64,000 nt of DNA from the NCBI RefSeq assembly GCF_021502675.1, contig NZ_JAKFHA010000009.1, positions 62,001 to 126,000 of the forward strand, given 5' to 3'. This DNA comes from Yinghuangia soli. Lineage in GTDB: Bacteria; Actinomycetota; Actinomycetes; Streptomycetales; Streptomycetaceae. The position numbers were made by a program, and so were the translations under genes. Of this stretch, positions 1-64,000 are shown piece by piece (within the stretch, counting starts at the first letter, position 1; every line of letters begins with the position of its first letter). The notes under the pieces were generated by a model. That model made no database searches. It was not told where the DNA came from and saw nothing but the letters and a program-made list of their open reading frames with translations.

Positions 1-591
1 GACCGTGGTGAAGAAGAAGTCGCGGGTGCCCGAACCGGACTGCGGGACGTAGCGCACGATCGTGCCGCTGGTGCCGCCGACCTGGTTCCAGTTGGTGTAG
101 GTGCAGTTGTAGATGCCGCGGAGCTGCGCGAGCGTCAGGTTGTGCGCCGCGGGCGCCTTGCCGCCGGCCGACGACGGGACCGCGGACCACGACACCGCGT
201 CGCCGCCCAGCCGCACCGCGGTCAGCGAAGCCGCCTCGGCAGGCTTCAGGGCGCGCGACGAACGGGCGTAGTCGATGCAGCCGTTGGTGTCGGCAAGCAG
301 CGCGTTGATGCCGGCGCTGGAGCCGTTCGGGGCAGGAGTGCCGGCCGAGAACGTCACACCGGGGCAGCTGCCCGCAGCCGGAATCGAACCGGACGTGGCA
401 CCGGCGTTGATGCTCGTCCAGGAGTGCGCCGGGTGGGTCAGCTTGTACTGGTTGGTCAGCGCCTTCATCACGTCCTGCGTGGTGTCGGAACCGACGCCGG
501 CGTACTTGTCGGCGTGCGCGGCACCCGCCGAGACGGCCAGGAGCATGGCGGTGGCAGCGGCCGCCGCTGCGGTCGCGAGCTTGCGGATCAT
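1..591 (-). CDS. PstS-like secreted substrate-binding protein (3' end outside window)
   Basis: Phosphate-type periplasmic-binding-fold protein, secreted or surface associated. Seen: ATG after a GAGAGGGAA ribosome site, a signal peptide (RK, then an Ala-rich core ending AAHA-D near residue 27), then the PstS-like opening YAGVGSDTTQDVM. Later come IDYARSSR and the ligand-loop motif QSGSGTRDFF, typical of PstS family anion binding. 197 residues are visible and the reading frame runs off the left edge, so the C-terminal domain is missing only because of the window limit. It diverges from a second surface protein with a sortase-like partner and a PstB ATPase, which supports a phosphate or related oxyanion role. 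No lipobox cysteine is visible, so it may be released or held by another anchor. Ligand identity is inferred. Confidence 0.8.
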   Translation of the reverse strand, partial: MIRKLATAAAAAATAMLLAVSAGAAHADKYAGVGSDTTQDVMKALTNQYKLTHPAHSWTSINAGATSGSIPAAGSCPGVTFSAGTPAPNGSSAGINALLADTNGCIDYARSSRALKPAEAASLTAVRLGGDAVSWSAVPSSAGGKAPAAHNLTLAQLRGIYNCTYTNWNQVGGTSGTIVRYVPQSGSGTRDFFFTTV

Positions 592-957
592 GGGAGTTCC
601 CTCTCTGGGACATCACAGGGATATCGAGGAAATGCCGGTGCTGCTGCGGAGCGTGGACCTCCGTCGCCGGAGCGACGCCGACAACACTCGCGGCCCGCGC
701 ACCGGCCCGGCGTGACCGTGGCGGAAACGCTCGATGTCCCACATGTCCGGGGCGGAAACGGCCCGCCACCGGACGGAACGGGCAACGGAAGATGACGCGT
801 TCATGTGCGGGAAGAAACGGCTGGGTGAGCACAACCACCCGGTACTGGACGGGAGTTCGGCGGACCTGTGAGGTGGTGTTCCGGTAGCTGCGCCAACCGG
901 GCAGGCCGTCGCCCCGACATGGCCGGCCCGGACGACCGACGACCGACCGGAGTCGAC
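592..957. promoter_or_regulatory. Divergent intergenic region of the pst-like cluster
   Basis: About 370 bases separate the two divergent secreted-protein genes, so both promoters must lie here. No convincing gene is visible. On the minus strand, positions 830-820 read GCTCACCCAGC, close to the 11-bp PHO-box unit (GTTCACCCGGC type) recognised by PhoP in Streptomyces. A second, poorer match follows at 12 rather than 11 bp spacing. This is a weak candidate operator, about 230 bases upstream of the PstS-like start. Confidence 0.3.
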
Positions 958-3321
958 GTGCCCGCCCTGTTCCGCGCCCGCCCCTGGCATCTGCCCGGCG
1001 TCCTCGCCGCCGTACTCGCGACCGTCCTCGGCACCGTCAGTGCGGTGGCGGTGCTCGGCAGGCCCGCGGCCGCCGCGGACGGGCCCGGCACCGGGCCGAA
1101 AGTCACGCTCTCCGCCACCGCCGACCTGGTCAACCAGCGCATCCTGGTGCGCTGGAGCGGATTCATGGCGAACAGCTACGCGCTCGGCATCTACCAGTGC
1201 AAAGGCCCCAGGCCGACCGCGCTCGGCTGCGACGGCGTCAACGTCCAGGAGTCCAACCCGGACCGCGGCGACCGGCCGCCGGGCACCATCCACGGGCACG
1301 GCGCGCAGTACGGGCTCACCGGCAGCGCGGGAGAAGCCTGGTTCCGCATCCTCCCCAAGGAAGACCGCTCGTTCCTGGGCTGCGACGACGTCGCACCCTG
1401 CGGCGTCGCGGTGGTGCTGCGGCCCACCGTCGCCTCGACGGCCGAGGACTTCACCCCGGCGAACGTCGGGTTCAGCGTCGCCGCGGGCAACGTGCCCACG
1501 GACCGCGAGTTCTCCGTCGCGGTGGCTGCCGGCCAGGCCGCGTACGCGCCCATCTCTTTTGCCGCGGCCAGTGCGACGTGCCCGGACAACCGCACCGCGC
1601 TCCGGCTCGCGGGCAACGCCGAGCACAGCATGGCCGGGCAGTCGTGGACCGGCCGGCTGTGCCGCCAGGCCCGCCCGCTGACCGCCACCGTCGCCGCCAC
1701 CAGCAGCCCCGAAGGACGCGCGGCTTTCCGCGAAGGACTCGTGGACGCGGCGGTCACCACCCAGCCGATCGGCGGCCCCATCGACCAGGCGCTCTCCGAG
1801 CAGCCGACCACGCTCCCCGGCCGCGGCGCCGGCGAAGCCGTGTACGCCCCGCTGACCAACGGCGCCCTGGTGTTCGCGATGAACATCGAGCGCATGGACC
1901 CGGGCATGACCGGCTACACGGCGATCGAACCGGTCAACCTCACACCCCGCCTCGCCGCCAAGCTGCTGACCAACGCCTACAGCACCTCGGCCCGGCACAT
2001 GAGCGGCAGCCGGCCGACCGTGCCCGTCAGCACCGCGCCCGGCGTGCCCCCGACGTACCGCATGGTCACCAGCCTCTACGAAGACCCCGAGTTCCTGGCC
2101 GCCAACCCCGGGCGGGTCTGGCCGGACCTGCCCCTGCACGCGCTCACCCTGCGCGGCGCGAGCGACGACACCCTCCACGAGCTGACGCGCTGGCTGGTCT
2201 CCGACCCCGAGTCGCGGGCATGGCTGTCCGGGACGGTCGACGAGGGCGGGCTGAGCTGCCCCGACGTGTGGCGGATCGGCGCGGCGGCCTACCCGTCGTC
2301 GCTGATCGTCAACCGGCTGGAGGAGTCGTACCTGACCTACCGGCCGGTGAGTTCCTACTGGAGCATCGTCGACAACCTGGTCCGCTCGCAGGGCCCCGGA
2401 GTCACGTCCGACACCCAGAAGCCCATCGACGCCGACCAGAGCGGGCGGCACCGCGTCCTCGCGGTCACCAGCTTCGAGGCGGCCCGCCGCATGCAACTCC
2501 CGGTCGCCAACCTGCGCAACGCCGCAGGGGTGTTCGTGGCCCCGACCGCCGAGTCCATCACCGCCGGGGTCAAGGCCGCCAAACCAGGGCCGGACGGCGT
2601 CACCCTCTCCAACGACTTCGCCACCGCGGACCCCAAGGCGTACCCGCTCACCACCACCGACGTCGCCGCGCTGCCCACCAAGAACGTGAGCAAGGACCTG
2701 GCCGCGGCCGTCGACACCTACCTCGGCTACGTCGCCGGACCCGGCCAGACCCCGGGCCTGCGCAGCGGCGAACTCCCGCCCGGCTACGCCCCGTTGACCG
2801 ACAAGCAGCGCCAGCAGGCGGCCAACGCCCGGGACGCGGTGCAGCGCGCCGCGAACACCCCGCCCGCCACGACGCCGCCGCCCGGCACCACCGGCTCCGG
2901 CACCGGCGGCGGCCAGGGGACGGGCTCCGGGTCGACCGGTACGACCTCCGGTTCGGGCGGCACCAGCGCGGGCGGAACGGTTGCGGGCGGCGGCACCGCG
3001 AGCGCCGGAGGTTCCTCCGCGACGCCGAGCGCCCGCCCTTCGGCGAGCGCCACGCCGCGCCCGGAGGCACGCCCCGCCGCCGCGGCCCCGAAGCCCGACA
3101 CCCTGCCCGCGGCCGTCGCCGAACGCCTGCGCGACGCACTCGACGGCGACCCCGCCGCAATCCTGCTCGCCGTCCTGATGGGCGTCGCCCTCGCGTCCGG
3201 CGCCGCGTCGCCCGTGCTGCTCGGCATCGGATGGCACCGCAGGACGGGCCGATGGCCGCCGCCCTTGCCCGCGCTCGCCCGGGCCGTACGCCGTAACCGC
3301 CCGGCCGGAGGAGCCCGATGA
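958..3321 (+). CDS. Large membrane-anchored secreted protein of the pst-like cluster
   Basis: Surface protein of about 787 residues. Seen: signal peptide (RARPWHLPG then a hydrophobic core ending RPAAAAD), a long extracellular part with several Cys residues, a Gly/Ser/Thr/Pro-rich stalk near residues 640-710, and a C-terminal membrane segment (AAILLAVLMGVALASGAASP) followed by a basic tail. The middle (MTGYTAIEPVNLTPRLAAKL, later VNRLEESYLTYRP) resembles the two-lobed substrate-binding fold used by PstS relatives, but this is my reading and not a certain domain call. Start: GTG with CCGGAG five bases upstream; ATG 919 or GTG 868 are alternatives. Its stop overlaps the next gene's ATG (ATGA), so it is probably co-translated with the sortase-like protein. 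No sorting signal (LPxTG/LAxTG) is visible at the C-terminus. Confidence 0.7.
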   Translation: MPALFRARPWHLPGVLAAVLATVLGTVSAVAVLGRPAAAADGPGTGPKVTLSATADLVNQRILVRWSGFMANSYALGIYQCKGPRPTALGCDGVNVQESNPDRGDRPPGTIHGHGAQYGLTGSAGEAWFRILPKEDRSFLGCDDVAPCGVAVVLRPTVASTAEDFTPANVGFSVAAGNVPTDREFSVAVAAGQAAYAPISFAAASATCPDNRTALRLAGNAEHSMAGQSWTGRLCRQARPLTATVAATSSPEGRAAFREGLVDAAVTTQPIGGPIDQALSEQPTTLPGRGAGEAVYAPLTNGALVFAMNIERMDPGMTGYTAIEPVNLTPRLAAKLLTNAYSTSARHMSGSRPTVPVSTAPGVPPTYRMVTSLYEDPEFLAANPGRVWPDLPLHALTLRGASDDTLHELTRWLVSDPESRAWLSGTVDEGGLSCPDVWRIGAAAYPSSLIVNRLEESYLTYRPVSSYWSIVDNLVRSQGPGVTSDTQKPIDADQSGRHRVLAVTSFEAARRMQLPVANLRNAAGVFVAPTAESITAGVKAAKPGPDGVTLSNDFATADPKAYPLTTTDVAALPTKNVSKDLAAAVDTYLGYVAGPGQTPGLRSGELPPGYAPLTDKQRQQAANARDAVQRAANTPPATTPPPGTTGSGTGGGQGTGSGSTGTTSGSGGTSAGGTVAGGGTASAGGSSATPSARPSASATPRPEARPAAAAPKPDTLPAAVAERLRDALDGDPAAILLAVLMGVALASGAASPVLLGIGWHRRTGRWPPPLPALARAVRRNRPAGGAR

Positions 3322-4223
3322 CCGCCCCCGGCCTCGCCCCTCGCCCGACTGCCGATCCGGTGCCGGACCCCTGCGCGGAAGCCAAGGCCGCGCGGGGCGC
3401 CTGGGACCCCTTCACCGTCGCAGGCGTTGCCCTCGCTCTCGTCCTCTTCCTGCTGGCCGGGTTCGTCGGCTACCTCGCCGTCGTCTCCGACCTGCAGCAG
3501 GCCCGCAGCCAACGCGTGCTCCACGAGCGCATATCCGAGGACTTCCACACCGACACCGGCCCGCTCGGCGGTGCGATCCGCGAAGGCACCCCCGTCGCCC
3601 TCCTGGAGATCCCGGCCCTGGACCTGCGCCAGGTCGTCGTCGAAGGCACCACCGCCGACCTCCTCCGCGGCGGCCCGGGACACCTGCGCAACACCGCGCT
3701 GCCCGGCCAGCGCGGCAATGCGGTCCTGATGGGCAAGGCCTGGACGTACGGCGAACCCTTCGGCGACCTCCACAAGCTGCGCCGCGGCCAGATCATCGAC
3801 GTGACCACCCAGCAGGGCCGGTTCGCGTACCAGGTACGCGAGACCCGCCGCGTCGACGAAGGCGACGACGACGTCATCGCCCCCGGCGGCCCGAACCAGC
3901 TGACCCTGGTCACCACCGACTCTTGGCTCGAACCGGACGGCCGCACCGTCGTCGTCGCCGACCTCCAAGGCCGCCCGCAGATCGCCGAGGCGGGCCGGCC
4001 CAAGACCGTGCGCGCCGACGAGAAGGGGACCGGCGGCGAATCCGGCGCGGGCATCGCCCTGCTGCTCTGGGCGCAGGCGTCGGTCGTGGCCGCCGCACTG
4101 GCCGCCTGGGCGCTGCGCCGCTACGACCGCCGCATCACGCTGCTCCTCGGCACGCCCGTCCTGATCGCCGTGGTCTGGGCGCTCTACGACACGGCGGCCC
4201 GCCTGCTGCCCGCGACCCTGTGA
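3318..4223 (+). CDS. Sortase-fold membrane protein lacking catalytic His and Cys
   Basis: 301-residue protein. Seen: membrane segment at about 33-56, an external sortase-like domain (about 90-217), and two further membrane segments near 245-266 and 273-291. The domain follows class E/D sortases closely (TYGEPFGDLHKLRRG, then LTLVTT before the last strand). However, the catalytic His of the usual GHR motif is Lys140 (MGKAW), and the catalytic Cys of TLxTC is Thr200. Transpeptidation by the family mechanism is therefore not expected. The extra C-terminal membrane hairpin is also not typical of a simple sortase. It overlaps the upstream surface-protein gene by four bases and precedes pstB, so it may act as a scaffold or binding partner for that protein. 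That role is inference; the residue losses are read directly. Confidence 0.8.
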   Translation: MTAPGLAPRPTADPVPDPCAEAKAARGAWDPFTVAGVALALVLFLLAGFVGYLAVVSDLQQARSQRVLHERISEDFHTDTGPLGGAIREGTPVALLEIPALDLRQVVVEGTTADLLRGGPGHLRNTALPGQRGNAVLMGKAWTYGEPFGDLHKLRRGQIIDVTTQQGRFAYQVRETRRVDEGDDDVIAPGGPNQLTLVTTDSWLEPDGRTVVVADLQGRPQIAEAGRPKTVRADEKGTGGESGAGIALLLWAQASVVAAALAAWALRRYDRRITLLLGTPVLIAVVWALYDTAARLLPATL

Positions 4224-4321
4224 CCCGCCGCCCCGGCGGAAACCCCGACCGCCCGCCTTAGGACGCGCCGAACTCCCGGCCGCCCACCCGCAACTCGTCC
4301 CCGGAGCGGAAGGTTCGTCCC

Positions 4322-5157
<836 letters not shown>

Positions 5158-5180
<23 letters not shown>

Positions 5181-5547
5181 CACGGAGGCCCCGGGCGCGG
5201 TTCCGGAGCGCACCGCACGGTACGACGTCCACCTGGACGCCGAACGCCGTGTCCGGTGGCGGCTGGTCGCGCCCAACGGACGGGTCATCGCCCGTTCCGC
5301 CCGGGGCCACGCAAGCGCGGCGGCCTGCCGCGCCGAACTCGACGCGTTACGGTCGCGCGTCGCACTCCTGCGCCCTTTGACCGGGCGCGCGGACGGCGGT
5401 CGGGGCTGGTGCTGGAGCCTCGCGATCGACGGGGGACCAGTCGTCGCGGTGTCCGCGCGGACGTACGAAAGACTCGAGAGCTGCCAGATCTCCTTCGACC
5501 GGTTCGTCCGCGCCCTGGTGGCCGTCGCGCCCGGCGAGGACTGGTAG
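5158..5547 (+). CDS. YegP-like (DUF1508) small protein
   Basis: 129-residue soluble protein. The segment [18 protein letters not shown], followed by a helix with Ala and Arg, looks like the small beta-alpha DUF1508/YegP repeat, and a second half ([19 protein letters not shown]) repeats the pattern. YegP proteins have no settled function. The ATG lies inside the end of pstB in another frame, giving a 23-base overlap, so it is probably part of the same transcript. Its stop codon TAG forms the left tip of the following inverted-repeat element. Confidence 0.6.
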
Positions 5548-5710
5548 GGCATGTCTGGGGGATCTTGATACCCCTCGCGGCGCCCGGCACCGCACCTCGC
5601 GGCGTTGCAGGGCCTCGCGAGTACGAGAGAGTACGAGCTTCGGCCCTGCGCCTTGCGATGCACGGCACCGAACACCGCGAGGGGCACCAAGATCCCCCAG
5701 ACACGCCCTA
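5545..5710. mobile_element. MITE-like 166-bp element with long imperfect terminal inverted repeats
   Basis: The two ends are inverted copies of about 69 bases. The outer 34 bases differ at only a few positions, starting TAGGGC(A/G)TGTCTGGGGG and running through a CCCCTCGCGG block. The arms are separated by a short centre that is itself partly palindromic (gtacgag repeats). Both ends abut TA, the target duplicated by IS630/Tc1-type transposases. It has no coding capacity. It sits directly at the stop codon of the DUF1508 gene and could also act as a terminator. Calling it a non-autonomous transposon is inference from structure. Confidence 0.55.
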
Positions 5711-5782
5711 GTTCGCGGCGAAGCGGTGGGTTTCCGGCGCGGGAGTTTCCGCCACCCGTGCCGGATCCACTACGGTGCGTAC

Positions 5783-6280
5783 ATGGCCGATGACACGATG
5801 CTCATGAATGCCGAGGCGGCCGCCCGTGCGCTGCTCGACCGGCGGATTGACCTGATCCGCGAACTGACCGCTGCCACCGCGGAATTGGAGCCGCTGCAAC
5901 GCGCGGCCGCGGAAGGCGAGCAGCGCGTGCTCAACGCGTGGACCGAAGCCCTCGCGGGCGGCTGGACCGCCGACGAACTCCGCGGGCTGGGCGTCCCCGA
6001 GCCGGACCGCAAGGCGATGGCGAAGAAGGCGCCGCCCAAGCCGCGTGCCGCCGCCCCCGCGGCCCCGCCGCCCGCTCCCGCTGCTGCTGCGCCCGCCCCT
6101 GCCCCCGCTCCGGCGGCTGCGGCACCCGAGGCGGACGCCCCGGACGACACCGCGGACGCCGGCCTTGCGCACGACGGCCCGGGGGAGAGCGCCGAGGCCG
6201 CGCCGACCCCCGACGCCGCGGATGCCGGTGCCGGTGCCAGTGCCGACCAGTCGGACGACGCCGCCGACCAGGAGTCCTGA
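5783..6280 (+). CDS. Coiled-coil plus Pro/Ala-rich hypothetical protein
   Basis: 165 residues. The first 75 or so form a predicted helical, coiled-coil-like region (LLDRRIDLIRELTAATAELE). The rest is Pro/Ala-rich, then acidic low-complexity sequence, probably disordered. The middle shows KKAPPKPRAAAPAAPPP. No signal peptide, membrane segment or catalytic motif is visible. An upstream in-frame start at 5726 exists. The ATG used here is preceded by TACGGT at 5772-5777, which could be a -10 element for a leaderless transcript. Function unknown. The N-terminal part resembles small cytosolic proteins common in Streptomyces. Confidence 0.6.
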   Translation: MADDTMLMNAEAAARALLDRRIDLIRELTAATAELEPLQRAAAEGEQRVLNAWTEALAGGWTADELRGLGVPEPDRKAMAKKAPPKPRAAAPAAPPPAPAAAAPAPAPAPAAAAPEADAPDDTADAGLAHDGPGESAEAAPTPDAADAGAGASADQSDDAADQES

Positions 6281-6513
6281 GACCGCAGCAGCGGCCGCGC
6301 GGCGCACGCGCCACAGGCCGCCGGGACGCGGGCACCAAGCGTCCGCCCGCGTCCCGTACGACTGCTGCGCGGGCCGCCTCGGGCGCTCGTACGGCCATTG
6401 CCCCGATTCCGATAGCAGGCCCTGAAAACGCGGACACGGCAAACCCCCGACACCCGCCGCTGCGCGCCGAAAAGGGCAGGAACGCAGGCGGCCCCGCCCG
6501 GCACAATGGCCGC

Positions 6514-7629
6514 ATGATCGGCAGACGGATCACGTACCGCATGGCGGACGGCCGGCGTATACCCGGGACTTGGCGGCACGCCTTCATCCGCAACGGCGGG
6601 ACGCACTTCCTCACCGACCTCGTCGTCTACGCCGACGGACTGGTCGACTGCTGGGGCCTGGTCACGCTCGACGAGTTGGCGCAGCAGCTCCGCTCCGGCT
6701 GGGTCGCCACCGATCTCCCCGACGGCGGCAAGGCATCCGCGCACGGCCTTGCGGCCTGGACGTTCGCCGAGCCGCGCTCGTGGCTCACCCCCGAACTGCT
6801 GCTGGCGGAGATCCGGGACGACATCGACCGGCTGAACGGCCGTCCCGATGCGACAGGCCGCTGCCTGGCGGCGGTCCGCGCGTTCCTCGCCGACCGCACC
6901 GAGGAGAACCGCGCGGTCGCCCGCGAGGGGTACCTCGCCATCCCCGAGACCAAGCGCCACTACGCGCTGGGCGACATGGACAGCAAGGACTGGCCGCTCC
7001 GCGTCCTGGTGGCCGGGCCGGGCGGCCGGGTCGACGGGTGGCCCGACGACCCTGACAAGACCGTCTCCCCGGAGATGTACGACAGTGCCGTCGCCTACTT
7101 CGAGGACCGCTTCCGCCCGGCCGCCGAACGGCCCTCGCAGCTTCCCGAGGACGGGCCGCCGACCCCGCACGCCCCGGCGATCCACGTGTCCCACACCTTC
7201 CCCCGGGAACGCGTGGACGACCCGGGCACGATGGGGCTGCGCAACAACTACCCCGCGCCGATCGAGGTCGACGGCGTCACGTATCCGACGGTCGCCCATG
7301 CCTATTGGGCGCTCTCGGCGGCGGGCCCGGCCGCGCGGGCCGGGATCGCCGAAGCGGGCTTCGACGTGCACACGGTCGCCGCTGCTGCGGCGCGGCGCGA
7401 GGGTTGGGAGCATGTCCGCACCGCTGTGATGGCGAAGCTCCTGCGCGCCAAGTACGCCCGGCACGCCGACCTTGCCGCGATTCTGTTGGCGACCGGCGAC
7501 GCCACCCTCCTCTACGACGACGTCGGCGCCGACTACTGGGGCGACAACGCGGGCGCCGGCCGGAACTGGATCGGCCGGCTCCTCGAACTGGTCCGGTCCG
7601 AGCTGCGGATGCAGCAGTACGGGATCTGA
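6514..7629 (+). CDS. NADAR-domain protein with N-terminal uncharacterised domain
   Basis: 371 residues. The C-terminal about 150 residues match the NADAR/YbiA fold: LRNNYPAPIEVDG, then YPTVAHAYWAL, an LRAKYARH helix, LLATGDATLLYDD, and the terminal YWGDNAGAGRNWIGRLLEL motif. Known NADAR members cleave N-glycosidic bonds, either in riboflavin intermediates (YbiA type) or in guanine ADP-ribose adducts. The usual Glu of the EHxY motif is Ala here (VAHAY), which may alter catalysis. The first about 200 residues (IPGTWRHAFIRNGGTHFLTD) form a separate conserved-looking domain that I do not recognise. ATG 6514 is chosen because the frame upstream is low-complexity read-through. The gene converges with the next one. 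The N-glycosidase function is inferred from the fold. Confidence 0.75.
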   Translation: MIGRRITYRMADGRRIPGTWRHAFIRNGGTHFLTDLVVYADGLVDCWGLVTLDELAQQLRSGWVATDLPDGGKASAHGLAAWTFAEPRSWLTPELLLAEIRDDIDRLNGRPDATGRCLAAVRAFLADRTEENRAVAREGYLAIPETKRHYALGDMDSKDWPLRVLVAGPGGRVDGWPDDPDKTVSPEMYDSAVAYFEDRFRPAAERPSQLPEDGPPTPHAPAIHVSHTFPRERVDDPGTMGLRNNYPAPIEVDGVTYPTVAHAYWALSAAGPAARAGIAEAGFDVHTVAAAAARREGWEHVRTAVMAKLLRAKYARHADLAAILLATGDATLLYDDVGADYWGDNAGAGRNWIGRLLELVRSELRMQQYGI

Positions 7630-7649
7630 CGGCGCATCCGGGTCCGCGG

Positions 7650-8195
7650 TCAGAACTCCTGCACCCAGGCCTGGATCACCGTGAAGTCGTCGTCGGTAAG
7701 GCCGACTTCGTCGGACACGGCATGCAGGAGGACGCTCGGGCCGCATTCCGCGGCCACCCAGTCGCGGTCCGAGGCCTCGATCTCGTCGTCGATCCAGGCG
7801 AACGGCCGCCCGGCGGCGTACGCGACGACCGCGCGCGTCTTCCAGTGCAGTCCGGCCGGGTCGGGGGAGAAGAGCGCGTCGCCCCAGTCGATGAACGGCA
7901 GGCGGGGCAGGCCCAGGACCGGTCCGATCATGGCGTTGGCCTGGTCCATCCACGTGGTGGCCCAGACGAGTTCGCAGCCGAGCGCGGTGAGGGCCGGGCC
8001 GTGCGCCGGGTTGAGGTCGACCCGCAGCGCCGGCGCCTCCTCGATGACGCCGCCGTGCCGCTCGACCCAGTTGCGGGGCCGCAGCATGTGCGACGCGTAT
8101 CTCTCGGCGCACGGTCCGGGCTGGCGGCCGAACGGGTTCAGCGGCCCGTCGACGTCCAGCAACAGCAGTGGCCTGCGGGATCGGGAAGCTGTCAC
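7650..8195 (-). CDS. HAD-superfamily protein (HAD_SAK-like)
   Basis: 181 residues. Seen: the HAD motif I LLLDVDGPLNP near the N-terminus, then LVWATTWMDQANAMI and WKTRAVVAYAAGRPFAWIDDE, where the acidic pair fits HAD motif IV. This arrangement fits small cap-less HAD proteins related to the 'Swiss Army Knife' RNA-repair HADs, which are widespread and uncharacterised in Streptomyces. GTG start with GAGGGGG upstream. It converges on the NADAR gene with a 20-base gap. Substrate unknown; a phosphatase or nucleotidase-like activity is the family expectation. Confidence 0.65.
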   Translation of the reverse strand: MTASRSRRPLLLLDVDGPLNPFGRQPGPCAERYASHMLRPRNWVERHGGVIEEAPALRVDLNPAHGPALTALGCELVWATTWMDQANAMIGPVLGLPRLPFIDWGDALFSPDPAGLHWKTRAVVAYAAGRPFAWIDDEIEASDRDWVAAECGPSVLLHAVSDEVGLTDDDFTVIQAWVQEF

Positions 8196-8310
8196 GTGGC
8201 GGCCTGCCCCCTCGGTGTCCACGCGTGTCCGGTGCGACCAGTGTGTCCTGCCGAGGCGGCCGGTCGGGAGGGGTGGCGGCGCGGGAGATTGCGGTACGGG
8301 ACCGCATCCG

Positions 8311-9225
8311 TCACGCGCGCGCCGCAGGCGGCGTGGCGGTACCGGTCGGGGCGGCGGTGTGTGCGGCGATCTCGTCGACCACGATGTCCCACACCTGGCG
8401 CGGCGGCATCTGGTGGCCGGCACCCGGCAGCGCCACCAGCCGGGCGCCCGGGATCGCCGCGGCGAGGGCCTCGCCGTGCCCGTACGGGAAGAGCGGGTCG
8501 GCGGTGCCGTGCATGACGAGGGTGGGGGCGGTGATGTCGCCGACCCGCCCGGGGGTCTTGTCGCCCTGGTCCATGATCCAGTGGTTGGCCGCGGCGGCCG
8601 GGGAGGGGCTGCGGTCGAAGGCGCGGCCCGCGATGCGCCGGATCTCGTCCTCGTCGACGGGGATGGTGCCGGAGAAGTTGCGTTCGGCGGTGACGAAGTA
8701 GGCGAGGACGGCGTCGCGGTCGGACCAGTCCGGCCCCTCGGCCGGTTCCGCGAACAGCTTCGCCAGGTCCTCGCTCATCGGCGGCAGTTCGGTGCTCTCC
8801 GCGGAGCCGGGGCCGGCGAGCGTGGTGGACATGAGCGTGAGGGACGCCGCCCGGTCCGGGTGGGCGATGCCGATGTCCTGGGCGATGCCGCCGCCCATCG
8901 AGATGCCCACGATGTGCGCGGTGCGCAGGCCGAAGGCGTCGAGTACGCCGAGGGCGTCCGCGGTGAGGTCGTCGCCGGTGTAGCCGGGGGCGCCGACGGG
9001 ATAGGTGGTCGAGCGGCCGGTGTCGCGGGCGTCGTAGCGGATGACGTAGCGCCCGCGGCCGGCGATGCGGTCGACCAGTTCGTCGTGCCACCAGTCCATC
9101 GAGGATTCGGCGCCCGCGATGAGCAGGACGGCGGGTGCGGCCGGGTCGCCGAAAGCCTGGACGGCGAGGTCGACGTCGCCGATGCGGACGGTGGTCTCGG
9201 GCGCGGCGTGGGTGTTTCCGGTCAT
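8311..9225 (-). CDS. Alpha/beta hydrolase
   Basis: 304 residues. Alpha/beta hydrolase fold: oxyanion strand LLIAGAESSMDWW, YDARDTGRS, nucleophile elbow GISMGGG with the catalytic Ser, an acid near HGTADPLFPYG, and catalytic His in GAGHQMPP. It resembles the TAP/RdmC-like esterases common in actinomycetes, though the ester substrate cannot be read from sequence. The start is fixed by a perfect AGGAGG seven bases before ATG. It diverges from an HxlR-type regulator across a palindromic operator, so it is probably the regulator's main target. Confidence 0.85.
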   Translation of the reverse strand: MTGNTHAAPETTVRIGDVDLAVQAFGDPAAPAVLLIAGAESSMDWWHDELVDRIAGRGRYVIRYDARDTGRSTTYPVGAPGYTGDDLTADALGVLDAFGLRTAHIVGISMGGGIAQDIGIAHPDRAASLTLMSTTLAGPGSAESTELPPMSEDLAKLFAEPAEGPDWSDRDAVLAYFVTAERNFSGTIPVDEDEIRRIAGRAFDRSPSPAAAANHWIMDQGDKTPGRVGDITAPTLVMHGTADPLFPYGHGEALAAAIPGARLVALPGAGHQMPPRQVWDIVVDEIAAHTAAPTGTATPPAARA

Positions 9226-9261
9226 GGCAGGCCTCCTGGGGAGTGGGCGTGCCCCCACACT

Positions 9262-9299
9262 ACTTCGAAAATCGAAGTTCTTGCTACTCTTATCGAAGT
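9262..9299. promoter_or_regulatory. Palindromic operator between hydrolase and HxlR regulator
   Basis: A perfect 17-bp palindrome (ACTTCG-5 bp-CGAAGT) at 9262-9278 is followed by a further CGAAGT half-site at 9294-9299. It is the only AT-rich patch in the divergent intergenic region, and winged-helix regulators of this type usually bind such sites. Binding by the adjacent HxlR protein is inferred. Confidence 0.6.
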
Positions 9300-9341
9300 A
9301 GAAGTTCCGACGGCGTGCTCCCCCTACCCTGCGAGGTCCTC

Positions 9342-10049
9342 ATGGCAGCTCCGGCATCCCCGTCGCGCTCGTCGTCCGCTCCGGGCTCGGCGCGCAGGTC
9401 GTACGGCCAGGCGTGCCCGATCGCGCATGCGCTGGACATCGTGGGGGAGCGCTGGGCCCTGCTCGTGGTGCGCGAACTGCGCCTGGGCCCGCGCCGCTAC
9501 GCCGACCTGCAGGCCGCGCTGCCGGGTGCGGGCAGCAGCGTGCTGGCCCAGCGCCTGCGCGACCTGGAGGCGACCGGGGTGCTGCGGCGCCGCACATTGC
9601 CCCCGCCCGCGGCCGCCAAGGTGTACGAACTCACCGAGTGGGGCGCCGAGTTGGAACCCGTCTTCGATGCGCTGCGGACCTGGGGCATGCGGTCGCCGGT
9701 GGTCCCCCTGACCGGGGAGATCACCGCGGACACGGTGTTCCTGGGCCTGCGGGCGTTCTTCGCGGCGACTCCGGAGACGCCCTGGACCGCGTCGTTCCGG
9801 TTCGTGCTGGAGCGGGACGTCTACCGGGTGGACGTCGTCGACGGCCGGCTCGCCGGGGTCGTCCGCGGCGACACCGCGGCGGCGCCCGACGTCGAGGTCA
9901 CGGGCGACCAGCGCACCCTCCAGGCCGTACTGACGCACCAGGTACCGCTGAAGAAGGCGCTGGCCGCCGGGACCGTCGCGGTCACCGGGGGCGCGGCCGG
10001 GCCGGGACACCTGGAGCGCCTGGTCGACGCCCTGCCGCGGCGCGGCTGA
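9342..10049 (+). CDS. HxlR-family transcriptional regulator
   Basis: 235 residues. The winged helix-turn-helix reads CPIAHALDIVGERWALLVVR, then LGPRRYADLQAALPG and SSVLAQRLRDLEATGVLRRR: the classic HxlR signature with its N-terminal Cys, which senses redox or electrophiles in several family members. A C-terminal about 100-residue domain (TADTVFLGLRAFFAAT to VAVTGGAAGPGHLERLVDAL) resembles an SCP2-like sterol-binding fold that could bind a hydrophobic ligand. ATG with GAGG five bases upstream. It diverges from the alpha/beta hydrolase; autoregulation through the shared operator is likely. Confidence 0.85.
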   Translation: MAAPASPSRSSSAPGSARRSYGQACPIAHALDIVGERWALLVVRELRLGPRRYADLQAALPGAGSSVLAQRLRDLEATGVLRRRTLPPPAAAKVYELTEWGAELEPVFDALRTWGMRSPVVPLTGEITADTVFLGLRAFFAATPETPWTASFRFVLERDVYRVDVVDGRLAGVVRGDTAAAPDVEVTGDQRTLQAVLTHQVPLKKALAAGTVAVTGGAAGPGHLERLVDALPRRG

Positions 10050-10131
10050 CCCGCGGGCCGACCCGCGGGCGGGCCGTCGGTCGGTACGGCACGCCCGCGG
10101 GTGCCGGGCCCCCTTCCGCAGGGTCTGTCGA

Positions 10132-12291
10132 TCAGCCTGCGGCCCAGCGCGCGCGTTCCGCCGCGAAGGCGGACTCGCGGCGGGCGGTGAACTCCGCGGC
10201 CTGGCGCTCCTGCTCGGCGCCGATCAGGATGTTCGCCGCGGTCAAGTCGTCCCAGGTCAGCGTGGCCTCGCGGACCTCCAGGCCGGCGCGTCCGGCGGCG
10301 ACGTCGGCGCGCAGCCGCAGCAACTCGTCGGCAGGCACCGGGCGGAACCGGAGCCGGTCGAAGAGGCGGAGCAGCCAGGGCGGTTCCTGTACACCGTCAG
10401 GAGGCGCGTCGGTGAGCCGCCAGACCGGCACGGTACGGCCGACCAGCTGATAGCCGCCGGGCCCCTCCATGCCGTACACGCACAGGTAGACCCCGCCGAT
10501 GCCGACCGCGTTCTCCGGCGTCCAGGTACGCGCCGGGTCGTACTTGGTGGTGACCAACCGGTGGCGGGGATCGAGCGGGACCGCGACGGGCGCGCCGAGA
10601 TAGACGTCGCCGAGCCCGAGGACCAGATAGGTGGCGGCTTCGACGACGGCGAAGACGTCGTCGCGGGTGCCGAGGTCGTTGACGCGCCGGATGAACTCGA
10701 CGTTGTCGGGGCACCAGGGGGCGTCGGGGCGGACGCCGCGCTGGTAGCGCTGCATGGCCTCGTGCGCGGCGGGGTCGTCCAGCGAGATGGGCAGGACGAC
10801 TTCGCGGACCGGGAGTTCGATGCCGCGCGGGTCGGGCAGGCCGGTCCAGCACTCGGCGATCCGCCCGGCGATCTCTTCGGCGATTCCGGGGGCGAGGCGG
10901 TCGTGCGGAGGGTGCGCGGGGTCGAAGGCGAGGAGCAGCGAGCGGACGCCTTCGACGGTTTCGGTGACCGCGGCGAGCGGGTTGCCGGGTGCGGTGCGGG
11001 CCGCGAGGGCTTGGGCGAGCAGGTGGATCTGCAGCCTTACGGTGAGGTCGAGGCGCGGTGGACCGGCCTCGACGAGGAGGTGGTGGTCGCCGGAGCGGCG
11101 TACCGCCAGCGCGGGCCGGAGGCCGTCGGCGGGCAGTTCCAGGAGGGCGGCCGGCCGGTCGGGCGCGGCCGCGGGGGAGTGGTCCGATGAGTGCCGGCCG
11201 TGTGCGGTGCGGTGGGCTGCGGCGCTTGCCGGGTGGGCGAGTTCGGCGGTGCGGGCGCGGTCGGCGCGGGCTGCCTCCGCGGGGGTGACGGGGACGAGGC
11301 GGACCCGGTCGTCGGGCCGGGCCTGCGCGAGTTTCCAGCGGTCCGCGCGGATGACCGCGGCCGGGACGACGAATCCGCCCAGGCTCGGGCCGTCGGGTCC
11401 GACGATGACCGGGGTGTTGCCGGACAGCATGATGCCGCCGACGGGATAGGCGCTGTCGTGGATGTTGCTGGGGTGCAGGCCCGCTTCACCGCCGTCCTCG
11501 CGGGCCCACGCGGGGGCCGGCCCGACCAGGCGTACGCCGGTGCGGTCGGCGCGGTGGTCGACGCGCCACTCGGCGGCGAAGAGGTCCCGGACGCCGTCTT
11601 CGGTGAGGTGTTCGGGGGCGCCGTGCGGGCCGGGGACGACGCGGAGTTCCCAGGTGTCGGCGAGTTCCGGGAGCAGGTCGGTGACGTCGGCGGGGGCGGT
11701 GAGGTTCTCCGCCGAGCCGACCGGAAGCGCGTCCCCCGCGGCGAGTGCCCGGCCGCCGTGCCCGCCGAACTTGCCGAGCAGGAACGTGGTGCGGCTGCCG
11801 AGGACGGCCGGGACGGCGATGCCGCCGCCGACCGCGAGGTACTGGCGCAGGCCCGGGCCGCCGGTGTCGCCCAGGTCGAGGACCTGGCCGGGGGCGACGA
11901 CGGTGACCCGACCGGGTCGGACAGGGCGTCCGTCGAGCGTGGCGTGGCCGACGGCTCCGGTGAGGCAGACCAGGGCGCGTTGCACGAAGCGCAGGCTGGG
12001 GCCGCGGAGGACGGATTCGAGTCCGGCGGCGGTGCGCGGGTTGCCGACGGCGGTGTTGGCGAGGGCGAACGAGCGGTCGTCGAATGCTCCGGAGGGCGGG
12101 ACGCCCACGCCCCACAGGCCGCGTCGTCCGTCGAGATCGACGACCAGGGTCTGGACGCCGGGGGTCAGGACGGTGAAGCCGCCGACCGGCGGCGCGGCCG
12201 GTGCCGTGCCGTGGGGCGCCGCCGGAGTTGTCGTGCGGCGGTCCGGCCCGGGCGGTGCGTGCGTGCGGGGGCCGGTGGCGACGGGGGTCAT
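10132..12291 (-). CDS. Carboxyltransferase (AHS2-AHS1) part of guanidine/urea carboxylase
   Basis: 719 residues. Seen: an AHS2/PxpC-type domain (about 37-345; [25 protein letters not shown]), a linker, an AHS1/PxpB-type domain (from about 395; [38 protein letters not shown]), and a C-terminal helix region typical of urea carboxylase just before its biotin domain. The protein stops there with no biotin-lysine motif and has no N-terminal biotin carboxylase, so it is only the carboxyltransferase half. Full-length relatives carboxylate urea or, in riboswitch-linked operons, guanidine. It overlaps the DUF1989 gene by ATGA and is last in the operon. The biotin carboxylase and carrier must come from elsewhere if the enzyme works. 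Confidence 0.85.
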
Positions 12292-12923
12292 GGCGTCCAC
12301 CCGATGAGGCGTACGGGGGTGGGGTCGTAGCCGTTGCACGGGTTGTTGAGCTGCGGGCAGTTGCTGACCATGACGAGGATGTCGCGCTCGGCGCGGAGTT
12401 CCACGTGCTTGCCGGGGGCGGAGACGCCGTCCGCGAAGGTGAGTCCGCCGTCCGGGGTGAGCGGCACGTTCATGAAGAAGTTGACGTTGTGCGTCAGGTC
12501 CCGCTTGCCGAGGCCGCGTCCCCAGGCCATGGCCTCGCGCACGAAGGTGGTGCGGCAGGCGTGCTGGTGCCGGGTGTGCTCGCCGTAGCGGACGGCGTTG
12601 CTCTCCTGAGCGCACGCGCCGCCCAGCGTGTCGTGGCGGCCGCAGGTGTCGTCGACGATCGTGGCGAGCGGGTCGAGCCCGGTGGAGAGCAGGACCGAGC
12701 CGGTGGTGAGGTAGACCGCGCCTTGTTCGCGGATGGTGTCGACGGCGCTGTAGCGGTTGGCGTAGTCGCGGGCGTCGAAGAAGAGCGTGTCGACGGCCTG
12801 GTTGCCGCACAGGTCGACGATGCGCAGGTGGGCGCCGGCCGGGAGTTCGCCGGTCCAGCCGGCCCCGGCGCCGACGGTGGCGTCGAACAGCGTGGTCGTC
12901 GCGGTGATTGCGGGTGCGGTCAT
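12288..12923 (-). CDS. DUF1989 protein, carboxyguanidine deiminase-type subunit (CgdB/CgdA-like)
   Basis: 211 residues. DUF1989 ('urea carboxylase-associated') fold: [27 protein letters not shown] with conserved Cys, an RHQHACR His/Cys cluster fit for zinc, [18 protein letters not shown], and terminal [20 protein letters not shown]. In characterised operons two such proteins form carboxyguanidine deiminase, which turns carboxyguanidine into allophanate. It is coupled by ATGA overlaps to both neighbours. The assignment to guanidine rather than urea rests on the ykkC riboswitch upstream. Confidence 0.85.
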
Positions 12924-13630
12924 GCCAGGCTCCTCTCGGTCGCGGCCAGCGCGCGGCCGGACTCCGCGCGGAACAGGCGAGCCGGGTCGTCGGGGCCCGG
13001 TGCGGGGACCGCGGCGACGGTGGCGCGGATGCGGGCCGGGGCCCAGGCCGGATTCGGGTCGAGCGGGTGCGGTGCGCTGGACAGGACCACCAACAGGTCC
13101 TGCTCGGCGCGGAGTTCGGCCCAGTCGCCGGCGGACGCATGTCCGGGGACGAAGGCGAGCGTGCCGCGTTCGTCGCCGTCCGGGACGACCTTGGTGAACA
13201 GGTTGGCGGTGGCGTGCAGGTCGCGGCGGCCGAGGCCGTGCTTCGCGAGTTCGTCGAGGAGTCCCGCGCGGGCGCTGCGCCGCCAGGCGTTGCGGTCGGC
13301 GGCGTAGTCGGAGGGTCCCCAGCGGGCGTCGAGATGGGCGTCGGTGCTATGCCCGGTGACGGCGTCGTGCCAGTCCAGGGACGAGCCGGTCAGGGTGGCC
13401 AGCGCGCGGCCCATGTCGGACATGAGGACGAGCGGCGGACGCAGGCAGGCCGACATCTGCGCCTTGAGAGTGTCGGGGACGTTGAGGCGTTCGAGGGGGT
13501 CGGCGGCCGCGAACATCAGCACGGAGACGTTGGCGCCGTCGTCGAGGCAGGTCAGGCGCAGGGCGCGGTGCCGGTTCAGGCGCACGGTCCAGGCCGCGCC
13601 CGCGGCGATGTCGTGGGCGTACGCGGTCAC
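12920..13630 (-). CDS. DUF1989 protein, second deiminase-type subunit
   Basis: 236 residues, paralogous to the downstream gene: [71 protein letters not shown] and the end-motif [13 protein letters not shown]. It lacks the dense His/Cys cluster of its partner, as expected if the two form a heteromer with one catalytic and one supporting subunit; that division is inference. It starts with GTG overlapping the permease stop (GTGA) and ends ATGA into the next gene. Confidence 0.8.
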
Positions 13631-15177
13631 GAGGCGGCCTCCGCGGGGAGCGGCAGGACCGCGGCGCCGCGGGCGCGTTCGCGGCGCAGCAGCGCGTACG
13701 CCCCGGCACCGATGGCGAGCGCGCCGGCCACGAACAGCACGGCGAAGTACTCCAGGTACCAGTGGCCGCCGGCCGGGTCGTACACCTCGGCGCGCGGCCA
13801 GCCGATGTTGACCAGCATCAGGAGGCCGTACACGACCGCGCCCGCGTTGACGGCGATGCCGAACCGGCCGAGGGAGAAGCCGTCGTGCGCGGGCAGGCGG
13901 CCGCGCAGCCGGGCGGCCAGCAGCGGGAGGGTGACCAGCAGGTAGGCGCCGTAGACCAGGACGATCGCCACCGACGTCAGCGCGGTGAACAGCTCGGCGC
14001 GGCCGACGTTGACGAGCAGCAGCGCGGCCGCAAGGACGCCGATGACCAGGGCGGGCAGCACGGGAGTGCCGGTGCGCGGCGAGACCTTGGCGAGGCGTGC
14101 GGAGCCGGGCAGCACGCCGTCCCGCGACATCGAGAAGACCAGGCGGGTGGCGGCGGTCTGGATGGCGAGCGTGCACACGAACATCGCGATGGCGACGTCG
14201 ACCAGCAGCGCCTTGCCGAGGCCGGTGCCGAGTTGGGCGGTCAGGACGTAGGGGAGGCCGCCCGCGGCCAGTTCGCCGTCCGTGACGCTGGGCGCGGCCA
14301 TGAGCGCGCCGAGCAGCAGCAGGAGGCCCGCGACGCCGGAGGCGACCAGGGCGCGGATGATGGCGCGCGGTGCGGTCCGGCGCGGGTTCTTGGTCTCCTC
14401 GGCGAGTTCGCCCGCGCTGTCGAAGCCGTACATGACGTACGCCGCCATCAGCGCGGAGACCAGGAACGCGCCGAAGTAGCTGCCGCTGCCCTCGACGCCA
14501 CCGGTGTCGGTGACCACCGACGGACCCCGCTCGGCGTGCACGAACAGCAGCGCGATCAGCAGCGCGATGCCGACAAGTTCGCAGGCCACGCCGACGCTGT
14601 TGACCAGCGACATGACCTTCACGCCGACCGCGGTGATCACCGTGGTGACGGCGATCAGGACGGTGCCCAGGAGGACGGCGTTGGTGGCGCCGTCCGACGA
14701 GGTCAGCGCGGTCTCGGTGCCGACGATCTGGAAGCCGGACCAGATGCGGGGGAGGACCACCTGCAGCGCGATGGCCGCGGCGGCCACCGAGACGATCTGC
14801 CCGATCAGCATGAGCCAGCCCGCGAACCAGCCCGTCACGCCCGTCGACAGGCGCCGCGACCACTGGTAGACGCACCCGGCGATCGGGTAGCGGGCGGCGA
14901 GTTCGGCGAAGCACAGCGCGACGAGGAGCTGCCCGGCGAACACGATCGGCCAGGTCCAGAAGAACGCCGGGCCGCCGAACGAGAACCCGAACGCGAACAG
15001 CTGGAAGACCGTGGTCAGGATCGACACGAACGAGAACCCGGCCGCGAACGATGCGAACGAGCCGAGCTTGCGGTGCAGTTGCTGCTCGTACCCGAACGAG
15101 GCGAGGTCGTGCGCGTCCGCGGCACCGGGCGCAGGGGGAGCCGGCGGCGGGCCGGACGGGGCGCTGATCGTGGTCAT
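13627..15177 (-). CDS. APC-superfamily permease (guanidine operon transporter)
   Basis: 516 residues with about 12 membrane segments. APC-family landmarks: the N-terminal FGYEQQLHRKLGSFASFAAG, GGPAFFWTWPIVFAGQLLVA, CFAELAARYPIAGCVYQWS, and YGFDSAGELAEETKNPRRTAPRAI. This subgroup regularly sits with urea-carboxylase-associated genes. Being first after a guanidine riboswitch, it probably imports guanidine or a guanidino compound; the substrate is inferred. The ATG is preceded by GGAAAGG. Confidence 0.85.
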   Translation of the reverse strand: MTTISAPSGPPPAPPAPGAADAHDLASFGYEQQLHRKLGSFASFAAGFSFVSILTTVFQLFAFGFSFGGPAFFWTWPIVFAGQLLVALCFAELAARYPIAGCVYQWSRRLSTGVTGWFAGWLMLIGQIVSVAAAAIALQVVLPRIWSGFQIVGTETALTSSDGATNAVLLGTVLIAVTTVITAVGVKVMSLVNSVGVACELVGIALLIALLFVHAERGPSVVTDTGGVEGSGSYFGAFLVSALMAAYVMYGFDSAGELAEETKNPRRTAPRAIIRALVASGVAGLLLLLGALMAAPSVTDGELAAGGLPYVLTAQLGTGLGKALLVDVAIAMFVCTLAIQTAATRLVFSMSRDGVLPGSARLAKVSPRTGTPVLPALVIGVLAAALLLVNVGRAELFTALTSVAIVLVYGAYLLVTLPLLAARLRGRLPAHDGFSLGRFGIAVNAGAVVYGLLMLVNIGWPRAEVYDPAGGHWYLEYFAVLFVAGALAIGAGAYALLRRERARGAAVLPLPAEAAS

Positions 15178-15449
15178 GGCAGGAGCCTTTCCGCGCAGGA
15201 GCCGGCCCCGTGGGGCGCGGCGCAGGGGTGGGCGCTGGAGAGAGCGGGCCGCGGCCGGGGCATAGAGGACCGGGCGGCGGCGGGCACTGCAGGAGATGCC
15301 GGAGCTGCGGGCGGCACGGCAGGACGGCGCCCGGGGTGCGGATCCGGGGCTGTTGCTGCGGCCGTCCGGAACACCGGTGCGGCGGGAGAATGCTGACGGG
15401 ACGTCACGGGCGGCTCCCCGGGACCGGGATCCGGACATGCCGGATCGAC

Positions 15450-15560
15450 CTGGCCTCCCGGGCTTTTCTCCCGCCGTGGAACGGGGCCTGGGCCCCGCCT
15501 GCGGCTCTCGGACCAGACCCGCCGGCACCTTCCGGTGCCGAGCGGCGGAACCCTAGCCGC
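15450..15560 (-). promoter_or_regulatory. Guanidine-I (ykkC) riboswitch
   Basis: On the minus strand all three conserved ykkC blocks occur in order and spacing: CTAGGGTTCCG (15556-15546), CTGGTCCGAGAG (15516-15505) and ACGG..GGGA.AAAAGCCCGGGAG (15477-15455). Stems form between them. The aptamer senses guanidinium and usually switches export, carboxylation or uptake genes on. Here about 270 bases separate it from the permease start. A 7-bp hairpin (GATCCGG/CCGGATC, 15428-15446) lies just downstream and may be part of the expression platform. Confidence 0.93.
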
Positions 15561-15701
15561 GCCCCGCCGTCGAGCGGGTCGCGTCCCAGTACAGGGACGG
15601 CCTGTTTCCGCTGGCGCCCCGGCGTGTTGCCGCCGTGTGAAAGAGATCTGACGGCGCCTCGGATGCCGACACGTGTCGTACGGCGGTCGGGCCGGCGGGC
15701 G

Positions 15702-16865
15702 TCAGATCAGGTGCGGCAGGCGGCGCCGGGTCGACCCCGGGGTGGCGCGCCGCGGGCGCTGCAGCACCAGCGCGGCGGCGTCGTCCTGCAGCGGGCCGCC
15801 GGTGTGGCCGCGCAGGTCGCTGTACAGGTGCAGCACGATGTGCTGCGGCCAGGCCCGGCTCCACCCGGCCAGCCGGGCCGCGGCGGGGTAGAACCGGCCG
15901 TCCTCGTCCCGGGCTTCGCTGATGCCGTCCGTGGTGGCGACCAGCGTGTCGCCCGGCGCGAACGGGATCTCGTGCTCCACGTACCGCACACCGCCCGGAT
16001 ACAGCGGCGCCAGGCCGAGCGGCGGAGCGATGTCGGCGAGCTCGATCTCGGTCGACGAACCGTCCCGCAGCATGATGGGCGGCGTATGCCCGCAGGTGAT
16101 CAGCCGCAGCGTGTCCGGATCGTCGAACGCCATCAGCAGCGCCGTCGCGAAGCGCTCCCCGGGCGGCCCGGTGCGTTCCGAGGTCAGCCGGTGGATCCGG
16201 CCCTCCAAGCGGGCAGCAACCTCGGTCAAATCCTTCTCGTGGTACGCCGCCTCGCGGAACGTCGCCATCAGCGCGGCAGCGGTGTTCACCGCCGGCAGGC
16301 CCTTGCCGCGCACGTCCCCGATCAGCATCCGGATGCCGTGCGGCCCGTCCACCACCGCGTAGAAGTCGCCGCCGACGAGCGTTTCCGCCTCCGCGGCCAT
16401 GTAGAGGCTCGCCAGGTCCAGCCCGGGCAGCCGCGGTGGCACCGGCTCCAGCACCGCACTCTGCAGCGTCATCGCCACCGAACGCGCATGCCGCAGCTGC
16501 GCCTCGCGGCGCAGCCTCGTCGACGTCACCCCGTACGCCACCAGGCCGAGCGCACCGATCACCGTGACGTGAATGAACTTCGAGGTGACCGTGGTGGATT
16601 CGTAGTAGGTGACCAGCACCACCGAACTCGCGGTCGCGACGGTCGCCAGCGCGGCCACCTGCCGCTTGCTGCACACACCCGCGGCGGCCGGTGCGACGAG
16701 GCCCAGCGCCACCGCCCCCGGGATCGCCGGATCGACCAGCGCGTCGATCACCGAGATCGCCACGATCGCGGCGAACGCGGCGATCGTGGCCCGGCGGTCC
16801 CCGGGCGAGGGCTCGGGGCCGACCGCCCGGCTGTCGGCGGCGCGCCGCAGGCGTCTGAGGGTCAT
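15702..16865 (-). CDS. Membrane-bound PP2C/SpoIIE-type serine phosphatase
   Basis: 387 residues. Seen: four membrane segments between about 27 and 114 forming an N-terminal sensor region, then a SpoIIE/PP2C domain with GGDFYAVVD (165-173), IGDVRGKGLPAVNTAA (182-197), a CGHTPP segment and TDGISEARDEDG near the end. These supply the metal-binding Asp residues. Such phosphatases act on anti-anti-sigma factors or other phosphoproteins in Streptomyces signalling. ATG 16865 is used; an upstream in-frame start at 17021 would add an unlikely arginine-rich leader. It stands alone, in the same direction as the guanidine operon but about 140 bases upstream of the riboswitch. Confidence 0.85.
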   Translation of the reverse strand: MTLRRLRRAADSRAVGPEPSPGDRRATIAAFAAIVAISVIDALVDPAIPGAVALGLVAPAAAGVCSKRQVAALATVATASSVVLVTYYESTTVTSKFIHVTVIGALGLVAYGVTSTRLRREAQLRHARSVAMTLQSAVLEPVPPRLPGLDLASLYMAAEAETLVGGDFYAVVDGPHGIRMLIGDVRGKGLPAVNTAAALMATFREAAYHEKDLTEVAARLEGRIHRLTSERTGPPGERFATALLMAFDDPDTLRLITCGHTPPIMLRDGSSTEIELADIAPPLGLAPLYPGGVRYVEHEIPFAPGDTLVATTDGISEARDEDGRFYPAAARLAGWSRAWPQHIVLHLYSDLRGHTGGPLQDDAAALVLQRPRRATPGSTRRRLPHLI

Positions 16866-17057
16866 GGGCGTGCCTGTCGGTCCTGTCGGTCGAGGAGACG
16901 TCCCGTCGGGTGCCCGGACGACGGGCACGTCATGGTAGCCGGGACGGAGCCGCGAGCGCCCGGCCCGACTCCGTACGCCATGGGAAAGCCCCCGACCGAC
17001 ACCCGACCAGCACCCGAACAAGCAGAAGGGCCGCGGGAGTTGCCTCCGCGGCCCTTG

Positions 17058-17132
17058 TGGTGCGCGATACTGGGATTGAACCAGTGACCCCCACAGTGTC
17101 AGTGTGGTGCTCTCCCGCTGAGCTAATCGCGC
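17058..17132 (-). tRNA. tRNA-Val (GAC)
   Basis: Cloverleaf folds with acceptor GCGCGAT/ATCGCGC, D-arm TAGCTCAGCGGGAG, anticodon stem CCACA-CTGACAC-TGTGG giving anticodon GAC, and TPsiC arm GGTTCAATCCC. Discriminator A is followed by an encoded CCA. Confidence 0.97.
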
Positions 17133-17226
17133 GGGACGGACCTTGCGATCCGCGTCGATCCTACTACTCTTCCTGCGCCCCTCATGATCAGGGCCACCGC
17201 CTCGACGGTGGCCCGAACGATCGGGG

Positions 17227-17301
17227 TGGTGCGCGATACTGGGATTGAACCAGTGACCCCCACAGTGTCAGTGTGGTGCTCTCCCGCTGAGCTAATCGCG
17301 C
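17227..17301 (-). tRNA. tRNA-Val (GAC), second identical copy
   Basis: Base-for-base identical to the first copy including the encoded CCA, about 95 bases upstream of it on the same strand. A recent tandem duplication or gene conversion is the simplest reading. Confidence 0.97.
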
Positions 17302-17341
17302 GGGGAAGATCCTCCCGGCCGGAGCCGGTTCTCACTTCTCG

Positions 17342-17412
17342 AGGTGGAGACGGGATTTGAACCCGTGTAGACGGCTTTGCAGGCCGTTGCCTCGCCTCTC
17401 GGCCACTCCACC
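17342..17412 (-). tRNA. tRNA-Cys (GCA)
   Basis: Acceptor GGTGGAG/CTCCACC, D-arm GTGGCCGAGAGGC, anticodon loop CTGCAAA giving GCA, T-arm GGGTTCAAATCCC, discriminator U. CCA is not encoded. Confidence 0.96.
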
Positions 17413-17459
17413 ATGCGCAGGTCCGCGACCCGAAGGCCTTGGTCCCACGACTTCTTCCG

Positions 17460-17532
17460 AGCGGACGACGAGATTCGAACTCGCGACCCTCACCTTGGCA
17501 AGGTGATGCTCTACCAACTGAGCCACGTCCGC
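17460..17532 (-). tRNA. tRNA-Gly (GCC)
   Basis: Acceptor GCGGACG/CGTCCGC, D-arm GGCTCAGTTGGTAGAGC, anticodon stem TCACC-TTGCCAA-GGTGA giving GCC, T-arm GAGTTCGAATCTC, discriminator U. Probably first gene of the Gly-Cys-Val-Val transcript. Confidence 0.96.
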
Positions 17533-18759
17533 GTGCCGACCGTTCTGCGTTTCCGCTTCCTGGCGACGTGAAGAACTTTAGCGGAAACCCTGGCCAGCAC
17601 AAATTCCGTTTCCACCGAACCGCCGCACCACCCTCCCCGCACCCACCTCCACGCGCGCCCGCCGCATCGAACCCACCCACCCCGCAAGCCCGCCGCACTC
17701 ACCCGACCCCACCGCCCCCGCAGGACACACACAGCCCGCGCCGAGAGCAACGACCCCGGCCCAGACGACCCCTCACGCACCGACCGCGGGCGACGCCCCT
17801 CTCAGGCGTCGGCTGTGCACGGAGCGAGCGCGTCGTGGCGCGTCACCTGGCTTAGTGATGAGCCGCCCGCGCGGCAGTGCGGCCGTGGGAGTCGGGTACG
17901 TGCGAACCTTCGCGTGCTGTGCCGGCTTCGAGCGCCCGACACCTGCGCACCTCCGCCGAGCCCCCGCCGCATGCCGACCCGACGTTGCGCACCGCGCCGA
18001 GCGCCGCGTCGCCGGCGACGGCTACCCGGCCCGCCCATGTGCCCCTTTTGGGCAGCATGCATCGGCTGCGCCGACCTGCCACGGTCACTGGGTGCGTGCG
18101 CACCTACGGCAAGTCCCCTCCGCGTGCTGCGCCGACCGCGCGCGCTGCGCCGAGAGCCGTGTCGGCAACGGCGTCACCTGGCTCACTGATGCGCCTCTTG
18201 TGCGGAATGTGCCGCGCGTGGTCCCGGTTAGGCGACGCGCCTCTCGGACGGCGGGCATCGGCTGTGCACGGAGCGAGCGCGTCATGGCGCATCACCGGGC
18301 TTAGTGATGTGCCCGCCTGCGCGGCATTGCGGCCGTGGGAGTCGGGCACGTGCGAACTTTCGCGTGCTGTGCCGGCCTCGAGCGCTGCCGAGCGCCGTGT
18401 CGGCGACGGCGGGCCCGGCTGGGCGACGTGCCTCTCGAGCGGCAACTATCGGCAGTCCGCCTGCAGCAAGTCGCCTCAGCCTGTTGTGCCGACCTCGCGC
18501 GCGGCGCCAGCGGCAGCCTGCCCGCCGATGTGCTCCCAGCGCGCGGCATGCGGCGGTCTGCGGTAGGCACTGGGCTTGTGTGCACCTGCGGCAAGTTCCC
18601 TTTGCCTCCCGGCGGCCTCGCGCTATGCGCCGAGAGCGTCGTTGGCGGTGCGGTCCCAGCTTGGCGACGGGCCCCTAGCGCGGCATGCGCTGTGGGCGGC
18701 GGTGCGTGCGCGTGCCTGGGGTAAGTCCCGTTCGCCTTCTGCGCGGAGGCGCTCATGCA
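17533..18759. repeat. Non-coding region with degenerate ~120-bp direct repeats
   Basis: About 1.2 kb without a credible gene. The first 270 bases are strongly C-rich on the plus strand. From about 17805 on, related segments recur. The block starting CTGTGCACGGAGCGAGCGCG at 17812 and again at 18259 stays close to identical for about 125 bases. Inside it and elsewhere an anchor like GCGTGCTGTGCCG recurs near 17912, 18122, 18362, 18480, 18602 and 18731, spaced about 118-130 bases or twice that. Other shared pieces are GCGCCGAG-GCCGTGTCGGC and TGGGCGACG-GCCTCTC. Many short reading frames appear in all phases, so none is called. Confidence 0.7.
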
Positions 18760-18790
18760 GAAGGCCCGGTCCTTGGGGGACCGGGCCTTC
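18760..18790. terminator. Strong bidirectional hairpin
   Basis: Perfect 13-bp stem (GAAGGCCCGGTCC and its complement) with a five-base loop, 14 bases past the stop codon of the minus-strand DUF4328 gene. Confidence 0.85.
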
Positions 18791-18804
18791 TGGGGTGCTG
18801 CGGG

Positions 18805-20904
18805 TCAGGCGCGCGGGGCGCCTTCGTCGGTCGTGGTGGGGGCCTCGATCGGAAGGATCATGGTCCCGGCCTCAGCCTCGGGCTCGGCCTCGCTCTTCGC
18901 CTCGGGTTCGGCGTCGGCCTTCGGCTCGGCGGTCTCGGCCTTTGCTTCGGCGTCGTCCGTGGCGTCGGCCTCTGCCTTCGGTGCTTCGGCGGTCTCGGGC
19001 TCGGCCTTCGGCTCCTCGGTGGCGTCCTCCTCCGCGGGGGCGGGCTCGGTGACGGCCGGGAGCACGGTGGTCGCAGCCGCGGCTGCAGGGGCCTCGTCCG
19101 CCGCCGGGGCGTCGGCTTCGGGCTCGTCCGCGGTGACCGCCGGGAGGACTGTGGTGCCCTCTTCGGCAGCCGGTGCCTCGTCTGCTTCCGTGGGCTCGTC
19201 GGCCACGGCAGGGAGGACGGCGGTCTCGGCCGCGGGGGCCGGGGTGGCGTCTTCCGCGGGAGCTTCTGACGGTGCGTCGGTGACGGCCTCGGCCTCTGCC
19301 ACGACCTCTGCCGCGGCCTCGGGCGCGGCGTCGGCGGGCTCGTCCTTGGTGAGGGCGATCGGCTCGGCGTCCGGGGTCTTCGTCAGTGACGGGGCCGGGG
19401 CCTCGGCGAAGGCTGCGGGCTCGGAGTCCGGGGTCGAGTCGACCGCGGGCGGCGCAGGCGGCGCGGTCGGCGGAGCCGGCGGCATGGCCGGGGGAGCCGG
19501 CGGTGCGGCCGGAGCCTCGGCTGCGACCGGGGCCTCGGCGGCAGCGGGGGCAGCCGCCGCCGGAGCGGCAGCTGCGGCATCCGCGGCGACCGCGTCAGCG
19601 GCGGGGACCGCGTCGGCCGCCGGGACGGCCTCCGCCGCCGGGGCGGCAGCCGGGTTCGGGACCGCCGCGCCGGCCCACGCCGCCGCCGGGTCCTGGGTGA
19701 GGCCCATCGCCGCGAAGGCCTGCGCCTCGCGGGTGTGCTGGAACGCCGTGATCCTGCGGACCACGAGGACCGCGGCGACCGCGGCCAGGACCGTGAGGAT
19801 CTGCAGCGAGCCGGTGACGTAGTCGGCGATCTTCAGGTCGTCGGCGTCGTCCAGGACGATGGTGTCCTCGGACGGGTACAGGAACGCGGACGCGACCGGC
19901 GCCCACATGGCGAGCACGAACAGCACCCACCAGATCCACAGCAGCGGCTTGCGGCCGGGCGTCGCACCTCCGCGCTCGGGGGCCTGCGGGTCGCTTGCCT
20001 TCCAGATGTCGTGCGCCATCTGCTTCGGGAACCACCACCACACGACCGGGCAGAACCAGCCACCGATCGCCCACCCGCGGGCGAGCTTCTGCGGGTGCTG
20101 GCCGAACAGGTCGGCGTTGGCGCGGGCCCGGTAGAACCAGATGACGAAGACCACCGCGGTGGCCAGCATCACCAGTCCGGTGAAGACGCTCGCGACCGCC
20201 ACGAAGGTGTCCGCGTTGTCGGCCTCGCTCTGCGTCACCGAGCTCGGATCGTCCACCAGGTCGGCGAGCAGTGCGGCGCGCATGAAGTACGCCACGAGCG
20301 ACACCACGGCGCCCAGCGCGGTGACGCCGAGCAGTATGTAGAGCGTGAGGGCCAGCCCGCGCAGCGCGCGGAACGGCTGCGGCGGCTGCCAGCCGAATCC
20401 GGCGGGCTGCGGGTAGGCGCCGGGGTACGCGCCCGGGTAGGCGGCGGCCGGGTAGGCCGCGGTGCCGTAAGGCGCGGCCTGCGGCACCTGGCCCGGGTAA
20501 GCGGCCTGGGCGGCGTACGGGTTCTGGGCCGCGTACGGGTTGGGCACGCCGTACGGGACACCAGGCGCGGCCTGGGGCGGCAGCTGGCCGCCCGGCGCAT
20601 ACGGGTTGGGTGCGGCGTACGGGTTGTGCGGGTACGCACCCTGTCCCGGGACACCCTGTCCGTACGGCGCCGCGGCGGGCGCCTGCGGAGCGGCCGAGCC
20701 GCCCACCGGTACGGGGGCGGCCGGAGGCGCGGCCAGTACGGTGCCGCAGTGCGAGCAGCGGTCGGCCTGGGTGGACCAGGTGCCGCAGGCGGGACAGAGC
20801 ACGAAATGGAACCCTTCGGTCACACGCAGGCCGGGAGTGATCGGGACGCCTGCGTGACGGATCGTTCGCCGTCCGGACACCGACAGCGAAGGGGGTTTCG
20901 ACAC
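18805..20904 (-). CDS. DUF4328 membrane protein with zinc-ribbon start and long acidic tail
   Basis: 699 residues. Order: an N-terminal zinc ribbon (FVLCPACGTW..CSHCG, two CxxC pairs), a Pro/Tyr/Gln/Ala-rich segment with repeated NPYA/AYPG units, then a DUF4328 membrane core of five or six segments (LALTLYILLGVTALGAVV, QKLARGWAIGGWFCPVVWWW with PKQMAHDIWKAS). It ends in about 310 residues rich in Ala, Glu, Asp, Pro and Thr with TTVLPAVT-like repeats. The core is found in many Streptomyces proteins of unknown role. The tail is probably disordered and cytosolic or cell-wall spanning. The GTG start is tentative; GTG 20823, right before the zinc ribbon, is an alternative that matches the family better. 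Confidence 0.75.
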   Translation of the reverse strand: MSKPPSLSVSGRRTIRHAGVPITPGLRVTEGFHFVLCPACGTWSTQADRCSHCGTVLAAPPAAPVPVGGSAAPQAPAAAPYGQGVPGQGAYPHNPYAAPNPYAPGGQLPPQAAPGVPYGVPNPYAAQNPYAAQAAYPGQVPQAAPYGTAAYPAAAYPGAYPGAYPQPAGFGWQPPQPFRALRGLALTLYILLGVTALGAVVSLVAYFMRAALLADLVDDPSSVTQSEADNADTFVAVASVFTGLVMLATAVVFVIWFYRARANADLFGQHPQKLARGWAIGGWFCPVVWWWFPKQMAHDIWKASDPQAPERGGATPGRKPLLWIWWVLFVLAMWAPVASAFLYPSEDTIVLDDADDLKIADYVTGSLQILTVLAAVAAVLVVRRITAFQHTREAQAFAAMGLTQDPAAAWAGAAVPNPAAAPAAEAVPAADAVPAADAVAADAAAAAPAAAAPAAAEAPVAAEAPAAPPAPPAMPPAPPTAPPAPPAVDSTPDSEPAAFAEAPAPSLTKTPDAEPIALTKDEPADAAPEAAAEVVAEAEAVTDAPSEAPAEDATPAPAAETAVLPAVADEPTEADEAPAAEEGTTVLPAVTADEPEADAPAADEAPAAAAATTVLPAVTEPAPAEEDATEEPKAEPETAEAPKAEADATDDAEAKAETAEPKADAEPEAKSEAEPEAEAGTMILPIEAPTTTDEGAPRA

Positions 20905-21149
20905 GTCGCCAACCCCCGTGACAAGGCATCATGCCGTGCCTTGGGCACTGCGGGAACGGGTGACCGGATCCCGATGTCGGGGCGCGTCCGTTCCCGATCA
21001 CCATGTGTCCGGAACGTCCTTACAATAGGTGCCCGTCGCCGCTTCGTGCCGAGGACCGCCTCGGGTGCGCGGGCGGCGGTGCCCAGAGCCCGCCCGGACT
21101 CCGGATCCGACGACCTGTGGATCCCGTTGAACTCGCCTGTGAACGCGCT

Positions 21150-22205
21150 GTGAACGAACTCCCCGCCCTCGCCCACCTCGGCGGCCGCCTCGCGACCGGC
21201 CTGCGGGACGTCACCGACGACCCGGCCGCCCTGGATTCGCGCGGTTTCTGGGCGGTGGTCGCCGACTTCGAGGGCGGCGTGGTGTGTGCCCGGTTCGACG
21301 ACGTGCGCGAGGCGCCGCTGCCGCCCGCGCGCTGGCACGGGCCCGCGCGCGAAGCCTGGTCGTCGTCGCTGGACGCGGACGCGTACCGCGACGGGGTCCG
21401 GCGGATCCGCGCCTACATCGAGCAGGGCGAGGTCTACCAGGTCAATTTGTGCCGCATGCTGACCGCGCCGCTGCCCGATCCGGACCGGGCGGACATCGCG
21501 GGGCTGGCGGCGCGGCTCGCGCTGGGCAACCCGGCGCCGTACGGCGGGGTCATACGCCTGCCCCGGCACGGTGTGCAGGTGGCCTGCGCCTCGCCCGAGT
21601 TGTATCTGCGGCGGCGCGGCACGCGCATCGAGTCGGGGCCGATCAAGGGCACCGGGCGGACCGAAGCCGATCTGCTGCCCAAGGACTTCGCCGAGAACGT
21701 GATGATCGTGGACCTGGTCCGCAACGACCTCGGCCGGACCAGCCGGATCGGCTCGGTGACGGTGCCCGAGCTGTGCGTGGTGGAGAAGCACCCGGGGCTG
21801 GTGCATCTGGTGTCGCTGGTGGACGGCGAGCTGGCGGAGGGGGCCGGCTGGCCGGAGCTGCTGGCCGCGACGTTCCCGCCGGGGTCGGTGAGCGGGGCTC
21901 CCAAGTCGAGTGCGCTGCGCATCATCGGCGAGCTCGAGCCGGTGCCGCGCGGCCCGTACTGCGGTGCGGTCGGCTGGGTGGACGCCGACCGGCGCGAGGG
22001 GGAACTGGCGGTCGGGATCCGCAGCTTCTTCGTGGCCGACGAGGGGCGCCGGCTGTGCTTCGGCACAGGGGCGGGCATCACATATGGTTCGGACCCGCAA
22101 GGCGAGTGGGACGAGACCGAGCTGAAGGCGTCCCACCTGCTCAAAGTGGCGGCCGGGGACGGGGAGACGGCCGGGGACGGGAACGAAGGAGCGGGGACGG
22201 CATGA
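21150..22205 (+). CDS. pabB: Aminodeoxychorismate synthase component I
   Basis: Chorismate-binding enzyme that aminates chorismate for p-aminobenzoate (folate) synthesis. Seen: YRDGVRRIRAYIEQGEVYQV, ESGPIKGTGRTE, ENVMIVDLVRNDLGR, FPPGSVSGAPK and a terminal GTGAGITYGSDPQGEWDET, all standard PabB/TrpE family motifs. At 351 residues it is the short form without the N-terminal domain of anthranilate synthase. GTG 21150 is used; GTG 21117 in frame is possible and neither has a clear ribosome site. The stop overlaps pabC (ATGA). The amidotransferase subunit (PabA) is not in the window. Confidence 0.88.
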   Translation: MNELPALAHLGGRLATGLRDVTDDPAALDSRGFWAVVADFEGGVVCARFDDVREAPLPPARWHGPAREAWSSSLDADAYRDGVRRIRAYIEQGEVYQVNLCRMLTAPLPDPDRADIAGLAARLALGNPAPYGGVIRLPRHGVQVACASPELYLRRRGTRIESGPIKGTGRTEADLLPKDFAENVMIVDLVRNDLGRTSRIGSVTVPELCVVEKHPGLVHLVSLVDGELAEGAGWPELLAATFPPGSVSGAPKSSALRIIGELEPVPRGPYCGAVGWVDADRREGELAVGIRSFFVADEGRRLCFGTGAGITYGSDPQGEWDETELKASHLLKVAAGDGETAGDGNEGAGTA

Positions 22206-23035
22206 AGACCTGGCTGGGCGACGCCACCGGCGGCGGACTGGTCCACGAGGAGGACGCCGCGGTCTCGGTGGCCGACCACGGATTCACAGTCGGCGACGGC
22301 GTGTTCGAGACGATGAAGGCGTCCGGCGGCGAGGTGTTCGCGCTGACCCGGCACCTGGAGCGGCTGACCCGTTCGGCGCGCGGTCTCGGCCTCCCGGACC
22401 CGGACCTGGAGATGGTGCGCGAGGCGTGCGCGGAGGTGCTGGGCGCCAATCCGCTCGACGGCGTGGGCCGGCTGCGCATCACGTACACCGGCGGTCCGTC
22501 GCCGCTCGGCTCGGACCGCGGCGGGGCGCCCGCGACGCTGGTCGTGGCGCTCGGCACGGCCAAGCCGCGCCCGGACTCCACCGCGGTCGTGACGGTGCCG
22601 TGGACGCGCAACGAGAACGCACCCACGACCGGCCTGAAGACCACCAGCTACGCGGACAACGTGATCATGCTGGCGTACGCGGCCAAGCGCGGCGCCTCCG
22701 AGGCGCTGTTCGCGAACACCGCGGGCATGCTGTGCGAGGGCACCGGGTCGAACGTCTTCGTCGCGGTCGGCGGCAAGTTGCTTACCCCGTACCTGACTTC
22801 GGGCTGCCTGGCGGGTGTGACGCGGGCGCTGGTCCTGGAGTGGACGGGGGCCGAGGAGGCCGACCTGCCCATGTCGGTCCTCGCCGAGGCGGACGAGGTC
22901 TTCCTGACGTCGAGCCTGCGCGACGTGCAGGCCGTGCACCAGGTCGACGACCGCGACCTCCCGGCGCCGGGACCGCTGACGCGCGCCGCGGCGGAGGCGT
23001 TCGCGGCCCGTTCGGCAGAGGACATCGACCCCTGA
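22202..23035 (+). CDS. pabC: Aminodeoxychorismate lyase (class IV aminotransferase fold)
   Basis: 277 residues. PLP fold-type IV enzyme: VADHGFTVGDGVFETMK at the start, GLKTTSYADNVIMLAYA, where the Lys would bind PLP, and EGTGSNVFVAV, then ADEVFLTSSLRDV. It converts aminodeoxychorismate to p-aminobenzoate and pyruvate. Four-base overlap with pabB supports that role over branched-chain or D-amino-acid transaminase. Confidence 0.87.
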   Translation: MKTWLGDATGGGLVHEEDAAVSVADHGFTVGDGVFETMKASGGEVFALTRHLERLTRSARGLGLPDPDLEMVREACAEVLGANPLDGVGRLRITYTGGPSPLGSDRGGAPATLVVALGTAKPRPDSTAVVTVPWTRNENAPTTGLKTTSYADNVIMLAYAAKRGASEALFANTAGMLCEGTGSNVFVAVGGKLLTPYLTSGCLAGVTRALVLEWTGAEEADLPMSVLAEADEVFLTSSLRDVQAVHQVDDRDLPAPGPLTRAAAEAFAARSAEDIDP

Positions 23036-23204
23036 CATCAGGCGCTGACATCGCCCCCGCCCCGACCTGCTGGTCCGGTTCCGGAGCGGCCCGCGCACGG
23101 CTCCTTCGCGTGCCCGGCCACGGCATTGGTTGACCCTTCCTCTCGGCGGGCAGCACCTCCTCGACAAGGGGATGTCGGGGCGCGGAGAAGGGGAGGGCGG
23201 CCAG

Positions 23205-24032
23205 GTGACGACGACACTGCGACCCGCGCCGGCCGGGACGCGGCCGGACGTCGGGACCGGGGACTGGTACGCGATCTGCGCCAACGGCCGGCCCATCGGC
23301 CGCCTGCATCTGGCCCCGGAAGGCCGCTGGGGCACCGGTACCGGCTGGATCGACCACGTCGAGGTGCTCGCCTCGCGGCGCCGCCGCGGGCACGGCTGCG
23401 TGGCGCTGCTGGCCGCCGAGGAGATCCTGCGCCGGGAAGGCTGCGGCCGCGTCGCGGTCGAAGTGCCCGAGGGGAACCTGCCGGGTCTGCGGCTGGCCGC
23501 GTCGCTGGGCTACGTCTTCGACAGCCGCTATCTGGTGGCCCGGGTGCGCGGCGGCATCGGCGCCGCCCGCAACCTCCCCGACACGCCTCCGGGCCTGCGC
23601 CTCGAACCGATGCCGGCCGCCGTCCACGAGGCGTGGCGGGCCGATGCGACGCAGCGCTGCGTGGCGCTGCTGACCGCGGCGGGCTGGGCGCCGCGGCTGG
23701 CCGAGACCCGGGCGCGGACGCGCCTGGAGGGCGGCGAGCAGACGGCGTACGCCCTGGTCTCCCGGGACGGCACGCGCACCGGCGTGGTGTGGCTCGACCC
23801 GTCCCCGGCCGTGCCGGGCCGCGCCGAGGTGCGGGCGGTCGAGGTCGCGGAGCAGTGGCGCGGGCGCGGGTACGGACGTCTGCTGCTGCGCACCGCGGAG
23901 CACCTGGCGTACACCGCCGGGCTGGGCGAACTGGGCCTGGAACTGGTCGGCCCGGTACCGGCCGCCCGGCACATCGCGGCCGCGATGGGCTACCGCACCC
24001 AGGCCCGCCACATGGGCAAGATCATCCTCTGA
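23205..24032 (+). CDS. Protein with two GNAT acetyltransferase domains
   Basis: 275 residues. The first GNAT repeat covers about 20-115 (IDHVEVLASRRRRGHGCVAL, then VEVPEGNLPGLRLAASLGY). The second covers about 130-275 (VRAVEVAEQWRGRGYGRLLL, LELVGPVPAARHIAAAMGY). The R-x-x-G-x-G/A acetyl-CoA loop is good in the second (WRGRGYG) and degraded in the first (RRRGHG). Tandem GNATs often have one catalytic and one structural half; acceptor unknown. GTG with GGGGAGGG nine bases upstream was preferred over the longer ATG at 23172. Confidence 0.8.
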   Translation: MTTTLRPAPAGTRPDVGTGDWYAICANGRPIGRLHLAPEGRWGTGTGWIDHVEVLASRRRRGHGCVALLAAEEILRREGCGRVAVEVPEGNLPGLRLAASLGYVFDSRYLVARVRGGIGAARNLPDTPPGLRLEPMPAAVHEAWRADATQRCVALLTAAGWAPRLAETRARTRLEGGEQTAYALVSRDGTRTGVVWLDPSPAVPGRAEVRAVEVAEQWRGRGYGRLLLRTAEHLAYTAGLGELGLELVGPVPAARHIAAAMGYRTQARHMGKIIL

Positions 24033-24037
24033 CCGCG

Positions 24038-24110
24038 GCACCCGGATCCTGCACCCGGGACGCCCGCACCCGGGACGCCCGCACCCGGGATGCTGCGCCC
24101 GGGACCGCCG
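24038..24110. repeat. 15-bp tandem repeats between convergent genes
   Basis: Two exact copies of GCACCCGGGACGCCC (24051-24080) are flanked by degraded copies on both sides, about five units in all. They fill the whole gap between two convergent stop codons. The CCCGGG cores could form weak hairpins and may serve as a terminator. Confidence 0.75.
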
Positions 24111-24611
24111 TCAGCCGCGCAGCAGTTCGGCGACCTGCTCGCGCAGCCCGGTCTGGTCCTTGCTGCCGTCCAGCAGCTTGCCCGCGACCTCGTACGTCGG
24201 CGTCCCGGTGACGCCGATCGCGGTGCCTTCCGCCTCGTCCGCGTCCACCTGGAAGATGTGCCGCCCGTCGATCAGCGCGAGCTCCATCTCGTCGGCGTCC
24301 AGCCCCAGTTCGCGGGCCACGCCGACGAGGAACCGCTCCGCCGCGGCCCCCTTCGCGGCGGCCAGTTCCTCGACGCGCGCCAGCACCGCCGCCACGTACT
24401 CCCACTGCCGGCCCTGGGCGCGCGCCTCCTCGGCGGCCTGCGCGGCGAGGTGCGCGTGCTTGTGCTTCTCCAGCGGGAAGTGCCGCAGTTCGATGTCGAG
24501 TCCGGGGCCGAACTCGGCGCGCAGCGCGGCCAGATCGTCCAGCGCGGTGCGGCAGTCCGGGCATTGCAGCTCGCACCAGAAGTGCAGCCGCGGCAGTACG
24601 GGAGCGTTCAT
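24111..24611 (-). CDS. DsbA-family thioredoxin-fold protein (cytosolic)
   Basis: 166 residues. Thioredoxin fold with LHFWCELQCPDCRTALDDL: a CPDC active site preceded by another Cys. A helical insert follows (AAQAAEEARAQGRQWEY), then the cis-Pro loop IGVTGTPTYEVAGK. No signal peptide, so it is cytosolic and more like FrnE/DsbA-type isomerases or a DSBA oxidoreductase than a secreted Dsb. Partner unknown. ATG follows GGGAG. Confidence 0.8.
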   Translation of the reverse strand: MNAPVLPRLHFWCELQCPDCRTALDDLAALRAEFGPGLDIELRHFPLEKHKHAHLAAQAAEEARAQGRQWEYVAAVLARVEELAAAKGAAAERFLVGVARELGLDADEMELALIDGRHIFQVDADEAEGTAIGVTGTPTYEVAGKLLDGSKDQTGLREQVAELLRG

Positions 24612-24717
24612 GACCGAGATTCTCCCAGGGAGGACGCGGCACCTCGTACGCGCGGACGACGCCGCAGCCCTGCGCGCCGGGCACTATGGAAGGGTCTTGA
24701 CGCGGAGGGAGCCCGAG

Positions 24718-25224
24718 ATGTCCGGCGCAGGAGTGGTGACAGGGGCGGTGTGCGCGGCCCTGACAGGGCTCGGGCTGGTGCTCGCGGTACGCGCGGTACA
24801 GCAGGACAGCTACCTGCGGGCGACGCGCTGGGTGGGCTTGGCGCTGATCCCGACCGGGCTGTTCCTGACCGGTCTGGCGACGCTGGGCCGGCGGGTTGTG
24901 GACGCGACCGCGGACTGGGCGACCGACCTGGTCTTCGGGATGCGGGCCTGGGCGGGCGTGGCGGTGCTCGTGGTGGCGTTCTCGCTGCTCCTGCTGGTCC
25001 GCACCCTCGGGTCGCGGCGTTCGGGCGACGCAGGCTCCGGCGCGGCCGCGGATCCGGCAGGGCTGTCCGGCGCGTCCGGGCGCTCCCTGACCGGGGCGGC
25101 GCCGGCGGCAGGTGCCGCGGCGCCGAAGCCCGCGAAGCAGCCGCGGGCGCGGCGGGGGAGCAGCAGCGGAGCGGGCGACGAGTTCGCGGAGATCGAGGAG
25201 ATCCTGCGCCGCCGCGGAATCTGA
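24718..25224 (+). CDS. Two-TM hypothetical membrane protein
   Basis: 168 residues. Two or three membrane segments (GVVTGAVCAALTGLGLVLAV; WVGLALIPTGLFLTGLATL; AWAGVAVLVVAFSLLLLV) are followed by a basic, Ala/Gly-rich cytosolic tail ending FAEIEEILRRRGI. The conserved-looking acidic/basic end hints at a protein contact. Relatives occur throughout Streptomyces without known function. ATG with GGAGGG nine bases upstream; a CACTAT element about 30 bases upstream could be a -10. Confidence 0.7.
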   Translation: MSGAGVVTGAVCAALTGLGLVLAVRAVQQDSYLRATRWVGLALIPTGLFLTGLATLGRRVVDATADWATDLVFGMRAWAGVAVLVVAFSLLLLVRTLGSRRSGDAGSGAAADPAGLSGASGRSLTGAAPAAGAAAPKPAKQPRARRGSSSGAGDEFAEIEEILRRRGI

Positions 25225-25476
25225 CCGCGGCACCTGCACCCGGTGCGCGGCGGCCGGAACATGCCGTCGGAATTGCCGTTCGTCCGCCCTATGCCGGAGA
25301 ACTGCTTGTGAACCTGGTCACTTATCCGGGAGTTGCAGAGTTGCGCGCGGCGTCGGCGCCGCGATGCCGACGAGGGATTTCCCTCACCGGCTCCTTGTGC
25401 GCACATTGACCGGTTGATGCGCGCGTGCGGATATGTATGCGCGAATAACCGGGAAGTTCAATCGGTTACGAGCACA

Positions 25477-25520
25477 ACTCGAACCGGACTCGAACCAGAC
25501 TCGAACGCGAGTCGAACCGG
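25477..25520. repeat. Four 11-bp iterons
   Basis: Four head-to-tail units of consensus ACTCGAACCGG (variants ..CCAG, ..CGCG, AGTCG..). The 11-bp phase places each unit on the same helix face, as in multi-site operators. No adjacent start codon fixes a regulated gene. Confidence 0.75.
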
Positions 25521-25813
25521 ATAGGACGCGGTTCCGCGAAAATGCGGACTCGTCGACATCCACTGCGCACCCTCGGCCGCGCCGACGAGAGCCGCGCGTC
25601 GGGACCTGCGCCAGGAGTTGTACGAGAGGCCTCGGGAACCCGCGTACGACCCGCTCAGGCGCCCGCAGAGGCCTGCGCAGCCCACGCGCACCAGGGGAGC
25701 CCGCAGCGAGATCCGGCCGGGCCGGGACAGCCCGCCGGAGGCCGCAGGACGGCATCGGAAGCCGCGCCCCGCACTCGTGCAGGCGCGGCGGTATGGCCGC
25801 CGGAAGCGGCGGA

Positions 25814-25854
25814 GCCGGCCGGACCCTCTTCCCCGAGTGGGAGGTCCGGCCGGC
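25814..25854. terminator. Stem-loop downstream of ssgB
   Basis: Perfect 12-bp stem GCCGGCCGGACC / GGTCCGGCCGGC with a 17-base loop, about 100 bases after the ssgB stop. No U-tract, as is common in streptomycetes. Confidence 0.5.
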
Positions 25855-25957
25855 CCTGAGTGTCACGAGAGCAGTTCGCCGCTGCCACCGTTTCCGCAGG
25901 TCCGGGCCGGTCCGTGGAGACCGGGGAACAGGTCCTGCCGAGGCGGCGGAGCGCCGG

Positions 25958-26371
25958 TCAGCTCTCCGCGAGGATCTGGGACAGCTCGCGGTCGAGGTCG
26001 AAGTACCGGTGTTCGGCACCCGGCGCGACCGCGGCGTTGGTGCGCTTCAGGAACGATTCGAGGGCCCGGGCCGGGGCCTCGAGGAGCGCTTCGCCCTCGG
26101 GAGAGCTCAGCGCGATGCACACGATGCCCTGACCGTGGCTTCGGGACGGCCACACGCGGACATCTCCGGTGCCCGAGGGCTGGCGCAGCCCTTCGGCGAG
26201 CAGGTCGCGGGCGAACACCCAGTCGACCGTCTCATCCGCACCCGTGTGGAAAGTGGCATGCACCGCGTAGGGGTCCGACGAGTCGTAGCGCAGTCCCGCG
26301 GGGACGGGAAGCGAAGACTCGGCGGAGACGACGAGGCGCAGGTGCAGCTCGCAGCTGACCGTGGTGTTCAT
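25958..26371 (-). CDS. ssgB: SsgB, sporulation septation protein
   Basis: 137 residues. SALP-family protein that positions FtsZ at sporulation septa together with SsgA in aerial hyphae. The sequence is a near-perfect SsgB: MNTTVSCELHLRLVV start, LPVPAGLRYD, YAVHATFHTGA, VFARDLLAEGL, GTGDVRVWPSRSHGQG, SSPEGEALLEAPA, ALESFLKRT and the ELSQILAES end. ATG 26371 gives the family's usual N-terminus; ATG 26380 (adding MAL) sits only two bases after AAAGG. It stands alone with a long upstream region, consistent with developmental control (not proven here). Its presence implies a sporulating, mycelial host. Confidence 0.95.
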   Translation of the reverse strand: MNTTVSCELHLRLVVSAESSLPVPAGLRYDSSDPYAVHATFHTGADETVDWVFARDLLAEGLRQPSGTGDVRVWPSRSHGQGIVCIALSSPEGEALLEAPARALESFLKRTNAAVAPGAEHRYFDLDRELSQILAES

Positions 26372-26752
26372 AAGCGCCATGGCCTTTCGCTCAGTGTGCG
26401 CTCGGGGATTCGCACTCGGCGTTCGCAACATCCCACCTACGCGCGGTTCGTAAACGTCGTTGCCCGATATACGCGGCTCTGGGTACTCCTTAAGAGCGAA
26501 GTCCTCGCGAAACCCGTCAAAGGGGTGGCAGAGCGCCTTGCGGGGCCGTGGCACGGCCCGGGTGCCGGGTCTGCCGCGCGGTCTTGCCGGGGGCATCGCG
26601 GGGCGCCTTCCCGGGGCCTTCCCGGCGGGCGCGTCCGAACCTGTGTACGCCCGGGTCTGTGCCGTCGCGTGCGCCCCCTTGTAGCGTTGTGCCTCCGCAG
26701 ACGACGTTTACGCACCGCGCGCAGTAACAGCACGGAGAAAGGGGTACCAAGG

Positions 26753-27214
26753 ATGGACACGGGGGCCGCAGGCGCCGCCAACGGGGCGCCCACCGCCGAG
26801 ACCGACGCACCGGACGCCATGGAGCCCGCCGAAGAGTCCAAGGTCCCGCAGCAGCGCGGGCACACTTCGCGCGCGCCCCAGTTCATCAAGCGCTCCCGGA
26901 CGCTGCACCTGACGTGGCAGATCGGTGTCGCGATCGTCGGCTTCGCGGTCATCGTCGCGGGCCTGATCATGATGGTGATCCCCGGTCCGGGCATCCCCGC
27001 GGTCCTGGTCGGCCTCGCGATCCTCGGCACCGAGTTCGTGTGGGCCCAGCGCACCCTGCTGTGGACCAAGGACCAGGCGACGAAGGCCGCGCAGCGGGCG
27101 CTCGACCCGAAGACCCGGCGGCGCAACCTGATCATCCTGATCGTCGGCGTCGTGCTGATCGCCGCGGCGGCCGGGCTCTACCTGTGGAAGTACGGCCTCG
27201 CGCTGCCTTCCTGA
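26753..27214 (+). CDS. TIGR02611-type PGPG membrane protein
   Basis: 153 residues. A 50-residue acidic/Ala-rich cytosolic start is followed by two membrane segments. The conserved motif MVIPGPGIPAVLVGLAILG of the PGPGW/TIGR02611 family lies in the first, and a basic loop (KAAQRALDPKTRRRN) and second segment (LIILIVGVVLIAAAAGLYL) follow. Function unknown. ATG is well supported by GGAGAAAGGGG. Confidence 0.8.
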   Translation: MDTGAAGAANGAPTAETDAPDAMEPAEESKVPQQRGHTSRAPQFIKRSRTLHLTWQIGVAIVGFAVIVAGLIMMVIPGPGIPAVLVGLAILGTEFVWAQRTLLWTKDQATKAAQRALDPKTRRRNLIILIVGVVLIAAAAGLYLWKYGLALPS

Positions 27215-27306
27215 GTACACGCCGGGTACGTGCCGAGTACCTGCCGGGCGCGCTCCGCGGCGGTGCGTGGCACCTCCGGGCATGCGGTAAGGTTCTTCCA
27301 GCGCCT

Positions 27307-27378
27307 GGGCGATTAGCTCAGCGGGAGAGCACTTCGTTCACACCGAAGGGGTCACTGGTTCGATCCCAGTATCGCCCA
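27307..27378 (+). tRNA. tRNA-Val (CAC)
   Basis: Acceptor GGGCGAT/ATCGCCC, D-arm TAGCTCAGCGGGAG, anticodon stem CTTCG-TTCACAC-CGAAG giving CAC, T-arm TGGTTCGATCCCA, discriminator A. The following bases read CCCA, so CCA is not encoded directly at the end. Confidence 0.96.
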
Positions 27379-27386
27379 CCCAGGCA

Positions 27387-27418
27387 GAAGGCCCGATTCT
27401 TGCGAGGATCGGGCCTTC
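27387..27418 (+). terminator. Hairpin after tRNA-Val
   Basis: 11-bp perfect stem GAAGGCCCGAT/ATCGGGCCTTC with a 10-base loop, starting nine bases after the tRNA. It shares the AAGGCCCG start with the terminator at 18760. Confidence 0.8.
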
Positions 27419-27561
27419 GGCGTTTTCCGGACCGGAAGCAAGGCGCGCCGCACCAGCCGCAAGACGGGACCCGCTGTCGGGTCTCACGAGGCGGCACGTA
27501 ATGATCTGTCAGTGACCGACACCGACCATCCCTGCACAAACCGGTGGACCGGAGGCACACA

Positions 27562-28215
27562 GTGACCGCGGCCGGAACAGGCCTGCTGTTCTCGCCCTGG
27601 CTGTGGCTCGTACTGCCGCTGACCGTCTGTGCCGACTCCGTCGTACCGATTATCCCGGGCGACGAGCTGGTGATGGCGTCGGCTGCGGTGGGCCGCGGGA
27701 ACTTCGGGTACTTGGCGCTCGTGCTCGTCCTGGCTGCGGTCGGGGCGTTCATCGGCGACCAGTGCGCATATGCGGTGGGCCGGGCCGGTCTGCGCCGCGG
27801 CGGCGACATGACGCTCGGCCCGCGCCGCCAGAAGGCTTTCGACCTGGCCGAGCGGGCGCTCAACAAAGGCGGCATGGCGACGCTGGTGGCGACCCGCTTC
27901 CTGCCCGGCGGGCGTACCGCGGTGAACATCCTCGCGGGCCGGGTCGGCTACCCGCTGCGGCAGTTCCGGGCGGCGACGATGGTCGGAGCGATGGTCTCCG
28001 TGTCGTACGCCCTGACCCTCGGCGCACTGGCCGGGAAGTTCGTGCACGACAGCCCGATCTTCGTGGCGGTCGGCGGCATGCTGCTGGGCGCCTCGGTGCC
28101 GCTGCTGGTCGGCATACCTGCGCGCATCGTGAAGGTGTGGCGCCGGCGCCGAATAGCCGGCGCCGAACTCGCGGCCGCCGAGGTCGCCACGGAAGCCGGA
28201 GCGGAGGCCGGCTGA
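27562..28215 (+). CDS. DedA/SNARE-associated family membrane protein
   Basis: 217 residues. Seen: ADSVVPIIPGDELVMASAA near the start, GAFIGDQCAYAVGRAGLRRG, then FLPGGRTAVNILAGRVGYP, the DedA motif with the conserved Arg, and several membrane segments. Related DedA/UptA proteins flip undecaprenyl phosphate or other lipids; the substrate of this one is unknown. GTG with GGAGG six bases upstream. Confidence 0.85.
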   Translation: MTAAGTGLLFSPWLWLVLPLTVCADSVVPIIPGDELVMASAAVGRGNFGYLALVLVLAAVGAFIGDQCAYAVGRAGLRRGGDMTLGPRRQKAFDLAERALNKGGMATLVATRFLPGGRTAVNILAGRVGYPLRQFRAATMVGAMVSVSYALTLGALAGKFVHDSPIFVAVGGMLLGASVPLLVGIPARIVKVWRRRRIAGAELAAAEVATEAGAEAG

Positions 28216-28300
28216 CCGGAGGCGGCGCGAAGCGGTCCGAGAGGACGGCGGATGCGGCGGATGTGACGGACGCCAAGGCAGACGCGAAGACGAAAGCGAA

Positions 28301-28343
28301 GGGCCGGGTGCCGGGGAGTTGTCCCCGGCACCCGGCCCCTTTT
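28301..28343. terminator. Bidirectional terminator between convergent genes
   Basis: 16-bp perfect stem GGGCCGGGTGCCGGGG and its complement with a six-base loop, followed by CTTTT on the plus strand. It serves the DedA gene and the converging DUF305 gene. Confidence 0.9.
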
Positions 28344-28376
28344 GCGTCCGGTCTTTCGTCAGGCCTTGTCCGGCCG

Positions 28377-29078
28377 TCAGGCGCCGCGCTCGGCGAGCAT
28401 GGTGCGCATCAGGTCGATCTCGGACTTCTGGCCGTTGACCATGCCCTTGGCGAGCGCCTTGACGGTGTCGCTCTGGGCGTGGTTCAGGCCGTCCTGCGCC
28501 ATCGCCACACCCGCCTGGTGGTGCGTGATCATCAGCTGCAGGAACAGGACTTCGGCCTGCGGGCCCTTCAACGTGCGCAGCTGCTCGAGCTGGGCCTTGG
28601 TGGCCATGCCGGGCATCTGCGGCGTGTCGGGGCCGGTGGGCATGGTCTGACCGGGCGCCATCGCGTGCCCGCCCATCGCGGCCATGCCCTCCGCCGACAT
28701 CCACTTCATCGGCGCATCGGTGGTGGTCTGGGTCAGACCCCACAGGTCGAGCCAGCCGGTCATCTGACCGATCTGGTTCTGCTGCGTGGTGATGATGTCG
28801 TACGCCAGGCGCCGAGTGGCCTCGTCCTGCGTCTGGTCGCGCACGATGAACGACATCTCGACGGCCTGCGTGTGGTGGACCTTCATGTCGCGGGCGAATC
28901 CGGCGTCCACCGAGGTGGTGGACGGCGGGTTCGCCACCTCGGCCCGAGGGCCCCGAGCGTCCACGATCGGCGCGGTGGGTGCCGGGCTCTTGTCGCCGTC
29001 GGACGAGCACGCCGCGAGTGCGGGCAGCCCGAAGACCGCGGCGGCGAGGAGCGCCGCCGCTTTGGTGCGGGGGGTCAC
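28377..29078 (-). CDS. DUF305 lipoprotein
   Basis: 233 residues. Signal peptide with lipobox PALAAC near residue 24, so it is anchored on the outer face of the membrane. DUF305 body: DMKVHHTQAVEMSF, LAYDIITTQQNQIGQM, a Met/His-rich segment (GGHAMAPGQTMPTG), and LMITHHQAGVAMAQDGL. The two HH pairs and Met run suggest copper or other metal binding, as for several DUF305 proteins; direct proof is lacking. GTG overlaps the stop of the DUF3105 gene (GTGA), so the two are co-translated. Confidence 0.85.
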   Translation of the reverse strand: MTPRTKAAALLAAAVFGLPALAACSSDGDKSPAPTAPIVDARGPRAEVANPPSTTSVDAGFARDMKVHHTQAVEMSFIVRDQTQDEATRRLAYDIITTQQNQIGQMTGWLDLWGLTQTTTDAPMKWMSAEGMAAMGGHAMAPGQTMPTGPDTPQMPGMATKAQLEQLRTLKGPQAEVLFLQLMITHHQAGVAMAQDGLNHAQSDTVKALAKGMVNGQKSEIDLMRTMLAERGA

Positions 29079-29776
29079 TCCGGCTTCCCCGTTCCACCAC
29101 TGCAGGACGCGCCGTACTCCGGGGTGGTGTCCTTGTTGTTGCGGTAGGTGTCGATGTAGGTCTTGATCCGCGGGTCGTCCGCGTTGTCGACCTTGAGCTG
29201 CAGAGCCCAGGAGCTGAGCGTGATCGGGCTCGACATGCCCTCGTGCGGGCTCAGGAGCATGTAGTCCTGCTTGGCGAACGCCTTGAGCTTCTCGAGCTGG
29301 TCGGCGGGCAGCGTGGGCGAGTAGGTGATCCACACGGCGCCGTGCTCCAGCGAGTGGACCGCGTTCTTCTGCGGGACCGGCTTGCTGTAGATGCCGCAGT
29401 TCAGCCAGGTCGGGTGGTGCTCGCCGCCGACCGGCGGGACCTGCTCGTAGGTGATGCTCTTGTTGGGCTCGTGGCCCTGCTCGGCGACCCACGCCGTGAC
29501 GCCCTGGATCGGGCTGCCGCCGTTCGAGCCCGCGGGCTTGACGTTGGCGACGATCGAGCCGCCGGAGGACCCGCCCTTGTCGTCCTCGGTCAGGACGACG
29601 GCGGCGAGGCCGGCGATCACACCGCCCGCGACCAGCGCGGCGGTCGAGCCGATGATGATCGAGCGGCGGCGCGCGGCCTTGGCTTCGCGCTCGCGCTGCT
29701 CGGCGACGCGCTGGCGCGCGGCGGCCATCTTGGCGTTCTTCGTCTGCTTCTTCGAGGTGCCGGACTGCGGCCCCAT
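29075..29776 (-). CDS. DUF3105 membrane-anchored protein
   Basis: 233 residues. A basic cytosolic start is followed by one membrane segment (SIIIGSTAALVAGGVIAGLAAVVL) and an external DUF3105 domain: PPVGGEHHPTWLNCGIY, AVHSLEHGAVWITYSP, LLSPHEGMSSPITLSSW. Conserved His residues (EHH, SLEHG) and a Cys pair (NCG, ASCSG) suggest a metal or redox role. Family function unknown, but DUF3105-DUF305 pairs recur in actinobacteria. ATG with GGAGGGG. Confidence 0.85.
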   Translation of the reverse strand: MGPQSGTSKKQTKNAKMAAARQRVAEQREREAKAARRRSIIIGSTAALVAGGVIAGLAAVVLTEDDKGGSSGGSIVANVKPAGSNGGSPIQGVTAWVAEQGHEPNKSITYEQVPPVGGEHHPTWLNCGIYSKPVPQKNAVHSLEHGAVWITYSPTLPADQLEKLKAFAKQDYMLLSPHEGMSSPITLSSWALQLKVDNADDPRIKTYIDTYRNNKDTTPEYGASCSGGTGKPE

Positions 29777-29890
29777 GGTCCCCTCCGGGGAAATGTCGCA
29801 TTGCTTTTGGCGGTCGATGGACGAGCGAGAGCGCCGGGCGCTGCGCCGCGGACGGCGGCGGATGCGGTGCGGGCGGCGCTGGGAGACCGC

Positions 29891-30301
29891 TCAGGTGCGA
29901 CTGACGCAGAGGTCCGTCAAGTCGGTGGGGACGGCGCTCGCGGCGGGCGCGAACGCGGGTCCGGCGCCGTCCGGGTCGACGAGCCACGGCGGCACGAACG
30001 ATCCGAGGGGTGCGGGGAGCACCGGCGGGATCGGCGGGCTCGTCGACGGCGTGCACACGTGGGTTTCGGTGCCGCAGCCGCCCGGCCGGCCCTGCGAGTC
30101 CTGCGGACTGCTGGCATGGAACGGGCAGGCGGCCGGGACCACCGGCCCCGCAGCCCCGGGCTGCGGGTGCGCGGAAGCGGAGGCCTCGGCGTGCGAGGGG
30201 AAGGCCCCGCCGATGAGTGCGGCCAGCATGAGCAGCGCCACGGACAGCGCACGGACGGCGGGCCGCAGCGGTGCGGCCTGGTGCTCCGTCCGATGCTTCA
30301 C
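29891..30301 (-). CDS. Secreted or membrane-anchored small Cys-containing protein
   Basis: 136 residues. Signal-type start (RALSVALLMLAALIGGAFPSHAEA), then a Pro-rich region with AACPFHASS, GGCGTETHVC and a terminal LCVSRT. The Cys/His layout and the short C-terminal tail recall the DUF6153-type streptomycete proteins; I am unsure of the family. It lies upstream of the DUF3105-DUF305 pair on the same strand, with a 114-base gap. GTG start with GAGAATGGG upstream. Confidence 0.6.
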   Translation of the reverse strand: MKHRTEHQAAPLRPAVRALSVALLMLAALIGGAFPSHAEASASAHPQPGAAGPVVPAACPFHASSPQDSQGRPGGCGTETHVCTPSTSPPIPPVLPAPLGSFVPPWLVDPDGAGPAFAPAASAVPTDLTDLCVSRT

Positions 30302-30729
30302 GGACCCATTCTCACCCGAACGAGTGAACGTTCCAGAGTCGGGAGGCATATTTGCCGGATCGAAAGGGAAGGCGGTGCCGCGCAAGTCGCAACGAAGCGG
30401 TCATTTGGCGGGTGATGGCGGCCCAGGGGAGCGACCTGAGGCGGCCTCGGGGGAGCGGCCGGGGGTGGCCGGGAAGCGGCCGCGGACGGGCCGGAACCGC
30501 GGCGTCCCAGGAGTCCGCACATGATCTTCACGAATGCTGCGCAGAAGGCCCCGGGAACCCGCATATCCGTTCCCTAGCGTGACTCGTCAGCCGCCTGCGG
30601 GGGAGGCCTGCCGGTATCCCGCACCGCCGGGCGGAATGGCGAAGGGGTGGGCATGGGCGGGCAGTTGCGGGCAGGGGATGCGCGGGAGCCGCGGCGCGGG
30701 GTCGCTGCCGTGCGGGCCGGGAGCCGGGC
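30302..30729. other. Divergent intergenic region, no gene seen
   Basis: 428 bases between divergent genes. It has GA-rich stretches and GGCCG repeats at 30430-30500 but no conserved riboswitch core that I recognise. A TAGCGT at 30576-30581 could be a -10 for the rightward membrane-protein pair. Confidence 0.4.
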
Positions 30730-32553
30730 ATGAGCGGCGGTGCGGGAGGCGGCATACCGGGCGGCGACGACTCCTTCGATCCGTACCGGCCGCCCGGCGA
30801 ACCGGGGGAGCCGCGTAGCGCGGAACCGGACAGCGCAGAGCCGGACAGCGCAGAGCCGGGCGGCGCAGGATCGGGCGGCGCAGGACCCGGCAGTGAGGCA
30901 CCGGGCAGCGAGGAGGCAGGCGGCGAGGGGCCGGGTGAACCTGCCGGGACGGGTGGGGCAGGCGATGCGCCGGAGTTTCCCGACCGGCCGTTCGGCTCGT
31001 TCGAGGCGTTCGGCCCGCCCGGCACGGTCCCGGAGTGGTACGCGCGCCCCGACAAGCCGCCGTACGCCGAGCGCCCGGGAGCCCCGGTCCCGGTGCTGGC
31101 CGTGGCGGGGGCGACCGCGCTGGCCGCCGGGCTTTTCACGGCCTCGGACGGGCTCGGCGCGAACGTCCTGATCGTGTCGGTCGCGGCGGCCGCCACCTCG
31201 GCCGTGGCAGTGCGGGGGAGCGGCCGGCGTCTGCGGCCGTGGACCGCGGCCCTGGCACTTGTCGGCCTCTTCCTGGCCGCGATGCCGATGTGGCGCGGTG
31301 CGGGCTGGTTCCATGCGGTCGCACTCGCCGCCGCGCTGGGGGCCGCCTCGCTGGCCCTGGGCGGCGGCCGCAGCGGCTGGCAGCTGGCGACGCGGCCCTT
31401 CGCGGTCCTGGCGACGGTGCCGTCCGGGCTGGCCTGGCTGCGCAACGGCCTGGCCGCGGTCCTGCCGCGGCGGGCCGGCAGCCTGGGCGCCGCGGTGCGC
31501 GCGCTCGCGGTGACGGCCGTGGTGACGGCCGTGTTCGCCGCGCTGTTCGCGGCCGCGGACGCGGTCTTCACCGAACTGCTGGAGGGGCTGGTCCCCGGGG
31601 CCGGGTTCGTGCTGGCCCTGGTGTTCGCCGCGCTCGGCGCCGCACTCGCGGCCGGGGCCGCGCTGGCCGCGGTCCGGCCGCCGCAGGACGACCGGCCGTT
31701 CTGGCGCACTCCGGCACTGCCGCGCATCCGGGTCCGCGGCCGCATCGAGTGGGTGCTGCCGCTCGTGGTCCTGGACGCGATGTTCCTGGTATTCGCGGCG
31801 GTCCAGTCGGTGGTGCTCTTCGGCGGCCACGACGCGCTGCTCGACGACGCCGGCACCACGCGCGCCGAGTACGCCCGCGAGGGGTTCTGGCAACTGCTGT
31901 GGGCCACGGTCTTCACGCTCGCGGTGATCGCGCTGACCATGTACGCCGTGCCGCGCGACCGCCCCGAGGACCGCAGGCTCGCCAAGCGCCTCGTCGCGGT
32001 GCTCGGCGTCCTCGCCCTCGTGGTGGGCGCGGCGAGCCTGTACCGGACCCGGCACTACATCGACGACTTCGGGCTCGACCGCAGCCGCCTGGTGATGGCC
32101 GGCGCCGAGCTGTGGATGTGCGTGGTCGTGCTGCTGGTCCTGCTTGCGCTGGTGCGGCGGCCGGTCGCCGCCGCGCTGCCCCGGGCAGCGGCCGCGGCGC
32201 TGCTGGTCCTGGTCGCGGGGCTGGCCGCGGCGTCGCCGGACGCGATGGTGGCGGACCAGCGCGTGAAGCTGTTCGAGCGCACTGGAGAACTGGACCTCGC
32301 GTACGTGCAGGGCCTGTCCGTCGATGCGGTGCCCGCGCTCGACCGGCTGCCCGAGCCGTACCGCTCCTGTGCGCTGCGCGACATCGCGGGCGACTTGTCC
32401 GACGACGAACGCCCTTGGTACGCACGCAGCATCGCGTTCGAACGGGCGAAGCGCATCCTGGCGGACCGGCCGGCGGACGCGTCGGCGTCGTGTGCATCGA
32501 CGCTGCCGTCCGCACCCGGGCCGGCGGGCGGCAGCCGGGCAGCGGAACGGTGA
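30730..32553 (+). CDS. DUF4153/DUF4173-type polytopic membrane protein A
   Basis: 607 residues. An N-terminal cytosolic region of about 115 residues carries short repeats (SAEPD units, GGAG units). About 10 membrane segments follow, and a C-terminal soluble tail has the conserved-looking VDAVPALDRLPEPYRSCAL and AFERAKRIL. The core includes RIEWVLPLVVLDAMFLVFAAVQ and RAEYAREGFWQLLW, matched in the next gene. Family function unknown. ATG start. The stop overlaps the next GTG (GTGA). Confidence 0.75.
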   Translation: MSGGAGGGIPGGDDSFDPYRPPGEPGEPRSAEPDSAEPDSAEPGGAGSGGAGPGSEAPGSEEAGGEGPGEPAGTGGAGDAPEFPDRPFGSFEAFGPPGTVPEWYARPDKPPYAERPGAPVPVLAVAGATALAAGLFTASDGLGANVLIVSVAAAATSAVAVRGSGRRLRPWTAALALVGLFLAAMPMWRGAGWFHAVALAAALGAASLALGGGRSGWQLATRPFAVLATVPSGLAWLRNGLAAVLPRRAGSLGAAVRALAVTAVVTAVFAALFAAADAVFTELLEGLVPGAGFVLALVFAALGAALAAGAALAAVRPPQDDRPFWRTPALPRIRVRGRIEWVLPLVVLDAMFLVFAAVQSVVLFGGHDALLDDAGTTRAEYAREGFWQLLWATVFTLAVIALTMYAVPRDRPEDRRLAKRLVAVLGVLALVVGAASLYRTRHYIDDFGLDRSRLVMAGAELWMCVVVLLVLLALVRRPVAAALPRAAAAALLVLVAGLAAASPDAMVADQRVKLFERTGELDLAYVQGLSVDAVPALDRLPEPYRSCALRDIAGDLSDDERPWYARSIAFERAKRILADRPADASASCASTLPSAPGPAGGSRAAER

Positions 32554-34070
32554 CCGCGCCGGTCGACCTGCTCGGCCCCGGAACCGGGGCCGACGGCAGG
32601 GGCGGTTCCGGGATCCCGGGCGTCCCCATCCCGGTCGCGGTGCCGGTCGCCGCGCTCGCCGCCGGGGTCTGGGCCGCGTTCACCTTCACCTCCGCGCTCG
32701 GCGCGAACCTGCTGATCGCGGCGCTGCTCGCCGCGGTCGGCGCGGCTGCCGCCCGCCGGGCCCGCGGCGGCCGGCTGCACGGGTGGGGTGCGGTCTGGGC
32801 CGCGGCCGCGCTCGGGTTCGCCGCGCTGCCGCTGTTCCGCGACGACAGCTGGCTGCACCCGTTCACCACGGTCGCCGCGTTCGGGTTCGGCACGCTCGCG
32901 CTCACCGGTCCGCGCGGCTGGCGCGGCATGCTCGCCCGGCCGTTCGTCCTGCCCGGTGCGGTCCGGGCCGGCTGGCAGTGGGCTGCGGACGGGCTGGTCC
33001 GGCGGGTCCCGCAGCGGACCGCAGCGGGTTCGCTCGCCGTGGCGTTCGGGCTGTCCGCCGCGGTGCTGCTGCTCTTCGGAGGGCTGTTCGCGGCCGCGGA
33101 CGCCGTGGTCGGGTCCTGGCTCGACGACGCGGCCGACGCGGCCGAGGCGGTCGACCCGATGGCGCACACCGGGCGCTGGATCCTCGGCGCGGTCGCGGCG
33201 AGCGTCGCGCTGGGGGCTGCGTGCCTGGCGGCCCGGCCGCACCGGCCCGAGCCCGAGCCGCGGAGCCTGCGGGTGCCCAAGGCCGTCGAGTGGGCACTGC
33301 CGCTACTCGTGCTCGACCTGGTCTTCGCGGTGTTCGTCTTCGTGCAGATCGCGGTCGTCGTCTTCGACGGCTACCACGACGTGCTGGCCGACCAGGGCAT
33401 GAACTACGCCGAGTACGCCCGGCAGGGGTTCTTCACGCTGCTGGTCGTCACCGCGCTCACCCTCGCCGTGGCCGCCGCCGCATCGCGGTTCGGCCCGGCG
33501 CGCGGGGCGCCCGGCCGCCGGCTCTTCGAGACCCTGCTGGGCACGCTGTGCGTGCTGGCGCTGGCCGTGGTGGTCTCCGCACTGCACCGGCTGCAGCTGT
33601 ACGTCGACTACTCCGGCCTGACCCGGCTGCGGATCTGCGCGGCCACGCTGGAGCTGTGGCTCGGGGTGCTGCTGGTGCTGATCCTGGCCACCGGCCCGTG
33701 GGCGCGCGCGGCGCGCCGGTTGCCGCGGCTGGCCGGGGCGTCCGGAGCGGCGATCCTGCTCACCCTCGGCGCGCTCTCGCCGGACGCGCTGATCGCCCGG
33801 GTGGGTGTCGAGCGGCAGCGCGAGTCGGGCGTCGTCGACGTCCGCGACATCGAGGGGCTGGGCGCCGACGCGGTGCCGTGGCTGGACAAGCTGCCCGAGC
33901 CGCAGCGGTCCTGCCTGCTGCGCCCGATCGCCCGCGATCTGGCCGCCGCCGAGCCGTGGTACGCGACGAACCTCGCGCGCGGCCGGGCCCGGGACCTGCT
34001 CGCCGAGCGCCCGCCGCTGGCCGGTCCGGCGTGCGAGAGCCGCGAGTACCGCGGTGACTCTTCCCGGTGA
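32550..34070 (+). CDS. DUF4153/DUF4173-type polytopic membrane protein B
   Basis: 506 residues, paralogue of the upstream gene over the whole membrane core (KAVEWALPLLVLDLVFAVF, NYAEYARQGFFTLLVVTA, LHRLQLYVDYSGLTRLRI) and tail (LGADAVPWLDKLPEPQRSC). It lacks the N-terminal repeat region. Tandem duplication with translational coupling suggests a heteromeric membrane assembly. Function unknown. It ends 77 bases before thrS. Confidence 0.75.
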   Translation: MTAPVDLLGPGTGADGRGGSGIPGVPIPVAVPVAALAAGVWAAFTFTSALGANLLIAALLAAVGAAAARRARGGRLHGWGAVWAAAALGFAALPLFRDDSWLHPFTTVAAFGFGTLALTGPRGWRGMLARPFVLPGAVRAGWQWAADGLVRRVPQRTAAGSLAVAFGLSAAVLLLFGGLFAAADAVVGSWLDDAADAAEAVDPMAHTGRWILGAVAASVALGAACLAARPHRPEPEPRSLRVPKAVEWALPLLVLDLVFAVFVFVQIAVVVFDGYHDVLADQGMNYAEYARQGFFTLLVVTALTLAVAAAASRFGPARGAPGRRLFETLLGTLCVLALAVVVSALHRLQLYVDYSGLTRLRICAATLELWLGVLLVLILATGPWARAARRLPRLAGASGAAILLTLGALSPDALIARVGVERQRESGVVDVRDIEGLGADAVPWLDKLPEPQRSCLLRPIARDLAAAEPWYATNLARGRARDLLAERPPLAGPACESREYRGDSSR

Positions 34071-34147
34071 TAACCGAGGCGCGATCCACCTCCGCACCCC
34101 GATAGCATCGGAGCCACATCATCAGGCCAACATGTCAGGAGAAGGCT

Positions 34148-36127
34148 GTGTCCGACGCCCGAGTGATCATCAAACGCGACCCGGAGCGGGAAGAGCGCTT
34201 GGTGGCCACCGGCACGACGGCCGCCGATCTCTTCGACGGCGACCGCTCGGTCGTGGCCGCCCGGGTCGGCGGGGTGCTGAAGGACCTCGCGTACCAGGTC
34301 GCCGACGGCGACGAGGTCGAGCCCGTGGCGATGGACTCCGCGGACGGCCTGGACATCCTGCGGCACTCCACCGCGCACGTGATGGCGCAGGCCGTGCAGG
34401 AGCTGTTCCCGGAGGCGAAGCTGGGCATCGGCCCGCCCATCAAGGACGGCTTCTACTACGACTTCGACGTCGCGGTGCCGTTCACCCCGGACGATCTCAA
34501 GAGCATCGAGAAGAAGATGCAGGAGATCATCAAGCAGGGGCAGCGGTTCTCGCGGCGCGTGGTCGCCGACGACGACGCGCGCGCCGAGCTGGCCGGCGAG
34601 CCGTACAAGCTGGAGCTGATCGGCCTCAAGGGGTCCGACGCGACCGCCGACGACGGCGCGAACGTCGAGGTGGGCGGCGGCGAGCTGACCATCTACGACA
34701 ACCTGAACGCCAAGACCGGCGAGCTGTGCTGGAAGGACCTGTGCCGCGGTCCGCACCTGCCGACCACCCGCAACATCCCGGCGTTCAAGCTGATGCGCTC
34801 GGCGGCGGCGTACTGGCGCGGCAGCGAGAAGAACAAGCAGCTGCAGCGCGTCTACGGCACCGCGTGGCCGAGCAAGGACGCCCTCAAGGCGCACCTGACC
34901 TTCCTCGAGGAGGCCGAGAAGCGCGACCACCGCAAGCTCGGCAACGAGCTGGACCTCTTCTCGATCCCGGAGGAGATCGGGTCGGGCCTGGCGGTGTTCC
35001 ACCCCAAGGGCGGCATCATCCGCCGCGTGATGGAGGACTACTCGCGCCGCCGGCACGAGGAGGCGGGCTACGAGTTCGTCTACACCCCGCACGCGACCAA
35101 GGGGAAGCTGTTCGAGCTCTCCGGCCACCTGGACTGGTACGCCGACGGCATGTACCCGCCCATGCAGCTGGACGAGGGCGTCGACTACTACCTCAAGCCG
35201 ATGAACTGCCCGATGCACAACCTGATCTACCGGGCGCGCGGCCGTTCCTACCGTGAACTCCCGCTGCGGCTCTTCGAGTTCGGGACCGTGTACCGGTACG
35301 AGAAGTCGGGCGTGGTGCACGGCCTCACCCGGGCCCGCGGCTTCACCCAGGACGACGCGCACATCTACTGCACCAAGGAGCAGATGGCCGGCGAGCTCGA
35401 CTCGCTGCTGACCTTCGTGCTGAACCTGCTGCGCGACTACGGCCTGGAGGACTTCTACCTCGAGCTCTCGACCAAGGACCCGGAGAAGTTCATCGGGTCG
35501 GACGAGGACTGGGAGGAGGCCACCGAGACGCTGCGCAAGGCGGCCGAGAAGCAGAACCTCGAACTGGTCCTCGACCCGGCGGGTGCGGCGTTCTACGGCC
35601 CGAAGATCTCGGTGCAGGCCAAGGACGCGATCGGCCGCACCTGGCAGATGTCGACCATCCAGGTCGACTTCCAGCTGCCGCAGCGGTTCGAGCTGGAGTA
35701 CCAGGGCGCGGACGGCAACCGCAGCCGCCCGGTCATGATCCACCGGGCGCTGTTCGGTTCGATCGAGCGGTTCTTCGCGGTGCTCCTGGAGCACTACGCG
35801 GGTGCGTTCCCGGCGTGGCTCGCGCCGGTGCAGGTGGTCGGGATCCCGATCACCGACGCGCACATCCCGTACCTGCAGGAGGTCGCGGCGAAGCTGCGCG
35901 CCAAGGGCATCCGCGTCGAGATCGACATGGCGGACGACCGCATGCAGAAGAAGATCCGCAACGCGCAGAAGGCCAAGGTGCCGTACATGCTGCTCGCGGG
36001 CGACGAGGATGCGTCGAACGGCGCGGTCTCGTTCCGCTACCGCAACGGCGAGCAGAAGAACGGCATCCCGGTCGACGAGGCGGTCGCCGAGATCGTCAAG
36101 GCGGTCGAGGACCGGGTCCAGGTCTGA
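34148..36127 (+). CDS. thrS: Threonyl-tRNA synthetase
   Basis: 659 residues, full length. Charges tRNA-Thr in the cytosol. Domains: TGS at about 1-65, editing domain with [12 protein letters not shown], class II core with MNCPMHN (zinc Cys), [20 protein letters not shown] and [11 protein letters not shown], motif 3 region [16 protein letters not shown], and the anticodon-binding end ([15 protein letters not shown]). GTG with AGGAGAAGG upstream. No T-box or other leader is obvious in the short upstream gap. It is followed by a strong terminator. Confidence 0.97.
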
Positions 36128-36142
36128 TCCGCACCGCGCTCC

Positions 36143-36180
36143 GGCGGGGCCGGCATCCGTACGCGGATGCCGGCCCCGCC
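36143..36180. terminator. Terminator after thrS
   Basis: Perfect 17-bp stem GGCGGGGCCGGCATCCG/complement with a four-base loop (TACG), 15 bases after the thrS stop; also in position to end the converging minus-strand gene. Confidence 0.9.
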
Positions 36181-36212
36181 GCTTTCGTGCGGCGGCCGGG
36201 CGCGGCCCCCGG

Positions 36213-36767
36213 TCAGCGCGACAGCGGACCCGCGGGCGTCCGCGGGCTCGGCAGCGGCGCGGGGGGCGCGTCCGGGTCGGCCGGGACCAGGCCCGCGATC
36301 ACCACGGTCCCGGTGGCCGGGTCGGCGTACGCCCCGCCGGAGTTGCGCAGCCAGGACGCCGCGGACGCCGGGAGCAGCGCGCGCAGCGCGGCCGGCAGGT
36401 CCGCGGGGGCGTCCGGGGCGGCATGCCACGCGCCGGGCGTGCCCGGCAGCGCCGAGGCCGGGACGCGGGCCACCGCGTAGTAGACGAGGTCCTCGCGGTC
36501 GGGGGAGCGCAGCGAGCCGTACTCGGGGCTGCCGAGAGCCTGCACGCACCACGACGCGGAGGCCAGTCGGCCGAGCTCCGGGAAGCGGGCGGACAGCGCG
36601 GCGGCGTCCGTGCGGACCGGATCACAGCGGTACAGGGCGTCCTCGACGCTCTCCTTGCCCATCTCGCGCTCCGCGACGCCCGCCACCGCGTACGCCGCCA
36701 CCGCCACCACCGCGACCGCGGCCAGGCCGCCTGCCGCGGCGCCGAGCGGCCGCTTGCCCGTCCCCAT
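36213..36767 (-). CDS. Hypothetical membrane-anchored protein
   Basis: 184 residues. One N-terminal membrane segment (GAAAGGLAAVAVVAVAAYAVAG), then an external domain with two Cys (YRCDPVRTD, ASWCVQALG) that may form a disulfide, and a Pro-rich end (PAPLPSPRTPAGP). No recognised family. ATG start. It is convergent with thrS and divergent from the HIT gene. Confidence 0.6.
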   Translation of the reverse strand: MGTGKRPLGAAAGGLAAVAVVAVAAYAVAGVAEREMGKESVEDALYRCDPVRTDAAALSARFPELGRLASASWCVQALGSPEYGSLRSPDREDLVYYAVARVPASALPGTPGAWHAAPDAPADLPAALRALLPASAASWLRNSGGAYADPATGTVVIAGLVPADPDAPPAPLPSPRTPAGPLSR

Positions 36768-36938
36768 CGGAAACCCCCGTCGTCGCCGTCCCGCCGTCGA
36801 GTCTGCCGCGCGCCGGGCGGCGCCGCGTCCACCTGCACGCGTACCGCGGCTGCGACCAAGGTCTGATGCCAGGTCTGATGCATCGTCAGTCCTCGCCCGG
36901 GAGTGCCCCCGTGCGCCGAACGCGGCGGCCGCGCGTCA

Positions 36939-36944
36939 TAGGAT
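36939..36944 (+). promoter_or_regulatory. -10 element of a probable leaderless transcript
   Basis: TAGGAT lies eight bases before the ATG of the HIT gene, and no ribosome site is present between them. That spacing fits transcription starting at the ATG itself, as is common in actinobacteria. Confidence 0.45.
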
Positions 36945-36951
36945 TCGAATC

Positions 36952-37500
36952 ATGACGAGCGAGCCGGAGCAGCAAGACGGGGTGGGCGAGCCGGATGCGT
37001 TCCAGCGCCTGTGGACGCCGCATCGCATGGCGTACATCAAGGGCGAGAACAAGCCGACCGGGCCCGCGGCCGACGACGGCTGCCCGTTCTGCGCGATTCC
37101 GCAGATGGACGACGAGGCCGGGCTCGTCGTGCGGCGCGGGGAGAGCGTGTACGCGGTGCTCAACCTGTACCCGTACAACGGCGGCCACCTGATGGTCGTC
37201 CCGTACCGGCACGTCGCCGACTACACCGACCTGGACGAGCCGGAGACCGCGGAGCTCGCCGAGTTCACCAAGCGGGCGATGACCGCGCTGCGCAAGGCCT
37301 CCGGCGCGCAGGGCTTCAACATCGGCATGAACCAGGGCCACGTCGCGGGCGCGGGCATCGCCGCGCACCTGCACCAGCACCTGGTGCCGCGCTGGGGCGG
37401 CGACACCAACTTCATGCCGGTCATCGGCCACACCCGGGTCCTGCCGCAACTGCTGGCCGACACCCGGGCGATGATCGCCGACGCCTGGCCCACCGACTGA
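36952..37500 (+). CDS. HIT-family nucleotide hydrolase/transferase
   Basis: 182 residues. HIT domain with the zinc-type CPFC (DDGCPFCAIPQ), LNLYPYNGGHLMVVPYRHV and the catalytic triad HLHQHLVPRWGGD. Relatives hydrolyse or transfer nucleoside monophosphates (ADP-sulfate or Ap4A phosphorylase-like). It lies next to phospholipid and tRNA-synthetase genes in Streptomyces as well. Probably leaderless; see the -10 element. Confidence 0.9.
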   Translation: MTSEPEQQDGVGEPDAFQRLWTPHRMAYIKGENKPTGPAADDGCPFCAIPQMDDEAGLVVRRGESVYAVLNLYPYNGGHLMVVPYRHVADYTDLDEPETAELAEFTKRAMTALRKASGAQGFNIGMNQGHVAGAGIAAHLHQHLVPRWGGDTNFMPVIGHTRVLPQLLADTRAMIADAWPTD

Positions 37501-37538
37501 CCGTGCGCGTCCGCGCGAACCCGGAATGGGGAGAGACA

Positions 37539-37940
37539 GTGACCACTCGTCCGGTACTGGTTTACGACGGCGACTGCGGCTTCTGCACGAAGTCGGTCGA
37601 GGTCATGGAGCGCTACATCGACCCCGACGTCGAGGTCACCGCATGGCAGTTCGCGGACCTCGACGAACTCGGGGTGACCGCGGAGCGCGCCATGCACGAG
37701 GTGCTGCTGGTCACGCCGACCGGCGATGTGTACGGCGGCGCCGAGGCGGTCGCCAAGCTGCTGTCCTACGAGCGCGGCGTGTGGACGGTGCCCGGCGCGT
37801 TCATGCAGATCCCGCCGGTGAACGCGGTGGCCGCCAAGGTGTACCGGCTGATCGCCGACAACCGCTACAACCTGCCCGGCGGCACGCCGGCCTGCGCGCT
37901 GCCCGCCGATCAGCGTCCGGGGGCCGGCACCGCCGCCTGA
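37539..37940 (+). CDS. DCC-family thiol-disulfide oxidoreductase (DUF393)
   Basis: 133 residues. N-terminal VLVYDGDCGFCTKSVEVM carries the DxxCGxC motif of the DCC thioredoxin-like family, then FADLDELGVT and YGGAEAVAKLLSY. These proteins commonly partner HTTM/vitamin-K-carboxylase-like membrane proteins, which are encoded convergently next door. Its 3' end overlaps that gene by 31 bases on the other strand. GTG with GGGGAGAGA. Confidence 0.85.
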   Translation: MTTRPVLVYDGDCGFCTKSVEVMERYIDPDVEVTAWQFADLDELGVTAERAMHEVLLVTPTGDVYGGAEAVAKLLSYERGVWTVPGAFMQIPPVNAVAAKVYRLIADNRYNLPGGTPACALPADQRPGAGTAA

Positions 37941-38854
37941 GAGCGCCGGGCGAGGCCGCCGAGGCCCGCCCGGAACTTCTCCCAGGGGACGAAGGCGGTC
38001 AGGCAGATCACCGTCGGGAGGAAGTGGATCCCGACGAGCAGCCACGTCATCAGGTGGAAGCCCAGCCAGAAGACCAGCGCGGCGGCGAGCCACCAGCGGC
38101 GCAGGAACAGGATGGCGGGCGAGCAGAGTTCGGCGAAGAAGACCACCCACTGGCTCAGCCGCAGCAGGTCCGGGTGGTCCAGGAACCACTTGCCGAACGG
38201 GGTGCCGCGGCGCTCGATGGCCCACAGCAGTGTCGCGCCGCTCGCCCAGCCCCAGCCCGACTCGCGGATCTTGGCCCAGGCAGCCAGCGAATACGTCGAG
38301 ATGGCCGCGACCTGCATGCAGCGCAGCGTCCAGGTGGCGGCCTCGCTGGGGGTGTCGTCGCGGAACCGGGCGCGGCCCGCGGTCGGCAGCACCCACACCG
38401 CGATGACCAGCGCGAAGTGGTCGTGGTCGACCTTGCCGTAGCCCATGTTGATCAACTGCCACCAGGTGAACGCCCCGGCCACCAGGAAGCCGAGCGAGCG
38501 GTGGAAGCGCCCGGTCGCGGCCAGCGGTGCGGCGATCAGCAGGACCCACTGCAGCGTGTCGGCGATGCCGGGCGTCGGGGTGGGCAGGTGCAGCCAGCGG
38601 GCCAGCATCGTGGGCTGGTAGAACTCCCCGGGCAGCGCCGCGGTGCCCTTCACGTCCTGCGTGATGACCAGGATGTCGTACGGCACGAACAGGTAGACCA
38701 GCGCGCGCACCCACGCGATGCGCGAGCCGGGCACCGGGGCGAACCACCAGCGGCGGACCGCCCCGGCGGCGGCGCCCAGGCGCGAGCCGCCCGCCGCGGC
38801 CTGCTGCGGCGCGGGGCCGGCCGGGGAGTCCGGTACGGATGTCTGCGTGCTCAC
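37910..38854 (-). CDS. HTTM-domain membrane protein
   Basis: 314 residues with about 8 membrane segments. Horizontally transferred transmembrane (HTTM) or gamma-carboxylase-like domain: RIAWVRALVYLFVPYDIL, GRFHRSLGFLVAGAFTWW, SEAATWTLRCMQVAAIST, GTPFGKWFLDHP and a C-terminal FLPTVICLTAFVPWEK. Relatives are linked to vitamin K-dependent or redox chemistry at the membrane. No confirmed activity for this subgroup. GTGA overlap with the upstream membrane-protein gene. Confidence 0.8.
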   Translation of the reverse strand: MSTQTSVPDSPAGPAPQQAAAGGSRLGAAAGAVRRWWFAPVPGSRIAWVRALVYLFVPYDILVITQDVKGTAALPGEFYQPTMLARWLHLPTPTPGIADTLQWVLLIAAPLAATGRFHRSLGFLVAGAFTWWQLINMGYGKVDHDHFALVIAVWVLPTAGRARFRDDTPSEAATWTLRCMQVAAISTYSLAAWAKIRESGWGWASGATLLWAIERRGTPFGKWFLDHPDLLRLSQWVVFFAELCSPAILFLRRWWLAAALVFWLGFHLMTWLLVGIHFLPTVICLTAFVPWEKFRAGLGGLARRSQAAVPAPGR

Positions 38855-39312
38855 CTGACCGCCCAATCCGCCAGCTGCTCGGTGACCGTGTGGTCCTTGG
38901 CGCCGTCCCGCAGCACCGTGCGGTCGCGCATGACGTAGACGTGCGTGTAGTGCGGCAGGCCCGGCTGCAGGCGGCGCTGGGTGTCCGCGATGTTCTGCAG
39001 CAGCGCCGGGTCGGCGATGATCTTCAGGAGCTGGCCTTCGAGTTCGGCCCGGCCCATGCCGGCCCCGTTCCGCGACATCGGCACCTTGATGCGGGTGCCC
39101 GCGTCGGTGTCGGCCTCCAGGTAGTGCGCGTCGATGTTGCCGTTCGGGTCGGTGCGGAACGCGAACATCGACATCGGCGCGAACGGGAACTGGTCGTCGT
39201 TCCCGAGCAGGCTGCCGTGCACGATCAGGGCGATGCCGAGCGCCGCCGCGAGGCCCCGCCACCATCGCTGGAACGCGGACAGCGATCTCGCCGGCGCGGG
39301 CGCGGAAGTCAC
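38851..39312 (-). CDS. HTTM-partner membrane protein
   Basis: 153 residues. One N-terminal membrane segment (WWRGLAAALGIALIVHGSLL) followed by an external part with FPFAPMSMFAF, EADTDAGTRIKVPMSR and a basic/His-rich end (LPHYTHVYVMRDRTVL). It is the usual small partner upstream of HTTM genes in Streptomyces. Function unknown. GTG with GGGGGA upstream. Confidence 0.75.
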   Translation of the reverse strand: MTSAPAPARSLSAFQRWWRGLAAALGIALIVHGSLLGNDDQFPFAPMSMFAFRTDPNGNIDAHYLEADTDAGTRIKVPMSRNGAGMGRAELEGQLLKIIADPALLQNIADTQRRLQPGLPHYTHVYVMRDRTVLRDGAKDHTVTEQLADWAVR

Positions 39313-39580
39313 TGGTGGTCCCCCGGGAGTTGAGTCGGCGCGCGGTTCGCCGCGCCATCGTCGGGATGGCGGTCCGGAGTGCTGCGGATGCCCGGACCGA
39401 CCGGCCAACTCTACCTACCGAGTATGCGTCCGGGGCTCGGGCTGTCCACAAACGGGGGCGTGCCGCACGCTGCGCACACCGCGGCGTTCATACACTGATC
39501 ACAACGGTTCACACTGGTCGGCAGACGGCCGGACCCGCTGCGCCACCTGCGCCGACGGGACGCGGAAAGGCGGGCAGGGC

Positions 39581-40858
39581 ATGCGGCGCGGAGCACGGTG
39601 GGTCGCGATCACGGCGGCCTCCGCCGTGCTGTGCGGCGGCATCGCGATCGCCGCCGCGGACAGCCCGGCCGGCAAACCCGTGCCCAGGCTGCTGCAGGGC
39701 GGCGTCGCCGCCGACCCCGCGGCACCCGGCGGCCGGCGGTCGCTGCCCGGCGATGCGGACCCCGGGCAGCCGGACGCCGCCGAGGCCGCCTGGCTCGCCG
39801 CCGGGCGGATCCCCGGCGGCGCGGCGTACCGCGGCATGGCCGAACGGGCGCTGCTCGACCTGCGGCTGCTCACCTCCCCGGACGGCACGGTCGCGGCCGC
39901 CTGGCACCCGGTCTGGGACTACATGTGGCCGCGCGACGCCGCCTGGGTGGCCGCCGCGTACACCGCGACCGGCCACGGCGCGGACGCGCTCGCCGTACTG
40001 CGCAGGCTCGCCGCCCTGCAGAACGCGGACGGCACGTGGGAGGCCCGCTACCGGCTCGACGGCGGCCACGTCGGAGACGGGCGTACCGCCCAGCTCGACG
40101 GCAGCGGCTGGGTGCCCTGGGCGGTCTGGTTCTGGTACGCCTACCAGGCACCGGCCGACCCCGCGGCGGCCGCCGCACTGGACGAACTGTGGCCGGCCGT
40201 GGCCGCGGCCGCCGACCGCGCGGCCGGGTCGCTGCGCGGGAACGGCCTGCCGCCCGCCGGGCCGGACTACTGGGAGACCCGCACCGACCAGGTGACGCTG
40301 GGCACCGCCGCACCGCTCCTGGCCGGGCTGCGCGGGGCCGCCGACCTGGCCGCCAAGCGCGGCGACAGCGCGGCGGCGCAGCGCTGGTCGCAGGCCGCGG
40401 ACCGGCTCGCCGCCGGGGTGCGCGGCACATTCGGGCCGCACGGGTACCCGCGTACGCCGACCGCGCGGAGCGGCGCGGACACCGCGGTCACCTGGCTCGG
40501 GCCGCCGTTCGCCGCGCCCGCCGCCGACGTGACCGCCGCGGTCCGCGATGCCGAGCAGGAGCTGACCCTGCCCAACGGCGGCATCCTGCCGGGCGGCGAC
40601 TGGCGCGGGCGCAAGGATGTGGCGTGGACCCCGGAGACGGCGTCGTTCGCGCTGTTCGACGCGGCGAGCGGCGCGCGCGAGGCCGCCGACCGGCGGCTGG
40701 CCTGGCTGGACCGGCACCGCACCGGCTACGGCTCGCTGCCGGAGAAGGTCGATGCGGAGGGCCGCCCGGCGTCGGTCGCGCCGCTGGCCTGGACCGCGGC
40801 GACCGTGGTGCTGGCGCTGGCCGCGCAGGAGACACCGCTGCCGGTACTGCCCGGCTGA
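39581..40858 (+). CDS. Secreted GH15-like glycoside hydrolase
   Basis: 425 residues with an export-type signal peptide ending AIAAADSPA. The (alpha/alpha)6 fold of GH15-type glucoamylases/dextranases is indicated by WDYMWPRDAAWVAAAYTATG (about 112-131), GSGWVPWAVWFWYA, YWETRTDQVTLGTA with a candidate acid Glu232, and LPEKVDAEGRPASVAPLAWT with a candidate base Glu388. Substrate, probably an alpha-glucan, is unknown. It stands alone; ATG with GGAAAGG upstream. Confidence 0.75.
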   Translation: MRRGARWVAITAASAVLCGGIAIAAADSPAGKPVPRLLQGGVAADPAAPGGRRSLPGDADPGQPDAAEAAWLAAGRIPGGAAYRGMAERALLDLRLLTSPDGTVAAAWHPVWDYMWPRDAAWVAAAYTATGHGADALAVLRRLAALQNADGTWEARYRLDGGHVGDGRTAQLDGSGWVPWAVWFWYAYQAPADPAAAAALDELWPAVAAAADRAAGSLRGNGLPPAGPDYWETRTDQVTLGTAAPLLAGLRGAADLAAKRGDSAAAQRWSQAADRLAAGVRGTFGPHGYPRTPTARSGADTAVTWLGPPFAAPAADVTAAVRDAEQELTLPNGGILPGGDWRGRKDVAWTPETASFALFDAASGAREAADRRLAWLDRHRTGYGSLPEKVDAEGRPASVAPLAWTAATVVLALAAQETPLPVLPG

Positions 40859-40918
40859 ACCGCGGCGGTCCGGCCGCGGGGCGCCCGCTGCGCGCTCGGG
40901 CGTCCCGCGGCCGCCGGA

Positions 40919-43081
40919 TCAGGCCGCGTGCTCGGCCTTCACCTTCGCCGCCAGCTGCGGAGGCATCGGCTCGTGCCGCACGTACGACCGGCCGAACTGC
41001 CCGGTGCCGTGCGAGATGGAGCGCAGGTCGATCGCGTACCGGCTGATCTCGATCTCCGGCACCTCGGCGCGCACCGACGTCCGCCCGGCGCCCACCGGTT
41101 CGGTGCCGACCACCCGGCCGCGCCGCGAGGACAGGTCGCTCATCACGCCGCCGACGTACTCGTCGGCCACGATGATCTGCACCTCGGACACCGGCTCGAG
41201 GAGGTGGACCTGGGCCGCCGCCGCGGCCTCGCGCAGCGCCAGCGAGCCGGCCATCTGGAAGGCCATGTCGGACGAGTCGACCGAGTGCGCCTTGCCGTCC
41301 ACCAGCGTCACCCGCAGGTCGACCACCGGGAACCCGGCCGCCACGCCGCGGGCCATCTGCGCCCGCACGCCCTTCTCCACCGACGGGATGAACTGGCGCG
41401 GCACCGAACCGCCGAAGACCTTGTCGACGAACTCGAACCCGGCCCCGTTCGGCAGCGGCTCGACCTCGATCTCGCACACCGCGAACTGGCCGTGCCCGCC
41501 CGACTGTTTGACGTGCCGGCCGCGACCGGCGGCCTTGCCCGCGAAGGTCTCGCGCAGCGACACCTTGTGCGGGATCGCGTCCACCGCGACGCCGTAGCGG
41601 GTGCGCAGCCGGTCGAGGAGGACGTCCACGTGCGCCTCGCCCATGCACCACAGCACCAACTGCCGTGTGTCCGGGTTGTGTTCGAGGCGGAGCGTGGGGT
41701 CTTCGGCGACCAGCCGGGCCAGCCCCTGGGACAGCTTGTCCTCGTCCGCCTTGCTGTGCGCCTGGATGGCGACCGGCAGCAGCGGGTCGGGCATCACCCA
41801 CGGCTCCATCAGCATCGGGTGGTCCTTGTCGGACAGCGTGTCGCCGGTCTCCGCGCGGGTGAGCTTGGCGACCGCCACGACATCGCCCGCGATGCCGCGG
41901 CCGAGCTGGCGCTGCGTCTTGCCGAGCGGCGAGGACAGCGCGCCGACCCGCTCGTCGACGTCGTGGTCCTCGTGCCCGCGGTCGGCCAGGCCGTGCCCGG
42001 AGACGTGCACGGTCATGTCCGGGCGCAGCGTCCCGGAGAAGACCCGCACCAGGCTGATGCGCCCGACGTACGGGTCGGAGGTCGTCTTGACCACCTCGGC
42101 GACCAGCGGGCCCTCGGGGTCGCAGGTCAGCGGCTCGCAGGGCTTGCCCTCGGGGGTGGTGACCGGCGGCACCTCGTGCTCCGGCGGCGTCGGGCAGGCC
42201 CGCACGATGCCTTCGAGCAGCTCGATGCTGCCCAGGTTGTTGACCGTCGAGGTCGCCAGGATCGGGTAGAACGAGCCGCGCGAGACGGCCAGCTCCAGGT
42301 CGGCGACCAGCGTGTCGACGTCGATCTCCTCGCCGCCGAGGTACCGGTCCATGAGCGATTCGTCCTCGCTCTCCGCGATGACCGCCTCGATCAGCCGGTT
42401 GCGGGCCTCCTCGATGAGCGGCAGATGCTCGGGGTCGGGATCGCGGGTTTCCCGGGTGCCGGACGAGTAGTCGTAGACGCGCTGGGTGAGCAGGCCCATC
42501 AGGCCCACCACGCTCTCGTCGTCGCCGTGCAGCGGCAGATAGAGCGGCAGCACGCGGTCGGTGTCGCCGTCCCCGAAGACGCGCTGGCAGATCGCCGTCA
42601 TCTCGTCGAAGTCGGCGCGCGCCGAGTCGAGTTTGGTGACCACGAGCGCGCGCGGCATGCCGACCGCGGCGCATTCGTCCCACAGCATGCGCGTGGAGCC
42701 GTCCACGCCGTCGGCCGCGGAGATCACGAAGAGCGCGGCGTCCGCGGCACGCAGGCCGGCCCGCAGGTCGCCGACGAAATCGGCGTACCCGGGGGTGTCG
42801 AGCAGGTTGATCTTGACACCGTCGAACTCGACCGGCGCGAGCGACAGCGACACCGAGCGGTGTTGGCGATGCTCGATGTCGTCGAAGTCGGACACCGTGG
42901 TTCCGTCCTCGACGCGACCGGGGCGCGTGATGGTTCCGGTCGCCACGAGCAGGGACTCCACGAGCGTCGTTTTTCCGGCGCCCGTGTGGCCGACGAGCAC
43001 GACGTTGCGTACCTTGCCGGGGCCGTCCACGGCAGGGCCTACGCCTGCGGCCCCGGTTGAACCGCCAGACCTGTCCGCCAA
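40919..43081 (-). CDS. EF-G2-like translational GTPase
   Basis: 720 residues with all five EF-G domains: P-loop GHTGAGKTT (31-39), switch II DTPGYADF (95-102), then domains II to V through GVAVDAIPHKVSLRETF, QSGGHGQFAVCEIEVEPL and RGRVVGTEPVGAGRTSVRAEVP. The guanine motif is TKLD (149-152) instead of NKxD, and the P-loop has T where EF-G usually has V. It is the extra paralogue found in actinobacteria (EF-G2), not the ribosomal operon fusA; whether it translocates or recycles is unsettled. Start is TTG 43081, chosen because AAGGAGGTG lies seven bases upstream. Confidence 0.9.
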   Translation of the reverse strand: MADRSGGSTGAAGVGPAVDGPGKVRNVVLVGHTGAGKTTLVESLLVATGTITRPGRVEDGTTVSDFDDIEHRQHRSVSLSLAPVEFDGVKINLLDTPGYADFVGDLRAGLRAADAALFVISAADGVDGSTRMLWDECAAVGMPRALVVTKLDSARADFDEMTAICQRVFGDGDTDRVLPLYLPLHGDDESVVGLMGLLTQRVYDYSSGTRETRDPDPEHLPLIEEARNRLIEAVIAESEDESLMDRYLGGEEIDVDTLVADLELAVSRGSFYPILATSTVNNLGSIELLEGIVRACPTPPEHEVPPVTTPEGKPCEPLTCDPEGPLVAEVVKTTSDPYVGRISLVRVFSGTLRPDMTVHVSGHGLADRGHEDHDVDERVGALSSPLGKTQRQLGRGIAGDVVAVAKLTRAETGDTLSDKDHPMLMEPWVMPDPLLPVAIQAHSKADEDKLSQGLARLVAEDPTLRLEHNPDTRQLVLWCMGEAHVDVLLDRLRTRYGVAVDAIPHKVSLRETFAGKAAGRGRHVKQSGGHGQFAVCEIEVEPLPNGAGFEFVDKVFGGSVPRQFIPSVEKGVRAQMARGVAAGFPVVDLRVTLVDGKAHSVDSSDMAFQMAGSLALREAAAAAQVHLLEPVSEVQIIVADEYVGGVMSDLSSRRGRVVGTEPVGAGRTSVRAEVPEIEISRYAIDLRSISHGTGQFGRSYVRHEPMPPQLAAKVKAEHAA

Positions 43082-43395
43082 TGCGCCCACCTCCTTAAAC
43101 GTCGTGGAGGTGCGGAAAAGGCCGGGAAGTCGGCCTCTCAAGTCCGCACATCCGGTTCCTCACGGGCAGCTTTCCGCCCAAAGCGGGGCGAGCACAAGAG
43201 CGCACGGCCACCCGCCTTCAAGTCTGCGCCCGACAACCCGCCCGGTGCCATCGCGGCGCGCCCGGTGGACGGGGGGACATCACCGTGTGGTCGCGTCAGT
43301 ACGATGGCGTCACCGGGCGGACCCGGCGTGGGGTCACCGGGATCCCGCGGCGTCCGCGTTTCCACACGGTCCCCAGGCGATCCTTCGGGAAGGCG

Positions 43396-44049
43396 ATGCT
43401 CAACAAATACGCACGCGCTTTCTTCACCCGCGTGCTCAATCCGTTCGCGAGCTTCCTCGTCCGCAAGGGGGTCAGCCCCGACACCGTCACCTTGCTGGGC
43501 ACGCTCGGCGTGGTGGTCGGCGCGCTGATCTTCTTCCCGTTCGGGCATTTCTTCGTCGGCACGCTGGTGATCACCGCGTTCATCTTCTCCGACCTGGTCG
43601 ACGGCAACATGGCCCGCCAGATCGGCAAGTCCACCAAGTGGGGCGCGTTCCTCGACTCGACGCTCGACCGGGTCGCGGACGCCGCGATCTTCGGCGCGCT
43701 GGCGGTCTGGTTCGCGGGCGACGGCGACAACCTGCGGCTGGCCGTGCTGTGCGTGTTCTGCCTGGCCTCCGGCCAGGTCGTCTCGTACACCAAGGCGCGC
43801 GCCGAGAGCCTGGGCCTCAAGTGCGACGTGTCCGGCCTGGTCGAACGCGCCGAGCGCCTGGTCGGCGTGCTGGTCGCGACCGGCCTGTCCGGCCTGGGCG
43901 TGCCGTGGATCCAGGAGATCGCCCTGTGGGGCATCGCGGTCGGCAGCTTCGTGACCATCTTCCAGCGCATGCTCGCGGTCCGGAAGGAAGCCGACGGCCT
44001 GGAGATGACCAGGCCGGGGTCCGCCCCGGAGGGCGGTGGCGCGGCGTGA
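43396..44049 (+). CDS. pgsA: Phosphatidylinositol phosphate synthase (CDP-alcohol phosphotransferase)
   Basis: 217 residues, six membrane segments. It joins CDP-diacylglycerol to inositol 1-phosphate at the membrane, the first step to PI and PI mannosides. The signature DLVDGNMARQIGKSTKWGAF followed by LDSTLDR gives the D-x2-DG-x2-AR-x8-G-x3-D-x3-D motif exactly. Neighbouring acyltransferase and PimA genes confirm the PIP-synthase role rather than PGP synthase. ATG with GGGAAGG. GTGA overlap into the acyltransferase. Confidence 0.92.
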   Translation: MLNKYARAFFTRVLNPFASFLVRKGVSPDTVTLLGTLGVVVGALIFFPFGHFFVGTLVITAFIFSDLVDGNMARQIGKSTKWGAFLDSTLDRVADAAIFGALAVWFAGDGDNLRLAVLCVFCLASGQVVSYTKARAESLGLKCDVSGLVERAERLVGVLVATGLSGLGVPWIQEIALWGIAVGSFVTIFQRMLAVRKEADGLEMTRPGSAPEGGGAA

Positions 44050-44984
44050 AGCAGCGCCTGGTCGACGCGGGGTACGGACTGGGCTGGTCGCTGCTCAAAT
44101 GGCTGCCGGAGCCGGTGGCGGCAACGGCGTTCAACGGCATCGCGGACGCCGTCTGGTACCGGCGCGGCGACAGCGTCGAGCAGCTGGAGAAGAACCTGCG
44201 GCGGGTGCTGCCCGACGCCTCCGACGCGGAGATCCGCGCGGTCTCCCGCAAGGGCATGCGGTCCTACCTGCGCTACTTCCAGGAAGCCTTCCGGCTGCCG
44301 GTCTGGGACGAGAAGACCGTCCTCGAGCGCATGACGCTGGACCACCTGGACCGCCTCGAAGAGGCCTCCGCGCGCGGCAAGGGCGTCATCTTCGCGCTGC
44401 CGCACATGGGCAACTGGGACCTGGCCGGCGCCGCGATCACCGCGCGCGGCTACCCGTTCACCACGGTCGCCGAGCGGCTCAAGCCCGAGTCGCTGTACGA
44501 GCGGTTCCTGGACTACCGCACCTCGCTGGGCATGGAGGTGCTGCCGCTGACCGGCGGCGACGGCAACACCTTCGGGGTGCTGGCCCGGCGGCTGCGCGAG
44601 GGCCGGCTGATCTGCCTGCTCGCGGACCGCGACCTGACCCGCAACGGCATCCCGGTGGAGTTCTTCGGCGAGGAGACCCGGATGCCGGCCGGGCCCGCGG
44701 CGCTCGCGCTGCAGACCGGCGCGGCCCTGATCCCGGTCACTCTCGCGTACCGGAAGGTCGGCATCCACGCGACGCTGCACCCGGTGGTCGAGGTGCCGGC
44801 GGAAGGCGACCGGAAGGCCAAAATCGCGGCCATGACGCAGGGCGTCGCGGACGCCTTCGCAGCCGGCATCCGCACGCACCCCGAGGACTGGCACATGCTG
44901 CAGCGGCTGTGGCTGTCCGACCTGGATGCGGAACGCCTGGCCCGGATCGCGCAGAACGCACCGAAGAACGGGGCCGGCGCGTGA
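44046..44984 (+). CDS. Phosphatidylinositol mannoside acyltransferase
   Basis: 312 residues. Lysophospholipid acyltransferase/HtrB-type fold with ALPHMGNWDLAGAA (catalytic His and Asp in HMGNWD), then LADRDLTRNGIPVEFFGEE and PVTLAYRKVGIHA. It acylates PIM1/PIM2 (PatA role). It overlaps pgsA and the downstream pimA-type gene by four bases each, so the three are co-translated. Confidence 0.9.
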   Translation: MKQRLVDAGYGLGWSLLKWLPEPVAATAFNGIADAVWYRRGDSVEQLEKNLRRVLPDASDAEIRAVSRKGMRSYLRYFQEAFRLPVWDEKTVLERMTLDHLDRLEEASARGKGVIFALPHMGNWDLAGAAITARGYPFTTVAERLKPESLYERFLDYRTSLGMEVLPLTGGDGNTFGVLARRLREGRLICLLADRDLTRNGIPVEFFGEETRMPAGPAALALQTGAALIPVTLAYRKVGIHATLHPVVEVPAEGDRKAKIAAMTQGVADAFAAGIRTHPEDWHMLQRLWLSDLDAERLARIAQNAPKNGAGA

Positions 44985-46117
44985 GGATCGGCGTCGTCTG
45001 CCCCTACTCGTGGGACGTTCCGGGCGGCGTGCAGTACCACGTCCGCGACCTCGCGAACTGGCTGATCGCCCGCGGGCACGACGTATCGGTGCTGGCCCCG
45101 GCCGACGACGACACCCCGCTGCCGCCCTACGTGGTGGGCGCGGGCCGCGCGGTGCCGGTGCGCTACAACGGCTCGGTGGCCCGGCTCAACTTCGGCTTCC
45201 TGTCCGCCGCGCGCGTACGCCGCTGGATCCACGACGGCGACTTCGACGTCCTGCACATCCACGAACCGGCCACCCCGAGCCTGTCGCTGCTCGCCTGCTG
45301 GTCGGCGTCCGGCCCGGTGGTCGCCACGTTCCACACCTCCAACCCGCGCTCGCGCGCGATGATCGCCGCGTACCCGATCCTGCAGCCTGCACTGGAGAAG
45401 ATCAGCGCGCGCATCGCGGTGAGCGAGTACGCCCGCCGCACCCTGGTCGAACACCTGGGCGGCGACGCGGTGGTCATCCCCAACGGCGTCGAGGTGGCGT
45501 TCTTCGCGGATGCCGCACCCGACCCCGCCTGGCAGGGCACCGCGGTCGCCCCCACCCTCGGCTTCATCGGCCGCATCGACGAACCCCGCAAGGGCCTGCC
45601 GGTCCTGATGGCCGCCTTCCCGAAGATCGCCGCCGCCTTCCCCGGCGTACGCCTGCTGGTCGCCGGCCGCGGCGACGCCGAGGAAGCCGCCGAAGACCTC
45701 CCGGACGCCCTCCGCGGCCAGGTCACCTTCCTCGGCATGATCAGCGACGCGGAAAAAGCCCGCCTCCTGCGCAGCGTCGACGTCTACGTCGCCCCCAACA
45801 CCGGCGGCGAGAGCTTCGGCATCATCCTCGTCGAGGCCATGTCGGCGGGCGCCCCCGTCCTGGCCAGCGACCTGGACGCCTTCCGCCAGGTCCTCGACGG
45901 CGGCCGGGCCGGCGAACTCTTCGACAACGAGGACGCCGACGCCCTCGCGGACGCCGCCATCACCCTCCTCCGCAACCCGGCCCGCCGCACCGAACTCCGC
46001 GACATCGGCAGCCGCCACGTCCGCCGCTACGACTGGGAAACCGTCGGCGCCGACATCCTCGGCGTCTACGAAACCGTCACCGCAGGCGCCGACTCCCTTC
46101 TCGGACCGGGGGATTGA
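44981..46117 (+). CDS. pimA: Phosphatidylinositol alpha-mannosyltransferase
   Basis: 378 residues, GT4 fold. N-terminal PYSWDVPGGVQYHVRDLA, HIHEPATPSLSLLACWSA, ATFHTSNPRS, VIPNGVEV, then GFIGRIDEPRKGLPVLMAA and the nucleotide-sugar motif APNTGGESFGIILVEAM. It transfers mannose from GDP-mannose to phosphatidylinositol on the inner membrane face. Part of the pgsA-acyltransferase-pimA operon. GTG start inside the upstream stop. Confidence 0.93.
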   Translation: MRIGVVCPYSWDVPGGVQYHVRDLANWLIARGHDVSVLAPADDDTPLPPYVVGAGRAVPVRYNGSVARLNFGFLSAARVRRWIHDGDFDVLHIHEPATPSLSLLACWSASGPVVATFHTSNPRSRAMIAAYPILQPALEKISARIAVSEYARRTLVEHLGGDAVVIPNGVEVAFFADAAPDPAWQGTAVAPTLGFIGRIDEPRKGLPVLMAAFPKIAAAFPGVRLLVAGRGDAEEAAEDLPDALRGQVTFLGMISDAEKARLLRSVDVYVAPNTGGESFGIILVEAMSAGAPVLASDLDAFRQVLDGGRAGELFDNEDADALADAAITLLRNPARRTELRDIGSRHVRRYDWETVGADILGVYETVTAGADSLLGPGD

Positions 46118-46121
46118 ACCG

Positions 46122-46670
46122 ATGATGACAGCCGTGTGGATCATCATCGCGGTCGTCGCGGTGGGCATCTACTTGAGCTGGACGGCCGGGCGGCTGGATC
46201 GGCTGCATGCTCGGGTGGACTCCACGCGGGCGGCGTTGGATGCGCAGTTGGTGCGGCGGGCTTCGATCGCGTTGGAGATTGCGACGTCGGGGCTGCTGGA
46301 TCCGGCGAGTTCGCTGGTGCTGGCGGGGGCCGCGCATGATGCGCGGGGGGCGGCCGAGGACGATCGGGAGATAGCGGAGAGCGAGCTGACCCGGGCGCTG
46401 CGGATCGTGTTCGAGGAGCCGGGGCAGGTGGAGGACCTGCGGGCCCGGCTCGGTGGGGACGAGCTGGTCGGGGAGCTGCAGACGGCGGTGCGGCGGGTGC
46501 CCATGGCGCGGCGGTTCCACAATGACGCCGTACGCTCGGCGCGGGCGGTGCGCCGGCATCGGCTGGTGCGCTACCTGCGGCTGGCCGGTCACGCGCCGTA
46601 CCCGGTGACGTTCGAGATGGACGACGAGGAGCCGCCGACGCTGCTGCCCGGGGGGACCGCGACCGGCTGA
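46122..46670 (+). CDS. LemA-like membrane protein
   Basis: 182 residues. One N-terminal membrane segment ([20 protein letters not shown]), then a helical region [20 protein letters not shown] and a second helix ending [16 protein letters not shown], similar in pattern to LemA proteins (which have a conserved NDAV..YN helix pair). It ends with a Pro-rich tail. It follows pimA closely (4-base gap) and is probably the last gene of that operon. Confidence 0.6.
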
Positions 46671-46723
46671 TCCGGCCGCGGCAAGGGCCGGGGAGTGGCC
46701 GACAGGGTGGGACGGGGTGTCCA

Positions 46724-46757
46724 GGACCACTTTGCACTCTGTCAAGTGGTCCGGTTT
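46724..46757 (+). terminator. Terminator before pdxS
   Basis: 9-bp stem GGACCACTT/AAGTGGTCC with an 11-base loop and a GGTTTTT tract: a textbook intrinsic terminator, rare for this GC content. It ends the PIM operon. Confidence 0.8.
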
Positions 46758-46843
46758 TTCGCCCCCGGAGTGGCACGAAGAAGCAGTACCGATCACCCGT
46801 ACGATGGAGCCGTTACGTCATCCCCGTCGTGAAGAGGTCCAGC

Positions 46844-47746
46844 GTGTCCACCACCCCCGAAAGCCCCAAGACCGGCACTGAACTGGTCAAGCGCGGCATG
46901 GCCGAGCAGCTCAAGGGCGGTGTGATCATGGACGTGGTCAACGCCGAGCAGGCCAAGATCGCCGAGGACGCCGGTGCGGTCGCGGTCATGGCCCTCGAGC
47001 GGGTCCCCGCGGACATCCGCAAGGACGGCGGCGTCGCCCGCATGTCCGACCCCGACATGATCGACGGCATCATCGAGGCCGTCTCGATCCCGGTCATGGC
47101 CAAGGCCCGCATCGGCCACTTCGTCGAGGCCCAGGTCCTGCAGTCGCTCGGTGTCGACTACATCGACGAGTCCGAGGTGCTGACCCCGGCCGACGAGGCC
47201 AACCACATCAACAAGTGGAAGTTCACCACCCCCTTCGTCTGCGGTGCCACCAACCTGGGCGAGGCGCTGCGCCGCATCGCCGAGGGCGCGGCCATGATCC
47301 GGTCGAAGGGCGAGGCCGGCACCGGCAACGTCGTCGAGGCGACCCGCCACATGCGCACCATCCTGGGCGACATCAAGAAGCTTGCGGCCCTGGACGAGGA
47401 CGAGCTCTTCGTCGCCGCGAAGAACCTCCAGGCGCCGTACGCGCTGGTCAAGGAGGTCGCCGAGCTCGGCAAGCTGCCCGTCGTCATGTTCACCGCGGGC
47501 GGCATCGCCACCCCGGCCGACGCCGCGATGATGATGCAGCTCGGCGCCGAGGGCGTCTTCGTCGGCTCCGGCATCTTCAAGTCCGGCGACCCGGCCAAGC
47601 GCGCCAAGGCCATCGTCGACGCCACGCTGCACTTCGAGGACCCGGAGATCATCGCCAAGGTCTCGCGCGGCCTGGGCGAGGCCATGGTCGGCATCAACAT
47701 CGACACGCTCCCCGAGTCCGAGCGCTACGCCGGCCGCGGCTGGTGA
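46844..47746 (+). CDS. pdxS: Pyridoxal 5'-phosphate synthase lyase subunit
   Basis: 300 residues. Makes PLP from ribose 5-phosphate, glyceraldehyde 3-phosphate and PdxT-derived ammonia. Full family sequence: [85 protein letters not shown] and [19 protein letters not shown] 46844 with GAGG six bases upstream is preferred over GTG 46829. A TACGAT at 46800-46805 could be a -10. pdxT follows after a hairpin. Confidence 0.97.
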
Positions 47747-47787
47747 CGACCGCCTGACCAGGCCGTCGTAGAACCCGCAGCATCCCT

Positions 47788-47821
47788 CCGGGCCCGGTCG
47801 CCGTACGGCTGCCGGGCCCGG
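47788..47821 (+). terminator. Hairpin between pdxS and pdxT
   Basis: 10-bp stem CCGGGCCCGG/CCGGGCCCGG with a 14-base loop and no U-tract. It may lower pdxT transcription relative to pdxS rather than fully end it. Confidence 0.4.
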
Positions 47822-47876
47822 CCCCGTGCCGCCCCGCGCCCGCCCGCACATCCCGTACAACTCCCTTGAGGTCGCA

Positions 47877-48482
47877 GTGTCTTCACCCACCATCGGCGTG
47901 CTCGCCATCCAAGGCGACGTGCGCGAACACGCCGTCGCCCTCGCCGAGGCCGGCGCGCTGGCCCGCCCGGTGCGCAAGGCCGAGGAGTTCGACGACCTCG
48001 ACGCGCTGGTGATCCCGGGCGGCGAGTCGACCACCATGTCCAAGCTCGCGCTGTCCTTCGGCCTGTTCGAGCCGCTGCGCGCCCGCGTCAAGGCCGGCAT
48101 GCCGGTCTACGGCTCGTGCGCCGGCATGATCATGCTGGCCGACAAGATCCTGGACGGCCGCGAGGACCAGGAGACCGTGGGCGGCATCGACATGACCGTG
48201 CGCCGCAACGCGTTCGGCCGGCAGAACCAGTCCTTCGAGGCCGACGTCGACTTCGCCCCCACCCCCGACGCGCCGGTGCACGGCGTGTTCATCCGCGCCC
48301 CCTGGGTCGAGTCGGTGGGCGCCGGCGTCGAGGTCCTGGCCACGCTGGGCGCCGAGCCGTACGCCGGGCGGATCGTCGCGGTCCGGCAGGGCAACCTGGT
48401 CGCCACGTCCTTCCACCCCGAGCTCACCGGCGACCGCCGCGTCCACGCGTACTTCGTGGACCTGGTCCGCGACGCGGTGTGA
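47877..48482 (+). CDS. pdxT: Pyridoxal 5'-phosphate synthase glutaminase subunit
   Basis: 201 residues, class I glutamine amidotransferase. Seen: [28 protein letters not shown], the nucleophile in [11 protein letters not shown], and FHPELTGD with the His-Glu pair. It supplies ammonia to PdxS. GTG 47877 with GAGG five bases upstream; the longer in-frame ATG at 47826 adds a Pro/Arg leader. Confidence 0.96.
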
Positions 48483-48559
48483 CCCCCGCGTCTCGGTAGG
48501 ATCATTGCCGTGGCCTCCGGGCCGCGGCATGAACAGGTGACCTGAAGGAGTAGAGGCGG

Positions 48560-49312
48560 ATGTCCGGCCACTCAAAGTGGGCGACCACCAAGCACAAAAA
48601 GGCCGTCGTCGACGCCAAGCGCGGCAAGCTCTTCGCCAAGCTCATCAAGAACATCGAGGTGGCGGCGCGGACCGGCGGCGGTGACATCTCCGGGAACCCG
48701 ACGCTGTACGACGCCATCCAGAAGGCGAAGAAGAGCTCGGTCCCGAACGACAACATCGACCGCGCCGTCAAGCGCGGCTCCGGTGCCGAGGCCGGCGGTG
48801 CGGACTACCAGGCGATCACCTACGAGGGCTACGGTCCGAACGGTGTCGCGGTCCTCATCGAATGCCTCACCGACAACCGCAACCGCGCGGCGTCGGACGT
48901 CCGCGTGGCCATGACGCGCAACGGCGGCTCGATGGCCGACCCGGGCTCGGTGTCGTACATGTTCACCCGCAAGGGTGTCGTGATCGTGCCCAAGAACGAC
49001 CTGTCCGAGGACGACGTCCTCGGTGCCGTGCTCGACGCGGGCGCCGAAGAGGTCAACGACCTCGGCGAGGCGTTCGAGGTCGTCAGCGAGGCCTCCGACC
49101 TCATCCCGGTGCGCACCGCGCTCCAGGAGGCGGGCATCGACTACGACTCCGCCGAGGCGAACTTCATGCCGAGCGTGACCGTCGAGCTCGACGAAGAGGG
49201 CGCCCGCAAGATCTTCCGCCTGATCGAGGCGCTCGAGGACTCCGACGACGTGCAGAACGTCTTCGCGAACTTCGACGTGTCCGACGAGGTCATGGAGAAG
49301 ATCGACGCCTGA
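48560..49312 (+). CDS. yebC: YebC/PmpR family regulatory protein
   Basis: 250 residues, all three domains. [78 protein letters not shown]. Family members regulate transcription or relieve ribosome stalling at prolines; which applies here is open. Located just before the ruv genes as in most bacteria, though here the PIG-V and globin genes intervene. Confidence 0.94.
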
Positions 49313-49363
49313 GGCACGCAGCCGGTCCGCGGACCGGCAGGCAACGCGAAACAGGCAACGCGA

Positions 49364-49395
49364 AAGGGGCCGACCGTACTTGCGGTCGGCCCCTT
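49364..49395. terminator. Terminator after yebC
   Basis: 13-bp perfect stem AAGGGGCCGACCG/CGGTCGGCCCCTT with a six-base loop, between two convergent genes. Confidence 0.88.
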
Positions 49396-49424
49396 CGCAT
49401 GGGGGCACACGTGTGCAGCCGGGC

Positions 49425-50714
49425 CTACGGGTTGGTGTCGATCACGTACACCAGGAAGCCCACGTACCAGCCCGCGAACAAGGCGCCCGCGACCAGCACG
49501 ATCCCGACCAGCTTGCGCGGCCAGCCGGCCATGAACTTGGCCAGCGGCAGCACGATCGTGAACGCGGGCAGCATGAACCGCGGCTTGGAATGGAAGAACC
49601 ACCCGCTGCTGGTGGCCAGCGCCAGGAACATCACGATGCCGCCGTAGATGTGCACCGGCAGCGGCACCTTGCGGTCCCGGAAGGACCACAGCATCAGCGC
49701 CACCGACAGCAGGATCACGAAGGTGCACACCACGTAGATCGGCCGGCCCAGGTGGGTCAGGTACTTGGCCATCCACTGGACCGTGCTGACCCCGAAGTCG
49801 AACCGCAGGTTGAACGCCCGGTCCTGGATCCAGAACCACGCGTCCCAGCGGTTGCCGACCGTGCCGACCCACGCGATGAACCCGAGCACCCCGATCGGGG
49901 CCAGCAGCGTGGCGACCACCGGCCGCCGCGCCTCCCGGCCCAGCAGGCCCACCCGGGTGCCGTCCGCGCGGCGGCTGAAGACCACCTGCAGAGCCGCCAC
50001 GCCCAGCGCGGCGACCAGCGCGAACGCGGTGTTGCGGGTCAGCCCGGCGAGGATGCACAGCACCAGCGCCGCGGTCCACTCCCGGCGCACGATGGCCAGC
50101 AGACCCCAGGACGCGAACGCCACGAACAGCGCCTCGGAGTACACCATCGTCAGCACCATCGAGCCCGGCGCCACCGCCCACAGCAGCGCGAACAGCGTCG
50201 CCACCCGGTGGCTGCCGGTCAGCTCCCGGCCCAGCGCGTACAGGCCCCAGGCGGCCACCGCGCCGGACAGCAGCGTCACCACCATGCCGGCGTTCATGCT
50301 GTCCAGCCCGGTCACCGCGGACACGAACCGGACCAGGTACGGATAGCCGGGGAAGAACTCGACGTTGACCCAGTACGGCTTCCCGGCGGGCGAGACCGGC
50401 AACTTCTCGACATAGCCGTAGTCCGCGATGTCGATGAACCACTCGCCGTCCCACGAGCCGACCATCGACCAGAACGGCTTGCCCGCCGCGCGCGCCATGA
50501 CCGCCAGCACGAGCAGGTTGAGCCCGCGGGCGATCAGGTAGCCGACGATGGCCGGCAGCGCCGGCCGGATCGCGGTCCGGAACCGCCGCGCGCCCGACAC
50601 GGCCGCCGCCCGGGCCCGCTCCTTCAGGTCCGCACCCCGCGAGGTCGGATCGGCGGGCAGGGCGTCCGGCGCACCCGGAGTGTCCGGGGCCACCGGCGTG
50701 GACGGAGTCGGCAT
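49425..50714 (-). CDS. PIG-V-like membrane mannosyltransferase
   Basis: 429 residues, about 9 membrane segments. GT-C-type enzyme: conserved WDGEWFIDIADYGY and FFPGYPYLVRF, with the acidic residues of the donor site, and MVYSEALFVAFASWGLL later. Related to Mannosyl_trans2 (PIG-V) proteins that use a polyprenyl-phosphate mannose donor outside the cell. It could glycosylate surface polymers or PIM-type lipids made by the genes upstream; acceptor unknown. ATG with AAGGA. Confidence 0.8.
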   Translation of the reverse strand: MPTPSTPVAPDTPGAPDALPADPTSRGADLKERARAAAVSGARRFRTAIRPALPAIVGYLIARGLNLLVLAVMARAAGKPFWSMVGSWDGEWFIDIADYGYVEKLPVSPAGKPYWVNVEFFPGYPYLVRFVSAVTGLDSMNAGMVVTLLSGAVAAWGLYALGRELTGSHRVATLFALLWAVAPGSMVLTMVYSEALFVAFASWGLLAIVRREWTAALVLCILAGLTRNTAFALVAALGVAALQVVFSRRADGTRVGLLGREARRPVVATLLAPIGVLGFIAWVGTVGNRWDAWFWIQDRAFNLRFDFGVSTVQWMAKYLTHLGRPIYVVCTFVILLSVALMLWSFRDRKVPLPVHIYGGIVMFLALATSSGWFFHSKPRFMLPAFTIVLPLAKFMAGWPRKLVGIVLVAGALFAGWYVGFLVYVIDTNP

Positions 50715-50873
50715 GGCGGTCCTTCGGGGGAGTCCTCGGCACGGGGCGGCCCAGCGGCGCACCCGGGAGTGATCGACCGGACACAGCCTAGGGGACTCGC
50801 GCCGCCGGACCGGTCCGACGGGCGTCGGCCCGGCCCGCATCCCCCGAACGGCGCGCGGGCCGGCCCGCGAGGG

Positions 50874-51371
50874 TCAGGCGGTGTCGCGGGGGAGCGTGTG
50901 CAACGGCAGTTCGGGGCGGCCGTCGGGGGCCGCGCTCCACGGCGAACTGCCGTCGGCGATCTCCAGGCGCTTGCGCATCGCCCGGGCGATGCGGTCGGCC
51001 TGGACCGCGGCGCGGTCCGCGACAGGACCGGCGAAACGCGCCTCCAGCGCGGCGGACCACAGCTCCATCCAGCGCGCGAAGTGCTCCGCGGTGAGCGGGG
51101 ACTCGGCGTGCAGCGCGCGGTGCGGCTCCAGCGCATTGCCGCGGTAGCCGCCGCTGCGCAGCAGCGTGGTCTCCCAGAAGTCGGCGAGCCGCGGCAGGTG
51201 CGCGGCGAGGTCCATCTGCGCGACGTCGACGAAGACCGGACCGAGCAGGTCGTCCGCGAACGCCTTCGCGTAGAAGTCCTCGAGGAGCGCGATGATGTCC
51301 TCGCGGGAACCGATGTCCGGACGCTCCGCCATGCTGTCGGCGGAAGCGGGCGGACGCGGCTGCGCGGGCAT
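50874..51371 (-). CDS. Truncated hemoglobin (group III-like)
   Basis: 165 residues. 2-over-2 globin fold: IIALLEDFYAKAFADDLLGP, FWETTLLRSGGYRGNALEP, then HRALHAESPLTAEHFARWMELW. The proximal His lies in the last motif. Group III members bind oxygen or NO and often protect from nitrosative stress. ATG 51371 follows GAGAGG. It is preceded (upstream) by two 17-bp direct repeats. Confidence 0.85.
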   Translation of the reverse strand: MPAQPRPPASADSMAERPDIGSREDIIALLEDFYAKAFADDLLGPVFVDVAQMDLAAHLPRLADFWETTLLRSGGYRGNALEPHRALHAESPLTAEHFARWMELWSAALEARFAGPVADRAAVQADRIARAMRKRLEIADGSSPWSAAPDGRPELPLHTLPRDTA

Positions 51372-51418
51372 GGACACCTCTCGGTCGGGCCGGACGCGGC
51401 TTGCGGCGGTGCGGACGA

Positions 51419-51462
51419 ATGCAGACGCCGCAAGCTCGGCAAACGATGCAGACGCAGCAAGC
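51419..51462. repeat. 17-bp direct repeats upstream of the hemoglobin gene
   Basis: ATGCAGACGCCGCAAGC (51419-51435) and ATGCAGACGCAGCAAGC (51446-51462), one mismatch, 27 bp centre to centre. They lie 48-91 bases before the globin start and about 200 bases before ruvC on the other strand, so either gene could use them as an operator. Confidence 0.6.
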
Positions 51463-51661
51463 AGAGTCAGCGAAGTACCAGTCCAGGGTACGTGGCGCCG
51501 GGTGGCGCGGCGTGGCCTGCCGGGATGTCCGGCCGGCCTCCGCTAGGGTCGGAGCCTGACACGAACAGATGTTCGTATAGCTGGGCCCGGCCCGGGCGGC
51601 GCACGGCCGGACGGGTGATGTGACGGGTGACATAAACGGGTGACATAAGGGGGAGTGCCGC

Positions 51662-52210
51662 GTGCGGGTATTCGGAGTCGACCCCGGTCTGACGCGCTGC
51701 GGTCTGGGCGTCGTCGACGGCGGTGTGGGAGCGCCGCTGCGGCTGGTCGAGGCCGGCGTCGTGCGCACCCCCGCGGACGCCGCGATCGACGCCCGCCTGC
51801 TGGCCGTCGAACAAGGCATCGAGGAGTGGCTGGACCGGCTCAAGCCGGACTGCGTCGCGGTCGAACGCGTCTTCGCCCAGCACAACGTGCGCACCGTGAT
51901 GGGCACCGCCCAGGCCTCCGCGGTCGCCATCGTCTGCGCGGCCCGGCGCGGCCTGCCGGTCACCCTGCACACCCCCAGCGAGGTCAAGGCCGCGGTCACC
52001 GGCAGCGGCCGTGCCGACAAGGCCCAGATCGGCGCCATGGTGGCGCGCATCCTGCGGCTCGACTCGCCGCCCAAACCCGCCGACGCGGCCGACGCCGTCG
52101 CGCTCGCCATCTGCCACATCTGGCGCGGCGGCGCCACGAACCGGCTCGCCGCCGCGGTCGCCGCGGCCCGTACACCGTCCCCGCGCCTGCCGCGCGGTAC
52201 GCGAGGATGA
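51662..52210 (+). CDS. ruvC: Holliday junction resolvase
   Basis: 182 residues. Metal-dependent RNase H-fold nuclease that cuts Holliday junctions. Catalytic acids: Asp in [12 protein letters not shown], Glu in [11 protein letters not shown], and the terminal Asp pair in [17 protein letters not shown] start. ruvA follows after four bases; ruvC-ruvA-ruvB form one operon. Confidence 0.96.
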
Positions 52211-52214
52211 CCCC

Positions 52215-52835
52215 GTGATCGCCTTTGTCAGCGGCCCCGTCGCCGCCCTCGGCCCCGAACTCGCCGTCGTCGAGGTCGGCGGGATCGGCATGGCCGTCCT
52301 GTGCACGCCCGGCACGCTCGCCGGACTCCGGATCGGCGAGTCGGCCCGGCTCTCCACCAGCCTCGTGGTCCGCGAGGACTCCCTCACGTTGTACGGCTTC
52401 GCCGACGACGATGAGCGCACCACGTTCGAACTCCTGCAGACCGCAAGCGGCGTGGGCCCGCGCGTCGCGCAGGCGATGCTCGCCGTACACACCCCCGACG
52501 CGCTGCGCGCCGCGATCGAGAGCGGCGACGAGAAGGCGCTGACCGCGGTGCCGGGCATCGGCAAGAAGGGCGCCCAGAAGCTGCTCATCGAGCTCAAGGG
52601 CCGCCTCGGCGCGCCCACCGGCGGCGCCGGCGCCGCCCGCGTGGGGGCGCCCGTCTCCGTGCACTGGCGCGACCAGCTGCACAGTGCCCTCATCGGCCTG
52701 GGCTACGCGACGCGCGAGGCCGACGAAGCGGTGGCCGCGGCCGCCCCGGAAGCCGAGGCCGCGATCGCCGAGGGCGGTACCCCCGACATCGGGCTGCTGC
52801 TGCGCACCGCGCTGCGCAGCCTGAACCGCCGATGA
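52215..52835 (+). CDS. ruvA: Holliday junction DNA helicase subunit RuvA
   Basis: 206 residues. OB-fold start ([20 protein letters not shown]), HhH domain [17 protein letters not shown] and the C-terminal domain III ending [16 protein letters not shown]. It recognises Holliday junctions and loads RuvB. GTG start after GCGAGGATG. Confidence 0.95.
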
Positions 52836-52911
52836 CGTGTCGGGCGGGTGCGCAAGGATGGCGCGCGGCCCGCAAGCGGCCGGGTCCGGACTACGGCAGG
52901 GGCGAGACGGC

Positions 52912-54015
52912 ATGACGCACGACGGGGACCGCCTGGTGACCGCCGAGGCGGACGGCGAGGACCAGGCGGTCGAGGCCGCCCTGCGCCCGCGCAGCCTGGA
53001 CGAGTTCATCGGCCAGGAACGCGTCCGCGAACAGCTCTCGCTGGTGCTGCGCGCCGCCCGGGCCCGCGGCGGGACGCCCGACCACGTGCTGCTGTCCGGC
53101 CCGCCCGGACTCGGCAAGACCACGCTGTCGATGATCATCGCGGCCGAGATGGGCGCCCCGATCCGCATCACCTCGGGCCCGGCCATCCAGCACGCCGGCG
53201 ACCTCGCCGCCATCCTGTCCTCGCTGGCCGAGGGCGAGGTGCTCTTCCTCGACGAGATCCACCGCATGTCGCGGCCCGCCGAGGAGATGCTCTACATGGC
53301 GATGGAGGACTTCCGGGTCGACATCATCGTCGGGAAGGGCCCCGGCGCCACCGCGATCCCGCTCGAGCTGCCGCCCTTCACGCTCGTGGGCGCGACCACC
53401 CGGGCCGGCCTCCTGCCGCCGCCGCTGCGCGACCGCTTCGGCTTCACCGGCCACATGGACTTCTACGCACCCGCCGAACTGGAGCGCGTGCTGCACCGCT
53501 CGGCGCGGCTGCTGGACGTCCCGGTGGATGCCGAGGGCGCCGCGGAGATCGCCGGGCGCTCGCGCGGCACCCCGCGTATCGCCAACCGGCTGCTGCGCCG
53601 CGTGCGCGACTATGCGCAGGTCCGGGCCGACGGGCGGATCAACCGCGAGGTGGCCGCGCTGGCCCTCGACGTGTACGAAGTGGACGCCTGCGGCCTGGAC
53701 CGGCTCGACCGCGCGGTGCTGCACGCCCTGGTCACCCTCTTCGGCGGCGGCCCGGTCGGGCTGTCCACCCTCGCGGTCGCGGTCGGCGAGGAGACCGAGA
53801 CGGTCGAGGAGGTCGCCGAGCCGTTCCTGGTGCGCAGCGGGATGCTGGCCCGCACGCCCCGGGGCCGTGTCGCGACCGCGGCCGCCTGGCGGCACCTGGG
53901 TCTGGTCGCGCCGCCTACTGCGGCAGGTGGACAGTCCGGGCGTAGGGCGCAGCCGGGATTGTTCGGGGACGAAGGCACCGCGCCTGGTCAGGGGCCGGAC
54001 GGCGCATTCGGGTGA
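52912..54015 (+). CDS. ruvB: Holliday junction branch-migration ATPase RuvB
   Basis: 367 residues. AAA+ motor: [20 protein letters not shown], Walker [14 protein letters not shown], Walker [12 protein letters not shown], sensor [20 protein letters not shown], and the winged-helix end with [17 protein letters not shown]. The family end is extended by about 25 low-complexity residues. ATG with GGCGAGA upstream; 76-base gap after ruvA. Confidence 0.96.
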
Positions 54016-54155
54016 GCGTCGGGAACGACTGCGCGCCGCGATCGTTGTTCCTTGCGTACCCGTCCGTCTAGACTCCGCCGAGGCCCAAGGTCGGCCTTCA
54101 TCGCATGTCGTGATCCGAGCCGCATCGCGGCACCGGAAAGGAACCGTTTCCAGCC

Positions 54156-54575
54156 GTGGACATCCTCAGCCTTCTGCCCATCCTGCTCATCTTCGTCGTG
54201 ATCTATTTCTTCATGATCAAGCCGGCGAAGAAGCGCCAGCAGGAGGCGGTCCAGACGCAGAACTCGTTGCGCCCCGGATCGGAGGTCCGTACCATCGCGG
54301 GTCTCTTCGCGACCGTGAGCGAGGTCGAGGACGACTCTGTGATCCTCGAGATCGCGCCGGGCGTGCACAGCCGCTACCTCAAGAGCGCCATCGCCGCCGT
54401 GCTCAGCACCGGTGACGACGAGGACGACGACGACACCGTCGGCGACCACGAGGGCACCGGCTCGGACGACGGCGCGGACCGCGCCGAGGGCGCCGAGACG
54501 ATCGATCTGGACAAGAAGCCGGAGAGCGGGTCGGCCGACGGTGGCAACGGCGACCGTCCGCGTACGGACGGCTAG
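54156..54575 (+). CDS. yajC: YajC preprotein translocase subunit
   Basis: 139 residues. One N-terminal membrane segment (LLPILLIFVVIYFFMIKP), then KKRQQEAVQTQNSLRPGSEV, RTIAGLFATVSEVED, and a C-terminal acidic/disordered tail longer than usual. Works with SecD-SecF in Sec export. GTG after GGAAAGGAA. Confidence 0.9.
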   Translation: MDILSLLPILLIFVVIYFFMIKPAKKRQQEAVQTQNSLRPGSEVRTIAGLFATVSEVEDDSVILEIAPGVHSRYLKSAIAAVLSTGDDEDDDDTVGDHEGTGSDDGADRAEGAETIDLDKKPESGSADGGNGDRPRTDG

Positions 54576-54736
54576 TTCGTCCCGCGTAGAGCACCTAGGC
54601 GGCGGTCCGCAGGGCCGCCGCCGGCAATACAGTCATGTCCAGGCCACGGATGCACCCGGACAAGGGTCCGGGCGCTGTGCCGTGATCCGGTGACGCACGT
54701 GGTTCCGGATCGGCACCAACAGGGAGATGGGCGAAG

Positions 54737-56635
54737 GTGGCAGCACCGAAATCAAGCACACGAGGGCACCCGGGGCGGGCCCTGGTCTTCATCACGGTGG
54801 TCATCGCCGCCCTCTACGGGATCATGTTCGCGACCGGCGACACGACGCCGCGGCTCGGCATCGACCTGGCAGGCGGCACGAGCGTCACGCTCAAGGCCAA
54901 GCCGGATGCGGGCGGCAGCAAGAGCGCCGTCAACGCGGAGAACATGAACACCGCGGTCCAGATCATCCGGGACCGCGTCAACGCGTTCGGTGTGTCCGAG
55001 GCCGAGGTGCAGACCCAGGGCAGCGAGCACATCGTCATCAACATCCCCAAGGGGAAGGGCGAGGCGGAAGCCGCCAAGCAGGTCGGCCAGACCGCCAAGC
55101 TGTACTTCCGCCCGGTGCTGCAGACCGAGTACCAGCCGGACACGCCGCCCACCACCCCGGCGACCACGCCGCCCGCGAGCACGCCGCCGGCATCGAACCC
55201 GCCGCAGGGCCAGGGCGCCGCGACCACGCCGCCGTCCGCCTCGCCCCCGGCGACCACGCCGGCCGCGACCGGGACCGGGGCCGCCAAGGCCACCGCGACC
55301 GCCACGGCGTCCGCGAAGGCGACCGGCACCGCGACGGCGAAGCCGCAGAGCCGGGTCATCCCGGACCTGAAGCAGGACACCCCGTCGCCGACGCCGCCCG
55401 CGGCGAACACGCCCGGCGCGCCGGCCACCACGCCGCCGCCGATCGACATGACGCAGCCGGTCACGCCGCCGTCGAGCAACGGCGCGGGCGCGGACCTGAC
55501 CAAGTACGGCGTCACGCCGGAGCTCCAGGCCCAGTTCACCGCGCTCAACTGCGCGGACCCGGCCCAGCGCGGCGTCGGCAACCAGACCGACCCGACCAAG
55601 CCGACCGTGGCGTGCTCGGCCAAGCCGCAGAACGGTACGTACGAGAAGTACATCCTCGGCCCGGCCGCGATCGACGGCACGGACCTCTCCTCGTCGAACG
55701 CGCAGCTGCCCACCGGCCCCGGCCAGATCGGCGGCTGGGAGGTCGCGCTCAAGTTCGACGGCACCGGCACCGACAAGTTCACCAAGATCACCGGTGACCT
55801 CGCCGAGGGCCAGTACCCGACGAACCGCTTCGCGGTCGAGCTGGACGGCGTCGTGGTCGTCGCGCCCACCGTCTCCACCGAGCTGCCGGGCGGCCAGGCG
55901 GTCATCACCGGCGACTTCAGCCAGAAGGAAGCCAAGAACCTCGCCAACGTCCTCAAGTACGGCGCGCTGCCGCTGTCCTTCGAGATGAGCGAGGTCTCCA
56001 AGGTCTCCGCGGCGCTGGGCTCCGACCAGCTGCGCGGCGGCCTGATCGCCGGTGCGATCGGCCTCTTCCTGGTCGCGCTGTACTCGATCATGTACTACCG
56101 CGGCCTCGGCGTGGTCAGCCTCGTCAGCCTCGCCATCTCCGGTCTGCTGACCTACGCGATCATGTGCCTCCTCGGCCGCGGCATCGGGTTCGCGCTGAAC
56201 CTCCCCGCGGTCTGCGGCGCCATCGCGGCGATCGGCATCACCGCCGACTCGTTCATCGTCTACTTCGAGCGCATCCGCGACGAGGTACGCGAGGGCAAGT
56301 CGCTGCAGCCGGCCGTGGCCCGGGCCTGGCCGCGCGCCCGGCGCACCATCCTGGTGTCCGACTTCGTGTCGTTCCTGGCCGCCGCCGTCCTGTACTGGGT
56401 GTCGGTCGGCAAGGTGAAGGGCTTCGCGTTCACGCTGGGCCTGACCACGCTGCTCGACGTCGTGGTGGTGTTCCTGTTCACCAAGCCGCTCATGGTGATC
56501 CTGGCGCGCAAGAAGTTCTTTGCGTCCGGGCACCCGTGGTCGGGTCTCGACCCGGCACGCCTCGGCGCCAAGCGCCCCCTGGCGTACCGCGCGACCCGCC
56601 GGCCCCGCGCCAACGTCGAACCCAAGGAGGCATGA
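54737..56635 (+). CDS. secD: SecD protein-export membrane subunit
   Basis: 632 residues. First membrane segment, LGIDLAGGTSV, the P1 domain, then about 120 residues of Pro/Thr/Ala-rich insertion (about 133-250) before the rest of the outer domain. The membrane block (LRGGLIAGAIGLFLVALYSI, GIGFALNLPAVCGAIAAIGI, TADSFIVYFERIRDEVREGK, WVSVGKVKGFAFTLGLTTLL) is complete. It uses proton motive force to complete secretion. GTG with AGGGAG nearby; SecF overlaps its end. Confidence 0.96.
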   Translation: MAAPKSSTRGHPGRALVFITVVIAALYGIMFATGDTTPRLGIDLAGGTSVTLKAKPDAGGSKSAVNAENMNTAVQIIRDRVNAFGVSEAEVQTQGSEHIVINIPKGKGEAEAAKQVGQTAKLYFRPVLQTEYQPDTPPTTPATTPPASTPPASNPPQGQGAATTPPSASPPATTPAATGTGAAKATATATASAKATGTATAKPQSRVIPDLKQDTPSPTPPAANTPGAPATTPPPIDMTQPVTPPSSNGAGADLTKYGVTPELQAQFTALNCADPAQRGVGNQTDPTKPTVACSAKPQNGTYEKYILGPAAIDGTDLSSSNAQLPTGPGQIGGWEVALKFDGTGTDKFTKITGDLAEGQYPTNRFAVELDGVVVVAPTVSTELPGGQAVITGDFSQKEAKNLANVLKYGALPLSFEMSEVSKVSAALGSDQLRGGLIAGAIGLFLVALYSIMYYRGLGVVSLVSLAISGLLTYAIMCLLGRGIGFALNLPAVCGAIAAIGITADSFIVYFERIRDEVREGKSLQPAVARAWPRARRTILVSDFVSFLAAAVLYWVSVGKVKGFAFTLGLTTLLDVVVVFLFTKPLMVILARKKFFASGHPWSGLDPARLGAKRPLAYRATRRPRANVEPKEA

Positions 56636-57807
56636 TGGCGGGCCTCTCCAGCCTGCGGACCATCGGCCACCGGCTGTACACCGGCGAGGTCGAGTACGAC
56701 TTCGTCGGCCGCAAGAAGAAGTGGTACGCGCTCTCCGCGCTCATCCTCATACTGGCCGTCGGCGGCCTGCTGGGCCGCGGCCTGTCGCAGGGCATCGAGT
56801 TCAAGGGCGGGGCGGTCTACACCGTCAACCAGGGCGGCATCTCGGTCGCCCAGGCGCACGAGGCCATAGAGGAGTTCCGGGGCGAGCACGAGCCGATCAT
56901 CCAGAAGGTCGGCAAGGAGCAGGTCCGGATCCAGATCGCCAGCAAGGACACCGGCAAGTTCAACGAGATCCGCGATGCGCTCAGCGCCAAGCTGGGCGTC
57001 CCCGCGGACAAGGTGGACGCCGAACTCGTCGGTCCCAGCTGGGGCAAGGAGATCTCCAACAAGGCCTTGCAGGGCCTGCTGATCTTCATGGTCCTGGTGA
57101 CGATCTACCTGGCCGTGGCCTTCGAATGGCGAATGGCCATCGCGGCCCTGGTCGCGCTCGTGCACGACATCGTCATCACGATCGGCGTCTACGCGCTGGT
57201 CGGATTCGAGGTCACGCCCGGTACGGTCATCGGTCTGCTGACCATCCTCGGTTACTCCTTGTACGACACCGTCGTCGTGTTCGACACGGTGAAGGAGACC
57301 ACCCGGGGCATCACCAAGCAGAACAAGATGACCTTCAGCGAGGCCGCCAACCGAGGCCTGAACCAGACCCTGGTCCGGTCCATCAACACCTCGGTCGTCG
57401 CGCTGCTGCCGGTCGCGTCGCTGCTGTTCGTCGGCGGCGGCCTGCTCGGGGCGGGCATGCTCAAGGACATCGCGCTGTCGCTGTTCGTGGGTCTGGCCGC
57501 CGGTGCGTTCTCGTCGATCTTCATCGCCACCCCGCTGTACGCCGACCTCAAGGAGCGCACGCCGGAGATGCGCGCGCTGGCCAAGCGCGTCGAGCAGCAC
57601 CGTGCGGCGCAGGCCAAGGCCGCCGCGCGCGGCGAGGCGGGCGATGCGGCCGAGGCGTCCGACGCGCCGGCCGACGGCGACGCGGACGACCAGGACGGCG
57701 ACGACGGGGAACCCGCGGGCGCGGGTTCGGCCGGCTCCGGCGGCATCCGCCGCCAGCCCGCCCGGAACCGCCGCGCAGGCCGCCCGAGCGGCAAGCGCAA
57801 GCACTGA
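56635..57807 (+). CDS. secF: SecF protein-export membrane subunit
   Basis: 390 residues. Six-segment partner of SecD: QGIEFKGGAVYTV, FEWRMAIAALVALVHDIVIT, TILGYSLYDTVVVFDTVKE, NQTLVRSINTSVVALLP, then GAGMLKDIALSLFVGLAAG. The long C-terminal tail is acidic then basic (RRAGRPSGKRKH). AAGGAGG gives four-base spacing to ATG 56635 against one to ATG 56632, so the second ATG is preferred. Confidence 0.95.
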   Translation: MAGLSSLRTIGHRLYTGEVEYDFVGRKKKWYALSALILILAVGGLLGRGLSQGIEFKGGAVYTVNQGGISVAQAHEAIEEFRGEHEPIIQKVGKEQVRIQIASKDTGKFNEIRDALSAKLGVPADKVDAELVGPSWGKEISNKALQGLLIFMVLVTIYLAVAFEWRMAIAALVALVHDIVITIGVYALVGFEVTPGTVIGLLTILGYSLYDTVVVFDTVKETTRGITKQNKMTFSEAANRGLNQTLVRSINTSVVALLPVASLLFVGGGLLGAGMLKDIALSLFVGLAAGAFSSIFIATPLYADLKERTPEMRALAKRVEQHRAAQAKAAARGEAGDAAEASDAPADGDADDQDGDDGEPAGAGSAGSGGIRRQPARNRRAGRPSGKRKH

Positions 57808-57812
57808 TCACC

Positions 57813-57880
57813 GGTGACCGGGTGACGCGACAGGCCGGCTTCCCGCCCGCCCGTCCGTCACCCGGTCACCGCCGTTTTTG
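57813..57880 (+). terminator. Terminator between secF and apt
   Basis: 15-bp perfect stem GGTGACCGGGTGACG/complement with a 28-base loop, followed by GCCGTTTTTG. A strong intrinsic terminator or attenuator separating secDF from apt-relA. Confidence 0.75.
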
Positions 57881-57898
57881 GGGAAGGACACCCTCACC

Positions 57899-58435
57899 GT
57901 GGAACTCCGCGACCTGCTGGACAGCCGCATCCGCGACGTTCCGGACTGGCCCAAGCCCGGCGTGGTCTTCAAGGACATCTCGCCGATGCTCGCCGACCCC
58001 GAGGCCTTCGCCGCGCTCGTGGACGCGCTGGCCGAGCAGTGCTCCGCGGCCGGCGTCGACAAGGTCGTGGGCATCGAGGCGCGCGGCTTCATCCTGGCCG
58101 CCCCGGTCGCCTACCGGGCCGGCGCCGGGTTCGTCCCGGTCCGCAAGCAGGGCAAGCTGCCGTGCGCCACGTACGCGCAGAGCTACGACCTCGAATACGG
58201 CTCCGCCACGCTCGAGGTGCACCAGGACGCCTTCGCCCCGGGCGAACGCGTCCTGGTGATCGACGACGTGCTCGCCACCGGCGGCACCGTGGCCGCCACC
58301 ATCGACCTGGTGCGCCGCACCGGCGCCGAGGTCGCAGGCGTGTCGGTGCTGCTGGAGCTGGGCTTCCTGCCCGGCCGCGCCAAGCTCGCGGGCCTGCTCC
58401 CGGACGAGAGCGTACGGTCCTTCATCACCGTCTGA
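57899..58435 (+). CDS. apt: Adenine phosphoribosyltransferase
   Basis: 178 residues. Salvages adenine to AMP with PRPP. IRDVPDWPKPGVVFKDISP, VVGIEARGFILAAPVA, VRKQGKLP, and the PRPP site VLVIDDVLATGGTVAATI. GTG with GGAAGGA eleven bases upstream; apt next to relA is the usual actinobacterial order. Confidence 0.95.
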   Translation: MELRDLLDSRIRDVPDWPKPGVVFKDISPMLADPEAFAALVDALAEQCSAAGVDKVVGIEARGFILAAPVAYRAGAGFVPVRKQGKLPCATYAQSYDLEYGSATLEVHQDAFAPGERVLVIDDVLATGGTVAATIDLVRRTGAEVAGVSVLLELGFLPGRAKLAGLLPDESVRSFITV

Positions 58436-58619
58436 CGCGGCCCCTGAGCGCCTGCTCCGGCCGACATCCCTGCGCGGAGGCGAACCCGCGGTGGACCGCT
58501 CTCGTTACGATGGAGGTCCACTGAGGTTTTTCGACGACCGACGCAGCGGACCGGTCGGGGGCCGGGCTCGGACAAGTCGCCCGCGGAAGACGCAGCAATA
58601 ACCGGCGGGAGGAGTGCCG

Positions 58620-61358
58620 TTGCCGGACGAGGTCGTGCCCGTGGCACCGACATCGGGAGCGTCCGCGGACGCCGCCCGCGTCCCTTCGCGGGACGGGTCG
58701 GACCGGGCCAACCGGCAAGCACCGGACGTCGCGGCCGAGGCGCCTGCCCGCGCCGACGGCCCCGAGGCGGCCGCAGCCGAGGGCAAGCCCCGGCCCCCTG
58801 GGACCGCGGAAGGAACCGGCGGAGCGGGGGGAGCCGCCCCTGCGGCGTCCGCCGACTCCGGCGGATCCGGATCCGACGGGCCCGGATCCGACGCATCCGC
58901 GGCCGAGCCCGCACCTGCCGCGGCCCCCGACCCGGCCGGGCGCGAAGGCGGCGGCGTGGGGCACGGCGAGGCGGCGGCCGGCGCGGCCGGCCCGGAATCC
59001 CGCAACCAGCCGGCCCGCCCGCCCGTGGTCCGGCGTACCGGATCCGGCGACCGGGTGCGCAGCCTGCGCGGCGACACCGGCGGCCGGGTGCGCGCCCGGC
59101 TGGCCCGGCTCGGCGTGCAGCGCAGCAGCGTCTACAACCCGGTCCTCGAACCGCTGCTGCGGATCGTCCGGGCCAACGACCCCAAGGCCGACCTGCGCGA
59201 GATCGAGCGGGCCTACACCACCGCCGAACGCTGGCACCGCGGCCAGCGGCGCAAGAGCGGCGACCCGTACATCACCCACCCGCTGGCCGTCGCGACCATC
59301 CTGGCCGAGCTGGGCATGGACCCGCCGACCCTGATGGCCGGCCTGCTGCACGACACCGTCGAGGACACCGACTACGGCCTGGAGACGCTGCGCCGCGACT
59401 TCGGCGACACCGTTGCCATGCTCGTGGACGGCGTCACCAAGCTCGACAAGGTCAAGTTCGGCGAGGCCGCGCAGGCCGAGACGGTCCGCAAGATGGTCAT
59501 CGCGATGGCCAAGGACCCCCGCGTCCTGGTCATCAAGCTCGCCGACCGGCTGCACAACATGCGCACCATGCGCTACCTCAAGCGCGAGAAGCAGGAGCGC
59601 AAGGCCCGCGAGACGCTGGAGATCTACGCCCCGCTGGCCCACCGGCTGGGCATGAACACCATCAAGTGGGAGCTGGAGGACCTGGCGTTCGCCATCCTCT
59701 ACCCCAAGATGTACGACGAGATCGTGCGGCTGGTTGCCGAGCGCGCGCCCAAGCGCGACGAGTACCTCGCGGTGGTCATCGACCAGGTCCAGCAGGACCT
59801 GCGGTCGGCGCGCATCAAGGCGACGGTGACCGGGCGGCCCAAGCACTACTACTCCGTCTACCAGAAGATGATCGTCCGCGGCCGGGACTTCGCGGAGATC
59901 TACGACCTGGTCGGCATCCGCGTCCTCGTCGACTCCGTCCGCGACTGCTACGCGGCGCTCGGGACCATCCACGCGCGGTGGAACCCGGTGCCGGGGCGGT
60001 TCAAGGACTACGTCGCGATGCCCAAGTTCAACATGTACCAGTCGCTGCACACGACGGTCATCGGGCCCGAGGGCAAGCCGGTCGAGCTGCAGATCCGCAC
60101 GTTCGACATGCACCGCCGCGCCGAATACGGCATTGCGGCGCACTGGAAGTACAAGGCGGAGGCGGTCGGCGGCAACCGCGCCGCGGCCGACGCCAAGGCG
60201 TCCAAGAAGGACAACAGCCAGGTCGGCGACATGGCGTGGCTGCGCCAACTCCTGGACTGGCAGCGGGAGACCGACGACCCGGGCGAGTTCCTGGAGTCGC
60301 TGCGCTTCGACCTGTCCTCGCAGGAAGTCTTCGTCTTCACCCCCAAGGGCGACGTCATCGCGCTGCCTGCCGGTTCGACACCGGTCGACTTCGCGTACGC
60401 GGTGCACACCGACGTGGGGCACCGCACCATCGGGGCCCGGGTCAATGGCCGCCTCGTCCCGCTGGAAAGCCGCCTTGACAACGGCGACTTGGTGGAGGTC
60501 TTCACCTCCAAGGCGGAGACCGCCGCACCCAGCCGGGACTGGCTCGGCTTCGTCAAGTCGCCGCGCGCCCGCAACAAGATCCGGCAGTGGTTCTCCAAGG
60601 AGCGCCGCGAGGAGGCCATCGAGCACGGCAAGGAAGCCCTCACGCGCGCCATGCGCAAGCAGGGCCTGCCGCTGCAGCGCCTCATGACCAGCGGGGACGC
60701 GCTGGTCACGCTCGCGCACGAGCTGCGCTACCCGGACATCTCCTCGCTGTACGCCGCGATCGGCGAACAGCAGGTCTCCGCGCAGCACATCGTGCAGCGC
60801 CTGGTCGCCTCACTGGGCGGCGAGGACGGCGCCACCGAGGACCTCGCCGAGGTCACCACGCCGACCGCGACGCGGCGCGCCCGGCGGTCCAGCGGCGATC
60901 CGGGCGTCATGGTCAAGGGCGTCGAGGACATCTGGGTCAAGCTCTCGCGGTGCTGCACGCCGGTGCCGGGCGACCCGATCATCGGCTTCGTGACGCGCGG
61001 CAGCGGCGTCTCGGTGCACCGCAAGGACTGCGGCAACGTCGAGTCGCTCTCGCAGCAGGAAGAGCGCATCGTCGAGGTCGAGTGGGCGCCTACCGCGTCG
61101 TCGGTGTTCCTGGTGGCCATAGAGGTCCAGGCGCTGGACCGGTCGCGGCTGCTGTCGGACATCACGCGGGTGCTGTCCGACCAGCACGTGAACATCCTGT
61201 CCGCGTCGGTGACGACGAGCCGGGACCGGGTGGCGCTGAGCCGCTTCACGTTCGAGATGGGCGACCCGAAGCACCTGGGACACGTGCTGAAGGCGGTGCG
61301 CGGCGTCGAGGGCGTGTTCGACGCGTACCGCGTGACGAGCGGGCGCCAGCAGGGCTGA
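58620..61358 (+). CDS. relA: RelA/SpoT-type (p)ppGpp synthetase/hydrolase
   Basis: 912 residues, bifunctional long form. A Pro/Ala-rich N-terminal extension of about 140 residues precedes the HD domain ([44 protein letters not shown]), the synthetase ([45 protein letters not shown]), then TGS ([20 protein letters not shown]) and the ACT domain. Controls the stringent response and development. TTG 58620 is chosen because GGAGG is seven bases upstream; GTG 58614 is too close. A terminator follows. Confidence 0.96.
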
Positions 61359-61380
61359 GCGGCCGGAACCGGACGTAAGC

Positions 61381-61412
61381 GAGGGGCTCCGCGGCGGTCC
61401 GCGGAGCCCCTC
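61381..61412. terminator. Terminator after relA
   Basis: 14-bp perfect stem GAGGGGCTCCGCGG/complement with a CGGT loop, lying between relA and the convergent kinase gene. Confidence 0.92.
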
Positions 61413-61451
61413 ACTTGTACCTGTCCTGCGCGGTCAGGCCGACCGGGCGGC

Positions 61452-63719
<2,268 letters not shown>

Positions 63720-64000
63720 ATGACTCCCCGAAGTCCCAGCTATGCAAGTGTGTTGGATGACGCGTCACATCATCGCGGATCTTGCCGGCGCGACGCGCGG
63801 GGGAACTCCATTGCCCTGCAAGCGTGAACACCTGAACAACGGTCTGAACAAGCGGGGCCGCGAGCGGACGCCGGCACCGGAGGCGGCACGCGCACATGCG
63901 GATCCGCGGGCACGCCGATGCCTGGACACGCCGAGACGAGGACCCCTGAGCGCCGACCCCTGAGCGCCGACCCCTGAGCGCCGACGCTTGACGCCGATCC
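63720..64000. promoter_or_regulatory. Kinase upstream region with palindrome and short repeats
   Basis: The region contains a perfect 10-bp palindrome TGACGCGTCA (63758-63767), 40 bases before the kinase start, and TGAACA repeated three times near 63825-63848. It ends in a short tandem repeat. No gene is visible before the window edge. Confidence 0.4.
63941..63996. repeat. 14-bp tandem repeat at window end
   Basis: Three exact copies of GACCCCTGAGCGCC followed by a degraded fourth copy. It may continue past the window. Confidence 0.8.

What the first reader, a model, noticed from the sequence alone, without database searches (positions are those of the whole stretch)
10132..15560. Riboswitch-controlled guanidine operon lacking the biotin enzyme parts
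The ykkC aptamer, permease, both DUF1989 subunits and the AHS2-AHS1 carboxyltransferase are present and translationally coupled, but biotin carboxylase, biotin carrier and allophanate hydrolase are missing from both ends of the operon. Either they lie elsewhere, or another biotin carboxylase is shared, or this is a degraded or repurposed pathway.
Basis: partly seen in the sequence, partly recalled or inferred. Interest (0 to 1): 0.65.

Follow-up and report, generated by a model that had tools for sequence, protein, structure and literature searches.

The report
Biotin-less guanidine-operon carboxyltransferase with unusual residue
A guanidine-switched gene cluster in an actinobacterium makes only the middle part of a carboxylating enzyme, and the same shortened enzyme, with the same odd residue at the substrate-choosing position, recurs in other actinobacteria, so it looks like a distinct form that probably borrows its biotin parts from another enzyme rather than a decayed gene.

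Summary
In detail: Guanidine-I riboswitch, permease, two DUF1989 genes and an AHS2-AHS1 carboxyltransferase (CT), overlapping by GTGA/ATGA, with no biotin carboxylase (BC), biotin carrier (BCCP) or allophanate hydrolase (AH) nearby. Decay is unlikely: the CT belongs to a strongly supported clade of 13 stand-alone CTs from several actinobacterial families, all beside both DUF1989 genes. Eleven of 13 carry AH directly downstream. The two that do not (window species, Actinokineospora) are the two whose genomes hold a complete Asn-type urea carboxylase with its own AH, so the missing AH has an explanation. Ten of 12 stand-alone-CT genomes searched loosely hold no complete urea/guanidine carboxylase. 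The fused BC-BCCP alpha subunit of acyl-CoA carboxylases is the likeliest donor; PDB 9yx5 (title and chain names seen) describes homologous CT subunits bound to such a complex. Unexpectedly, all 13 have Met where guanidine carboxylases have Asp and urea carboxylases Asn (KlUC 1330), so by the published rule this is neither. Best reading: a trans-acting CT of a distinct subfamily feeding the guanidine/allophanate route. Its substrate and the alpha-sharing are inferred, not shown.

The parts
15453..15567 (-). Guanidine-I (ykkC) riboswitch aptamer
   Evidence: Rfam RF00442, 64.8 bits, gathering 63; the only match in the genome at E 0.1
13627..15177 (-). APC-type permease of the urea-carboxylase system, 516 aa (ATG at 15177 chosen by eye)
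   Evidence: TIGR03428 707.3 bits, cut-off 740.45; PF13520
12920..13630 (-). UAAP1 / carboxyguanidine deiminase-like subunit (DUF1989), 236 aa, GTG start
   Evidence: TIGR03425 233.5 bits, cut-off 205.95
12288..12923 (-). UAAP2 / carboxyguanidine deiminase-like subunit (DUF1989), 211 aa
   Evidence: TIGR03424 305.1 bits, cut-off 284.7
10132..12291 (-). stand-alone AHS2-AHS1 carboxyltransferase, 719 aa, no BC or BCCP domain
   Evidence: TIGR02712 positions 449-1107 only; model aligns to K. lactis urea amidolyase Z 35.9 over 647 residues
11428..11430 (-). Met288 codon, equivalent to K. lactis urea carboxylase residue 1330 (Asp in guanidine, Asn in urea carboxylases)
   Evidence: alignment to 5i8i; Met in 13 of 13 of the clade (where it is numbered 289 because that translation starts one codon earlier)

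Best explanation
The operon is a functional, guanidine-switched nitrogen pathway built around a carboxyltransferase that lacks its own biotin machinery. Shown here: the stand-alone CT is a conserved clade, and this genome's AH sits with a separate urea carboxylase. Inferred: a biotinylated alpha subunit (BC+BCCP), most likely the housekeeping acyl-CoA carboxylase alpha (AccA type), makes carboxybiotin and presents it to this CT; the CT carboxylates guanidine or a close relative; UAAP1/UAAP2 deiminate the product to allophanate; the C47 allophanate hydrolase finishes the job. The AH once stood at the end of this operon, as in the congener, and was lost because the C47 copy could replace it. The invariant Met at the selectivity position means that the CT recognises its substrate differently from classical guanidine carboxylases.
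For: Clade of 13 stand-alone CTs, 100/100 support, stem 0.88; UAAP1 and UAAP2 beside CT in 13 of 13, permease in 10; riboswitch at or above gathering in 11 of 13, 58.5 bits in a twelfth, contig cut in the thirteenth. AH next to CT in 11 of 13, absent in exactly the 2 genomes holding a full urea carboxylase; Fisher p 0.013, not corrected for kinship. The congener G001 keeps AH and shows no full urea carboxylase. No full urea carboxylase in 10 of the 12 stand-alone genomes. Fused AccA-type alpha subunits at 63-98% mutual identity in 11 of 12 genomes from which I fetched them, own genome included; a fragment in the twelfth. PDB 9yx5, titled long chain acyl-CoA carboxylase complex of M. smegmatis with MSMEG_0435-MSMEG_0436 bound, holds homologous AHS1 and AHS2 chains and AccA3. 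CT core intact: 165 positions at least 97% conserved over 131 CTs, including the Asp at KlUC 1584. dN 0.142, dS 1.078 against the congener.
Against: No direct evidence of alpha-sharing: an AccA-type subunit is expected in any actinobacterium, so co-occurrence says little. MSMEG_0435/0436 are 5-oxoprolinase-like, closer to PxpB/PxpC than to this CT, and I saw only the entry's title and chain names. Met at 1330 fails the published guanidine carboxylase rule. In the separate Asp-type stand-alone group two genomes (G163, G308) have no AH match at E 1e-70 and G271 has AH elsewhere without a full urea carboxylase at E 1e-175, so AH loss is not always compensated that way. No expression platform of the riboswitch was identified. 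The genome is a draft (96% complete, 91 contigs).
Confidence: 0.6

Rival explanations
1. In this species the BC and BCCP domains of the complete C47 urea carboxylase serve the window CT in trans, as its AH does.
For: C47 holds the only complete enzyme of the family found in the genome and the only AH match over the cut-off.
Against: 10 of 12 stand-alone genomes show no full urea carboxylase, so this cannot be the general solution.
Confidence: 0.12
2. The clade carboxylates something other than guanidine (for example a methylated or larger guanidino compound) whose breakdown or uptake goes with guanidine; the riboswitch senses guanidine as a proxy or product.
For: Met in 13 of 13 at the residue that separates guanidine (Asp) from urea (Asn) enzymes; long stem branch 0.88; a stand-alone CT from outside the class has Ile there, beside UAAP1, UAAP2 and AH. 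A guanidine operon that also handles methylguanidine is known (PMC12508155, passages).
Against: UAAP1/UAAP2/AH and a guanidine riboswitch are the standard guanidine set; no further enzyme conserved across the clade's operons was seen.
Confidence: 0.25
3. The CT works without biotin, like 5-oxoprolinase PxpB/PxpC, activating its substrate by ATP.
For: Related subunits PxpB/PxpC lack BC and BCCP (recalled); weak homology (PxpC model 150.5 bits).
Against: Far below the PxpC (500) and PxpB (145.55) cut-offs but 757.4 bits to the urea carboxylase CT; urea-carboxylase stretches are kept where the PxpC-like chain 3mml differs.
Confidence: 0.08
4. The operon is a decaying remnant.
For: AH is absent in this species and present in its congener; the riboswitch score is only just over the threshold.
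Against: Open frames, dN well below dS for CT, UAAP2 and permease; BC-less form in 13 of 13 of the clade.
Confidence: 0.05

Closest known systems
Guanidine carboxylase pathway (GC + CgdAB + AtzF) under guanidine riboswitches
   Same: riboswitch, permease, both DUF1989 subunits, homologous CT; AH adjacent in 11 of 13 relatives of the clade
   Different: no BC or BCCP in the enzyme, Met instead of Asp at KlUC 1330, AH elsewhere in this genome
Urea carboxylase / urea amidolyase (K. lactis 3VA7, 5I8I)
   Same: CT fold, Z 35.9 over 647 residues, 35% identity
   Different: BC and BCCP missing; Asn1330 replaced by Met
Actinobacterial acyl-CoA carboxylases with one alpha subunit (AccA3) shared by several beta subunits
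   Same: the arrangement inferred here: one BC-BCCP serving separate CTs; sharing described in PMC11001197 (passages)
   Different: those CT subunits act on acyl-CoA and belong to another CT family (recalled); this CT is of the AHS type
5-oxoprolinase PxpB/PxpC and MSMEG_0435/0436
   Same: AHS1/AHS2 homologues without BC/BCCP; the latter bound to an AccA3-containing complex by the title of 9yx5
   Different: separate genes; the Pxp models score far below cut-off for this CT

Membership tests
Guanidine carboxylase (rule of PMC11410670) | Asp at KlUC 1584 | tested here: met
   Asp in the GLGD motif
Guanidine carboxylase (rule of PMC11410670) | Asp at KlUC 1330 | tested here: not met
   Met; 13 of 13 in the clade
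Guanidine/urea carboxylase | one chain with BC, CT and BCCP (TIGR02712 cut-off) | tested here: not met
   757.4 bits against 1303.85, positions 449-1107 of 1201
Guanidine/urea carboxylase | biotin-dependent carboxylation of guanidine | not testable with these tools
   needs purified proteins
Carboxyguanidine deiminase CgdA/CgdB (UAAP1/UAAP2) | NCBIfam models over cut-off | tested here: met
   TIGR03424 305.1 over 284.7; TIGR03425 233.5 over 205.95
Carboxyguanidine deiminase CgdA/CgdB | place in the CgdA and CgdB clades of a DUF1989 tree (the definition in PMC11410670) | not tested
   no DUF1989 tree was built
Guanidine-I riboswitch | RF00442 at gathering score | tested here: met
   64.8 against 63
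5-oxoprolinase PxpB/PxpC | NCBIfam models over cut-off | tested here: not met
   PxpC 150.5 of 500; PxpB 27.5 of 145.55
Shared-alpha carboxylase complex | a fused BC-BCCP alpha subunit in the genome | tested here: met
   C5:48790-50547, one frame with BC and BCCP and an EAMKM motif
Shared-alpha carboxylase complex | physical and functional pairing with this CT | not testable with these tools
   only a homologous precedent, 9yx5, title and chain names

The most novel reading that the evidence does not exclude
A third kind of urea/guanidine-type carboxyltransferase: a stand-alone CT clade with an invariant hydrophobic residue at the substrate-selecting position, acting on a guanidino substrate not yet assigned to this enzyme family and driven in trans by the fatty-acid (acyl-CoA) carboxylase alpha subunit, so that lipid and nitrogen metabolism share one biotin carrier.
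Probability: 0.3. Interest if true: 0.78.

Novelty: new variant of a known kind. Interest (0 to 1): 0.6.

Why it matters
Guanidine carboxylase is described as a biotin-containing, ATP-dependent enzyme (PMC11410670, passage). If a conserved actinobacterial form runs without its own biotin parts, it would tie nitrogen scavenging to the alpha subunit used for fatty acid precursors, and would suggest a role for AHS-type CTs reported bound to such complexes. The invariant Met gives a simple test of how this family chooses between urea, guanidine and other substrates. It also warns that surveys using the Asp rule would miss these operons.

Tried and rejected
A first idea, from memory, put the Asp/Asn selectivity residue in the KYDP/KYNP motif and so made the window CT guanidine type (note 1). 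PMC11410670 (passages) and the alignment to 5i8i place it in GAINFTGD, where the window has Met. The first idea was dropped; the KYDP/KYNP position varies within the clade.

An orphan BCCP-BC pair on C13 was considered as the partner and set aside: the gene upstream at L035:7705-9546 and a small gene beside it read by eye as an acetyl-CoA carboxylase CT and a cyclase of a polyketide cluster (not tested by profile). A contig-edge frame with an AH C-terminal domain on C43 was considered as a broken AH and set aside as unproven.

A comparison of open frames in 12 loci of the clade (L042 left out; results printed for 7) showed no BC or BCCP neighbour. Beyond the operon genes it showed a SpoIIE-type gene shared by the window, L151 and weakly L167, and an amidase-like frame shared by the two Kribbella loci and weakly like AH. 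No terminator-like site was found on the coding strand of the leader, and the leader folds no better than shuffles (z -1.23).

Whether BC-less CTs occur outside Actinomycetota was not properly tested. Eleven are Actinomycetota; L114 starts at a contig end and runs on past the CT like full-length ones (752 residues), so I leave it undecided.

A search of plasmid records found 299 records with partial similarity, none covering 80% of the query; it was not followed up.

Literature: by their listings, searches showed no paper on a BC-less guanidine carboxylase or on the 9yx5 complex. The library is open-licence only, and of the papers listed I read passages of four (PMC12186494, PMC12508155, PMC11410670, PMC11001197).
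Full report
What is there. On the minus strand, 15567 to 10132, lie a Guanidine-I riboswitch (64.8 bits, gathering 63), a permease, UAAP1, UAAP2 and an AHS2-AHS1 carboxyltransferase (CT) of 719 aa. Neighbouring genes overlap by GTGA, ATGA and ATGA (read). The CT covers positions 449-1107 of the 1201-position urea carboxylase model: biotin carboxylase (BC) and biotin carrier (BCCP) are cleanly absent. BC, BCCP and allophanate hydrolase (AH) baits find nothing in the window at E 0.01.

The rest of the genome. G000 (9.7 Mb, 91 contigs, 96% complete) shows one Guanidine-I riboswitch and two DUF1989 genes, all here. Contig C47 holds a complete urea carboxylase (1641 bits) followed by the only AH match over the cut-off (625.8 bits). 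That enzyme has Asn at K. lactis position 1330, the urea type. So the missing AH has a plausible replacement, and the complete enzyme is not a second guanidine carboxylase.

The stand-alone CT is a clade, not a wreck. The nine closest loci (61-67% identity; Amycolatopsis twice, Frankiales MAGs twice, Nocardioides, Kutzneria, Kribbella twice, Actinokineospora) all have a CT without BC or BCCP in the fetched DNA. With the congener G001 (L151), G241 (L166), G175 (L167) and the window they form a clade of 13, support 100/100, stem 0.88, apart from all full-length enzymes sampled (56 rows; midpoint root). A second set of 8 stand-alone CTs (Nocardia, six genomes of family f4, and one MAG) falls elsewhere, in two places. 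BC-less CTs thus sit in three places of the best tree; well-supported branches alone force fewer changes (at least two for the full-length label), and the direction of change was not tested with an outgroup. Against the congener, dN/dS is 0.142/1.078 for CT, 0.108/0.671 for UAAP2 and 0.076/0.629 for the permease.

Operon company. UAAP1 and UAAP2 stand beside the CT in 13 of 13 (UAAP1 cut by the contig end in L042). A permease match precedes them in 10; L048 and L167 have none, and L042 is cut. The Guanidine-I riboswitch reaches gathering in 11 of 13, scores 58.5 in L151, and L042's contig starts inside UAAP1. It reaches gathering in 0 of 8 of the second set and in 1 of 7 Actinomycetota loci with full-length enzymes that I scanned. 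AH follows CT in 11 of 13 (cut by a contig end in L044); the exceptions are the window and L048. A full urea carboxylase was found in exactly those two genomes (for G241 and G175 the limit was 1e-175). Fisher p is 0.013 for the clade; 0.006 with the second set added, where in all 21 genomes the 4 with a full enzyme lack adjacent AH and 14 of the 17 without it have it. These are related genomes, so p is indicative only. The full enzymes in the four genomes are all Asn type (L034, L168, L169, L170). Against a simple rule: G163 and G308 have no AH match at 1e-70, and G271 has AH elsewhere without a full urea carboxylase.

Where could biotin come from? All 12 show BC matches in other frames, most of which I did not classify. 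I fetched alpha-subunit candidates from 12 genomes (own genome, 10 more of those, and the G159 fragment): 11 have BC and BCCP in one frame and are 63-98% identical to one another; the own-genome copy carries EAMKM. G241 and G175 were not examined for it. G158, a 3 Mb MAG of the second set, shows one BC-BCCP protein only; it is 45-51% identical to the others. Sharing of one alpha subunit (AccA3) by several CT subunits is described for mycobacteria in PMC11001197 (passages). PDB entry 9yx5, titled 'Structure of the long chain acyl-CoA carboxylase complex from Mycobacterium smegmatis with MSMEG_0435-MSMEG_0436 bound', contains AHS1, AHS2 and AccA3 chains. I saw title and chain names only. It is a precedent for an AHS-type CT docking on an AccA3 complex, not proof for this CT.

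The substrate residue. PMC11410670 (passages) requires Asp at KlUC 1584 and separates guanidine from urea carboxylases by Asp at 1330; PMC12186494 (passages) gives Asp versus Asn. In the 5i8i alignment residue 1330 is the Asn of GAINFTGD (counted). The window has Met there (Met288, 11430-11428). Over 131 CT rows: Met in 13 of 13 of the clade, Asp in 8 of 8 of the second set, Asp in 101 and Asn in 9 of 110 others. The Asp of 1584 is kept in the clade. A stand-alone CT from elsewhere in the phylum (L198, beside UAAP1, UAAP2, AH and a distant permease, no riboswitch at gathering) has Ile and joins the clade's base in a quick tree, on a long branch. A further stand-alone CT (L197) has Ala at 1330 and Glu at 1584 and no UAAP match; its role is unknown. 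By the published rule the window CT is not a guanidine carboxylase, though its operon looks like that pathway. The predicted structure (pLDDT 79.6, pTM 0.84) aligns to K. lactis urea amidolyase at Z 35.9, 3.0 A over 647 residues; residues 269-277, 585-599 and 607-613 are low in confidence, so active-site geometry was not judged.

Frequency. Stand-alone CTs: 2 of 150 in the family sample (limit 1e-175), 9 of 197 in the class sample (1e-175), 5 of 246 in the phylum sample (1e-170); the samples overlap and all include G000.

Conclusion. Shown: the anatomy, the conserved BC-less clade, the Met signature, and an AH next to an Asn-type urea carboxylase in the same genome. Inferred: trans supply of carboxybiotin by an AccA-type alpha subunit, the use of the C47 AH, and activity on guanidine or a relative. 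Novelty is that of a new variant of the guanidine carboxylase kind.

Noticed in passing
G000 C13 (L035:7321-11571): BCCP and BC genes beside what reads by eye as an acetyl-CoA carboxylase CT and a cyclase-like gene, probably in a polyketide cluster.
   Followed up: partly
L036:2-697 (G000 C43 edge): A frame with an allophanate hydrolase C-terminal domain (AH_C, 99.7 bits) at a contig start; truncated gene or separate small protein.
   Followed up: partly
G151 C1:282508-295790 (Amycolatopsis deserti genome): Two further AHS1/AHS2 pairs in the match list, one directly after a biotin carboxylase match: another BC plus AHS arrangement.
   Followed up: no
L197:8263-10443: Stand-alone CT with Ala at 1330 and Glu at 1584 and no UAAP match nearby; a divergent member of unknown role.
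   Followed up: partly
L160, L164 (G163, G308): Asp-type stand-alone CT loci with UAAP1/UAAP2 in genomes with no allophanate hydrolase match at 1e-70.
   Followed up: no
L048:5527-5631 and L167:10591-10693: The riboswitch stands directly before UAAP1, with no permease match in the locus.
   Followed up: no
window 17061-17532 and L151:16061-16491: Four-tRNA cluster upstream on the same strand, also present in the congener; between it and the riboswitch a SpoIIE-type phosphatase gene (15702-17021).
   Followed up: partly
window 9237-10049 (+): HxlR-type regulator gene convergent with the operon end, where the congener has AH.
   Followed up: partly
plasmid records H1 and H2: Similar stretches (69-70% identity, 44-54% of the query) on a Streptomyces chartreusis and a Tsukamurella plasmid record, so such operons may travel on plasmids.
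   Followed up: no
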